A stretch of 64,000 nucleotides of DNA from Escallonia rubra (Eukaryota > Streptophyta > Magnoliopsida > Escalloniales > Escalloniaceae). This document shows, in pieces, positions 1-64,000 of the stretch (the first letter of the stretch is position 1; each line of letters begins with the position of its first letter). A model generated the notes under the pieces. It saw only the letters and a list, made by a program, of their open reading frames with translations, did no database searches and was not told where the DNA came from. Location: positions 119,792 to 183,791 of the forward strand of contig JAVXUO010000520.1 of the NCBI GenBank assembly GCA_033065855.1, given 5' to 3'. Position numbers and translations under genes: made by a program.

Positions 1-442
1 ATAATGATGGCGGGGGTTTTGCTGTAGATGATGATGGGATGTTTGAAGTTGATGATGTGGTGATTATATGCAACGACATTTGCCTCCCTTTTTTAAGACA
101 AAGTTACCCTCAAAAAAGAAAGAACACACCAATTCAACTGATGGGAAAATATGTGAAGTGCTGCCAAGTTTCTCTATCCCCTCCTCCCTCTCCTATCTTC
201 CCGCCAACCCCCTACCCGTTTCTTCCACTTTCCCTTGACCACCGCATCGCAGATATAGACGCGACGCCCTCCAATAGCCATGGGCCACGCCCCTCCAATA
301 GCCCTGTCGTAACCTTCCATCAACAATATGAGAGAGATATGATGACGGGACAAGACGGTGCATTGTCTACGGCTTGATGACAAGGCTTTGCTAAATCTCG
401 AATATAGGGGTGGGATAACCCTATATATAGAATGTATAGATA

Positions 443-482
443 CTAGCTAAAACCCTGTGCTATGCACGGGAAGGGAGGTAGT
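443..482 (-). mobile_element. Possible Helitron 3' terminus (minus strand)
   Basis: Read on the minus strand, a hairpin of the form CCCGTGC...GCACAGGG is followed about 10 nt later by CTAG and then T. This is the usual plant Helitron 3' end: a stem-loop, CTRR, and insertion in front of T. It resembles the terminus of the better-supported Helitron that ends at 39082. The element would extend rightwards from 443. Its TC 5' end was not located with confidence; a candidate near 1862 is weak. Confidence 0.4.
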
Positions 483-1136
483 TAATTATGAAGTGGAGGA
501 AGGGAGGTCATGGGGTGGGACGGTTATAGGTCATGGGGTTGGAGGTTACTTTCTCACCAATTATACTTTTAACACCTATTTAGTTGTATTTTAGAAATGA
601 AAAATTCTAGAAAAAATCAATAAGAGGTTTGGAAGGCAAACCAGAGTTTGGATCATGCGGATCGGGCCGGATCCGACAGACGGACCTTCGAGTCGATTGC
701 CTCACCGTACTGGGAGAAGGCGTCCTCGAGGGTCCGGTCGGTGGTGGCCCACACGAGCCCACCCACGAATCACCTATACTCAACGTCAGCAGACGCCATT
801 GATGATGTCACACGCAAGAAAGGAAGGAGAAGTAGCACAAAAGGGTTATGAGAAACCCTAGAAGGCGAGGCATGAGAACTAGGTGAGGAATGGCCCTATT
901 ACATAGATGGACGGCGGGGTGGGGTTTGACCAGTGTTAGGCGATCTAATTGTGGTTATGTGTAGAGATATTTTTATACCGGGAAGATATTTTGGGTTGTG
1001 GGGATAAATATTTGACAAGTGAATTGACGTTTGGGTTCGTGGAAGGCTGAGTATATGGTATAGACGTATGGTATAGACAATCGAATCCAAACACATATTG
1101 TATAGACAAGTATATTTATTCGGCGGGAGTGGGGTG

Positions 1137-1841
1137 TTAACTTACCTACCCATAGGTAAGTTAAGCCTTGACTTGGCCATTTATTTGGATGAAAAATATA
1201 ACGAAGTTTCTCTACCTTAAACCCATTTTATGAAGATACCTGTGACTTTCATACCCCCTTCTCTTTCTAGCTTGTCGGGCACTAACTAAAAACTCACATT
1301 TTCCCAGTAACGTCTCATCTCCCAGAATGGGTGATGGTATGTAACGGCCGGTAATGACCAAGGGGGGGTGGTGTGGTAGGGACCATTCCTGGCAGCAACG
1401 ATGGGTTAGATGCTGTTTGGAGATGGACGGTTGCCTTGGCAACTAGGTTGCAGTTTCCTAGGGTGTCATGAAGGTGGAATAGACGGAGAGATGCGAGGCC
1501 AGCGATGGCAATCGTTGGTGGAGGCAATTGAATGGGAGGCTGTAACAGACAGAGGAATAGGAAAGGGGGGCGCCAATGGGAAGAGGAAGGGAAATTGACT
1601 GGACGGGAAGTTTGGAGATTGATAATTGGCGGCGATGGAAAGGGTGTTGAGATTGGTGGTGATAAGGAAGGAGGGTGGTTGACAGTGGTGGGGAGAGGAC
1701 GTGCAAGAAGAAGAGTTTTTGCTCTTTCTTGTTTTGTTTTTTGGCATAATGACATTAATTACCATTAAAAACAAAGAATTAAGGGGTAGTTTCTATCCAA
1801 ATAAATGTGGCAAGGCTTTAACTTACAATGGGTAAGTTAAA
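1137..1841. mobile_element. Non-autonomous DNA transposon with about 50-bp inverted ends
   Basis: The left end (TTAACTTACC..., 1137-1190) and the reverse complement of the right end (1793-1841) match over about 50 bp with a few differences. Both contain two TAAGTT-type half sites and end in ATTTATTTGGAT. The 0.6-kb interior has no transposase similarity. No clear target-site duplication was seen, so the superfamily is open (Mutator-like or hAT-like). Confidence 0.55.
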
Positions 1842-2191
1842 GGCCCCCTACATGCGATATGTAGATGTACTTTTATGATAAACGCGCACGCACACACACA
1901 CACATATAAGTATGTACTAATTTCAGTGTTCCTGGTTGAACTGGTGTTCCTCTTACGCTTACGCTTTGATAATAGGTCCGGGTTGTAAACCATTCTTGGA
2001 TAGTTTGCTTATGCTATATTCGTTTGCTTCGAGGATGAATATACATATCATAACATTGTAACAAGGTTGCAGGATTCTGTTTCGTGACTTCATACTTCTA
2101 TGCTCTTCTTCTGTGTTATGTGCATGTTCTAGATACAAAAGTTATATTCTTTAATTTTCGGTCAATTTTGTTGTTACAGTTTTTTGATATT

Positions 2192-3525
2192 GTTGGCATA
2201 AAAAATTCCAAAAAAAAAAAGAAAAAAGAAAAAGGAAAAAAAGGAAGGAAAAAGATGGGAAAGTTTATGCTTTGGGCTAACCATGGGCCCATGCAAGAAT
2301 GAAGCTTCCATGTGTAGAAGTCAAAAGTCATATTTGGATCGATGATATAGGCCCATTACAAGATTAAAGTCCATTTAAGATCAGAAAGCGGAGTTATTTG
2401 AAAGTGTAGTTCTTCCATTCATCTTACCGAATGGTGGACCAAGTTATGTGGAAGTTGCTTTATTCTAAACCTAGACATGAAATACAAAGAGAGGAAAAGG
2501 GCCATGTGTCCTACCCTAATAGGTTGGCTAATTGATAAAAGCTCAAGGAAGTTTATCCAAAGCTAGGTGATAGAGTTTGAGGTAAAGATCAAATGATTGA
2601 TTGCCCTACAAGACTGAAGGTTGGCTAGCTGGGCGGTATAAGAAAGAACGGTTCGGCACAAGAAAAAAGAAAATTAAGCCTTTCTTCTACCGTTTTATGG
2701 AGGCTGACCTTTGGAGATTGCTAGGTGACCAAAGATATATCCCTCTACTCTTTATCTTCTAGTGCTTCCAATTTTTTTTGTTCATTCTAGACGGCCACTT
2801 TTTTTTTATTTTTTATGTTTCACTGTTCCTGTTATTTTAGTTTCTTTAATCTGAAGAGGTCCTATTGTATTATGGTACGTAATTATCAATTGACCTTTAG
2901 TTAATTGGAAGTTTGAGTCCGCCTTATAAAAAAGTAAACTTCTCTTGTCACCCAGTGATCTTCATAAGTTAGCCTCCGAAAATTGGTACAAGAAACACGT
3001 AATAGTCTCCCATCTTAGCTTCTCTCTTTCTTTGTTTACTCTATCAAAAACTACTTTATTTTTTCCCTCCTGCTGAACCATCCTTTTCATACTGCCCAGC
3101 CAACCTTGAGTCTTGTATGACACTCAATCTTTTGATCTTTATCTCAAACTCTATCAACTTGCTTTGGATAAATATCCACGAGAATTTTAAGTTAGCCAAC
3201 CTATTAGGCTCAGACACATGGCCCTTTTTTCTGTTTGTATTCCATCATGTTTAGGTTTAAAATGAAGTAAACTTCCACATGACTTGGTCCACCATTCGGT
3301 CAAATAATCGGAAAGATTACAATTTCAAATAACTCCACCTTCTTATCTTAAATGGACATCAATCCTTTAGTGGCCCTTTTTCACCTTTTCAAATATGATT
3401 TCGACTTCTCCACTGTAGAAGCTTCATCCTTGCATTGGGCGACTGTTAGCCCAAAGCATATTTCTTTAATTCATTTCAAACAACTCTTTCTCCATTTTTT
3501 TTCCTTCAAATTTTTGGTGCCAAGT
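2192..3525. mobile_element. Foldback element with arms of about 0.5 kb
   Basis: A long imperfect inverted repeat: 2192-2735 pairs with 2940-3525 around a loop of about 200 bp. Diagnostic paired blocks are GCTTTGGGCTAAC (left) with GTTAGCCCAAAGC (right), the ACCGAATGGTGGACCAAGT segment, and a TAGGTTGGCTAA block. No transposase is encoded. If transcribed as part of an XRN4 intron it would fold into a long double-stranded hairpin. Arm divergence suggests it is not recent. It could be a foldback transposon or an inverted duplication. Confidence 0.6.
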
Positions 3526-4146
3526 TATGTGGAAGTTTTCCATCCACATATAAAAGAAGCTCAAAGCACTATAGAGTTGCCCTGGCTAAATCAGAAACCC
3601 AATTACATAGATGAACGATGCTCAAATCATCTTAAAACAACTGAATAAGCATCAGTCGGGGAAACTTCTCCTTGACCGAAAGAAGTGGTTTAACAAGGAA
3701 GATCGTAGCCGATGAAAGGAGTCTTCACACCATTAAAGGCCCTCAATTTCCTTTCCCTCCTAATGCACCGCATAAGACTCAAAAGGCGTTAACCTGATCC
3801 CTAAAAACACTCTTAGCAACCTTTGCCCCGTTCCAACTCCAAATCAACTTGTGGATATTCCTAAATATTTCAGTCCTGGGTAGCTTTTAGAGTCTACAAC
3901 AAATTACTTTGAAAAGAAAATATGCTTAGATAATTACATCTATTTGATAAAACTCTATATTTGGACCAAAAGTGAGGTAGATGAATGCTTTCTTAGATAC
4001 AGATTGTACAAACACACACACTCGCACGCAATACTTACCTCTATGCAATGTTGTGACCTTAACGGCACATCCTTAAGTCTAAAGCATTTGCTCTTACATA
4101 AAAACCCTAGCATGCCTTCATTCCTACTTCTTTTTCTCCTTTGCAG

Positions 4147-7100
4147 GTATTGCTGGATAAAGTGGAACACTTTATTCAGGCAGTTGCTGTTTACGAAGAT
4201 CAAATCTTTCAAAAGCGGGCTCGTATACAAAAGGTGGCGCCCATCTTCTGGTTCTTCCCTTCTCGCTCTCTTTCTATGTTATTTTGTCGAAAAACTTCAT
4301 TGTAATAGATGCTTATCGATCCGCTATGTCGTGTTGTTACTATTCTTCTTAGGAATTTCAGATCTGGCATCGTTGTTAGTAGATGGATGTATGATGAAAT
4401 ACATATTGTTTTTTAAAATCAGACTTCAGTATTGGCATAGGATTTTGACATTTTGATGCAGGCGAACAAGTGCGGCAAAAGAACTAAATGTCATGCTTTG
4501 GGGTGGGCCTGGCACCAGGATATGCGCCATTGGTTCTAGCAAGACTCTTGGTGCCTCATCCAAGTCGCCTCTTGGTCTTGGGAGGATGGTGGTAGAAGTT
4601 GACGTCGTGAAAACGATCTCGAAAGAACATATGTACTGACATGGATGAGGCCGCCAAGGGTCTTAATAAGAAAGAATTACAAAAATTCAATTCAGTGAGT
4701 TCCTAAATACCTTTGTTGCACGAAGCGTGAAACGGGGGCGGGGGTAAGGGCGGGAGCGGGTACGGAGGCGGAGGAGCATAAGCACCTGGAAGAATCTAAG
4801 GTGTGGAGCATCTTGAATATATAAATGACTAAAGAATATTACCATTTGTTTAATATATCTTCCAATTAGTTATAGCGTGGACACCTTTTCCCTTGAAAAT
4901 ACAATAAGCGACGATGATTTATAAGTGGCTACCAGCTACTTGCCTTCGAAACTAACAAAGGTAAAAGTAGTTCTGCATCTGCTGTTCACATCTCGAAACA
5001 TTTCTAGGCGGCACATCTCCCGTCTAGTTGGGTAAGACATGGGCTCGGAAATAAACTGTAGAGAGATAGAGAGAGCGCACTGATTGACAAGCTCTGTTCT
5101 CTCGAGACGGTAGTCAACAACGTAGAAAGAGGCTTTAAGGACCTGAAAGAAGAGGGAAACAAGGAATTGAGTTGAAAAGGGCTTGATTTTCAGGTATCTT
5201 TCCCTGTTCCATGCATCTCTGTATAGCTGACGGATCTAGTTCACGTTTTAGCTTGAGACGAGATCCCACGGAGCTCCTCATTTGAGATTGCAAAAGCGAG
5301 TTTCCGAGGAAGAACCATCACGATACGAGGAGTTTCCTGCTACTAAGCTAAATTTATCCAAAATTTTCTACAACCGGGCATTAGTGAAAACACCAAGAAG
5401 ATGTGATGTGCTGACATAAATTCTCTTGCTGGCTATGAAGCACCGGTGCGGTAGTCTGGGGGAAGCACCAGCACTAGGTGCGCGTCGGGTGCAGCATGGG
5501 TGCGTGTCCTAAACTATTTTTTTTTCAATTTATTTTCTGGATCTTGGGTGTGGCTCAGACACGCACCCAGGGTTTTTTGGCAGAGAATAGAAGAAGAAGA
5601 AGAAAGAGAAGAAGGAGAACAAGAAAGAGAAGGAGAAGAAGAAGGAGAAGAGAAGAAACAACCTGCGCCGGAGCGGCGAGGGTCTTCCGGCGAGAGGCAA
5701 CCGACGGACCGGCAGCAGCGGCGACGGCGCCCCTCCTTGCAGAGCTGTGTGGATGATGTCTGGTGACAGCTGTGTTAGACAACAACTTATAAGCCAGGGT
5801 TTCTTGAAAGTTTCTGTTTATTATGTTTAACTCCCAACTTTGTTGACAATCTTTTAAAATAATCCTACTATTTTTAGAACATAACAGAACTTCTACAAAC
5901 TTTGTCATATTTGGTAAGCACTTTCAATATTTCTAAAGTAGTCCTCCAAATTAACAAAATACCTTATTGTTTGTCTAAAATAACATTATTTTTGTTGCAT
6001 ATAAATAATATATATTAATATTTTTTTGCCGTATCCCCGCCACACTCGTACCCTATTTTTTGAAAATAATGACGTATCCGCGCATCCGCACCCGCACCGG
6101 AATCCATGCTTCTTAGCTTGTTGGTAAAGCCACGCGGGCCTTCTGGTGCACTGATTTTCTTGCATCAAGTTGGTATCACAGCAAATTTTGTGTTTTGAGC
6201 GCAGAACTCGCTTTGTCTGGGGCAGCTAGGGTTCATGTCTTGGGCTCAGGGCGCAAGTCTGATGCTGTTGCTGCTGGAAGTCTCCTACAGCTTAGGATTT
6301 AAGAAGATCATGGGAGGCCTTCCCATCAGCCATGCTATTATTATTGAATATGGTTTTCTTGGGGCCAATATCTTTTAGACTTGCAAAAAGAATATAAAGA
6401 ATGAACTCTCCATTTATTAGAACCGAATTTTATAGTTGGGCACATAAAGTTGTTACTTATGGTTGTTTATTTTATTTCAGGCACAAGAGAATAATGAAGA
6501 GATGAGGCTTAAAGCAAGAAAAGAGGCTCAAGAAGAGCCACAGGCTCCAATCGTGGACAAGGTCCGACATTTCCTTGACTTTTAATGATATGTTCTAGTA
6601 TTAATCTTCAGAGCTTTAGGTTAAGCTAGTAAACTCAAATTGTGGGGACTGACGAGCTGTAAACAAAATAGAATTGGGGCGGTGCATTTTGTAAGCTTTT
6701 CTTAAAAGCTGAATAATGACTTTCTTCTCGACTTTTTGTACATATTGTGTTCGTAAGAGTTTGGTTTATGTCTTCTGTATATTTCCATTCTTGGAGGGTG
6801 GGGTGTCTGTTTTATGCTTACGGATACTCTCAGAGGCCTTTCTATCAGTATCGAGTGAGAGTGTCCAATGCTTTTGTCAAATGTTCTTTTAATTCGGGAT
6901 ACATACATGACATATAGAGAATACATTGGGTAAATTTAAGACATTCTCCATAGTGACTTTTTGAAGCTAAGATATAAGTTTTTGGAAGTTGCACTTTGCT
7001 CTTTACCAAAAAAGGGGAGCGGTTGGGCAGTGTTATTTAGAAGTTAAGACTGAAGTTGCCACAGCTCTTCAGTCTCCACAGAAGTATTTAGGATTTTGGA

Positions 7101-7918
7101 CCGGGTGGGGTGGGGGGTGGGCAGCAGCAATGATTCAGTTTCACAGGCAAATTTTGGACTTTGGGGCTCCAAAAGTTTCGTTTTTGTACATGTTTATCTT
7201 CAATTTCCAAATAAATGGGTTGAGCTCAACAGGTTAGAATTCCGGAATGGTTTTCAGGCTGGCTGACCTGTTTTGGTTAACTTCGTCGTCTTTTGCTATG
7301 ATTAGCTCTTCTTTTGGAGTTAGGTTGTTGATCAAGTTACTGCTTCAATAGGCTTTGGTTTTTTCAGTTCTATTGTTGAAGCTCTGACTGCCACGCCTTT
7401 CTTTTGGGTCTCTTTTCTAGAGGACACTCCACTAGCACGCCTCCCCTTTTTTGTCTTTATATTGTTATGATTGTGCGTATCGTGGATAAACATAAGTGGT
7501 ACTACAAAGTAGATATGTTTGTTGCTCAATTGCTTGAGAGATTTTCTAATGTTTGAAAGAAAAATATACGTATGTGTGTGCAGTTGCAAATTGTACATCT
7601 AAATTTGGTAACAGATTTGACTTCTTTGAGCTACTCTTGAATGGTTTTTCTCGATGCTTTACGTGTAATATTTTCTCTCAGGTCAAATTAGGGGAGCCTG
7701 GATATAAAGAAAGGTATTATACTGAGAAATTTGGTTTATCAGACCCTGAGGAGATTGATGAAGTCAGAAGAAAATTAGTAAGTTCCATAAGTTCAAAGTA
7801 TCCTGTTTCAACTAATGTTATTAATGCAAGTCTCTTTCGTTTATCCCATATTCTGCTGTCCTTTTCTTTCTTTTTTCAGCATCTCATGATTTGATCTTAT
7901 TTAGGCCAATTGAATTGC

Positions 7919-7955
<37 letters not shown>

Positions 7956-10900
7956 TACACACACCCCACTTCTGGTCCCTCACGGGCGGATTTCTTCTTC
8001 TTTTTGATTTGTTGCTTTTTTTTTGGGACTATTCAAACATCTCACATGACCTGTATGTCTTTTTAGATGCATACCGCGAAAGATATATGAGGCTCAAGTG
8101 GCAAAACCACCCTCTACCTATGGCAAGCTAGTGTTTCTATTTTTACCAAAGTCCCTCTTGTATAATCGGTGTTTTCGTTGTCCAAAGGAATACTTTTGCG
8201 ATGCTAAATGAACAATAGCTCAAGATGTGTCAACACCCAATTCAACATCTCCTCCACAAACCTAGATGCGCCTTCACCCGCCTCCCTTACCGACCAACCG
8301 ATTAGAACCACCGTGAAGCCATCAACCACCATTAAAACACTCTGAACCCCCACGAACAATCTAGTTGGGATGGCTAGGATTGGGACGCACCACATCGGTG
8401 GTGGAGATGAACGGAGGGGGTCTCGACTTCGGTTATTGAGGGGATATGCTGATACGAGAAGGGTGGTGGTGGGGATATGATTTGAAGGTACTGATCAGGG
8501 GGAGGCCAACAATCAACGGTGACAGAGGCTGGCGGTGACAGGAAGGTGGTGGTAGCGGCGGCGACTGGACGTCGGTTGACCTGGCAGTGGCTGGGTGATG
8601 GTGGTTGAGGCTGAGTGTGGTAATGGTGGTGGTTAGGTTAGGATTTTGAAGAGTTTGAGAGAGAAGGAAGAGAAATTTAGAAAGTTCAGATCTAGCTTTT
8701 CAATTTTATCATTTAAGCAAACACGGTCTTCCCAAAATACCCTTTCTACTAACGGTTTTTCTGACACCGGTTATTTCAATGGTGACTTCTGTAAAGATAG
8801 AAGATGTAGGGAGAAATTGTTAAAATTGCCATAGGTTGAGGCCACTTAACGCCATATATAGATGAACTTGAATATCTTCATATATGAGGACAATGTCTCA
8901 TCATATTTTCACTTCTAAATGAATATAGCAAGAAGTTCGATGCTTATTGATTTTGCATAGTAAAAGGATGTATGGATTACTATCTTTGGGATCCCAGGAT
9001 GATGCAAGTTGTCTCTGCAGGTTTTGCATTATGTGGAAGGATTGTGTTGGGTTTGTCATTACTACTATCAAGGCGTCTTCTCTTGGCAATGGTTCGTATC
9101 ATTCTAATTGACAATTGAAAACTTATGCCTCCTTGTGCCTTTTTTTTCTTAATTTGTAGATAAAGTGTGCTTGTCTCGGTGTGGTTGTGATGTAATCGTA
9201 GAAGATTGTCATAGGAAAGCTTGTCCACCGAAATTGAGTTTTATATGTGGATGGACGCGATAAATTTGTACAGGCTTGAGACAAAGTAAAAAGGAAAAGG
9301 AAAAAGGGTTATCAAGGCTCTTACATGCGTGAAGCTCCACATCACTTGGTCAACTATGTCAAACACTACATATACATGCATGAACTGTACTTCTAACCTA
9401 TATTACCAGGACTCTTTGTAATGCTTTAACTATCCTTGTTGCTTCTCCTCGGATACGCCACTAGAATACTATGTTATTGTGTTTCTTTTGTTTGCTTTAA
9501 GATGAGATACATTCCCAATTCAAAAGATGTGTATTAGACTGTCATATGGATCCATTTGCTGTCTCTAGAGAATAAGATGAATGTGATATCTATCATAACC
9601 CGCCACTCATCTTAGTTCATGTAACATAGCTATTAATTGCTTTTTAAGTAACGAAGTACAAGAGCTTCATGCAGCTTGTCATTTAGAAGTCAAGAGTCGA
9701 GACTGTCCCATTCATGCAAAATTGAAACCAGTCTACTGGAACACATGAATTTAATTCAAGGACATCAGTCAATCAGGACTAGATCTTGACTTGATTGACA
9801 TGCATAATTCAATCCAAATAGTAGTTACTCCAATGTCCAATCTCATCGCTTTTTTAACAGATCAAGCCTTAGAAGACTTGACAAAGTCATAGCATGTTTG
9901 CATATTAGCAGATCGGCCAAACACCTATACTCTATTGCTTCTTACCATTCGAGCATGGACTTTGGATCTGTTTATTCATATTAGGTTGAGCAAGCACAAT
10001 CACTCATATTTAAGCAAGGAGGTCTAGGCCTCTATTCACCCTTGTCCTGTAAAGATCACAATTCATGATCCTCATTCTCTGCCAATCAATCAAAGGCCAT
10101 GTTAGTTAGACAAGACCTAACTAAAGCAGATCGACCAGGAGGCAAATCTACTCAAGAATTTTTAGTATATATTCTGATTAGCGCAGGCAAATTTACAAAC
10201 GCCTTACGTCGCTTAACCCAGCAACATGACTTTCTAAAACGCAGGACGACTGAGAACATGTACAATTCATACATTTTAACAAAATGAGGCAAGTTTAGAC
10301 AAGGTGCAATAATATCAAATCTGACATTTCGAATATCGGGTTTCTAGAAAGAGAAGCTCACAAATAGATTTATGTCCTCTGGCGGTCTTGCTTGATACTC
10401 TAGCTGTGAGGTTCAGGAGTAGATTATGTGTGTCACGCGGGTCACTTTTACAACTCATCTTTTTAATGTTTGTTTCAGGTTTTACCCGTCTCATTATGCT
10501 CCATTTGCTTCTGATCTGAAAGATTTAGGTGATCTTGAAATCATGTTTTTCCCTGGTGAACCGTTTAAACCCTTTGATCAGCTCATGGGAACGCTACCAG
10601 CTGCAAGGTCTGCTTTTATGTGTCCAAGTTATGCATGTAATGTCCATTCTTTTGCTTGCCCTTTGGCTTTTGTGCAATATATGGTGATGGGAGCAAGTTT
10701 CTTATGCTTTCTCGTGCTACAGTTCAAGTGCTCTGCCTGAAAAATACCGGGACCTGATGACTGATCAGTCCTCACCAATTCATGAGTTCTACCCTTCTGG
10801 TATATTCTTTGACCCTTAAATTTCATGGTATCAACCTTATTTAACAATCTCTCTCTCTCTCTCTCACTCTTGTGTTGGGCTTTTCCATGTGTAGAGTTTG

Positions 10901-13900
10901 AAATTGACATGAATGGAAAGCGTTTTGCGTGGCAGGTAGTGTGGTCTATCATCCTAGATGCAGAGCATTTTTAGTTTCATTGTTCCACTAGCTGAAGCTT
11001 TCTTTGTTTCCGTTTCTTTTTTTTGTATTTTTTCTTAGTGTCTTTTGTTCTGAACTCAGGGTGTTGCCAAACTACCATTCATTGATGAGAGGAAACTGCT
11101 TGCTGAAACGAAGAAGATTGAAGACACTTTAACGGTTAGAATATGATTGTGACCATATTTCTGGTTTCTGCCTATGCAAAGCAAACTGTGGTACACTGGA
11201 ACGAGTAACTTGTATAGTTTATAGTAAAAGAGAAGTATAAGCTAGAGCATGCTAAGATCCGTAGCTACATGTGCTTCTTGTTGGTGCATTGTGAATGGCT
11301 GTTGGTGATTTCTAGGGGCCTTGCTGTTCGAGAGGTTAATCTTAGTGGCTGCATCTATAAGTCACTCCCTATTCCAGTGATGCCTCCTCGCTTTCTGACC
11401 TATTGATCTACCACTCCTGCACTTCTTTATATTCTGTTGAACACTGTTTCCTGAAAAGTAAGATCTTTTGGTTGCCAGCTAAACGAGGTTAGATGGAGTA
11501 GATTTTATGGTCTTCTTAGTAATGAACGGAGTATGTTACCAACCTTCTCATTCAATGAGTGTCTTCCTCGACGCAGCAGGAGGATCAATTCCTGGTTTAT
11601 GTTTCGCAGATTTTGTGAGCCTCCTGATTTGGGAAGTAATTACCAAATTAATGTTTACATTGGCTGAAGTCAATGATGATTAATAAACTTCAGTTCTAAA
11701 AATGTTTTGCTTTTTGTTTATTTAGCTGTTTCAGTAACTTTGTTGATCCCCCTTTTAGGCGTTAATTTTTTCCCATGCGGGATGTTTTGCAGAAAACTTC
11801 ACTACAATGCGACGACTTGTTTAAGTGATGCACTGACTCTCTCTCTCTGTCTCTCTTTCTTCACTCTCTCTCTGAGGCTTCCTTTATTCTATTAGTGATT
11901 TGTCTTGAGGTATATATACACTAAATGACGGGTCAGGTAAAGTGATTCGTTATTGTAAGGCTGAGTTTGAAAATAACGGAATTCCAATATAAGCACTTGT
12001 TTGTACCATCGGACTAGCCGGTAACTTATGGTCCTCCTTGTGCAACCTTTGGAGATGGATATGCTTGATTTTTGCCCCTTACCAAAAGTCAGTCAGTCTA
12101 TAGATCTTAAGCTGTTTGCAAGAAATCAGCCAAGTCAGTGAGTCCCTTTTAACTACATTCAAGACTACGGTTTTGACGCCCCCTCTAGTTCTCTTCATAC
12201 ACTGAGAACATTTCATAATATAAGAATCTCTGACCTCTTCGACGTCGGGTCTTGCACCCTATAAAAGCAGTAGATCCATTTAGAATTGTTTCTCTCTGTG
12301 CAATAATTTCTAAATTAATCCTTTCCAGGCTGTTTTTTTTTTCTTTCTGAAAACTCCTATGCCATGCTCTCTTGGGTTTTATCTATGCCTGGTCATTGAA
12401 CTAAGCCTGCTAACTTAATTGAGTAACGTAATTAAATACAGAAAATGGCCATTGACTGCTTTTGCTTGCTACTTTTGTCTGTAGTGGTGGACCATATGAA
12501 ACTCTTGAAGAGTTATGTCTATGTTTCTTTTACTTCTCTATGCAATTTATTTTAGCTTTTTTCCTATGTTATAATTTACTCTCCTTTAGATTATCTTTTA
12601 CGGATCAGATGATGTTAAAGCAAACAGCACTGGCCATAAGGTACATGCTTCCAATGTTATGCTCATCCAAGGTTCTTTTTTGTAGGAGGAAGAAAGAGTT
12701 CGAAACAGTGTGATGTTCGATTTGTTATATGTCCATCCTTATAATAGTCTGGCTCCACAAATTGTTGCATACTACAATTATTATTATCAGATGCCTCCTA
12801 ACCAAAAATTTGCCTGGGAAATTGATACAAATGCTAGGTTGGTTGTTCTCTTTAGTTTAGTTCATTCTACTACAATTATGGTGATCTTAGGCTGTATTTA
12901 CAACTTCAAACTGGCACAATTGTTTTGCAGTGGTGGAATGAATGGATTCCTTTGGTTATGTCAGAGAAACGGGTGGAGAATATCAGTTCCTTCCCCCATC
13001 GGTGGACTAGAAGCCGTAATGGATAACGAAGTTTTGTAAGTAATGTTGTACCTTTTAATATAAGAAACTTGGTATCCTTGACTTTGCTGAGTTGGTGGAT
13101 TCTCGTTTTGCAGAAATGTTACCTTCCTGAATCCACCTGCACATAAACATATTCCAGAGCCTCCCAAGGGAGTAGTTATGCCTAAAATGGTATGTGCAGA
13201 TTGTAGGCTTTAAAAATGGTAGGTACTTTGGCCCTTGGCTTTACTGTTGATCAGTCCCATCAGCCAAGGATACCTTGTATTCTATTGTTTTGACTGTCGT
13301 ATTTTGGTGCGTTTCTAGTGAATATTATGTGCCCTATATGTGCTTCCCTAAGAAAGTGTTCTCTCACTCGATGCAGGTTTTGAAACCATTGGACATAAAA
13401 CCTTTGCCTGTCCTATGGCATGAAGACCACGGTGGCAGGCGCCAGCAAAGCAGAGACAGGTCTCTCTCTCTCTGTGTGTGTGATCCTTGGGATTACGAAC
13501 CATGTAAAGAAGTCAATATATGTGCTTATTTTTCATGACTTTTTTGGTGATAGGTGAGCTCGATATACATTATCATGATAAGGGTAGCTAATATTTGTTA
13601 ACCATCGTAACTGATAGTACTTGAAAATGAAAATGGTTTGTTTACTGTAGAGGTCTCTGAATCATTTGTTTTGCCAATTTGATAATTGTAAAAGGTAGAT
13701 ATCAGATTTTAGTCTTGTATCAGAGTAGTTAAAATTAATTCTCTCCCTGTCCATTCTCCATTAAAGAGTCGACAGAGGGCTACTTTTTGCGTATTTTTTT
13801 TATTATTTTCGATACACTATCAAAACTCTTTTGACAATCTGTCGCCTAATAAATCATTTTTTTGAGAATCTTCTTTATTTATTCTTTAGAGGTGTAGTGT

Positions 13901-14722
13901 GGGGTGAAGGGACTAAAATTTGTTGATCATTTCGATTAGTGGAGGATATTGGCTTTCTTGTATAGTTGGACTCAGTTTGAACACGGTTCAGTGGACATTT
14001 GGTATTAAATCTTCACATGTTGGTTGAATTTTCACTGATATGATTTTATGCAACTCATCTTAAGATATTTGTTGTTTATGATTTTATGCATTTGCTTACT
14101 TTCCAGGCCACATGTACCTGGGGCAATATCTGGCTCCCTGCTGGGTGAAGCTGCCCATCGGCTGCTTAAGAACACACTTAATATCAAACCCAATGGGACA
14201 TCATCTGGAGTGTTGGAGCAAATGTCCTACCGAAATTCCGCAGGAAACCATGTAGTACACAGGCCAAGGCCGGCTGGACCGTCCGGGTATGAAAAGGGAT
14301 TTTTTGAGGACCCAAATTCCTTCCATGGACATCGTCCTCGAGGCGTGATGGATACTCCTAGGTTTGCTGGCCCTCACAATGAATTCCAAGGCAATAGGCT
14401 GAACTTCAGGGCACAAGAGAGGACTTTATATCAAGAACAGTATAACAACTTGAGAAATGGGATGTCTAATATGGCAATTGAAGGTTCTATTAGAACGAGG
14501 TCGCCTGCAGTGATGGCTCCTAGGATGCCAAATTCAGGGCAAGTATTAAACACTCGTCACCAGTTTGTCCAGAACGCGGGTCCTCCTCCATCACCACCTA
14601 CTAGGTGGATCAGCAAATTATCAGGTGGAAATTCTGGGATGAACGAGAAGCAAGTGAAGAAGGTTTATCAGGTTAAGAGCAGGGTGTCGCAGAATTCTAC
14701 CGATAACGGATTTCAACAGTGA
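4147..14722 (+). CDS. XRN4: 5'-3' exoribonuclease XRN4/EIN5-like, C-terminal 562 residues, 13 exons
   Basis: XRN4 is the plant cytoplasmic 5'-3' exoribonuclease that degrades decapped mRNA and miRNA cleavage products and is needed for ethylene signalling (EIN5). Visible exons: 4147-4233, 6481-6561, 7682-7777, 9021-9091, 10479-10607, 10723-10799, 10895-10935, 11060-11134, 12686-12837, 12931-13035, 13114-13189, 13377-13459 and 14107-14722. All junctions are GT-AG, phases agree, and the 1689 nt read open to the stop. The protein runs from [11 protein letters not shown] through [52 protein letters not shown] and GMNGFLW to [16 protein letters not shown]. The Gly/Pro-rich tail with [10 protein letters not shown] and VKKVYQVK separates XRN4 from nuclear XRN2/3. 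Arabidopsis XRN4 is about 947 residues, so the N-terminal catalytic region (about 385-440 residues) is missing here: upstream of the window or lost. Oddities in a very conserved block: [15 protein letters not shown], where relatives have VCSWQW and FYPYHYAPF. Confidence 0.92.
5431..6118. mobile_element. Inverted-end element in an XRN4 intron
   Basis: Lies in the intron 4234-6480. The left end GCTATGAAGCACCGGTGCGG (from 5432) is mirrored by a right end whose reverse complement begins GCTAAGAAGCATGG and continues CCGGTGCGGG. The interior is GA-rich and includes a long run of arginine/glutamate-type codons (5580-5660) that is low complexity, not a gene. A similar terminus (CTATGAAGCACCG...GGGTACGGGTGC) occurs at 49114, next to the second carboxylesterase. 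Confidence 0.4.
7917..7966. repeat. (CT)n(CA)n microsatellite in an XRN4 intron
   Basis: A run of about ten CT units followed directly by about ten CA units. It lies in the intron between the exons ending at 7777 and starting at 9021. Confidence 0.9.
8083..8859. mobile_element. MITE-like element in an XRN4 intron
   Basis: About 0.78 kb with inverted ends. The left end reads TATATGAGGCTCAAGTGGC and later ACCTATGGCAA. The reverse complement of the right end reads TATATGGCGTTAAGTGGCC and then ACCTATGGCAA. The interior is GGTGGT/CCACC-rich with no transposase. The insertion sits within the intron 7778-9020 and leaves the flanking splice sites intact. The superfamily is not resolved. Confidence 0.5.
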
Positions 14723-15250
14723 TGCAGTTACATTCGAACTTGATTTTAATGAAGGCTGACAAACATGTGAAGCTTTGAGTTTGCTTTCTCAGGCTCCAGA
14801 TGTGTACTTCATCTAAGGATATCTGACCCCGAGTAGCTCCAGTCAACAGCATATCTTCTGCTGCGGGGAAAGTTGGACCTTTCTGAACTTGTATATGGGA
14901 TCTCTTTGTATGTAAATCTCCGTGGGTTCATACTGGTTGGAAGAAAAGAGCTGAACTTGAAGATCAGGTTTGGGTTTCCTCTTTCGGCTTCTCCTTGGGG
15001 TTTCAAAAGAGTAGATGTGTAGGCTTACACCTCCCCGGGGGTCTCTCTCTAGTAACTGCCCGTGGGTATGAATCAGCTATAGTTCCGACCTCTTTTTCAT
15101 GGATTAGGAACAGTGAGGAAACACGCTGCGACAGCTCTTATGATTTCAGGAGCTTTGAACACATTTATCTTCGCCGATACTTCCACAAAGATCCCCTTTG
15201 TATCGATATCAGTTAGACGTTTTTAGGCTTCAAGCATGTATTAAAAGAAG
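14723..15250 (+). other. Probable XRN4 3' untranslated region
   Basis: Immediately follows the XRN4 stop codon. No further coding similarity and no canonical AATAAA signal were recognised, so the 3' end is not defined. The stretch to about 15.5 kb has only short frames. Confidence 0.35.
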
Positions 15251-15499
15251 AAAGTGCATTTGTTGTTTCTCTTTCTTTCTCGTCGAACTTGGTTACAGCT
15301 TAGTCAACCATGGCATGTACATGTTGTCACGTTTCATGTCCTCAAAGGAAAGATCATGGAATTGGGGGGTTTGTAGACTTTGTCGGATAGATTATGAATC
15401 TCTCTTCGTTTTGATTTTCAAAGTATTGTTTCTCGTTGACTTTATAAGTATCTCTATGGGTACCATGTCAGTCTCGCGATTGACAATAGCGGAGCTACT

Positions 15500-16728
15500 A
15501 CTTGTCTAGGTTGGGCTTTATGGGAAAGACAAAACAAAACAAAGGGGCAAATTGCAAACATCACCTTGTGGCCGCCACAGCACCTACGCCACCACCAAAC
15601 TAGCCCATCCACCACCATCACCATATGTAATCCACAATCAACCACCATAACCCATTGGCCCTCCCGGTCACCACTAAAACCCTCGCTGCCGTTGCCCAAT
15701 CTCTTCATCTACATCACTGTCGAGCCATGGCCACAACCAGTCTTCCTCGTTGTCCTGCCACCACTCAGGTCCGCCACCAATGCAGCCCTGTCCACCACGA
15801 CCAAATCTGGTTCAATCATTGCAAATCTATTAAATGATTTGGTCAATCATTGCAAATCTATTAAAATTGCAAAGCCAATTTCTTCGCGTTTTGAGAAAAT
15901 GGGCGATGGAGAGGGAACACAAATTTGTAAGGGGTGAATCGAATGTTTTCTCTATTCTGATAGGATTTTTGACAAATGCAACACAATTAGCCCCACGCGG
16001 GCGTTTACAACAAATGGAGTGGAAGATATGATTTTGCAACTTGCTCAAACTGCAAAGGACCTGTATGCTAATTACCCAAGCGTGAACTAATAATAAACTG
16101 GATCTTCAAGAATTTCTCTTTTGATATGGCAGTCGTTATGCATGGTTTTCTTGGTGCCATTGCTACCACAGGGGCGGAACTAAGAATACATGTTAAGAGG
16201 GGCCAAGTAAAACATATCATAAAAACAGAAAAAATAAGTCCATAAACAGTGACTATTTGCATTGTTTAATTGAAAAGTAAAAGTTAAGCTAACAAATGGT
16301 TTGCGTATGGAGAAACCTTTAAGACCGTTGGCAACAAAAAAAAAAAAAGTATTTTTTTACTCACATTTATTATTAAAAAGTATTAAATGGACACCAATAA
16401 AAATGACTTTTTCTTGCAAAAAGAAAATGAAAATCAATTTACCAAGGAAATTATTCTAACTAATGTAAACTCGTCAATCGACGAAACTCATAACGTGGGC
16501 TTATGCAAAAGGAATTGATGTTTCAGTTCCACACACAGTCATTTGGGCCCCATTTTCGCCGCTAAAGATCTTTCAAATATCATTACGTAATCACTTTAGT
16601 GACACTTGTGGAGCTTAAATGCTAAAAGTAAAGCTCAAAATATCATTTTCTTGTAAATGCTATAGCTCGTTATAGTGAAAAACATATAAAAGGCGAGCCC
16701 CTATGATCGCATCGATATCCATTGGGTT
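15500..16728. other. Intergenic, no gene seen
   Basis: Pro/Thr/His-rich frames (15566-15937) come from a CCACCA-rich segment and look like low-complexity noise. A 20-bp direct repeat, ATCATTGCAAATCTATTAAA, occurs at about 15816 and 15845. At 16168 CAGGGGCGGAACTAAG resembles a hAT terminus, but no partner end was found. Confidence 0.4.
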
Positions 16729-16800
16729 AAAGGAATGAGAAGTACTAGGAGTTTCGAATAAGCTAAAGGAATTAGAAGTACTAGGAGTTTCGAATAAGCT
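16729..16800. repeat. Two-copy 36-bp tandem duplication
   Basis: The unit containing AGAAGTACTAGGAGTTTCG occurs twice head to tail, with a single G/T difference (GGAATGAGA versus GGAATTAGA). Confidence 0.85.
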
Positions 16801-16889
16801 TCACTGGCCAATCATTCTTGGAGGATGATTACAACTTACAAGTCCGTCGTGTGTTCTTGCAACAAACTTGTTTCCATCATACTGTGGAA

Positions 16890-17065
16890 ATTAAGGTAGA
16901 CTCTCAAGCCAGCTCAAGGGTGCTCTTACGCCTGGAGGAGCATCCTCCACGGAAGGGATCTGTTAAAAAAGGGCTCACTAAGATTATAGGAGATGGTCAG
17001 GAGATAAAAGTTTGCCAGGAAGCTTGGATTAGGGATGGAAAATTAAACCAAGGAAGCCAAAGTCT
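16890..17065 (+). pseudogene. LINE reverse-transcriptase tail fragment
   Basis: One frame reads RKGSVKKGLTKIIGDGQEIKV and then CQEAWI. This matches the linker just before the zinc-binding domain in plant LINE polyproteins, usually of the form LLKKGLRWRIGDGxxIxxWxDxWI, with the usual tryptophan replaced by C here. Only about 55 residues remain, with no RT core nearby. It is a dead, 5'- and 3'-truncated scrap. Confidence 0.5.
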
Positions 17066-17639
17066 ACCAAGAAAAACACAAGCAATAACCATCTTACTGT
17101 TGCATGGCTAATACTCCCAAAGAGCAGGCTGGCAATTATTTGGTCAGAGAAGAGGAACAAGTGGACATTGTAATCTCATCAACATCTGAAGAACATGAGT
17201 TACAGCATTTAAGTTCAGAGGAGACCATTAACAGCCCTTGGGTGTCAAAGAAAGAGGCCAGCAAAAAGATACACCAGCAACCCTGCCCGAAAAAATTAAA
17301 CTGTTTATTTGGATAATAACCAAGATAATCCCAAATATGTACCCTAAAATGTATACCAAGTCCAGCTCGAGTACCCAACTTTTCAAGTATACCAAACCAG
17401 TACCTAGGTTTATTTTCACGTACCAATTAAGTCCACCATGTATTGATGACAGACATCCCTTAGAAAAAGCAGGGGTAAACCGGAGTACTGCAAAAGGTCT
17501 CTTAAAACCAAATCAAAAAGCCAAACTAGAACCAAAAGAGTAGCTAAGGTTTATTTAAATACCAAGTGAGTGCATAAGAACACTTTTTCTTCTTCTTTTT
17601 TTTTTTCCTTCCCTAAAACACTTTTTTTCTCCTCCCCCA

Positions 17640-18594
17640 ATGGGCTGGCCTTGGGCAGGGCCAGACAGGGCTTCGGGCCTGAGAAACCGGGCCGAGCCCG
17701 GGCCAGAGAAGAGGATATCCAGGCCCAGTCCAAGCCCTGGCCCTAGGCCCACTATTTAGGGCCGGGCCCAGGCCCAACAAATTCCCCCCCCCCCAAAAAA
17801 AAAAAAATTCTTGTTATTCATTTTCGAAATCTTGAGGTTATTCTTCAAGGCCCTTTGATACTTCACCCACTTCATAGAATTAAATTTAGAATTCAGTTCA
17901 CCTTTTTTTTTTGAAACAAAAAGAAATTTAAATTAAATAATTATTATTTATGTTTAGAACACATATAAAATGAAAATGTGATAAATTTTTTTTATAAATA
18001 TTCTCTTGGCTTGTGATGCAGAGCACAAATCAAATTCTGTAACATAAACATTAAATGAAAGCCCACTCAGAAATCATAAAAAATACGTCACCGTCACCAC
18101 ACACCACACACCCACACTTCACTGCGTGTGTTAAAGAAAATAATGAATTCAATAACACCTCCAAAACTATTAATTTAACTAAAAAGATTCCATATTTTGC
18201 CTATTTTTTGTTTTTCTTTACTTTGGTATAGATATTTCGCACGAATAACAATGCCCTTTGTTTGTTTCCCGTAGTATTCTATTTTCCAAAATTCTTTGCT
18301 TCTGAGTTTCCTTTCCACTCTTTAATTGATTCCACCGTCCATCATAAGATTGCATGAGATACGCTGATACAACCGTGGCAAGGAAAATTTGGTTGCTTCA
18401 AAAAGATAAAAAAGTAATAAAATGAACTTCAGAACAAGAAAAGAAAAAAAAAATATATAAGGAGGGGGGCCAACAGGCCTGGGCTCGGGCCGGGCTCGGG
18501 CCCATTTCCCAAATATTTCGGCCTGGCCCTAAGGACCAGGACCGCACTATTCACTCTTTAGGGCCGGGCCGGCCCGGCCCTTTTGACACCTCTA
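17640..18594. mobile_element. Non-autonomous hAT of the GGGCCGGGCC family
   Basis: The right end reads GGCCCGGCCC-TTTTGACACCTCTA, the mirror of the TAGAGGTGTCAAA terminus of the element at 23972. Both flanks are dense in GGGCCGGGCC motifs around an AT-rich core. The left terminal repeat is not recognisable at the expected place, so the left boundary is approximate and may be eroded. No transposase is present. Confidence 0.55.
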
Positions 18595-18994
18595 CACACC
18601 CCCCTGCCACCCCTACATCTGTCGCCCCACCTCACTGCCCACATCTAATAATCATGAGATCTCTTTCTATCTCCCTCTCCATTTCTCGTCCACCACCTAC
18701 GACCGTCTTGCTTGCCACCACCTCCTCATGACTACCACAACCACCCATTACTGTTACAATCCTAGATAATTCCAACCGCGACCGCCGCCGCCTAGAATAT
18801 TACATCACTACCGTCACCCACCATGAAGCACCCCCACTTTCTTCGTACTGGTGGGATCAGATCACCAATACCTCAATTACAACTACTCCTTGCTAACAAC
18901 CACCGTAGTATCAAATTCGTCTCCAGGACCTCCATTACCCCCAGCTCAAAGGCCTAATATCACCAACATAATCAAATCAACTGGTGGGATATAA

Positions 18995-21013
18995 TTTATC
19001 GAGCTTTTAAGGACAATAGGGTGTCATAATGTAACCTTTAATGGGGTTGTGGTGTCTAAACACCGCTCTTAATTCTGTGTTAACAACATAGTTGCACTTG
19101 TAAGTTCATATGCTTTATTGCTTCAAAGGCTATATTTTTCAGTCATGTACTTTTATTTCTTGCAAGGATTTAAACTATGCTTGCGAGCATCAACGGTGAC
19201 GTATAAACCACTTCATAAGCAAGGAACAAATTCACAGCACCCTACGACTTGAAGTCGCGTCCAGGGTTTTTGCTGCAACATTCTGCCAACTTGGCATTAC
19301 CTATTGTCTTGGTATATTAGGTCACACAATGACCTCGGTCAGTGAATCTCTTGCTCAAACAGACTTAGCATCCTCTGTCTCTACTGATCATTGGTGACAT
19401 CTTGCTCAGACAGACTCCGTATCCTCTAGCTTTATATGCTCGTTCAGTCAAGCAGGCATATATGGTCTTCTATATTGCTTCCACAAGGTCTTCTTGCGAC
19501 CGGCCCTAGATATAGGCTGAAAAGCCATATTTATATATTCATGCCTTCTCAAAGGCAAGGGCGGCTTCATATCTTACGATATCATCAATATTATGGGCCT
19601 AATGCCCTGTGTTCTTTTCGACAGGGGAGCTTCATAGCAACGGCCATATTATGGGCTCAATTCCCCGTGCTTTCTTATTTAATGCCAAGACAACAAGCAC
19701 TTGTTGCTTCGATCGAAACCCCTGAGGGTATTTTCATGAGCTTTGCGCTCTATCTGCCCCCGAGGGCGTGTATGATGAGAACTTTAAGTTTCGTCAACCC
19801 TCAAGGGTATTTTCATGAGCTTTGCGCTCTATCCGCCCCTGATGGTGTGTACGATGAGAACTTTAAGTTCCGTCAACCCTCAAGGGTCTTTTCACGAGCT
19901 TTAAGCTCCATCCGCCCTCAAGGGTGCGTACGACGAGAACTTTAAGTTCTGTCAAACCCTCAAGGGTATTTTCATGAGCTTTGCGCTCTATTCGCCCTCA
20001 AGGGCGAGTACAACGAGAACTTTAAGTTCCATCGAACCCCCGAAGGGTATTTTCACGAGCTTTGCATTCTATCCGCCCCCAAGGGCGTGTACGATGAGAA
20101 CTTTAAGTTCCGTCAAACCCCTGAGGGTATTTTCATGAGCTCCGCGCTCCATTCGCCTTCAAGGGTGCGTACAAGAACTCTAAGTTCCGTCGAACCCTTG
20201 AAGGTATTTTCATGAGCTTTGCGCTCCATCCGCCCTCAAGGACGCATACGAGAACCTATGTTCCATTATACCCTCGAGGGTAATTACACGAGCTCTGTGC
20301 TCTATTAGTCCTTAAGGGCGCTTACCAGAACTCTACGTTCCACTAGCCCCATAGGGCGGTCCCTCGAGGGATGAACACCCCCAAGGGTGGCAGGATAGAG
20401 CTCGAGTACTATCCGAACGGTTTAGCTACAGTTTTAACCCGTTAAACGACAAAGGACTATGGGACTTCATCCTCCCATCATTCTTTGTCAATTCAAAACC
20501 CAGCCAAGCGTGAGTGCAAGGCTTCTTTGCCAGCTCTTAGCTGATGACAAGAGTTCGCGTCAAAGTAAAACGCAAGCATGATGTGGTCAGCTCAAGCTAA
20601 AGCACAAACACTTGCATAAAATGAACACCCTCTAAAAGGAGAGATGACCCCTCGAGGGGACATTCAAACACTTAGCACATGCAACAACTAGCATGCACAA
20701 CTTTGTGTCCTCTCTCGAGGGAGGCTACCATGTGGCACAACCTCTAAAGGATCTCGAGATCCCATGATTCGTCTTCCCAAAGACGATTCTGAATAGCCTA
20801 CTCAGGCGACATTCTAAGACTTAGATCTTGAGAGCTAGGGTTCTAGCGCCCTAGTTGGGCAAAGTTCCAAGGCCGAAGCTCCCAAGAGCTTAGGTTGAAG
20901 CACATGGAGGAAAGAAATATTGTTACCCCTTCAAGTGGATAGAGAATCCCTTACAAATTTGACGCGTGTCTCGAGACACCAGGTATAAACTTCCTCAGCC
21001 AAACATTTTGGCT
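18995..21013 (+). mobile_element. Truncated fragment of a large non-coding LTR element
   Basis: A fossil. It is homologous over about 2 kb to the interior of the LTR element at 54112-58556, in the opposite orientation. Shared blocks include GCTCATATGCTTTATTGCTTC-like DNA near 19100, the ACTTGGCATTA block near 19290, the tandem-repeat zone and AGCCAAACATTTTGGCTAAGA at the right end. No LTR is attached at either side, and the right end stops exactly at the palindrome starting near 21012. No gag or pol similarity was seen. Confidence 0.65.
19705..20350. repeat. About eight imperfect 80-bp tandem repeats with regular dyads
   Basis: Each unit carries GGTATTTTCATGAGCTTTG followed by GCGCTC, a Pro/Arg-type segment and GAGAACTTTAAGTTCCGTC. 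Each unit also has two short dyads, one of the form ACCCTCAAGGGT and one of the form GCCCTCAAGGGC, spaced about 40 bp apart. The protein-like frame through it (19436-19945) reflects the repeat, not a gene. A shorter, more decayed version lies in inverse orientation near 55200-55470 inside the complete LTR element. Confidence 0.75.
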
Positions 21014-21482
21014 AAGAGTCTAGCCAGGTGATCAACCTCTATAAGTCCGGCCTTTTATGAGTCTCAATGCTTTAATTTAGAGGCGATCATCCTTTATATA
21101 TAGAGTTCTTTTAATACCACTATACCGACACAATTTGGTAAGTACCTTGGCATTCAACTTGATATATTAGAGAAAAAAAGAGAAGTTTTTAGAGCTTGTT
21201 GAGAAAGTCCAGTGCAAATGTGAAGGCTGAAAAGGTAAAATGCTTGATAAAGTTGGACAGCCTACTCTTTATTAAGTTAGTGGTACTTCTCATCCATTAT
21301 ACTTGTGTATCTTTTGCCAATACATGGTTGCCATTAGATAGACTCCATTCTTGGTCACTTTTGGTAGTCGGGAGATCCTTCAAAGAAAACTCTCCAATGG
21401 GTAAACTGAAACCAGTCCTTCTCATCCTTATGCCATAGTTTTGATCGAGGTTCTCAATGGTTCTTGGTTATCACCTAATCCT
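21012..21482 (+). pseudogene. LINE reverse-transcriptase scrap in the left palindrome arm
   Basis: An inverted copy of the LINE piece at 22508-22981. The 80-residue frame 21196-21438 (KVKCLIKLDSLLFIKLVVLL) is the decayed equivalent of the LINE region that usually reads like KLLSxAGRxTLIKSVxxxIPTY. It differs from its partner at 22557-22799 at a single residue (N versus D). It is inactive. Confidence 0.6.

Positions 21483-21484
<2 letters not shown>

Positions 21485-21539
<55 letters not shown>
21485..21539. repeat. (TA)n tract, left
   Basis: An uninterrupted TA dinucleotide tract between the outer left arm and the inner foldback. Confidence 0.9.
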
Positions 21540-21543
<4 letters not shown>

Positions 21544-22440
21544 TGAGAGCGTGGGCAAAATAGGAGAAGTTGCAAGCGCGATCTGACCGTCCATCCCGAA
21601 AGATGGACGTGCCAGATCGCGCCTTTTTCGAAAGCTGTCAGTCGTCCGCCATACAGTATGGCGGACGGGTTTTTTTTACCAAATTGCCCCTCCGCGCCTG
21701 TCCGCTAAACTGTATGGCGGAGGACATTAAAGTCCTGATGGGAGACAGCCAAAAAGACGTCCGCGATACTGTATGGCGGACGTCCCCTAGGCTGACACCT
21801 GTCCTTAGGCTGACACCTTTTTGCCCCAACACTTAATTTTTTTTTTCGGTCCTATTTACGTCCGCTATACTATATGGCGGACAGTCAAGGAGAAGGAAGA
21901 CTCCCCAACACTTAGTTTTTTTTTGGCCCTATGTACGTCCGCTAAACTATATAGCGGACAATCAAGCAGAAGGAAGCCAAAAAATTTAAGTGTTGGCTTC
22001 GGCTTCCTTCTGCTTGACTGTCCGCTATATAGTATAGCGGACGTACATAGGGCCGAAAAAAAAACTAAGTGTTGGGGAGGCTTCCTTCTGCTTGACTGTC
22101 CGCTATATAGTATAGCGGACGTACATAGGGCCGAAACAAAAAACTTTAAGTGTTGGGGCAAAAAGGTGTCAGCCTAAGGACATGTGTCAGCCTAGGGGAC
22201 GTCCGCCATACAGTATCGCGGACGTCTTTTGGCTGTCTCTCATCAGGACTTTAATGTCCTCCGCCATACAGTTTAGCGGACAGGCGCAGAGGGGCAATTT
22301 GGTAAAAAAACCCGTCCGCCATACTGTATAGCGGACGACTGACAGCTTTCGAAAAAGGCGCGATCTGGCACGTCCATCTTTCGGGATGGACGGTCAGATC
22401 GCGCTTGTAACTTCTCCTATTTTGCCCACGCTCTCAACGG
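21540..22440. mobile_element. Foldback element with ten GTCCGC...GCGGAC dyads
   Basis: A 0.9-kb inverted repeat whose ends begin CCGTTGAGAGCGTGGGC on both sides; the first 80 bp are nearly identical. Each arm contains five short palindromes of consensus GTCCGCYATAC plus its reverse complement. The left-arm positions are about 21643-21667, 21701-21721, 21756-21784, 21859-21883 and 21935-21960. The right-arm positions are about 22019-22044, 22097-22122, 22198-22226, 22260-22282 and 22313-22337. Between dyads are poly-T/poly-A runs next to CCCCAACACTTA and a repeated GGCTGACACCT. No coding capacity. Both flanks are TA repeats, so a target duplication cannot be read. It is probably a foldback or MITE-class element; I do not recognise the family. 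Confidence 0.75.
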
Positions 22441-22447
22441 ATCAGCT

Positions 22448-22450
<3 letters not shown>

Positions 22451-22511
<61 letters not shown>
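22451..22511. repeat. (TA)n tract, right
   Basis: A TA dinucleotide tract between the inner foldback and the outer right arm. It is separated from the foldback end by a short ATCAGCTCC segment that has no counterpart on the left. Confidence 0.9.
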
Positions 22512-22512
<1 letters not shown>

Positions 22513-23175
22513 AGGATTAGGTGATAACCAAGAACCATTGAGAACCTCGATCAAAACTATGGCATAAGGATGAGAAGGACTGGTTTCAGTTTACCCATTG
22601 GAGAGTTTTCTTTGAAGGATCTCCCGACTACCAAAAGTGACCAAGAATGGAGTCTATCTAATGGCAACCATGTATCGGCAAAAGATACACAAGTATAATG
22701 GATGAGAAGTACCACTAACTTAATAAAGAGTAGGCTGTCCAACTTTATCAAGCATTTTACCTTTTCAGCCTTCACATTTGCACTGGACTTTCTCAGCAAG
22801 CTCTAAAAACTTCTCTTCTTTTTCTCTAATATATCAAGTTGAATGCCAAGGTACTTACCAAATTGTGTCGGTATAGTGGTATTAAAAGAACTCTATATAT
22901 CAAGGATGACCGCCTCTAAAGCATTGAGACTCATAAAAGGCCAGACTTATAGAGGTTGATCACCTGGCTAGACTCTTAGGAATATGTGAGCAATAGGTTG
23001 GTCCAATTTCGGTACTACTTCCATTATTTGCTTTGGAAAAACTATAGCTATCATCTACAAACAAAAGGTGTGGAAGAGAAATATCGGCGTAAGACAACAC
23101 CTTCAAAGTCACCTCGAACTTGTGCCTTGTTTAAAAATGCGGAGATTGCTTTAGTAGAAAAAGTAAGAAGATAAG
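22508..23175 (-). pseudogene. LINE reverse-transcriptase fragment, copy A
   Basis: Read on the minus strand, the DNA around 23063-23043 encodes LFVDDS, a variant of the LINE RT catalytic FADD/YADD box. Further on come segments matching the SGQVINLxKS-like region, KYLGIQL..LEKK and a KAKLLSxAGxxTLIKS-like tract. Many frames are broken and no endonuclease or zinc-finger part is attached. It predates the A/B duplication, since copy B carries the same piece. Confidence 0.65.
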
Positions 23176-23283
23176 GTTAGAGAGGGTCCCTATCTCAACC
23201 CTAGTGGTAAAGAAATCACTAGGAGAGCCACTAACAAGCACAACATACAGCACTGTGGTGACATAAAAAGAGCACTTCGTTGT

Positions 23284-23300
23284 TGGGGGGGGGGGGGGGG
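23284..23300. repeat. Poly-G run
   Basis: A homopolymer of about 17 G in copy A. The matching place in copy B (near 45968) reads GGGGCCTGGGGGAGGAGGGG. Confidence 0.85.
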
Positions 23301-23971
23301 GTTCATATGGTTGGGACATGGGAAATATGTACAAAATGAATGGGTTATGTGCTGGACTCTTTTTATAGCGAATAAATGTTTTTCTTTTTAAAGAAAATGA
23401 AGAGGAAAGTTTAAGATTTTTCAATTAATTTGGAGAGAATACCATATCTAGCTGTAGGTAGGAAGTGCCACCCAAGAGTAGGAGGGTCATTACTCTCAAA
23501 GTTCAAGGTGTGAGTACACCTGGTTCAATATGGTGTTTGTACTAAGTCAATACTGAAGTCTCACAGATGCTAAAACAATGGCCAAATTGACTAAAAACTT
23601 GAGAGTATAAGAAGCCTTTTGTAAAATATTTGTTATTTCAAATTTGCGAATGAACCTCATTTGATTATAAGGAGGTATTTGTAGGCGTAGTTTTCTTGCT
23701 AATCACGAAATGCACATATATGTTTCTTTCTTCTCCGAGTAAACAGTCTTACTCGAGGCCAACCTTACTTAATGCTGACTTGATTCCTCGAGTTTGTCCA
23801 TGTTGCCCAAGCTATTCTATCATCTTGTTGAAGTGTACATTATTTGAGTTTCCCTTTTTCTCCTTTTTTGGTTTAATGACTTTATTTCTGAAAGCTTATT
23901 AACAAAATTTGGCTCTCACTGCTTAGTTCCTGATAAAACTTAAAGGGCTTGAGGATTTTAGCACTTAGAGT

Positions 23972-25073
23972 TAGAGGTGTCAAAGGGCCAGGCTTGGGCC
24001 GGCCCAGCCCGGGCCTAGAGGACCAGAAAATGGGCCGATCCATTTAGGGCTTCGAGCCTTGGAAATCGGGCCGGGCCAAGCCTAAATCTAGGAAATGGAG
24101 GCCCTGTCCAGGCCCAAGCCCTAGCCCTAACTCTAGGGCCGGGCCTAGGGCCGGCCCGAGCCCTTTTTTTTATTTCCTTTTTTGTGTTGTGAAAATATTA
24201 ATTCATGAAATAAATACAATTGATAGGCCCTAAACCATTCAATATCTCTCTCGTGGTTAATGAAGTCTTAGAGCTTTATTTTTACTTTATTTGAGAATAT
24301 TGATTTGCAACAAAGAGTAATTTTATTCGCAAAAAGACAATCTTTTCACAGGAAAGAATATAAATTTTAGTCATGAAGTTTTTTGTTTTCTAAACTCAAC
24401 AATGGTTACCTACAAAACTTTTTCCAATGATATCTCTAAAAAAATTCACTCCAATATACCTCTAGCTTTGCATTTTCATAGTATTAAGTATCTCATTAGA
24501 AGCATGCATCATTAGACCACTTTTATCATGAATTTTCTCGGGCTTTCTAGAGTTATGTTATCCATTTTCATTGCCTAAATTGTGTTGTTTCTAATTCCTA
24601 GACAAACAAATATATATGTTCTCTTCATAATTTCATGAAACTAATACAGAGGAGCCTTGCAAGTAAAAGCAGATAAAGAAGTAGGAACCATCATCATGAG
24701 CTGAAAAGAAATGTGCATGTCCAAAAAGTTAAATAAAAAGAGAAAAATATGAGGTAGAGAGAGAATGAGACGTGAGAAAGAAGGGGAAAGAAAAAAATGT
24801 AAGTAATTCAAAATGGTTTAGGGTCAGATTTAGGGCCAAAGGGCCGGGCCAGAATAGGGCCGAAAAGAGAGACAAAACCGGGCCGAGGGCAGGGCCTGAC
24901 CCAGGCCTTTTTAGGGCCGAGCTAGCCCGGGCCAAATTTGAAAAATATTAGGCCTGGCCCAAGGCCCTACGGGTTAGGGCCAGCACTATTCATCTTTAAT
25001 ACCGGGCCAACCCGGGCCTATTTAGGGTCGGGTCGGGCCGGCCTGCGGGCGGCCCGGCCCTTTGACATCTCTA
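23972..25073. mobile_element. Non-autonomous hAT, 1.1 kb, GGGCCGGGCC family
   Basis: The ends are TAGAGGTGTCAAA and TTTGACATCTCTA (inverted, one mismatch). The flanking 8-bp target duplications are CTTAGAGT (23964-23971) and CTTAGAGC (25074-25081). Copy B of the segmental duplication, near 46640-46655, has the uninterrupted sequence (TCATAGAGCTATTT), which is the empty site. Subterminal 200-bp zones are packed with GGGCCGGGCC motifs around an AT-rich core with no transposase. It was probably mobilised by a relative of the BED-finger hAT at 59347. Confidence 0.88.
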
Positions 25074-25479
25074 CTTAGAGCTATTGTTTTTTACAAACCC
25101 TAAGAGTTATTAAGCACGTATTATCTCATGTTCAAGACCTTCAAGACCCAACTATCTCGAGTCTTGTATTCCTCTTCCTTTTAACACACGGATTTTGCGT
25201 CTAGTAATTATTCAAGTTGTCTCGTGCTTGTTGTTTCATGGGCTACTCTGCTTTGACGGTTTCCTACACTAGCACTTGACAATTAGCTTTGGAGAAAAAC
25301 CATGCATTTAACATTGAAAGATAGAGTCCTTCGAGGGATATAATAATAATTCTTGAAATGTACAACAACCAAGAATAATCATAGAATTAAGAAAATTCGT
25401 AGGAATAGTTTTATCCAAAACAATGGTTTATACCTATCGAAGTCTTTTATATGCATTACAGGTTTAAAGACATAATATT

Positions 25480-25954
25480 TAGTATGATTTGACTAACTGA
25501 ACTGCATATTCTATTGACCAAACGTACGCACACTGGAGTTTCCATGTAAACGAGGACTCTTAACAACCACTGAGTATTTGCTTTAAGACTCTTTGTTACT
25601 TTCCGTCGTTCTTCATGACAATCGCGTAGAAATTGACTCCTTTTCCTTCTCTTCCCAAGTCAAGTTGCAGCCCCACTTCACCCGCCAAGACCGCCCTCAA
25701 GTAACTATGCCAGTCAAATTGTTGAAAACTCGTTGAACATGGCTTTTCCCATTAGAGTACCTCCATCGTTTCCCTCTACCGTAGAATTTCCCTGAACCTT
25801 CTCTTTCATTACCAAGTATTTCCAGTAGCCCCTTTCTCCACCCCTATAAAAGGGACCCCAACTGCACCCCAAAACTCACTCACCCTCTTGTTCAAAACAA
25901 ACTTCTTTCTCCTTCAAAGAAGTGTTAGAGGTCCTTTAGCACAAGAAAGAAAAA
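25480..25954 (+). promoter_or_regulatory. Promoter of carboxylesterase A with TATA box and W-boxes
   Basis: TATAAA at 25845-25850 lies 105 bp before the ATG and is conserved in copy B. TTGACY W-box cores, the sites bound by WRKY factors, occur at 25489-25494, 25514-25519 and 25633-25638. Inverted cores are at 25658-25663 and 25712-25717. Tobacco HSR203J is induced by pathogens, so W-boxes fit, but they are short motifs and function is inference. Copy B keeps only two of the five. Confidence 0.6.
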
Positions 25955-26965
25955 ATGGTCTGTGAAAAGAAGATCGTTGACGAAGTCTCGGGATGGCTTA
26001 GGGTGTTCGATGATGGCTCGGTCGACAGGACGTGGACCGGGCCACCAGAGGTCGAATTCATGGCCCAGCCTGTGCCTCCGCACGACAATTTCGTCGAGGG
26101 CGTCGCGACTCGCGACGCCCTTGTCAGTGCAGACTCGGATCTTCGAGTCCGCATTTATTTGCCAGAGAACAACGAGGCCATGGACTTGGACAGGCTACCT
26201 GTCGTACTTCACTTCCACGGCGGTGGCTTTTGCATTAGCCAGGCCGACTGGTTCATGTACTATTATATTTACACTCGTCTTGCACGTAAAGCGCGTGCAG
26301 TTATCGTCTCCGTTTACCTCCCCCTCGCTCCGGAGCATCGCCTCCCGGCGGCCTGCGATGTGAGCTATTCCACCCTCCTCTGGCTCCGGTCCTTGGCTAG
26401 TGGGGATTCTCACGAGCCATGGCTGAGTCATTACGCGGATTTTAACCGCGTGTTTCTCATCGGGGACAGCTCCGGGGGAAACATCGTGCATGAGGTGGCC
26501 GCGCGTGCCGGGAACGAGGACCTGAGCCCTCTTCGGCTAGCCGGAGCGATACCTATCCACCCGGGATTCGTCCGGTCCGAGCGGAGCAAGAGCGAGATGG
26601 AGAAACCCGAGTCGCCATTCTTAACCCTGGACATGGTGGACAAGTTCCTGAGCCTGGCGTTGCCGGTTGGGTCCACGAAGGACCACCCAATAACGTGCCC
26701 GATGGGGTACGGAACCCTGTGGATCGAGGACTCGAAGCTGCCGCCTTTCTTGCTATGCATGGCCGGCGATGACCTGATTTGGGACACTGAAATGGAGTAC
26801 TATGAGGCCATGAAGAAGGGAAAGAAGGAAGTGGAGCTGCTGATTAGTGCAGGAATGGGTCACAGCTTTTATCTGAACAAGATTGCCGTGGACATGGATC
26901 CGAATACCGCGTCAGAAACTGAGAAACTGATCCTGGGGATCACTGAATTTATCAGCAAGCATTGA
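25955..26965 (+). CDS. Carboxylesterase, HSR203J class (copy A)
   Basis: A 336-residue alpha/beta-hydrolase of the plant carboxylesterase (CXE) family, expected to hydrolyse short acyl esters. It aligns end to end with tobacco HSR203J (335 residues), an esterase gene switched on during the hypersensitive response. Visible motifs: oxyanion-hole HGGGFC at 88-93, nucleophile elbow GDSSGG with Ser172, catalytic Asp273 in GDDLI (likely, by family position), and His303 in GMGHSF. There is no signal peptide or membrane segment, so it is likely cytosolic. The start is fixed by the MVxEKK N-terminus shared with HSR203J and by the TATA box 105 bp upstream. There is no intron. It is about 93-94% identical to copy B; unlike B it has Cys3, Thr254-Leu-Trp and one extra residue in the 71-76 loop. 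It looks intact. The physiological substrate cannot be read from sequence. Confidence 0.95.
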   Translation: MVCEKKIVDEVSGWLRVFDDGSVDRTWTGPPEVEFMAQPVPPHDNFVEGVATRDALVSADSDLRVRIYLPENNEAMDLDRLPVVLHFHGGGFCISQADWFMYYYIYTRLARKARAVIVSVYLPLAPEHRLPAACDVSYSTLLWLRSLASGDSHEPWLSHYADFNRVFLIGDSSGGNIVHEVAARAGNEDLSPLRLAGAIPIHPGFVRSERSKSEMEKPESPFLTLDMVDKFLSLALPVGSTKDHPITCPMGYGTLWIEDSKLPPFLLCMAGDDLIWDTEMEYYEAMKKGKKEVELLISAGMGHSFYLNKIAVDMDPNTASETEKLILGITEFISKH

Positions 26966-27246
26966 ATAGTATTTGTTTGAAAGTATCGGTGAAGAAGTTG
27001 CTATCATCTTATGTACGATCTTTGTCCTTCAAGTTTGACCAATTTACTCAATCTAATGCAATTTTGTGCAAGTCAGGGAGCCGCTTCTTTGAAGGCTTGA
27101 AATATCTACTCAAACTTCATCTTAATTAGGTTGGTTGGTAAGTTCATTTAGATCTTGTAATGTGTTGTGGCTGGTTTTTGCCTTTGAACTTCGTTTAGTT
27201 TAGCTTAGCTTTTTGTTTGCAGCTTATGAGTCTAATGCGTCGGTTC

Positions 27247-27790
27247 TAGTTGAAAATAGGGTTATTCGTTAGAAAGATTTTGGCGGCCAACTCCGGGGGT
27301 AAGAATAACCTACGATCTCCTTATACAGTGATCATTAATTGTCGCTAAATATTACTAATGACATTTATGAATACATCTTTAGCGATATTCTTATTGGCAC
27401 TAATTTGATATCACTAATTAAAAGCCAGTAAAAATATTTATTGACTATTTATACTGAGAGTTGCGAACTATTCCAAATTCAAGGGTTCCATCTAATTTAC
27501 TTGTAACTCTTTATGCCATGTCACAGCCCTATTTCTTTTTCGCGTGCACCATTTGCGCTCAATTTGCTGGAATGGACTTTGAATCGTAATATGAAGCTTC
27601 TTGTTGTTCATCCTTATAATAAATCTATGAGATTTAGCAGAGTTAGTTTTCCCTGTAATTTACTCCGTTCATCGAGAAGTTCTAAAGGGAACATAAAGTT
27701 GGAATTTTTTTTCTTTTATCCTTTTGATGAACGAACTTTTAGGATTATTCGACATATGTCAATTGTAAGGATAAAAAGTTCATACATTAG
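27247..27790. other. Intergenic, no gene seen
   Basis: AT-rich DNA beyond the right edge of duplication A. TTAGCGAT-like words near 27345-27390 recall CACTA subterminal motifs, but no CACTA terminus is present. Confidence 0.4.
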
Positions 27791-27793
27791 TAA

Positions 27794-28382
27794 GAGCCAG
27801 TTTGGGTTGCTTACATCTTAAATCAGTTTTCAAAATCAAATTTAATCTACTTTATGCATAACCACTTTACTATTTAGCAACAATAATTATAAATTAGCTT
27901 AAAGTCATAAAAGTGTTTGGATAAAAATTGCTTAACTCAGTTCTATCATGACAAAATGACCATAGAGAACACTTAATTAATAAATTTTTAATATCCATTT
28001 AGAAAGGTGGTGTTATGATAACTTTCATTTCGAAATAACTATACTATAAAATAAATTATCAAAAAGTTATTTTCATCCACCTACAAAAGTTTTTTAATTC
28101 TTACTTTAAATTTAAAAAACTCACAAACTCACATTAGTGCTTATAGTACAATAGCTTTTTCAAATTAGTTAAAGGGTATGAGAAATATTTTTTTAGATGG
28201 TAAATTATGAGAAAATTGATTATTTCATAATCCTCATGACTTTTCAGGATTATGGATTTAATGAGTTTTGAGCTTTTTGAGTCAGATTAAACCTCTTAAT
28301 TTATTTTGCCAAACACGTACTAAACTGATTTACTCTAGATAAAATCAAGTTGACCATCCCAAAATCAACCCCAAACATCCTC
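27794..28382. mobile_element. Tourist-like MITE (PIF/Harbinger type)
   Basis: 589 bp flanked by TAA (27791-27793 and 28383-28385). The left end GAGCCAGTTTGGGTTGC mirrors the right end, whose reverse complement reads GAGGATGTTTGGGGTTGA. AT-rich and non-coding. The 3-bp TAA target and G-rich terminus are typical of Tourist MITEs. Confidence 0.7.
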
Positions 28383-29101
28383 TAAGCGGGATCACCAACA
28401 TTTAAAATCATTGATCACAAAATCCTTTTTTTCTTCTCATCAACTTTTCTTGATCGAGTTACCAAAATAATAGTGTCGCATAATGCAAACTGACATGGAA
28501 GCTAGTTAATTAATGACTGTTTTTCCCTGATAAATGAGAGAATTAATAGCATTGATGAAATAGATAGTTATATTTTTGTCCGGTCAAAATATTTTTTTTT
28601 TGCTTTACATTTTTCAACATGAAACAACAACAAAATAACAAGATAGTGTCATGATAGATACTAGTGAACCCCTCATCATATTGAAATCACAGCACAAGAC
28701 AAGATGTCGTCATCACTTTTAGATCTGCAACCTTCCACTGCCACTTCTAGACACCATTTAAACACTACCGCTAAAAGAGGCCTTAAGCGTTGTTTACCCA
28801 AACGAGATCTGCACCGAATTAGCTTAGCCACCCCCTCCTCCCAGGGTACTAGCCCACCCTCCCCATGGCCCCTCCAAACCCCCCCAAGGCCCTACCCCCC
28901 TACCTTTTTCTCCCCAAGGACACAAGAACTAACCCATTATAGTAAAACTAGCTAAATAAAGGTAGGGAAAAACAAGTGGAAACTAAGAATCTCTAGAGAA
29001 CTCCCCCAAGACCTGCTATTGAAACCACCCTCGCACCTCACAAACCCTAAATCAAGCATTAAAAAATCAAGGAGTCGTAAGGAAGAATTTTCATAGTAAT
29101 A
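28383..29101. other. Intergenic, no gene seen
   Basis: An AT-rich segment, then a Pro/Ser/Thr-rich low-complexity frame (28704-28955) without recognisable similarity. Confidence 0.35.
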
Positions 29102-29430
29102 CTCCATTCGTCCCTAATTAGTTGATCATATTTCTTTTTTGAGTTGTCTAAAAAAAAATCGATCACTTTCCAAATTAAGAAAGATTTTATAGGTAATTTT
29201 TCATATTTACCCTTCTTACACTTTTTTTAATTCTATTTCTTTCTTCACATTTAATCCCCCACCATCCTTTTTTCTCTCTCATGGCCCACTTTTTTCCCTC
29301 AGCATCTCTTTCTCTCTCTTGGGGTAGAATGAAAAACTCATAAAGGTAGAATGAGAAACTCAAGAAATATGACTCATATCCCAATAAGCGTGCAAGCCAA
29401 AGACGATCAATTAATTACGGACGTAAGGAG
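29102..29430. mobile_element. Stowaway MITE (Tc1/mariner type)
   Basis: 329 bp flanked by TA on both sides. The left end CTCCATTCGTCCCTAATTA and the reverse complement of the right end CTCCTTACGTCCGTAATTA are the standard Stowaway terminus. A paired TTGATC block lies next in each arm. Non-coding. Confidence 0.9.
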
Positions 29431-29432
29431 TA

Positions 29433-30500
29433 ATAAACCAGAACCCCAACAAGATAAAATCGCTGCTGCCGCAAATTTGACCAGTCAACTGTGAGGATAT
29501 TGGCCATGACCGACGAGTATTATACATGTCAACCGTCGGTGGTGAGACACCTAGTCCCAAGATCAAAGGCTTCCTCTTTCCTTATTAGCTAGTCAAACAT
29601 CCACAGTGTATTTTTGTAGATCAAGTAGATCTAATAATCTACTACATGCAACGAGATCGGAGCACGATTCATTATGTCGCCACCCTAGATTGCACAGAAC
29701 AGAATATAAGAGGTGCCTGAACGAACTCACCATCATCGCTCAACATTCTCTGATGGCAGCAAAACTCGCTGTACACCTCGCACAAGATCATAAACACATA
29801 AAAAAAAAAGTTTTTGAACCTTTATATATGCTACATATAAAGAGAATACTCATTTTGGTATAACACTTCTTTTGGTGTTACACAACTGCCTATTTAAAAT
29901 GATGACATGTATCATTCTAAGAATTTTTTTAAAAAGTAACACACCTGCCTAGACAGTGACGCTTGACACTGTGAGAAAATTCTTAGAAAATAACATGAAA
30001 CAAAAATATTAAATAGTAAATAACTATCTTAAGGACATGTTTGATTTCTACACTTTAGAACAATTATATATCATGCTTGATTTTTCAACAAATTTTAAAT
30101 TAACAAATTTATTATTGCAGGTGCATTTTGTGCCACAAATACTAGTATGTATCTATGTTGGAGACCGGCTGTTGCCCCCTGACGCGCATTAACGCATGGT
30201 GGGGCAGCAACAAGAAACAAAGTTGGAGTTTGAGAGTTATAGAGAGGTTGGAGAGAGGTGTGAGAGTTTAGAAAGAGAGGCGATGTCAGTCTTGATAGGG
30301 GTTAGTTCACCTTTTTTTCTAGCATTAACTATTCAATCTTACGCTTAACACATAGTAGTTGTAAATTTGCATCTTAAACTCCAATTTATTCTCTAAGTGG
30401 GTTTATAAAGGTTGGTTGTTCTTCCAAATAAACACAATGTGATAAGAGATAGTGAATATGAAACTGCCTATTTAATTTTGGTCATTTTATGGAAATAGAA
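29433..30500. other. Intergenic, no gene seen
   Basis: No coding similarity, RNA gene or element boundary recognised. Confidence 0.4.
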
Positions 30501-30539
30501 TAAGTTATGACTTTGGAGTGGGAGCAAACTCTAAGCTGG

Positions 30540-30945
30540 TTGCTGATATAACAGTAGCTAATCAATGGCATTTGCCACAAGCTAAATCCCAAGCACTCAA
30601 GTTTTGGCAAGCATAAATGAGCTATATTGCCCAACCTTAGGAAGACAGAGAAGATAAAATTCTTTGGGCCATGAACAAGAATGGAAAATATACTCTGAAT
30701 TCAGCCTGACAGGCTTTGAGAACAAAGAAGGAACATGTTTCCTTGTATAAATTGGTGTGGTTCAGTGGTAATATACCAAAGTGTGTTCTGATACTATGGA
30801 TGCTATGTAAGGATGGGATTAGAACTACAAATAAGCTAAGGTGTTGGAATTATATTATAGATGATACATGCCCTTTGTGTAACAAGAGTAAGGAGGATGC
30901 AAATCATTTATTTTCGAGCTGTGAGTATTTACAAGAGATTTGAAA
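30540..30945 (+). pseudogene. LINE zinc-binding (zf-RVT) fragment
   Basis: The frame 30716-30943 carries the zinc-binding domain that follows the RT in plant LINEs. It shows VWFSGNIPKCVLILWML, a LRCWNYI segment, CPLCNKSKEDANHLFSSC (pattern C-x2-C...H-x4-C) and an EYLQEIW-like end. Upstream DNA (30540-30715) keeps traces of the linker in other frames. No RT core is present, so it is a dead fragment. Confidence 0.75.
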
Positions 30946-30949
30946 GTGG

Positions 30950-31915
30950 GTTTTTGAGAAGCTTATGGTCTCCAGGCAGTGGCACTCATGGCAATAAATG
31001 CTGCAATATGCTACTACATATTTCAGAGGCAAAATTTTTCAAGACAAACTAAAAAATTGGGACTTACAGTGACTGCCTACATGATTTGGGGGAAAGAAAT
31101 GCTAGAATCATCAAGCAATAATATCAATACATGGAAAGTACAATACAATTGATCAAACAAATGAAACAATGGAGTGTGAGAAGCTAGAAGAGAGTTTGAC
31201 GTCACAGCACTAATAGGATACTGAAACCAATAAAACAATCCTAGAAGGGGGTGAATATGATTTTTGAAAACTAATTGAGAATCTAAACTAAATACAATCA
31301 TGAATTTCAACCAAAGTAAGCAATATTTCAATAAATATGCTAAGTACGCAATCTTTAGCAATTATATAGCGATAAGTAAAGAGATTGAGTTAGAGATACT
31401 TGACAAGGAGATTTAAAATTGTTCGGCTTGAACTACCCTCAAGACTACATCCACCTCTTCAAGGAAGTCCCGTGCAAAAGCATTAGAATCCACTAGCAAC
31501 AATATTTTTTCTAATCAAGATCAAAACCCTTACAACACTTGGTGATATCTCCACACCAAGCATAAGCCTTGAATCCATAAAGATCACGGAAGACTTGAGA
31601 AACCCAAGTCTTGATCACAATCCTTTTACAAAGATCAATTGTGTACGAAGAAACCATCTTGAAAGAAAATGAGTACAAATGAAGCTCTAGCACAATAGAG
31701 AGATGAGAGAATAAGTGACTTGAAGAATGCTCACTCTTAATCAAAAACTTGTTCACAAAGATGCTCTCTTTAATGATGTAAAATCATGAAGATCAAGAGA
31801 GAAAAATTTAATCTATGAGCCTTGATGTTTCTCTAATGAATGGATGCTTAGAATTTGGTTTCCATGGTGTATGATGAAGCCCCAAATCATTTATATAGGG
31901 AGGATATGAAATATA
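30950..31915. other. Unassigned repeat-like DNA
   Basis: Short frames only. The GTTCGGCTTGAACTACC stretch near 31420 and the DNA after 33235 look like two halves of one older repeat split by the hAT at 31924, but I cannot name the family. Confidence 0.3.
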
Positions 31916-31923
31916 GTCGTTAT

Positions 31924-33226
31924 TAGACCTGGCAATTTTTTGCCCGTACCCGCGGGTCGACCCAGGCCCATTAAGAAATTACGGGTACGAGTAGCCAAAT
32001 ATGATACCCGTTGACATTTGACCCGTACCCGGACCGGACCATTTTTCCCGGTTCGGGTAACGGGTAACCCAGTTCTACCTGTTTTTGGAGCTATATATAG
32101 TAATTTTCCCTAGTTAGGTTCCACTTCAAAATTCTATCACTCTTCTCTCACTTCTCAGACTCTCTCATCGCCGCCCCCTCCTCTGCCGCCACCGATAGCA
32201 TCGAGGACCAACCTATAGCTTCTCCGTTTGCCATCGCCAATCTCTGACTCTCCTTCGATCTTAAATGGGCTCACGGCTTCACACTTTCACAGTCTCACCG
32301 ACGGTCATAGATCGGAGACGATCTCTCACCGACGGTCACAGATCGGCAACGATCTCTCACCGATGGTCACAGATCAGAGACGATCTCTCACACATGGTCG
32401 CAGATCAGCAACAATCTCTCATCCACGGTCACGGCGTTTTACAGAATTTATTACACGTTCGAACATTGAATACTAGGAAAGGTAAGGGTTGTTTGTCCTA
32501 ATAAATATGCTTTACTCCAATTGTCCCAAAAGGATTGTAATTCTAATTTCTTTTGTTTCATAGGAGTTGAAATAAATCCATGCACTGACTATAAGGGCAG
32601 ACATTAAATGGGTAAATTTTTTATTGATTGAATCTGCTTTGGGTGGATATTGATAACTCGGTTTAGTATTTGACTTGCAGACACAAATTGAAGTTAAAGA
32701 CTGTGCGTGGAGTTGAAGACTCAGTTTTGATTTGAAGACTTTGAAGAGAAGTTGAAGGACATTGAAGAATTAGTCCTTAAATTGTATAATTGTATTTTTT
32801 AATTTTATGAGGTTGAATGCTGGTTAAAACTTTTTAAGAGTAATTGTTTAATGCTAGAGTACTATTTAGAGTAGTAAATAACTAAGTAATATTTTTTTTG
32901 TTTGTTAATTGTTTATCTTCATGGTTTAAGTCTTAGATTTATTAATTTTTCTTCAAATAAAAATACCTGTAACAACTAATCAGTAACCTGCTAGTCAAAA
33001 GAAAGATAAGAAAATATGTCCAAGTCTCAAAATAAACAAATAATATTGCATTAAAAAAAATAAAAGATGACCCGTTTATCCGCGGATTTACCCAGATCAT
33101 CGGGGTAGGGTATGGGTATAGCAAATGGTTACCCAGAAAAAGGGGTAAATTTTACCTGGACCAGTTTTACCCGTACCCGTCCGGATTTTACCCGTACCCA
33201 GCGGGTCGATCCGTTTGCCAGGTCTA
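31924..33226. mobile_element. Non-autonomous hAT, 1.3 kb, perfect 8-bp target duplication
   Basis: The terminal repeats TAGACCTGGCAA and TTGCCAGGTCTA are flanked by identical GTCGTTAT copies at 31916-31923 and 33227-33234. Subterminal zones are rich in ACCCGTACCCG-type words on both sides. The interior has no transposase but includes a short tandem array (32298-32440). Conservation of the target duplication suggests a fairly young insertion. Confidence 0.9.
32298..32440. repeat. About four 33-36-bp tandem repeats inside the hAT
   Basis: Units contain GATCTCTCACCGACGGTCAC followed by AGATCGG, with decay towards the right. Parallel frames in the region are repeat-derived and not credible genes. 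Confidence 0.75.
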
Positions 33227-33234
33227 GTCGTTAT

Positions 33235-35469
33235 ATGCATTAAATGAGTAAAACTACCATTGCAGTCGATTGTATTCCCAATGCAGTTGACTTGATTCCC
33301 TCTAAACTAACCATTAGTGTCTTGTCCTTGAAAAGAGCCGTTGGAACTGAATTTCCACCTATGCAATGTAGTCTACTGCTTTACCCTACTACCTATCGAC
33401 TGCTTTACAAAAGCCCATTTCTTATTTTGGGCACAACGTTTTCTAGAAAAATCGGATTGAGGTGCCATTTTTTGTGTTTGAAAGCTAATGAAAAGTTTTA
33501 TCAAAACCTGAAAATATTATCACCGAAAAACATTTTTGAGAAAATATGAATAAGCTCCAAATTTCACTCATTTTTAAGAAACACACTTATGGGAAATGTT
33601 ATGATCTCACATGCAGTGCACAAGGTATCCTAAGTCATTTTAGGTCATAGTCATCAATCCAAGCATCAAACTAAGACTAGTTACATAAATAAAAGATCAT
33701 TCATAATCCATAGTAACTTAACTTATGTATTTTTTGTTGCTCTTTGACATTGGACTTGATGAAGCTTCCATAACATGTCCATTATAGCTTTAAGTTTCTT
33801 CCGCTTTAACCCACATATCCAACTTCTCAAATGTGTCGTCATGAGTGCGTATGTGTATACCTACTAGGAATCCACTCAAAGCACACATTAGAAAATGATC
33901 AATGTGTTGTTATCATCAAAACTAGATGTAACCCTAGGTTATTTGACCATAGGGCTAACATATAGTTTGTCATAATTGGAAATTAGATTTGAGAATACTA
34001 CTTGAATGATATGTTTTGGTAAATGTATCCTTAGCTGGGAATGTCTAGCTAAGGAGGAAAGCACTACTCACTTGTACATATAAGCTTTGATTTTAATCCA
34101 ATTGACTTTCACCCAAAACAAAATAGATTTGTACATGCACAAACATAAATTACTCCAAAGATAGCTCTTAGATTACACGATTGATTCCTAATAATAACAC
34201 TTCTAATATGAGGAGAGCCAAACACAAACATGAAAACTATTTTCTTGAAAGACAAGATATTTTCTTCATACAGAAGAAATTTATACACGGTAACACTCCC
34301 CCTCAAGATAGAGGATGTAGGTCATAAATGCCATCTTCGACTTGAGAAAAAGAAATTGGTCACAACTAAGTAACTGAGTATCTGTAGAGCTTTGGCAAAC
34401 ATCATTAGGCGTTGTTGAAGTTTTTCACAAGCAAAAGGGAAAAGAAAAAGTTAGGTGTCCACATTCTCAAATTAAAGTGGACTAGTAAAAAAAGTGCACC
34501 TAGATGCACAAACTGGAGGATGGAAAAAGTTGAGCATCCAGAATTACAGATTGGACGAGAGAAAATTAGATGGCATGTCGAGACTAACTGATAAAAAATA
34601 GAAACGAGAATAAGTATCATTCAGATTTACAAACTAAATAATTGAGAGAGGCTCCAAATTCACTGACTGGACAAAAAAAAAATTAAAGGTAGTTGATGTA
34701 AATGTGGTTGCTAACTTATTTACTGGGCAGCGAGGAAGGACCTGCTGTATAAATGTCTGTAGCAATTGCTGCCAATATGGAAAGAGACAAATGTAGTGGC
34801 TTTTAGCAAAAGAGACCAAACCCTAATACATGAATAACTAAAGAAGGAAGCACACCCACTAGCACAGGTTAAAAATATGGCAATCATGGAAGTTGTTCTG
34901 TGGAGCATCAATCATAATTGTGATAATGTATATATGTTTTTAGATTGTAAGAGTATGGTTAGCGATCTTGTAGAAAACTCTATTTAAATCACCTATGATC
35001 CATGACATAAAGTTTTTCCCCAAAAAAGTTACGGGTACCCTGAGCAGAGGTACATGAAGCTTGTGTAAGGGCAAAGAAAGCCCAAGATATACCATGTAAT
35101 GTGTCTGTTCTTTAATCAAATTCTACTATTTCTGAAAGAAGAAAAAAAAAGGATAAAAGGGTTCAATTTATAGTGGTTTGAATAAATCTAACATTCAAAC
35201 CATTTAACTAAGAGAAGGTGAACCCAGGCCCATGCCAGCCTCTGCCTTCTCCAACATTGGTTTTTTTTTATCATTATTTCATAGGTTGTGACTATGGCTA
35301 TACAACGAGAGAAGGAATGTCAAATAAAGAGCAATTTTATTAAGTTGGTAACACATTCAAATAAACCAAAATTATCAAAAGTACGGCGGAGGTAAGAAAA
35401 AGCTTGTCTAGGGAAGGTGGCGATTAGTCATCAAGGGTTTTTTGTAAGGTTGAAATCATCAATTGCTTA
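33235..35469. other. Unassigned intergenic DNA
   Basis: No gene recognised. CTCCCCCTCAAGATAGAGG near 34307 is a phrase often met in plant repeats, but no boundaries or coding domains could be supported. Confidence 0.3.
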
Positions 35470-36558
35470 TCTATATAATATATAATAAGCGAAGCGAGAA
35501 AGACATTGATAGCTTCTTTGCGCGACACATCATCGCTTCTTTATATGACACGTCATCAGATTATTATTTTAAGATTACTTCTATATAAGTAAGTCTTTTT
35601 TAATTTAAAAGTAATTTTAATCATTCTAAAACTCAACCTAATCAACATACTAATCTATTAAGACTTTTTTTTTATAATTATGTCCTTAAAATTCGAAGAA
35701 TAATTTGAATCATTCTAAAACTCTACATTATCATTATACTAACTTATTAGGAGTTAATATTGACTATTAGATCTTTAAATCTACTATCTAATATGAATAT
35801 AATAACTCATATATATAAAAAAAACAAAAATAATACTTTCGATTTAGAAGAAAAAAATTAATTTAAAAACTAATTCTAATCATTCTAAAACTCTACCTAA
35901 TCAATATACTAATCTATTAAGACTTAATTTTGACAATTATGTCCTTAAAAGTGTTTTCTAATATGAAAATTAAAATTCATAGACCCAAAAAATAACTTAT
36001 GAGATTTAGAATAAAAAACATGATCAATCATTCTAAAATTCTACCTAAGCAATATACTAATCTATTAAGGCTTCTTTCTAACAACTATGTCCTTAAAATT
36101 CAAAACTAATTCTATTCATTCTAAAACCTAACTTTATCATTATATTAACTTATTAGGACTTAACATTGACTATTGTATCTTTCAAAACTACTCTCTAATA
36201 TGAATATAAAAAATCATATATATAAAAAACGAAAATAATACTTTTGATTTAGAAAAAAAAATAATGTTACAATTAAGAATAAACAACTTACGAAACTTAG
36301 GAAAAAAATGATCTAAACGTAATTTTGATAGGTGCCTTTCAATTTAAATTTGATTAATTTTGCAAGAATAATTAAAATTTAATTCTAAATATTTTAGAAC
36401 TCAACTTAATCTATACACTAACTTATTATGACTTAATTTTAACTATAGTATTTTTAAAATTACTCTTTAATGTGAATATAAAAATTCGTATATCGAAAAA
36501 AGATGAAAATAATGTATTAGATATAGAAGGGGGGGAAATGACGTTCTAATTAAGTCAA

Positions 36559-36559
36559 A

Positions 36560-36602
<43 letters not shown>

Positions 36603-36620
36603 CACACACACACACACAGA
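36559..36620. repeat. (TA)n(CA)n microsatellite in the Helitron
   Basis: About 40 bp of TA repeats followed by about nine CA units. Confidence 0.9.
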
Positions 36621-36904
36621 GGATAATCATCTTTAATAATGTAATATATAGATTTAATAAATGAATTATAAGTCAGCATTTTTAAATAAGACATCACGAC
36701 CATCAAACTGGTTATATCCCATATATAAGAATTTAGAAAACATATCAAACATTTTATTACGATTTATTGTTGAAAAATTCGTGGTATAATTGTTGCGATA
36801 TTTGTAAACCTCATAAATATCAATTGTAAAACATTTAAACTCTATGCTACAGACATATTTACGTATTAAGCTCTGATTTTGACTATTAAAACATTGATTA
36901 GATT

Positions 36905-37153
36905 GTTATGCAATTCTTGCGTAATATTTGCATACGCATATATGTTTACTTTGGTTCCTTTGAACTGTAAGTTGAAAGAAAAATGAGTAAATTGTGTTAC
37001 AGAACCGCCTGATGATATAAAAAAAAAGCTTAAAGAACGCAAAAATCTAGCCACGGCACTGTAACACAATCTACTCATTATTCTTTAAACTTATAGTTCA
37101 GAGGAATTAAAACCAACATATATACCTAGCAAATATTTTGCAACAAATGCATG
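36905..37153. repeat. Inverted repeat inside the Helitron
   Basis: Arms 36905-37013 and 37054-37153. Paired blocks include TTTGAACTGTAAG with CTTATAGTTCAGA and TGTGTTACAG with CTGTAACACA. It may be a nested MITE or a structured part of the Helitron. No target duplication is evident. Confidence 0.65.
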
Positions 37154-40059
37154 ACCATTTAATTAATCAAGACTATAATTTTAGAAGTGTATGAGACGAA
37201 AAAATATTCTACTGGATATCATGTTTGTATCTTAATAAATTGGTAATTTTTTGAAGCAATGATTCATGAAAAAGATAAGAACAAACTTTGACATTTACGA
37301 TTCCAAAGATTAAGAACTCTTAACCTAACTTTTGAAGCTAAGAGACTTGGTTTTGAGATGTTACATGTTGAACCACTAAAAGAGCTTAATTAATAATAAT
37401 ATTGTCTTGACAAGTTACTTGAAACTTTTACAAATAAAGTATTAAAAATTTCTTACTAACAATTATAGTTTTAGAAAAAGTATAAGATAATCTCTTTTTG
37501 TTTCTTAAATGTGGTACGCATTGATAAACTTTTTGTAACTTTTTAAAATATTTTATTAATTTACTCGAGCTAGATTCAGGATCCCAACTTATAATATCTA
37601 ATAACTGAGGCGAGAAATGCAATTATAGCTCATGACACGTCTTCGCATTGTGTTTCTAATATAATAAGAGTTATAAAAACTAAGCTTAAACACATTAATG
37701 TTGCTAAAGATCTCCAAACATTACTTTGAACGGATTCTTAATTAATTAAATCGACAAATATAGTAAACATTTAAATAATAAGCCTTATGCAATTCGAAAA
37801 AACAATTCAAAATATTCTAACCAATATAGTAAACTATTATGACTTTATTTAAATATTATATATTGAAAGCCCTCTAGCATGAAATATTAACCTCCAAAAC
37901 AAAAATTACTTAAAATATTTAATAAGAAAAAAAATAGGTACTATTTCAAATTCATATCTAAGTTTCCTATAAATTCACATATGAATATAACTAAATATGT
38001 TGGTTAAAAGTTTTGGTCAATAATTTCCTTACTAAGGTTTTGCGCTATCCTATTTAGTCGCAATGGTTAAATGCATATTTACCATAATATTCAGATTCTA
38101 TACGAGATAAATTAAATAAATAGTGTAAATTTAAAATATTAATTATGTGAGCATTTCTTAAATACAACTAATTTTATGTTGAATCAATTTTTTTCTATGG
38201 TACTTTTATTGTGAGTAATTAAACTCTTAAGCATACTAAATTGTATATTAGCATTATACCATTTATGATTTTATGTTAACTTTTATACTTTTGAATAAAA
38301 TTGCATATAAAATCTAAAAAGATTTTAGTTATGTTGTGATGAATGTAAATTAAAACTTAGATTAAAAACCTTATTATCTCTGAAGATAAATCTTACTTAG
38401 TAAGCATGCTTATTGTATGCTTTGTGAAATCTTGGTTAAATTTTATTCAACAATTTTCTTACTACGAGATTTTTGAACTATCCTGTGTAGTCATGTTAGT
38501 TAAACTTTATATAATTACCTCATGCAGTGATTACTATATTCTTTGTATACTTTGTTGGTGGATTACATTTACTTTTGAAAGTAGCACATCATCCTTACTT
38601 AATTAGTCTATGCTATAAACAAATATATGGACCAAAATCTTCTCTATCAAAATTAAACTAATATGTAATTAACATTATGGGTAACGCATTCAAGATACAA
38701 ATTATTTTTAAAAAGCTCTTAGAAAATAATAAAAATGTCTTGAGTAATAACAAATTGATCTCAATATGTTCTCCGCATATTTTTATCAGTAGAGAATTTA
38801 CTTTTTCTTTTTTGTTTAGTAAATGAACTTTTAATTTTTATTCATCTACATAGTTACCAAATCAGAATTAACAAATATGCACAAGGACATTGCTTAATGA
38901 TATTTCACCATAAGGATTAATTTATTTTATTACAAACGAGTTCAAGACAAAAATTAAAGTAACTATCTTTGATGAAATAACCATAATAAAATTGTGCAAT
39001 ATATTTTATTATGCATTTCAAAACTACTAAAATAAGTTAATGTTAATAAACGTCCCGTGCTTGGCACGGGATTCTGGGCTAGTTTTAATTTATTGCGCAT
39101 GCATTTCAATTTTTTGAAGTTCAGTGTCAAACTCAAAAGCATGTTCATAGGGCCAATAGTCTCACCACACCATCACCTATTTTAGGCCAATGTGAGATAT
39201 ATATCATAATCCATCCCCCCTTCCCCCCCTCCCCCCCTAATGGAATGTGGATTAGGTGATAACCAAGAACATTGAGAATCTTGATCGAAATTATGGAATG
39301 TGGATTAAGATGAAAATAACTGGTTCCTTTTCTTTGAATGATCTACCAACCACAACAAGTGACCAATAGTAGAATCTATTACAAGGGTTAATTACAAAAC
39401 TGTCCCCTGTAGTTTACATGTTTTTGCACTTTGCCTCTCGTGTTTACAAATTTTATAGTAATGTCCATTGAGGTTAACAAAACCATTGCAAACAACTCCA
39501 AAAATGAACGGCCGTTCAAATTCAGCCGTTAAGAGCCCACGTGCACAGCACACCATGTTTTCGTATGGGTAGATCGGTCATTTTCGATCCCCATGTTCCC
39601 TCGGTTATCACAAAATAAAAAAACCAACCGTTGTACGATTGAGGAGAGAGGAACAGAGAAAAGTGGGAAAACAGAGAATGGTCGATCACCTCCTGCAAAT
39701 CGAATTTTTGGGACGAAGAAGATCGCGTGTGGGATATTGATGAGCGAAAATGGATTGGGAACCCCGAGAAAGCGACGTCGCACATCCCATTTACGGTCAG
39801 TGCTACTGAAACCCATATTTTGTCCCTGTTTGATTAAACTAGGGTTTGAGTTTTAAGTATATAATTAACTAATGTCTTTCACATGTGCAAATCATTTTAT
39901 AATTCCAGTTCTAATTAAATAATTTTGTTTGTTAAAGTGTTGTTGTTTGTTCGTGCGTGTTGTTTGTTGATAGAATAATGTTTTTGAAGTTAAAACTTTT
40001 ATTAGTTTATGTTATATGCAGTAGTTAATTTGGGATTGTGCATGTTTGGTTTGTTTGTG

Positions 40060-43019
40060 TGTTTTCAGATCCTCATTCTTCTCTGTTAACCATAAAACTG
40101 CACGATGAGGGTCAATTTAAGAACATGCCACACAAGGTTTACACCCCTTGCAAAATAGATTACTTTGATTACCGTGACTTTGACATGTTAAGTTTGATTG
40201 AGATTGATAACATGGCAGAGAGTGTAGGAGCTGTAGGATTTATGAACTATTAGTATTAGAAGCCTGGGTTAAGCCTTGACAATGGACTAGTGCAGATGAT
40301 TGTAGACTCAGACATTTTGGCATTGAAAGACTGTATAAATTCATAGGGCCAAGTAGAAATATATTTGGAAAGTTTGTCAAAGGATAAGATGATGGAATCA
40401 ATTTTAACTCAGTTAGGGCTTAAAGAGACTGTGGGGTCTAGTGTGGTTATTGAAGAGCTTGATGATGTAGGCAATGTAGGAAGAAATGTGCCTATAGGGA
40501 CTACTGTGCCTGTTTGGAGCTTAGGAAAACAAGGGACAACAAGTACACAAGGGGGTGAGAGGTGGTTCAAGGTTTAGGCTAAGTCTAGAAGGTTCAAGCA
40601 ATGCTGGTGATGATGGGCTTGGTACACTAGCATCAGTAAATGTGGGCACTGGGGTGGAGGAAAACATAAACCAGAGCAGTAGGCCAACAATGGGCACTCA
40701 GGGGGAGGGAAACATAAATCAGAGCAGTAGGGCAAGAATGGGCACTAAGGGCAGGAGAACCATACACCAAAGGAGGGCAGCAAGGGGCAGTGCTAATGAG
40801 GGGCCAAGGGGTAGTGTTACTGGTGCTAATGAGGGGCCAAGTGGTGGTACTTCTGAGGGGCCAAGGGGTAGTGCTACCGGTGCTAATGAGGGGCCAAGTG
40901 GTGGTGCTTCTGAGGGGCTAAAGGGTAGTGCTACTGGTGCCAATGAGGGGCCAAGTGGTGGTGCTTCTGAGGTGCCAAGGGGTAGTGATTCTGACACTGA
41001 TTCTGATGATGAATCATACTGCTCAGATTTGTTTGATAGTGACTATGATGCCAATGAGGATGATAGATTGTATGAGAAGAATGTTGACATGAATGTAGTA
41101 GAACATGGAGTGGGTAGTAGAAGCAAGGGTAATGGACAAATAGTGGCACATTTTGAAGAGAAAGAATATGACTCTAATGAGTGGCATGAACATCTACCAT
41201 CAGATTTTGAGGGAAAAATTGATAATGCAAGAAACAAGAAACTAACTGGGGAATTTAACCCTAAATCTGACATGAGAAACCCTGAGTTCAAGGTTGGTAT
41301 GATGTTTAAAGACAACAAGGTTTTCAAGGAAGCTGTTAGGCAACATTCTATTTTGGAAGGAAAACCAGTAGTATTCCCCAAGAATGAATCAGGAGAGTTA
41401 GGGCTAGGTGTGCTTCATAAGGGTGTCAATGGCAGGTGTATGTGTTTAGGATGCAAGGAGACAATGAGGTTGATTTGGTTGTGAAGACTGCAGTAACCCA
41501 GCACACCTGTACCAGGGTACACAAGAATAAACATGTGACCAGTACTTGGCTAGCTGCTAGATACAGTAGAGATTTCAGATTAAATCCTAATATGAAGGTT
41601 GGTACTTTGAGAAATACATTGATGAGTGATCACCAACTAGATGTGCCACTTTGGACAGTTTACAGAAGCAAGAGGAATACATCAATGATGGTTGAGGGCA
41701 ATATAATGGAACAATTTGGGCAGTTGAACTCTTACATTGATGAACTTAGGATAAGTAATCCTGGCACCACTGTGGATCTACAATATGAACCAGGGGGCAT
41801 AGGACAGGGTGAGTACAGGTTTCAAAGGATTTATATATGCCTTGGTGCATTGAAGGAAGGGTTCAAAGCTGGGTGTAAGAGATAGATATGGCTAGATGGG
41901 TGCTTTTTGAAAGGTCCCACTGGTGGTCAGCTCTTGACTGCAGTGGGCATTGATCCTAACAACCAAATGTATCCAGTGGCATATGCTATTGTGGAGGCTG
42001 AAAACAGAGACTCTTGGGGTTGGTTTGTATAGCTTTTGGGTGATGACTTAGAGATAGAAGATAGTTTGAGTTGGACATTTTTGTCTGACAAACAAAAAGG
42101 GTTGGTTGGGAGCATAGAGTCATTGTATCCTCATACTGAGCACATGTTTTGTGTCATGCACTTACATGCAAACTTCAAGGCAGCATGGTTTACTGGGATT
42201 GCTTTGAGAGATGCTTTGTTTGCTGTAGCCAAGGTAACCAATGTGGTGAGATAGGAACATAAAATGAAAGAGATGGCTGACATAGATAAGGAAGCAGTGG
42301 CCTGGCTTGCTGATAAGCCACTTACAGAGTGGTCTAGGTCATATTTTAGTACAAATGTTAAATGTGATGTTCTTTTGAACAATTATTGTGAGAGCTTCAA
42401 TGCAATGATAAAGGAAACAAGGGATAAATTGATCATTACTTGTCTTGAAACAATAAGAAATACCTTGATGGCAAGGATGAGGTTTTATAGGGAACAAGCT
42501 GAGGAATGGAATTGTGAGATTTGTCCTGCAATACAGAGGATAACTGAAAAATTGAAGGTGTATGCTGGGGAAGGGATACCATCACACTCAGGGGAGTTGA
42601 GGTTTCAGGTAGCATGTCCATGGGAGGAGCAGTTCACTGTGGATCTCAAGCAGTACACATGTTCATGTAGGAGGTGGGACTTGAATGAGATTCCCTGTCC
42701 CCATGTCATTGCATGTATTTGGCACAAGAACCCGGTAGTAGCGAATTTCATTCACGAATGCTACAGTATTGACACATACAATAAGGCTTATGCACCAATC
42801 ATTAACCCAATGAATGGTCTAAGTATGTGGCCTAAAAGTAATTTACCCTTCATTCTACCCCCCACTTATAGAAGGCCAAGTGGCAGACCTAAGAAACTAA
42901 TGATAAGAGACAAATATGAAGCTGAGGATAACACATGCACTGGCAAGATGTCGAGGAAAGGAACAACAACTAGATGCATCATATGCCATCAGCTTAGGCA
43001 CAATAGGAGGAAATGCTAG
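40060..43019 (+). pseudogene. MuDR-type transposase, disabled
   Basis: Domains in order: PB1-like N-domain (LLTIKLHDEGQFKN to FMNY, 40075-40250); a Gly/Ser/Glu repeat tract (40790-40990, ANEGPSGG units); MuDR domain (NPEFKVGMMFKDNKVFKEAV near 41290); and MULE transposase core with DDE candidates in IWLDGCFLKG, LSDKQKG and NNYCESFNAM. Then come a SWIM finger (YTCSCRRWDLNEIPCPHVIA) and a CX2CX4HX4C knuckle (RCIICHQLRHNRRKC) at the end. At least six in-frame stops are present, all TAG: 40251, 40257, about 40344, 41883, 42030 and 42252. Frame changes lie near 40555 and 41435. A Gln/Pro-rich continuation at 43120-43780 may be a further 3' exon. The protein would bind the terminal repeats and cut and paste the element; this copy cannot. 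Confidence 0.9.
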
Positions 43020-44613
43020 AGCAGCAGACATAATACTTCATCTGTAAGCAATTATTGATTTTATTTAGTTGGCCTGGTTGTTATTTATGTTTGAGATTAA
43101 TGTATTGTAACCTCTTTAACAGGGAAACATGCCAATTGAGCAAGGCATAGCCTCACAACAGGGAGATAATGCAACTGAGCAAGGTAGAGCCCCACAACAT
43201 GAAGATATGGCAACAATTTGGGGGGGGGGGGGCAGAACCCCAAGAAGGCAAAAGTTACTAGTATGTAAATGCCAGAGCTTGTGATTTGAGTTAACCCTCA
43301 TAAATATGTTTATTTACTGAAAATGTCTTTTTACAGCCTAGAAGGCAACAAACTGCATCTCAACTAAGCTAAGGTTCTCCACAAAGCTCAGCTGTTACAA
43401 AGCAGATACCAGTAGGATTTATGCTAACTCCACAGGCAACATTAGCCCAAAGACCATCATGGCCTATACCAAGCATGGTAAAGCCACCACCAACATCAGC
43501 CCAAGACACTCCATTCATAATGAGAGGGGGTAAGAGGTATGTGAGTTTGTCAAATTTGAAGGATGCAGCTGTTGGAGGTGGCCAAAGCCAAGGTGGCCAG
43601 AGCAGAGGGAAATAGAAGGCTGCCATAAGAGGTCTTAGCCAAAGGAAGGAAAAGTCAAAAGACAAGGGAGGCCCAAATCCAACAGGAGGACAAATAAGCA
43701 CAAGATCAAGAACAACTGCAAGAAGTCAAGGTGAAAGACAAGCACCTACTGGTACAAAGGGCAAGGGAAAGCAAAAGTGATAGAATGTCAGTGTAGTTTA
43801 GTTTTGTGAATGTAGGGAACTCACTGTTCATCTTTGTTCAAAGTATATGAAGGTTGGATGGTTTTTGGAGAGCAGTAGATAAATTGGTAGATGGCTGGTT
43901 TTTTGGAAGCCTAGTATATACACTAGAAGATAGTGCCAAAGTACATGTTTTTGGATGTTGGCTGTAATTAGAATTGGGAAGGAATTGGGAAAGATGATAT
44001 TGTTTTTGTGTGGGATGTAATTTAATTGGAAGATTGATGACAAAACCATTGGTTGTGAATCTGTATGTTGGATGTAATGCAATTTGATTACTTGTCTTGA
44101 GATTTGGTTGTGAATCTTGCATGAAAGAGATATTTTAGCACTTGTGATGATGCAAATGTGATGAATCTGCCAGTGAGATGATGCAATTTCATTGTGTTGT
44201 ATTGCAATTGGAATACATCACAATGCAGTGTTTAAGGACAGGTCCATTTCAATATTTAGGTACAGGTTTGTCAACATGTAACAATGTATAGGGGACATAT
44301 TTGTCCTGAAAATATAAATCTCAGGGGACACTTTTGTCAATTATTGTAAATGACAGGGAATAGAATTGCAATACACATGGGACATTTTTGTTCGGAATGT
44401 GAAAAGTACAGGGGACACTTTTGCCATTAACATTAAAAGTACAGGGAACATAAATGCAAAAACATTGAAATTAAAATTATCTTCATTACATTGTTTGAGT
44501 ACACAGCTTGGAAATAGGGGATGTTGATTTTTTTAGGGTAATTCCTAATTCAATACATTCCATAGCTCAAGACATTACAAAAAATCCCCAATTCAGTACA
44601 TTCCTAGCAATTT

Positions 44614-44983
44614 TTATAAGCTGTTACCCACATCTTCGCCTTCATTGTTGCTCATGGCCTCTGTCCCGTCGACAAAATAAGACAATAATGCAATCACAGT
44701 GAATAGAAGCAACACCCAACTACTGATTGCAACAATCTTCCAAAATCTCTCATTTGACCTGTTAATCGTAATTGGAGGGTCGCGCCAAGAAAAAAATCCA
44801 CACCTACCAACCTGTGAGAACAAGGAGATTGTTCATTCAGCTCACGAAATTGAAGAAAAAAAAAAGGTTAAACACAAAACTCACCTGGTTGCTGCAAGTC
44901 CAAAATCTTCGGCCCGGATTTAGATCTGTCTACGAAGTCTTAGCTACGGCTTTCTGACCACACTGATAGTATACATGAGCCAT
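44614..44983 (-). pseudogene. GRF zinc-finger plus membrane-helix protein inside the MULE
   Basis: Two exons on the minus strand: 44983-44885 and 44811-44614, with GT-AG splice sites in phase; 98 residues plus stop. Exon 1 reads MAHVYYQCGQKAVAKTS, a TAG, then TDLNPGRRFWTCSNQ. Exon 2 continues VGRCGFFSWRDPPI, then WVLLLFTVIALLSYF. NPGRRFWTC and CGFFSW are hallmarks of GRF-type zinc fingers (nucleic-acid binding). The TAG sits where relatives have Trp (KTSWT), so it is probably a decayed TGG. The first Cys of the usual CxCG is Tyr. A hydrophobic helix follows the finger. Small GRF-TM proteins are common in plant genomes, with no firm function. Whether this one aids the MULE or was captured is unknown. 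Confidence 0.7.
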
Positions 44984-45334
44984 GAGATGGGTTCTTCAAA
45001 ATCTCTATCTCTCTCCTCCCCTGAAGTCTCTCTCTCATATCTTGAAACCCCTAGAGAAAACTGAAGCATAAAGTGATTTTGAAGGGAAATAGGAGTGACA
45101 GTCGGTTTTGGAGGGAACATGGGGATCAGAAATGATCGATCTACCCATGCGAAAAACGGGTGTGCTGTGCATGTGGGCTCTTAACGGCTGAATTTGAACG
45201 GCAGTTCATTTTTGGAGCTGTTTGCAATGGTTTTGTTAACCTCGAGGGACATCATTGCAATAGTTGTAAACACAAGGGGAAAAGTGCAAAAATATGTAAA
45301 CCACAGAGGACAGTTTTGTAATTAACCCCTATTA

Positions 45335-45890
45335 TAATTAAAAATGTATAGGTAAAAGATACACATACATATAGCGGATGAGAAGTACCACTGGCTTGAT
45401 AAGAGTAGATTGTCCAACTTTGTTAAGCACTTTAGCTTCCTAGCCTTCACAATTGCGCTGGACTTTCAACAAGCTCTAAAAAATTCTCCTTTTTTTCTAC
45501 AATAAATCAAGTTGAATGCCAAGCAGGTAATTACCAGAATGTGTCTCCATAAGGATATTAGAAGAATTCTGTATATCAAGGATGACCGCCTCTGAAGCAT
45601 TAAGACTGATAAAAGGCTGGACTTGTGGAGGTTGATCACCTGGCCAGACTCTTGGCAATATGTGTACAACAAGTTGGTCAATTTTGACAGTACTTCCATT
45701 ATTCGCTTTGAGAAAAATTTAGCTGTCGTCTACAAACAAAATGTGAGGAAGAGAAAGGGAATATCAACGTGAAGCAACACCTTCAAGGTCACCTCGAGCT
45801 TGTGCCTTGCTTAAGGAAGCAGAGAATGCTTCAGAACAAAAAAAATACATAAGGAGAGAGAGGGTGCCCCCTGCCTCAACCGACGGGTTG
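45335..45890 (-). pseudogene. LINE reverse-transcriptase fragment, copy B
   Basis: Partner of the fragment at 22508-23175. The minus strand shows LFVDD near 45725, then YCQESGQVINLHKSSL (in the frame 45699-45466), typical of the LINE RT palm region. A further part lies left of the MULE at 39252-39384. Broken in several frames. Confidence 0.65.
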
Positions 45891-46713
45891 GGGTAAATAA
45901 ATCAGTAAAGGAGCCATTAACAAGAAATCATACGACACTGTGGTAACACAAATAAGAACACTTCATTATGGGGCCTGGGGGAGGAGGGGTCCATGGCTGG
46001 GACATCGGAAATGTGTAAGAAATGAATGGATTATGTGCTGAACTTTTTCTTATTGTGGATACATGTTTTTATTTAAAAAAAATTGAAGAGGAAAGTTAAG
46101 AGTTCTTAACAAATATGGAGAGAATACCATATAGATCTACCTATAGGCAGTAAATGCTACCCAAGTAGAGGAGGGTCTCTGCTCTCAAAGTTCAAGGTGT
46201 ACGTACACTTGGTTCAGGATGGTGTTTGTACTAAGTCAACACTGAAGTCTCACAAGTTCTGGATTAGAAAAGAATAGTCAAATTGACTAAAAACTTGAGA
46301 GTATAAGAAGCCTTTCGTAAAATATTCTGTATTTTTTATTTCAGAAAATTGTGAATGAATCTCATTTGAATATAAGGAGGTATTTGTAGGCATAGCTTTC
46401 TTGCTAATCATGAAATGTAAACATATGTTTCTCTCTTCTCAGAGTAAACCGTCTTACTCGCGGCCAACTTTACTTGATGCTGATTTGATTCCTCGAGTTT
46501 GTCCCTGTTGCTCGAGCTAGTCTATCATCTTGCCAAGTGTACATTCTTTGAGTTTCGCTTTTCTCCTTTTCTGATTCTTTTGGGAGCTTATTAACAAATT
46601 GATTAGAGAGCTTATTTCCTGATAAGCCCTAAGGGCTTAAGGACTTTAGCTCATAGAGCTATTTTTTTGAGAAAACTTAAAGAGTTATTAAGCACATCTT
46701 ATCTCATGTTTAA

Positions 46714-47026
46714 TGTTGAACCTGGTATCCAACTCAAAAGCATGATCAAGAGTAGGAGAAGCTTATCAGGTATAAGAACAAATTTCAAACTTCATGTATT
46801 GTCGATGTGGGACTTGACACTCCCGCCTTCACGCGAAACGTGGGAATAAGAGTTGATCCTCTTGAATAAGAGGTGGTCCCGTTGGATTGAATGGGGCGGC
46901 AGGGCCTAGCTCTGATACCATGTTGAACCTGATATCCAACTCAAAAGCGTGCTCAAGAGTAGGAGAAGCCCACAAGGTATAAGAACAAATCTCAAACTCC
47001 ATGTATTATTGATGTGGGACTTGACA
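46714..47026 (-). mobile_element. TRIM (terminal-repeat retrotransposon in miniature), 313 bp
   Basis: A fossil LTR-class element. Two 106-bp direct terminal repeats, 46714-46819 and 46921-47026, each begin TG and end CA. On the minus strand the right repeat is followed at once by TGGTATCAGAGC, the primer-binding site for initiator tRNA-Met. The flanks TTTAA (46709-46713) and TTCAA (47027-47031) are a 5-bp target duplication with one change. Copy A has the empty site (TTCAA at 25131-25135). The repeats differ at about 11 of 106 positions by eye, so it is probably some millions of years old. It never had coding capacity. Confidence 0.9.
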
Positions 47027-47339
47027 TTCAAGACCCAACTAGCGAGTGTAGTATTGCTCATTTTTTTTAGCACACGGGTTTTTACATCTATTAATCATAC
47101 AAGTTTCTCGTGCTTGCTGTCTCACAGGCTGCTCTGCGTAGGCAGTCCCCCCACGCTAACAATTGATAATTAACTTTGGTGGAACCGTGCATGAAGAATC
47201 CTTCACGGGCAATATTATTAATTCATGAATTGTAACAACCAAGAATAATCATGAAATTAAAGAAAATTCGTAAGAATAGTTTTATCCAAAAAAGGGTTTA
47301 TACCTATCGAGATTTTCATATGAAGTATAAATTTAGACA

Positions 47340-47809
47340 CAAAGTTAGAATAATTTGACTACTGCAGACTTCACTTACCAAAAGTTTAAACAGTGTACAT
47401 CCTCACTATAATTTCCATGTAAATGGGACCCCTAACCACCACAGAATGTTTGCTTTAAGACTCTTGTTACTTTCCGTCCTTCTTCATGACAATCAAGTAG
47501 AAATTTGCACCTTTTCCTTCTCTTTCCAAGTCAAGTCGCAAGCCCCCCCACTTCACCCGCCAAGGCCGCCCGCAAGTAACTCTGCCAGTCCAATTGTTGA
47601 AAACTCGTTGAACATGGCTTTCCCCATCAAACTACTTCCATCCTTTTCCTCTACCGTAAAATGTACCCGAACCTTCTCTTTCATTACCAAAGTATTTCCA
47701 GTACCCACTCTCTCCACCCCTATAAAAGGGACCTCAACTGCTCAAAACAATCTTCTTTCTCCTTCAAAGAAGTGTTAGAAGTCCTTTAGCACAAGCTAAG
47801 AAATTAAAA
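47340..47809 (+). promoter_or_regulatory. Promoter of carboxylesterase B
   Basis: TATAAAA at 47721-47727 lies 89 bp before the ATG, within the conserved CTCCACCCC-TATAAAAGGGACC context of copy A. W-box cores remain at 47355-47360 and, inverted, at 47529-47534. The other three W-boxes of copy A are altered here. The 5' leader lacks about 20 bp present in A. Confidence 0.6.
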
Positions 47810-48817
47810 ATGGTCTATGAAAAGAAGATCGTCGACGAAGTCTCGGGATGGCTCAGGGTGTTCGATGATGGCTCGGTCGACAGGACATGGGCCGGGCCAC
47901 CAGAGGTCGAGTTCATGGCCCAGCCCGTGCCTCCGCACGACAATTTCGTTGAGGGTGTTGCCACTCGTGACGCCCTTGTAAGTGCGGACTCGGGTCTTCG
48001 AGTCCGCATTTATTTGCCAGAAGAGAAGGCCACAGACTTGGACAAGCTACCTGTCATACTTCACTTCCACGGCGGTGGCTTTTGCATCAGCCAGGCCGAC
48101 TGGTTCATGTACTACCATATTTACGCTCGTCTTGCGTGTAAAGCGCGTGCTGTTATCGTCTCCGTTTACCTCCCCCTCGCTCCGGAGCATCGCCTCCCCG
48201 CAGCCTGCGATGCGGGCTACTCCGCCCTCCTCTGGCTCCGGTCCTTGGCTCGTGGGGATTCTCACGAGCCATGGCTGAGTCATCACGCGGACTTCAACCG
48301 CGTGTTCCTCATCGGAGACAGCTCCGGGGGAAACATCGTGCATGAGGTTGCCGCGCGTGCCGGGAACGAGGACCTGAGCCCGCTGCGGCTAGCCGGAGGG
48401 ATACCTATCCACCCGGGATTCGTCCGGTCCGAGCGGAGCAAGAGCGAGATAGAGAAACCCGAGTCGCCATTCTTAACCCTGGACATGGTGGACAAGTTCC
48501 TGAGCCTGGCGTTGCCGGTTGGGTCCACGAAGGACCACCCAATAACGTGTCCGATGGGGTACGGAGCCCCGTCGATCGAGGACTCGAAGCTGCCGCCATT
48601 CTTGCTATGCATGGCGGGCGATGACCTGATTTGGGACACTGAAATGGAGTACTATGAGGCCATGAAGAAGGGCAAGAAGGAAGTGGAGCTGCTGATTAGT
48701 GCAGGAATGGGTCACAGCTATTATCTCAACAAGATTGCGGTGGACATGGATCCAAATACCGCATCAGAAAATGAGAAACTGATCTTGGGGGTCACAGAAT
48801 TTATCAGCAAGCACTGA
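47810..48817 (+). CDS. Carboxylesterase, HSR203J class (copy B)
   Basis: 335 residues, the same length as tobacco HSR203J, intronless, a paralogue of 25955-26965. It has the same role: an alpha/beta-hydrolase carboxylesterase, probably cytosolic, of the class induced in hypersensitive cell death. Catalytic set: HGGGFC near 87-92, GDSSGG with Ser171, Asp272 in GDDLI, His302 in GMGHSY. The start MVYEKK matches the family better than the MVCEKK of copy A. About 22 residues differ from copy A, most of them outside the catalytic motifs; the clearest cluster is APS versus TLW at about 253-255, in the region before the catalytic Asp. All family motifs are retained and no break is seen, so both copies are likely functional. 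Expression differences are plausible given the divergent upstream DNA. Confidence 0.95.
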   Translation: MVYEKKIVDEVSGWLRVFDDGSVDRTWAGPPEVEFMAQPVPPHDNFVEGVATRDALVSADSGLRVRIYLPEEKATDLDKLPVILHFHGGGFCISQADWFMYYHIYARLACKARAVIVSVYLPLAPEHRLPAACDAGYSALLWLRSLARGDSHEPWLSHHADFNRVFLIGDSSGGNIVHEVAARAGNEDLSPLRLAGGIPIHPGFVRSERSKSEIEKPESPFLTLDMVDKFLSLALPVGSTKDHPITCPMGYGAPSIEDSKLPPFLLCMAGDDLIWDTEMEYYEAMKKGKKEVELLISAGMGHSYYLNKIAVDMDPNTASENEKLILGVTEFISKH

Positions 48818-49113
48818 AACGAATTAAATGGTTTTTCCCCTGCACTTTCTTGTTTAAATGTATCAGTTAAGAAGTAATTATACTATCATGTGAAGTATGA
48901 TCGTTGTCCTTCAAGCTTGACCTATTTACTCAATCTAATGCAACTTTTTGCAAGTGAGGAAGCCGCTTCTTGGAGGGCTTGAAATATTTACTCAAACTTC
49001 ATCTTTAGGTTGATAGGTTCATTTGAGTCTTGTAATGTGTTGTGGCTGTTTTTTGCCTTTGAACTTTGTTAGTTTGGCTTAGCTTCCTGTTTGTAGCTTA
49101 CAAGTATGATGTG

Positions 49114-49215
49114 CCGGTCTATGAAGCACCGACACGGGTACGGGTGCATATACGATGAGGGTGCGAATACAGCGATACAATATTTTGAAAGAAAAAAAAA
49201 AAGGATATATGAGTG
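49114..49215. mobile_element. Partial element end related to 5431-6118
   Basis: Begins CTATGAAGCACCGACACGGG and runs through GTACGGGTGC words to TATTTTGAAAG. This resembles the ends of the element in the XRN4 intron. It abuts the right edge of duplication B. Only one end is seen, so the call is tentative. Confidence 0.3.
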
Positions 49216-50869
49216 CAGTTAGGATGAGTTTTTGTCCTAAATAATCCTTTTTATTACTTAATTACTCATCTACCCCATTTTCAACCTTATTTACCTATCT
49301 AACCCATTTTTGGAAATCTCACTTTCAAACAGAGATTTCAAGCTAAGAAAACGTGGTTCCAAACCATGTTTTCAAGCAAACGTTACTAAATATATTGAAA
49401 ACCCTGTATTTTAAGCAAACGTTACTTATTTACCTATATATTTGTCAGGTCAGTTTTTTGTTTGTTTTTGTTTTGTGTTATAAAGAGTCTTTAATTGCTC
49501 TCATGAAATTTAACAATACTTTGTGTATGCTTTTTAAGTGCACTCAGTTTTGTGTATTATTTTACTTACTAAAAAAATTTAGTAAATTCGATATATTTTT
49601 TGTACCCCTGAAAAAAAATCATGATTCCGTTACTGGCCGCTGAGGTTGCAAAAAAACTAAAAATGACTATTGTGCAGCTCTCATACCAAGATAAGAGATA
49701 ATCAATGCAAAAATTAGTTATTTGCTTTCTGTTAACTTTTGAAGAGATTTATACAAATACAATCGCAAATTGCTCCTAAGATTACTCCTAAATTACATGA
49801 TTAATTTCTAATATTACTCCTTAGATTACGAGAGTAGAAGAACATAGACAAGATATATTATCCTGATACCCGGGAAATTCATATAATGGAACACAACGTG
49901 AGGCATGCACAACTGGTCAAAAATTTCATCACGTGAAATTCATGCAAGCACTTGGACCCAAAGCAGATACCATAATGTGTAGATGTCGTGAGTGGGCACT
50001 TCAAGTAATAGGGAGGTTGGTATGTCCTGTCTTTTTCACTATCTTTAGTTTGTGTGTGTGTGTGTGTGTGGGGGGGGGGGGGGATGTCCTGTCTTTGTCT
50101 CTATCTTTTTTATGTACGCGATACGTTACCCAAATTAGTATCGTCGTAATCAAGAACTCAACCGTCAATTCCGTTGCTAACGCAAAGGACCTCCTATCTA
50201 GTAGGATCCAATTAATATTTTTGATTTTGTTGGACGAAATTACAGAATTTGAAGCCAAAAAATACCCTGTATTTTAACTTACTCAGAATTATGAAAAGGA
50301 AATATCAAAATTAAGGAATTAACATTGGCAGCAAGTGGTATATTAGGCGATTGGGTAGTGTGTGAATGGAGGATAGAAAATCGTTGTCTCTCCAATTTTC
50401 CAAATTTACCAAATTTGTGGGGAGCGATGTCCTTCCCATTTGTTCTCAAACAAAACGCAGAAAAATTCTCTCATCCTGCTTTTCGATTCGGTCTATGCTT
50501 GATTCTTCATTTTTTTTTTTTTTTGATTCATTATGAGCAGCATCTGTTATTAATAACGGTTATTGTACTTGACGCTGGTTATTTGCATAGTGATATTAGC
50601 AGTTGAATGAATCAAATTGTGATTACCAAACTTTAACTCCATTTGAGAAATTAGTCCACGCACACCCTCCCCCCACCAAAAAAAAAGGAAAAAAAAGAGA
50701 GAGAGACGTGTATTTGGTAACCAAATTGAATTAAGAAGACCAATATTGTTGTGAACAATGTTTTGCTTACAGACTTGGTGGTGAGTTCACACATGAGAAT
50801 TGGTTAGAGGTTGGTCCCATGTGCACACCACGTTCACAAAACACATACTCATGAGGAGACTTTTGAGTA

Positions 50870-50909
<40 letters not shown>

Positions 50910-51419
50910 CAACCATCAAATAGACATTCGAAAAAGAAAAAAAAAGAATTTTTGAATTTTGTGTTTCACGTCTCCTCAATTACAATTACTTTATAAAGAA
51001 CAGTTTGAAAAATAATGTCAATAATCCAATTGGGATTATAATATACCACCAATGAGCTCTGTTGACTACCAAGATGATCCAAGTTCTCAACTCTTTGTTT
51101 CACCGTGACAGTCACAGATGCTAGCAAGTATGGCATTGGGACTTTATATGGAAATTTCTGACACCAATATAAAGGGCAGTTTTGTAATTTCAAGGGCAGG
51201 CCTCTTAGGCAGGGGTGGGGGGCCTGTTTTAGATGAAGCAGTTTTGTGACAGACCAAATGCCCCCAATTATTCTGTATCTTTACCCTCTTGACCCCATGT
51301 GGCCTACTACCGTAGGCTCCGTTATCACGAGAATCAGCCGGTTTGACACCATGATCCGATCGGTATCTTTTGAACCATAATGGTGCTGAAAAATAAAGTT
51401 ACATATCTTTTGAACCACT
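49216..51419. other. Intergenic, no gene seen
   Basis: AT-rich with a run of (GT)n followed by poly-G near 50050-50084 and a TA tract at 50871-50908. GCAAACGTTACT occurs twice (49377 and 49417). No coding similarity recognised. Confidence 0.4.
50871..50908. repeat. (TA)n microsatellite
   Basis: An uninterrupted TA tract of about 38 bp. Confidence 0.9.
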
Positions 51420-51766
51420 CAGTTTTTTTTTTGAATTTTTTTTTTGTGTGGTGGTTTACGGTGGCCGGCGGTGGTCGCCGGCAGGCGGCCGACGGTTGTC
51501 ACAAGTAGGAGGCCGGCGGTTGTCGCCGAAGGTGGCTGCCGGCAATCGCCTGAGGTGGCTGCCGGTGGTAGGAGGGTGGTGGTGGTGGTCTAAAAAAAAA
51601 AATTAAAAGTGAAAAAAGAAACCAGTTTTTGGAGTTTTTTTTTTCTTCTTCAGTTTAAAAACTGATTTTTTAAATTGGAGAAGGAAAAAAAAAATGGTTA
51701 CCAAACGCGCTTTTTTTTTTCAATTTCCAAAACTGAAAAAAAAAATGAGTGTCAAAAAGGGCCTAA
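51420..51766. mobile_element. MITE related to 52684-53171, opposite orientation
   Basis: Contains the same A/T-run arms (TTCAGTTT, AAAACTG words) around a GC-rich GGCCGGCGGTGG core that is the reverse of the core at 52880-53020. The right end GGCC precedes TAA-GTAAGCC, like the TAA-GTAAGC next to the other copy. The left end is unclear. Confidence 0.5.
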
Positions 51767-52324
51767 GTAAGCCACTTTTTTTTTTAGTAAACATAAATTA
51801 TTAATATCTTCTAGCTCTAAAACACGTAGGCTCATTCTTGTTCTTGTAAAATGTAAGATGTGAGAATTGGATACTCGACCATACATTCCTAGTCCAACAA
51901 TCCTACTCCCACCTTACCTGTCATATTTTCTAGCGGAACGGCTAGTCACAAATTCAGAGATCTACTGTTAATTCTCACACTTATTGAGCAGCTAGTGATG
52001 AGCAGTTCCTCGACAAGTATATTCATTTTTTCATCTTTTCTACTTTTAATCCTTCAACTTTATTTTTTATCACTTCTTTTCTTGCTATAAATTATGCTCT
52101 TTTTTTTTTTTCCCTTTTCCCTGAGTTTTTGACTTCTTGTTCATCATTTGCAATATCATTTCCTACTTTCTGATTCTTCTTCACTTCAATGAAATTGCAT
52201 ACTCTAGTCTATAATATTTTATAAATTTAACTTTTTGTGATAAAATTTTTAATTTAAAATTCAATTAGAAGTTTGAACTTCAGTTGAACCAGTGAACCAG
52301 TCCCCCGGCTGGTTCGATGTCAGG

Positions 52325-53300
52325 TTTGATTGCGATTATTATGAACGTAAGTGTATCAATTAACCACCAACGCTATACCCAAGTGTGGATGCATGGGTGG
52401 CAAGTGGGGGCTTTGGCCATCCCAAAATGTGGGAACCTCCCCTTTTTACCCCTTTTACACCCAATGACAACTTATTTACAGGCTTTTGTGACGTAAGAAA
52501 TTTGTAATATATTATGAAGAATGCCTCATTCAAATAAACAACTAAAACAATTGCAATAATTCTAAATCAAGTAATAATTATGTTAACTTTAATGTGAATA
52601 TTCGTAACTCATAACTAAGCATTGGTGTTACTTCAATTTTGATGAAAATTTTCGAATGGAATTACTTTGGCCCCCTTAATTAAGGGTCTGTTTGATAACT
52701 TGTTAGTTTTTAGTTTTTTTTTTTCAATTTTGTAAACTGGAGAAAAAAAAAGCGTGTTTGGCACACAGTTTTCATTTTTTTTTCCTTCAGTTTTGAAAAT
52801 CAGTTTTTAAAATAGGGTTGTTTTTAAAAACTCTCATTTAGGAGTTTTGGATTTTCAGTTTTTATTTTTATTTTAAGACCACCACCACCACCCTCCCATC
52901 GTCAGCGGCTCCCGCCTACCGCTGACAGCCACTGCCGACGATCACCGCCGGCCACCGGCAGCCATCGCCGGCGGCTGGCCATCACCTCCGGCCACCTCCA
53001 CGCCCCACCACAGCCACCGCAAACCACCACCAAAGAAAAAACTTAAAATAAAAACTGAGTAATCAAACACCCATTTTTTTTTTTTGTAAAAAATAAAAAC
53101 TAAAGCTGATTTTTATTTTTGTTTTTTTTTGAAACAGAAAACCAAAACTGGAGGTGATTTCAAATGCTACCTAAGTAAGCATCTTGGATATGCCATTGGC
53201 TATACCAAGTACCCACCCACCACTGTTGCCACAAATCTTCCCACCACCATCGCCATAGCACCACCATACCCACCCACCACTGAAAAGAATCACAATGAAC
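52325..53300. repeat. Direct duplication copy C1
   Basis: 52325-52683 and 53172-53300 together match C2 (53816-54111 plus 58557-58745). Shared landmarks are GATTATTATGAACGTAAGTG, GGGTGGCAAGTGGGGGCTTT, CATAACTAAGCATTGG and the CACCACCATACCCACCCACC stretch. C1 is split by the Tourist-like MITE and holds the empty site of the LTR element (CTAAG near 52614). Confidence 0.85.
52684..53171. mobile_element. Tourist-like MITE in C1
   Basis: 488 bp between TAA copies (52681-52683 and 53172-53174). The ends GGGTCTGTTTGATAAC and (reverse complement of the right) GGTAGCATTTGAAATC share spacing and partial identity. C2 at 58618-58632 reads TTAATTAAGTAAGTATC without the insert, so both boundaries are confirmed by an empty site in this window. 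Confidence 0.82.
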
Positions 53301-53815
53301 CATTCCCCATCACAACTGTGACCAACCACGAACTCACCGCAGATGCTACCACCAACCATTAGAATCTCTGTACAAGCCGCAAAAAACCAATCTCTTCAAC
53401 ATCAAATTAAAAGTCGAACCAAAACCCTAATCGAGATTCTTTACATTCTTTTGTCCTTCATTTTTTTTTCTTTCTTACACCTAAGAATTTCAGCTCCAAT
53501 GAAGCTTGACCTTATTGCATACTCTTTCTAATGTTGTCATGACACACTAACTTGATTCTTCTATTGGTCTTTAGTCATCAGTGGTGGTCAAGAAGAGAAG
53601 ACAAGAGAAAGAAGGGAGAGATATGAAGTTGAGTGAACTAGAGGAAGAAAGAGTAAACATTGGTAATTAGTAGCTTTGTTAGGAGTTAATTTTATCTTGC
53701 GTTCGAAGTTAACCCTTGGCAGTACCATCATGAACATTATTTTCGCTCGCTCAAACAATTTACAAATTTGTCACATAACACCCCCAATCATATTTTGTGC
53801 ATAAAGGTGGGGATG
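53301..53815. other. Spacer between C1 and C2, no gene seen
   Basis: Short Thr/Pro-rich frames over CACCACC-type DNA; nothing recognised. Confidence 0.4.
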
Positions 53816-54111
53816 TTTGATTCCGATTATTATGAACGTAAGTGTATCAATTAACCGCCATTGTTATATACAAGTATAGATGCAGGGGTGGCAAGTGGGG
53901 GCTTTGGGCTCCCCAAAATGTAGGAACTTCTGTTTTTATTACCTATTTTACACCCAAGGACAACTAACTCTAGGCTTTGGGGACGTAAGAAATATGTAAA
54001 ATGTTATTAAGTATGCCTCATTCGAATAAACAACTAAAACAATTGCAATAATTCTAAATCAACTACTAATTATGTTAACTTTCATGTGGATATTCATAAT
54101 TCATAACTAAG

Positions 54112-54528
54112 TGTTGATGCTAAAATATGCTTCGGGTGTGCTCTAGAGCCCTAGCTTGAACCGATGGCCTGCAAGACAGAAAACAAGTGACCGCCGTGTG
54201 AAGTTCTCAGTAGAGAACTCTCCGATGCTTAAGACAGAGCACAACTAAAAGATAGTAACTCTAAAAAGGCTGGAAAAAAGATTGTGTCTTTGTGTGTAGT
54301 TCTTTGCGTACCTGGGAGTAGCCCCCTTTATATAGCTGTAAGAGAAGACCCCTAGTAGGACTGGGTTTTTGACCAGATGTGTTAGGATCACGTTAGGATC
54401 CTTGAGGATCACATCACGATCTTTGATGACTCTTTCAGAATCTTAATAAGATAGTTATCAATCTCCCAGTTTGACTGGGATCGCCGGGTGTCCCCCAATT
54501 ATTGGGAGTGTATTTTTTAGTTATATCA
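54112..54528 (-). repeat. Terminal repeat (left) of the LTR element
   Basis: Starts TGTTGATGCTAAAATATGC and ends TTAGTTATATCA. It shares AGCTTGAACCGATG, TGTGTAGTTCTTTGCGTACC and AGTTTGACTGGGATCGCC with the right repeat. Confidence 0.85.
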
Positions 54529-57500
54529 TAAGCCCCCCCATTTTCTTAGCCAAAATGTTTGGCTGATGAAGTCATACCAGGTGTCTTGATACACGCAACA
54601 GATTCACAAGAAATCTTTCATCCGCTTGCAGGGGTAAATAATATTTTTCTACTTCATGTGCTTGGACCTAAGCTCTTGAGAGCTTAAGCCATGAAACTTT
54701 TGCCCAAGTAGGGCGCTAGAACTTTAGCTCTTGAGAGCTAGGTCTTAGAATTTTGCTCAAATAGGCAATTTAGAATTGTCTTTAGGAAGACGAATCATGG
54801 GATCTCGAGATACTTTAGAGACTGTGCCTCATAGTAGTCTATCTAGGGAGAGGATACAAAGTTGTGCATGTAAGTCGTTGCATGTGCTTGTACATATTTG
54901 CCTAAGTGTTTGAATGTCCCTTTGAGTTTCACTTGACAATGTAGTTTTCACCTCTCCTTTGGAAGGTGTTTGTTTTGTGCAAGTGTATGTTCTTTAGCTT
55001 GAGCTGACAACATCATGCTTGCATTTTACTTTGACGCTAACTCTTATCATTAGCTAAAAGCTGGCAAAGAAGCCTCGCACTCACGCTTGGCTGAATTTTG
55101 AATTGACAAAGAATGGTGGGGTGATGAAGTCCCACCCAGTGCTTTGCCATTTCACGGGTTATAATTATAGCTAAACTGTTCAGATAGAACTTGAGCTCAA
55201 TCTCGTCACCCTTGAGGGCTGATGGAGCATAGAGCTCATGTAAATACCCTCGTGGGTTTGATGGAACATAGGTTTTCATACGCACCCTTGAGGGCGGATG
55301 GAGCTAGCACAAAGCTCATGTGAATGCCTTTGATGGATTGAGGGCTGATAAAGCATAAAGCTTGTGTAAAAACCTTTGGGGGTTCGATGGAACTTAGAGT
55401 TTGCATACGCGCCCTTGAAGACTGATGGAGCACATAGCTTATGTAAATATCCTGGGGGGCTGGATCAAACTCGGAGTTCTCGTACTTGTTGCCGCAACGC
55501 CATATAAGAAGGCGCGGGGCTTTGAGCTTGTAATATGGCCGCAGTTATGAAGCCCCCTTGTCTGAGAGGGCACAGGGCATTAAGCCCGTAATATTGATGA
55601 TATCATAAGATATAAAGCCCCCTGCCTTTGAGAAGGCATGGATCTATAAAGATGGCTTTTCAGCCTATATGAAGAGCACAGTCGCAAGAAGACCATAATC
55701 TTCTTGCTCGATTGGACGAGCATATAAAGCTAGAGGACGTGGAGTCCGTCTGAGCAAGATGTCACTGATGATCAGTAGAGATAGAGGATGCGAAGTCTAT
55801 CTGAGTAGGATATCACTGGGTGATCAATAAAGTAGCTGCCGCACTTTATCTATATACTGAGAAGCAACTAGATTTAGTTTGATGGTTGCATGAGGTTGAG
55901 CTTGCAGTTGTATCAGGCATATTGGCGATGCCATCAGCAGAGTCTGACGATGAGTTCTGATTCACTAGATGCGGTGACAACATGCGTGCCTCCATCGTTG
56001 TAGGAAAAGCTTATCAAGAAGCAGCGATGTGAATATGTCACAGATAGAGGACACTGTATGACCTAACATACCGTGAGACGATATATAATGCCAAGTCAGC
56101 AGGATGTTGTAGTAGAAACCTTAGGCATGACTTTTAGTCACAAGGTGCTGTAAATTTGTTCTTTGCTTTATGAAGAAATTTATACATCACTGTTGATGCT
56201 CGCCCGCGCAGTTTAAGCCCTTGCAATAAGAAAAAAATGTGTGACTGAAAAAATAGCCATTGAAGCAATAAAGTATATGAGCTAACACGTTCAACTATAT
56301 TTTTAACACAGAAATAAAAGCAATGTTCAGACATTGTGGCCTCATTAGGGTTTTGTCAGTTAGACGATAGGGGTGTGCTGCACTGCGTGTTACATGTGAG
56401 CTTAAAAAGTTATAGCAGTCGATAAGACACGACGCGTGACATGCTTGTGCCAATTGACCTAACTACACAATGCTAGACCAAAAAATAGATAGGTCTAGGT
56501 ATTATAGAAGAGCAAAAAATGAAAAACCTTCAGAAGGCTTGCTATTGCCTAAAATCTTAGTCGCTTAATTTTTTAGCAGCAGACATGCGATGAAGTATCC
56601 GCCATTATAAAGGCTTAGTCGCTTAATTTTTAGCGACAAATATGGGTTAAAATACATGCCGCTTCTAACGATTGTGCGGCATATTTTAAATAAACGACAC
56701 TCTGCGGTCTTAAACCTGAATAGGCCCTTTTGACAAGTTAAAAGCTTAATGCTTCAAAACGTGCGTGGCCTAACTGGAATAACTGAAACCCTTTGGGTCT
56801 TAAGTATAAATGCGCATTTTTCATAGGCAAAAAGGCTAGTGCTTTTTTAAAGAATATGGTATATGTCGAATAAATAAGACTTCGTGGGTCTAAGTATTAA
56901 TATGCATTTTTACTGGGGTAGAATGCAATATTCTAAAGGAAGGGTTTCACCTGATTTGGACTGGGTCTACCCCTTCTTTTATTTGACAGAGAAGCAGCGC
57001 CTGACATGTGGCGGCGCAACGGTGGGGGACACTGCCACGCGCGGGGAGGTCGTGAGGAACCGTCGCCTGGCTGTAGTAGAGCTATTGTAAAAGAATGTGT
57101 GAGGTTAGGTCGAGGTGGCGCCAACCTGCACACAGAGCTTCTCGCTATGGTGGTTCTTCATCCGTGGAGCGAAGGTGGTTCTGGTAGTTGCGTGGTGGTG
57201 TGAATCCGAACGGGATAGCGGTGGCAACGGACAGGCCGCGGTGATGGTGCCGCGCGGTTCTGCCGTGGTTTTAGACGGTGAGTTGGCCGCCGTTGGTTGT
57301 GACAGACTGGATTTGGAGCGAGGCCACAATAGTGCGACAATGGTGCGGCCTGGTGCTTTTCTTGTGGGTGCTGTGGCGCAAATCGAGAGTTGGACGGTAG
57401 CTAATGGTAATGCAGCTTTGGAGGGAAGTCGTGATGGCGTGACAGCCGTGCATTGCTGGAGGGCCTGCCATGGTGGCGACGCTGTGGATGGGGGTGGCTG

Positions 57501-58187
57501 CTCTACTACTAGGGTTTCAACCCATAGAGCAGCAGCGGTGCTGCTGCCTTTTCTTTCTCTCTCTCTCTCCTTTCCTTTTTTGCTTGGTTGTTGTGGATGC
57601 TCCGGCAACTTCGTGGCGGTGGTTGGCGGTTTGTGGTGCCTGTAACTCCATTGGCGATGGTTGTGTAACTCTGGTGGATGAATCTATGTTGATTTTTTAT
57701 GTGGTTGTCTTTGCTGCCTCGACAGCTTTATGATGGTGGCCATGACTCCATTGGAGCTGTCTTGTAATTTTGGTTGTCGTGACTGTTTCTCAGCAGCCGA
57801 TTGTGACGCCGTTGACTTTGATGGCTTTGACATGGTTGTGTAGGCATGGGCCTGCCCGTGTAGGCGCTGTTGACGGTTGCGTCGTTTTCGTTTAGGGTTT
57901 TGACCATGGGGCCAAGTGGTACCATTGCGGTAACGGCAGCTCCATGGCTGCTGTGCGGCCGTGAAGGTTGCTCTTCGTGGCCTGTGAATGGATAGGACTG
58001 TATTTTTCTTCCTGTGTTTTTTTTCCCGATTGTTTGACGGTGGTAGAACCGTGTTTGAAGACGACGGGGCTGTCAGTGTCTAGACTGTCGGCGGTAGCTT
58101 GCGATACAACTATTGAGGTTTCTTGAGGTCAATCGGTTAGGCTGGCAGATGTCACATATGGGTGTGCTTGAGGTTTCTTGAGGTCAA

Positions 58188-58556
58188 TCGATACAACTAA
58201 GAATATGCTCTGGGTGTGCTCCGGAACCCTAGCTTGAACCGATGACCTACAAGACAGAAAAAGAGTGATTGTCAAGAGGGATTCCCGGTGGAAAACTTTC
58301 TGATGCTTAAGTTAAAGCACAACTACTCTGAAAAAGCAGGAAAAAGACTGTGTTTTTGTGTGTAGTTCTTTGCGTACCTGGGGGTAGCCCCCCCGTGGGC
58401 CAGATGTGTTAGGATCGCATTAGCATCCTTGAGGATCATGTCACGATCTTTGAGAACTCTTTTTAGAATCCTAATAAGATAATTGTCAATCTCTCAGTTT
58501 GACTGGGATCGCCAGGTGTCCCCAAATTATTGGGAGTGTATTTTTTAGTTATATCA
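58188..58556 (-). repeat. Terminal repeat (right) of the LTR element
   Basis: Homologous to 54112-54528. The inner boundary is approximate because GAGGTTTCTTGAGGTCAATC and CGATACAACTA each occur twice just inside it (about 58102-58200). Confidence 0.8.
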
Positions 58557-58745
58557 CTAAGCATTGGTGTTAGTTCAAATTTGATAAAAATTTTCTAATG
58601 TAATCAGTTTGGCCCCCTTAATTAAGTAAGTATCCCGGATATGCCACTGGTTATATGTACCAACCTACAACTGTTGCCACAAATCTTTCCATCACCATCG
58701 CCACGGCACCACCATACCCACCCACCGAAGAAAAGAACCACCATG

Positions 58746-59346
58746 TTCCTTGCACACAAAGTTGTATATCGATGGCAGCTTTCCATCTCGAAGCTATTAT
58801 CAAAATGCATATCGAAGAGCCATATAACATAAAATACTTGTTTTTTTCAGAGTACTTGAATATTGATACAAACGGACGAAAGCATGTGCATCTAATTATT
58901 TGTTTTTTTGCAGAGTAAGACTTTTATCACGACCACCACACCTTCCTAACCTTAAACCCACACACAACTCACCCATCAAATCTTCTTAGCTGCATTTCAT
59001 CAAACAGTTGGCGGGCCACTTTCACCCCTCCCTTAATCTCCACCGCTTTCTTCAACCTCCGTAAATTCTCTCACTTAATCCTCAATTTCATCCAATAAAT
59101 CAATCATCCATGTAAAATGTATGTGTTGGGGGTGCAGGATAGAGGAAATTTGATTTGTCCGTTTGTGTGTGTGCGGGTGCATGCGTGTGTCTCGAGGTGG
59201 TTTGGGAAAATCTAACATGGGACTTGGGTGAGTTGGTGATTGGGTGGAAAGGGTTGGGGTAAGGGGTGCGAAGGAGAGATGAGGGGGTGAGGGGGGCATG
59301 TACGTACTGGAGAGTGGAAAAATTGATTTGGCGGTGGAGGAGTAGT
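58746..59346. other. Intergenic, no gene seen
   Basis: C-rich and GT-rich stretches with short frames; nothing recognised. Confidence 0.4.
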
Positions 59347-62300
59347 TAGAGTTGCCAAACAAGCGGGGCGGCCCGTGGTCCGGCCTTAAGATGGTTCGGG
59401 CTGGCCCGGTCCTAAACGTGAACAGTGGCGGCCCTAACCCATAGGGCCAAGGCCAGGTTTACAATTTCCCTCAAAAAATCCAACCCTGCCCGGCCTTAAA
59501 AAGGCCGCGGTCAAGCCCTAAAAAATGGGCTGGCCCGAAACCGGGCCATTTTTTAGGGACAAAGCCCAACCCCCATGATTTTTTGAATTTGCAGATTTCC
59601 CCCTCATTCCCCCCTTTTTGCAAAATTCCACTCCCCCCCCCAAAAAACAGCTATATAACGACTAGTTTGGGGGTATTTTTGTCCAACAAATTTCAAACAA
59701 CTTTTTATGTTTTTTTACACTTTTACCCTCCTAACAACTATAAACAACTAGTTTTAAGGTGCCTTTTGGTCTTTTGTGTACTTTAAAAATCTATAAATTG
59801 ACACTCTTTCTTTCACATTTTTCACACCAATCTTCCCACTATCTCTTATCTAAAATTTTACATTTCAACAAGCTTTGCTACCATTGTTATTAAGTACTAA
59901 CCCTCTCCAATTTTCAATTACAAGTATTAATTAATTATTTACTATTCTTATTCCTTTGCATTTAGTTACTCTTACTAAATTCTACAAGCTTTGTTAGCAT
60001 TGTTATTTGTTATTAAGTACTAACTCTCTCGAATTTTCAATTATAATTATTATTTAATTACTGCTCTTATTCCTTTGCATTTAGTTACTCTTACTAGTTT
60101 TATTTTTCATTCTAGTAAAAAACAATTAGTGTCAAGCACCACGACCACTGCCACTACACCAATCCAAGCACCACCATAACCATTCGATTATGTAGTTTCA
60201 GCACGAATGAGTACAGGTTGTATAGATAGCCATGCCATTTAGGAGTTTAACCAAAACATTCCAGATCTTGAATATACATCCTCACAAGATACCCCGCATT
60301 ATAGTTAAGGATGCAGCTCGGATGGCGAAGCTACTACTCCGGGGTAGAATTTTAACCCGATGAGCTGTCATCATGGTGAAGGGCCAAGCAATCCTTCCGA
60401 TAGTCCGCCAAAAGTCCAAAAGGCAAAAAAAAAAAAACAAGTGTTGGGATCATTTTGATGATATTATTGTGGATGGCATCCGAAGAGCTCGATGTAAGTA
60501 ATGTAGTAAATTATCTTCGTGAGGTAGTGGTAATGGACATCTTAATAGGCATTACCCTATGTGTGCACCTAAACAAGGCCATGTCGAACCTAGCCAAACA
60601 CAGTTATCTTTTGATGGTAAGTTATTTGTTTATAATCAGCGAGAGCAAAGAGACGGTCTTGCTGAATTTATTATTGATGATGAATAACCTTTTAATTTTG
60701 CCGATAATGTTAAGCACTCTAGATATATGAACACTTACGTGCAACCTTTGTATAAAAAAGTTCATAGAAATACAACTAGATCCAATACACTTAGACAATA
60801 TAATGCTACTAAAGCACGCTTGATTAATTAATTTGATAATTTTGATGGTAAAGTTAGTCTTACTTCTGATGTTTGGTAATATTCTCTTACTTTTGTTAGT
60901 TATGCTTGTGTGACGGCCTATTGGATTGATTCTGATTGGACCATGAACAAGAGAATCATCACTTTCAAACTCTTTCCTTATTTGCATGATGCAATTAACG
61001 TTGCTACTATTACAATTAATGCATGTACTATGTGTAAAATAAAGAACGAGATTATGAGTATCAGTTTTGATAATGCTTCTAACAATAAAGCTGTAGTTGC
61101 AGTCTTAAAGGAAAACCTTCAACCTGTACTTGCTGGTGATTTATTTCATATTCCATGTGTTTAACATATAATTAATTTAATTTTTCAAGATGGTTTAGCT
61201 GCTGCAGGAGATATTCTCCAAAAAAATGAGGGGTATGTCAGCGTTTATTAATAGTTTGGTTCTGAGAACACAACAATTTAATACTTTGTGTGTTCAATAT
61301 AATTTTCCACGTAGAAGACCACTTACAGATGTCGTCTATAGGTGGAACTCCACATATCATATGGTTTTACATGTTTTAGTATACAAAGAAATGCATTTTC
61401 CTACTAACCACGTTCCCAGAAGGCTTGCCAACTCCCGCGGAATTGCAGATGGCTGCACACCTATCTGATTTTTTTGAAGTATTTTACACGTCTACAATAT
61501 ATTGTCTGGTACGTACTATTTCACATCCCCTATCGCTATAGCAGAAATTCTCAAAATGGCTACAATTTTCACGAAATGGAGATATGTAGGACCCTTTCAG
61601 GAAATAGTAAAGAGATGGACAAAAATTTTAATAAATATTGAAAGAAATTGCCTATTATTTTTGTTGTAGCCACTTGTTTGGATCCTAGGTTAAAGTTGAA
61701 TGGTGTCAACATATCGATACAAGAGATATCAAGACTAATGTGCTATACAGATGCAGACACATCCAAACTTACAACAAAAGTGAGCACGACATTGGACAAT
61801 TTGTGCAACCTATATCATAATTCTGCTGACGTACGCAGGCGAGCTTCATTTTTGAGTGGTGAAATGTATTATGTGCCATACCTTAAGGGCCTTGAATATC
61901 TAGTAGCAAAACAACTATCAGGGGAATGTACTTCTAGTTCGGCAGGATCGTCTACTTTTATTTCTTTTGATGAGATTGATTTGCAGGTCAATACTAATCA
62001 TTATTCTGCTTTATCAATGGAAGAGAAGGTTAATTTTAATTTGTTAATTTTCTGAAAACAAAATGAAAAAATTTATAAAAATTTATCCCAAATTGTCCGG
62101 GATGTACTGTCAGTACAAGCCGCCACAATTGCTTCAGAATCGGCATTTTCAGCCAGCGGTAGGGTGTTGGATGATAGGAGGAGTCATCTTAACCCCGAGC
62201 AAGATAAATCGAATTATGTGTATGTTAGAAAGATTATCTTGATGCGAAATATTGCGAGCAAGATAAATCGATTGATGATAGGAAGAACAACGATTTAGAC

Positions 62301-62441
62301 GTCGAAACACTTCCAGATGAGCCGTACCCAAGCCCGGATAAAAGGAAGAGGGCTTATGAACAAATTTATCTTCAATTTAATTCCTCCGCAAAGTTAAAAA
62401 TGAATAAGAAGAATTTTTGAAAGAAAAATAATAATTTTTTT
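59347..62441 (+). mobile_element. BED-finger hAT transposon, decayed, right end not seen
   Basis: Begins TAGAGTTGCCAAAC, a variant of the TAGAGGTGTCAAA terminus at 23972. Its GC-rich subterminal zone (59365-59560) lines up with the ends of the elements at 17640 and 23972, including the shared GGCCCTAACCCATAGGGCC phrase. A transposase pseudogene fills 60430-62420. Before a right terminus is reached, a CACTA end interrupts at 62442, so the element probably continues beyond that insertion. Confidence 0.75.
60430..62420 (+). pseudogene. hAT transposase (BED and hATC domains), disabled
   Basis: Order of parts: a BED finger (CWDHFDDIIVDG, then RARCK...CSK and HLNRHYP, 60437-60580) and a DNA-binding/linker block (HRNTTRSNTLRQYNATKARLI near 60770-60830). 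Next come core blocks (LTSDVW near 60860; SYACVTAYWIDSDWTMNKRI at 60897-60960; ISFDNASNNKAVV near 61060) and the loop (DPRLKLNG near 61680). Last is the hATC dimerisation domain (ASESAFSASGRVLDDRRSHL, 62130-62200) and a tail PDEPYPSPDKRKRAY. Reading needs all three frames and crosses many stops, for example near 60497, 60688, 60830 and 60878, so it is a pseudogene. It is the only transposase in the window able in principle to explain the GGGCCGGGCC hAT derivatives. Confidence 0.85.
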
Positions 62442-62929
62442 CACTACAAGAAAACAAGGATTTTGCGACGGACTTTTAGCGACATGAGGAATTCCGTCGC
62501 TAAAACGTCTTTCAGGGACGGATAATCCCGTTGGTAAAATGTCCGTCGTTAAAAACATTATAAGTGATGAAAAGGTACCGTCGTTAAAGATATCTTTTGT
62601 CGACAGGCTTATAGCGACGGTGTCATTCCGTCGCTAAANGTCCTTACATAAAACAGCTTCATCTTTTTTTCACCCTCGCCCTGTTTCTCGGTCTCTCACG
62701 CTCTCCCACTCACCGGCGATATTTTTTCCGGCGTTCTCCACCTCCGGCGACCCACCTTCGGCGACATCACCGCCCCCCCCCCCCCCCCACGTCATGCCCC
62801 TCCATATCTGCGTGCCACCAACGCCACGCCACCAATTCCCTCCATTGCCTCGCCACCAAGGCCTTCCATAGCCGTCGCGCCATCAACACCGCCACCGCTG
62901 CCGCCGCCGCACCACGTCTCTGTATGTCC

Positions 62930-63030
62930 ATTTGCCCTAATTTGCTTTAAGGCATGTTTAAGCGCCATTTGCCCTAATTTTCTTAAGTTCTGATTTATGT
63001 CCATTGGCCCTAATTGGAACTTGCCCTAAT
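62930..63030. repeat. Short dispersed TTGCCCTAATTT repeats
   Basis: The phrase (T)TGCCCTAATTT or GGCCCTAATT occurs four times within about 100 bp in the CACTA interior. Confidence 0.7.
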
Positions 63031-63374
63031 TTGTTTCTGGAATTATGACATGTTTAATATAATTTCAATTATTTTTAATTGCTGATGGAATTGATTTTGT
63101 AACTGATGGAATTAGTTTGTTTAATTGCTGATGGAATTGATGCCCATATTTGTATATTACTATTACTAGAAAGTATGGAGAATTGAGATTGTTGACGGAG
63201 GATGGGACCCAATTGAATTCCGATATTGGATATGTGATTTAGTTGAAAGGTGGGTTGAAATTAGGTTAATATAATTAGGTTAACGCGATAATAATTTAGT
63301 TGAAACATGTCATTTAAAACCCCCACCGCCGTGAGGCAGTGTGTTCCAAAGGCAATCTGCTGAGAGAAAACGTA

Positions 63375-63665
63375 GGTGTGTGCTTTAGTGTGTGCTCTGT
63401 GTGGGTGCGTTAGAGTGAGCTCTGTGTGCCGGTTAATGTGTGCCCTGCGTGAGTGCATGAGTGTTGTGATGTGTGCGTGCGTGAGTGTATGCGGTGTAGG
63501 TGTGTCGCGTGTATTTGTGTGAGTGCAAGGAGTTGTCGAGGCAGCTATGTGTGTGTGACTTATGTGTTCGGTAGTGTGTACAATGAATAGTACATTGGTG
63601 TGAGGTGCTTGTGTTGTATTGAGTGTGCAAGTGGGATTGAATGTGGTTGCTTATGTGTGTCTATA
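63375..63665. repeat. GT-rich minisatellite-like tract
   Basis: Irregular runs of GTGTGTGC, GTGAGTGC and GTGTGTGCTC words over about 290 bp. His/Thr-rich frames on the minus strand here are artefacts of this composition. Confidence 0.75.
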
Positions 63666-64000
63666 AGAGGAGAGGGACTGCTGAAGTTATTAGAGGGTGG
63701 AAGTGAATAAATGTGCGCATACATGTGTATACAAATTAGCGTAGTAAAAGGCGAGAGCATTTGGGTAGCATACTTTGGTCATTAACTTGTGAAATTCTAC
63801 AGTAAGATACCTTGGATTACGTTAGAATTTTGGATCATGTGCACATAAAACCCTATACTATGTGGGCGGGTGCGTGTTTCACCCCAATGTTTCAATTTTG
63901 GCTCAATTCACCTTAATGTTTCTCAATTTGAGCGTAATTTACCAATTGACGGCCTGAACTCCAATTTCTTGGATGCCAGTCAACCTTTTATGGGTAAAAT

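Follow-up and report, generated by a model that had tools for sequence, protein, structure and literature searches.

How a palindrome of about 2 kb, nested in two levels, came to stand in the genome of Escallonia rubra is the question raised by this locus, which lies in a window (the whole stretch of DNA analysed, 64,000 nucleotides) at the end of contig C2949 in an assembly of 566 Mb and 3,222 contigs. The window also holds a paralogous stretch, here called copy B, the palindrome-bearing stretch being copy A.

Architecture of the palindrome

The two-level palindrome spans 21012-22979, and its parts, neighbours and paralogous sequences in the window are as follows.

19053-21017, + strand: fragment of the high-copy repeat X, matching 56333-54544 (- strand) in pieces; the palindrome cuts X at 21012-21017
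21012-21017, + strand: CTAAGA microhomology at the join of X and the inverted arm; arm counterpart at 22974-22979
21012-21484, - strand: left outer arm, 473 bp, the new inverted copy of 22511-22979
21485-21539, no strand: left TA tract, 55 bp, 27.5 repeats
21540-22449, + strand: foldback core of ~0.9 kb, a non-autonomous MULE; left terminal 9-10 bp (GGGAGCTGAT) absent, right terminus intact at 22441-22449
22450-22510, no strand: right TA tract, 61 bp, 30.5 repeats (13 bp at the paralogous empty site L003)
22511-22979, + strand: right outer arm, 469 bp, ancestral DNA, colinear with copy B and L003
22980-23973, + strand: ancestral right flank, colinear with copy B; the match stops at 46661
39083-39194, + strand: ancestral left flank in copy B, with a further piece at 34699-35470; lost from copy A
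39249-39379, + strand: inner right arm in copy B, separated from 45344 by a MULE insertion
45344-46661, + strand: remaining right arm and right flank in copy B, 79.6% identical to 22670-23973

The boundaries that the initial annotation gave for the outer arms hold to within a few bases. Alignment of one arm with the reverse complement of the other gave 5 substitutions, one 5-bp indel and one 1-bp indel; the initial annotation had counted two substitutions in about 300 bp. The two TA tracts were found inside the arms as described, and so was the inner foldback of 0.9 kb, whose two halves show 13 substitutions and 6 gap columns in an alignment of 445 columns. In folding calculations, 21540-22442 forms one hairpin of -557 kcal/mol, compared with an average of -124 for shuffled sequences (z -67), and none of 20 shuffles reached its energy; a chance origin of the palindrome is excluded. 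At the level of the assembled sequence, the palindrome is confirmed as a real feature. The core contains 10 copies of a motif based on the palindrome GTCCGC...GCGGAC, and a motif scan of viral_contigs with the 23-bp core palindrome gave no matches.

The core as a TA-associated foldback MULE

A genome search with the core as query returned 3,348 first-look candidates, 40 of which were scored. A TA repeat, imperfect in some cases, adjoins all 25 tips listed, which come from 18 distinct loci, and the terminus (G)GGAGCTGAT is found on 24 of these tips (once with a substitution), the sole exception being the left tip of the window copy. Genome-wide, exact matches to the intact tip GGGAGCTGATCCGTTGAGAGCG number 1,029, and the inverted halves that form the foldback are also present in sister copies. 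In addition, a TA-flanked relative of 5.3 kb (L065, on contig C408) has TIRs that are 96% alike and ends that are 92-95% identical to those of the core, and two neighbouring ORFs in it carry transposase domains of the FAR1, MULE and SWIM types (Pfam matches PF10551, 1.5e-29; PF03101, 1.7e-13; PF04434, 1.6e-5). Because its copies are dispersed, its tips adjoin TA and a domain-bearing relative has matching TIRs, we take the core to be a real mobile element. Since the tips adjoin TA and a relative with matching ends encodes transposase domains, its sequence identifies the core as a non-autonomous TA-targeting foldback MULE, MuTAnT/SaTar-like by kind, with no claim to membership of either family. 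A PDB sequence search with the transposase gave no match at E <= 1, and an ORF with a plant mobile domain lies on the opposite strand of the relative.

Elements of this kind are known from several plants. In Medicago truncatula, MuTAnT elements are foldback non-autonomous MULEs residing within (TA)n tracts, with an autonomous relative, AutoMuTAnT, that is TA-flanked and has a Jittery-like transposase; their empty sites have fewer TA repeats, and distal tip bases are variably lost (PMC4486113). The core shares with MuTAnT the foldback in TA, the TA-flanked transposase relative, the shorter TA at the empty site and the loss of tip bases, but its tips differ by inspection, the TIR mask being GGGGTTTGCTAGAACA in MuTAnT and GGGAGCTGATCCGTTGAGAG here, and the sections covered of the MuTAnT report contain no inverted duplication of the flank (PMC4486113). 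SaTar elements of guayule, rice, sorghum and citrus are microsatellite-targeted non-autonomous MULEs, often clustered, for which autonomous MULE relatives with the same TIRs have been reported and TA expansion after insertion has been discussed (PMC5907723). The likeness, by description and not by sequence, lies in a TA-targeting non-autonomous MULE with a TIR-sharing transposase relative, and neither palindrom* nor foldback occurs in the SaTar text searched (PMC5907723). The Ac-mMITE elements of pineapple, which are Mutator-derived MITEs associated with TA microsatellites, compare with the core, again by description, as Mutator-type elements in such repeats, and the abstract of that report makes no mention of flank inversion (PMC8449440).

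Ancestral and newly formed DNA

Copy B and a further paralogue on contig C1461 (L003, 87% identical to the arm) allow old DNA to be distinguished from new. In both, the arm continues into a right flank of identical type, colinear with that of copy A, and no inverted arm copy is present at the corresponding place. The left flank beyond the TA position is common to the two paralogues (C1461:100337-100228 matches 39083-39194, and C1461:101149-100337 matches 34699-35470) and differs from that of copy A. L003 is also an empty site: its TA stretch is 13 bp long and holds no element. The two paralogues, in which the arm leads on into the right flank and which have another left flank in common, confirm that the right arm is old and the left arm new, as the initial annotation had proposed from copy B, and the short TA tract of L003 without an element makes the core an insertion. 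These comparisons indicate that the arm, the TA site and the right flank are ancestral, and that copy A lost its left flank while gaining the inverted left arm. No match of at least 100 bp to the lost flank was found in the window outside copy B or in the 20 kb leftward of it.

The 12 arm matches in the genome comprise the two arms of the window, two in copy B, L003, L005-L008 and three short matches, and the arm is present once in each of the five loci L003 and L005-L008. For the arm substitutions, polarity places two derived changes on the left arm (relative to both L003 and copy B) and two on the right (each relative to one outgroup only), with one ambiguous. A LINE origin of the arms, considered for a likeness to plant LINE reverse transcriptase, was set aside when two translated pieces gave no Pfam match at E <= 1.

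The outer junction

The outer end of the inverted arm is joined to the inside of an unrelated high-copy repeat, X, which is truncated in copy A. A 601-bp piece of X across the equivalent place had 1,774 first-look candidates, 40 of which were scored, and in all 12 other aligned copies (the second copy in the window and 11 fetched copies) X continues past CTAAGR into a common downstream sequence. The sixth base of the microhomology is A or G across these copies, hence a length of 5-6 bp, for which the chance probability with equal base frequencies is 0.0046 for at least 5 bp and 0.0013 for at least 6 bp. A secondary junction at the outer end is a feature of foldback-primed inverted duplication, and here it takes the form of the CTAAGA join with X truncated. 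Inspection by eye showed no target-site duplication at the outer boundary of the palindrome.

Core asymmetry and the position of the turn

Another feature of foldback-primed inverted duplication is that the inverted-repeat spacer is not itself re-copied, and the differences between the two core halves bear on this. In a comparison with six full-length sister copies, 5 of the 13 substitutions between the halves (21799, 21876, 21890, 21900 and 21945) recur with the same left/right polarity in one or more of the sisters, as do two indels (near 21670 and 21751), and the other 8 substitutions are private to the window copy. This support comes mainly from L022 and L024; some sisters have the opposite sense (21799 in L026 and L032, and the T-run at 21670 in L026). 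Because left/right differences recur in sister copies, the left half was inherited and not re-made from the right half, save possibly its outermost 130 bp, which are uninformative for re-copying. With the left half retained, the turn would lie at the left tip of the core or in the left TA tract and not at the centre. The tip-less pattern TATATATATCCGTTGAGAGCG occurs exactly at 10 places genome-wide, window included, against the 1,029 intact tips (~1%).

An attempt to date the order of events by core and arm divergence was dropped. The core halves differ at 13/439 positions and the outer arms at 5/468, which gives p = 0.055 in the trimmed alignment (p = 0.022 in a single alignment with the loop), and since core divergence is only marginally above that of the arms, these dates leave the order unfixed.

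Flanks of other family members

Inverted flanks were scored among loci L021-L050, with the two flanks handled separately and TA masked, at 18 distinct loci including the window, of which L049 was dropped (rearranged, left tip not found). None of the 16 other scorable loci has an inverted flank adjoining the TA tracts, whereas that of the window measures 474 bp at 96% identity and begins beyond the trimmed tips, at distances of 52 and 65 bases. The count of 1 in 17 scored loci is a first rough measure of rarity, the one being the window, itself chosen for its palindrome. Inverted matches farther out, which we do not count as the same kind of event, occur at L046 (136 bp at 80%, ~450-530 bp from the tips, with further matches of 35 and 29 bp, all three within ~450-690 bp), at L048 (one of 21 bp) and at L037 (several of 23-24 bp among those listed), the last two loci having theirs at least 300 bp from the tips. 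Of the nine other tip-less ends, the four inspected have no inverted unique flanks (the stretch at L061 being only 550 bp), and three of these four lie in element clusters.

Proposed mechanism and alternatives

Taken as a whole, we consider it probable that the element came first and that foldback-primed copying at a broken end was then closed by microhomology. A foldback MULE would have entered a short TA microsatellite beside ancestral low-copy sequence, after which the TA tracts would have expanded, as the comparison with the empty paralogous site supports. A later break at the element's left margin, in the tip or the left TA tract, would fit the absence of the tip; the exposed 3' strand may then have folded on the 0.9-kb hairpin, which would have placed its end against the right TA tract, so that the TA repeat and the right arm were copied backwards for ~470 bp from a turn whose position is narrowed by the core asymmetry. 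The new end would have left its template and joined X via CTAAGA, a junction readable in the sequence and attributable to end-joining or template switching, and the original left flank and the distal part of X, both missing from copy A, were lost. The damage to the left tip makes transposase cutting there an attractive candidate for the initiating lesion. The inherited left half fits this account, because a retained hairpin spacer requires the left half to be kept. On the other hand, simple fill-in from a trimmed tip should restore the nine missing bases, so that either slippage between AT repeats or an independent deletion would be needed.

The break, the 3' folding, the reverse copying of the flank and the second, sealing event would together match foldback-primed inverted duplication. 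Priming by a foldback close to inverted repeats, with the spacer retained, is an established process in yeast and human, where the inversions were selected in yeast or were found in patients, and the present locus is like them in its putative hairpin-primed reverse copying, its retained single-copy spacer and its secondary join (PMC7467729, PMC10622511, PMC3907307). Unlike in those cases, the copy here is 470 bp long, lies in an assembled genome and has a transposon as its spacer. The initial annotation, largely right in its reading, had the fork broken by a foldback that forms a hairpin within a TA tract, with repair copying flanking DNA in reverse; the foldback, the ancestral right arm, the new inverted left arm and the inverted copying of the neighbour are retained, whereas in place of the fork breakage a double-strand break, a transposase cut included, fits equally well. 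Our analyses add to it the high-copy TA-associated MULE, the turn at the tip or TA tract on the left, the microhomology seal into X and the loss of the old flank.

The reverse order, in which a bare TA tract first became the centre of an inverted duplication and later received a TA-targeting element, is in our view less likely. Sampled family copies do sit in TA tracts, TA is self-complementary and able to form a hairpin, foldback inversions in yeast can arise from short-stem hairpins near a break (PMC7467729), and the inherited core asymmetry fits such an order; the tract at L003 is just 13 bp, however, and the missing left tip, a state found in ~1% of exact tips and here facing the new arm, becomes an unrelated deletion. 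A U-turn of the nascent strand at mid-hairpin, with re-copying of half the core, a TA tract and the arm, would make use of an obvious snap-back site in a near-perfect hairpin, but it is largely refuted and very improbable, as the asymmetries at ~21670-21945 are common to sisters and would have been erased, which leaves solely the left half's outer 130 bp open to re-copying.

Palindromes are prone to inverted read chimeras and missed adapters, and the structure was analysed in the assembled sequence. We nonetheless give very little credence to an assembly or library artefact, since derived arm substitutions are found on both sides where polarity can be read, the left arm stops at a specific microhomology junction within another repeat and the right arm runs on into a flank that the paralogues confirm. 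Capture of host DNA by TIR elements is known, and the whole 2-kb unit might in principle be one larger foldback transposon with captured arm sequence. This is scarcely tenable, as in both L003 and copy B the arm leads on into DNA of the flank, and it is single in L003 and L005-L008 (5 of the 12 arm matches), all 16 other scorable family loci are without an inverted flank beside their TA tracts, and the outer boundary is a microhomology join with no target-site duplication seen by eye.

Significance

For the reading in which a resident foldback element primed the copying, the kind of element and the kind of mechanism are both already known. The value of the locus lies in a naturally preserved plant example that can be read at the nucleotide level and that would link a common type of plant transposon to the birth of a palindrome. 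The foldback-inversion studies compared, as far as their text was covered, concern yeast and human patients, and the present case is a natural event in a plant; titles and abstract openings in the literature, largely outside subscription papers, yielded no plant TA-targeting foldback MULE with inverted flanks. The locus represents a single event, from which a habit is not demonstrated, and because 16 other scorable insertions are without such an event, the element would be at most a rare trigger. It is improbable, in our estimate, that TA-targeting foldback MULEs, with at least 1,000 ends in this genome, recurrently seed short inverted duplications in plants, perhaps via a transposase cut at one tip, and so feed the birth of small-RNA or hairpin-RNA genes. 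If they did, such MULEs would rewrite flanking DNA as long hairpins, a possible source of genes of this type. The base-by-base reading of the present event is possible because the genome preserves the empty paralogue together with an outgroup copy, sisters of the transposon and further copies of X.

Related elements elsewhere in the assembly

The foldback family to which the core of the palindrome belongs has a candidate autonomous partner in L065 (C408:119400-124900), a MULE with TA flanks whose transposase ORFs are of the FAR1 and MULE/SWIM types and which also bears a plant mobile domain ORF. At another locus, L063 (C855:43800-45500), a family end without its terminal 9-10 bp is followed by ~1.4 kb in which there is no matching second end; this locus may represent a larger or truncated element. 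At L046 (C2027:841-4420), a 136-bp inverted match (80%) is located 450-530 bp outside the element tips; it could belong to a further member of the family, or be what is left of an inverted flank that has decayed with age.

Other features of the window

Copy B of the A/B duplication in the window is interrupted by a MULE of ~6 kb (39377-45336), with 88% identity between its inverted ends and 9-bp flanks of CTATTACAA and CTATTATAA; its ORFs encode a SWIM finger and give a weak, below-cutoff MuDR DNA-binding match. The A/B duplication also includes a pair of carboxylesterase-like genes (PF07859; 25955-26965 and 47810-48817). The window's second copy of repeat X, the high-copy repeat whose other copy is cut off by the palindrome, is contained within 54120-58562, probably an old element that we infer to be of LTR type, whose direct repeats (54120-54533 and 58197-58562) share 75.5% identity. 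Within the fragment of repeat X that borders the palindrome, a 79-bp unit forms an array of ~7.6 copies (19725-20325).
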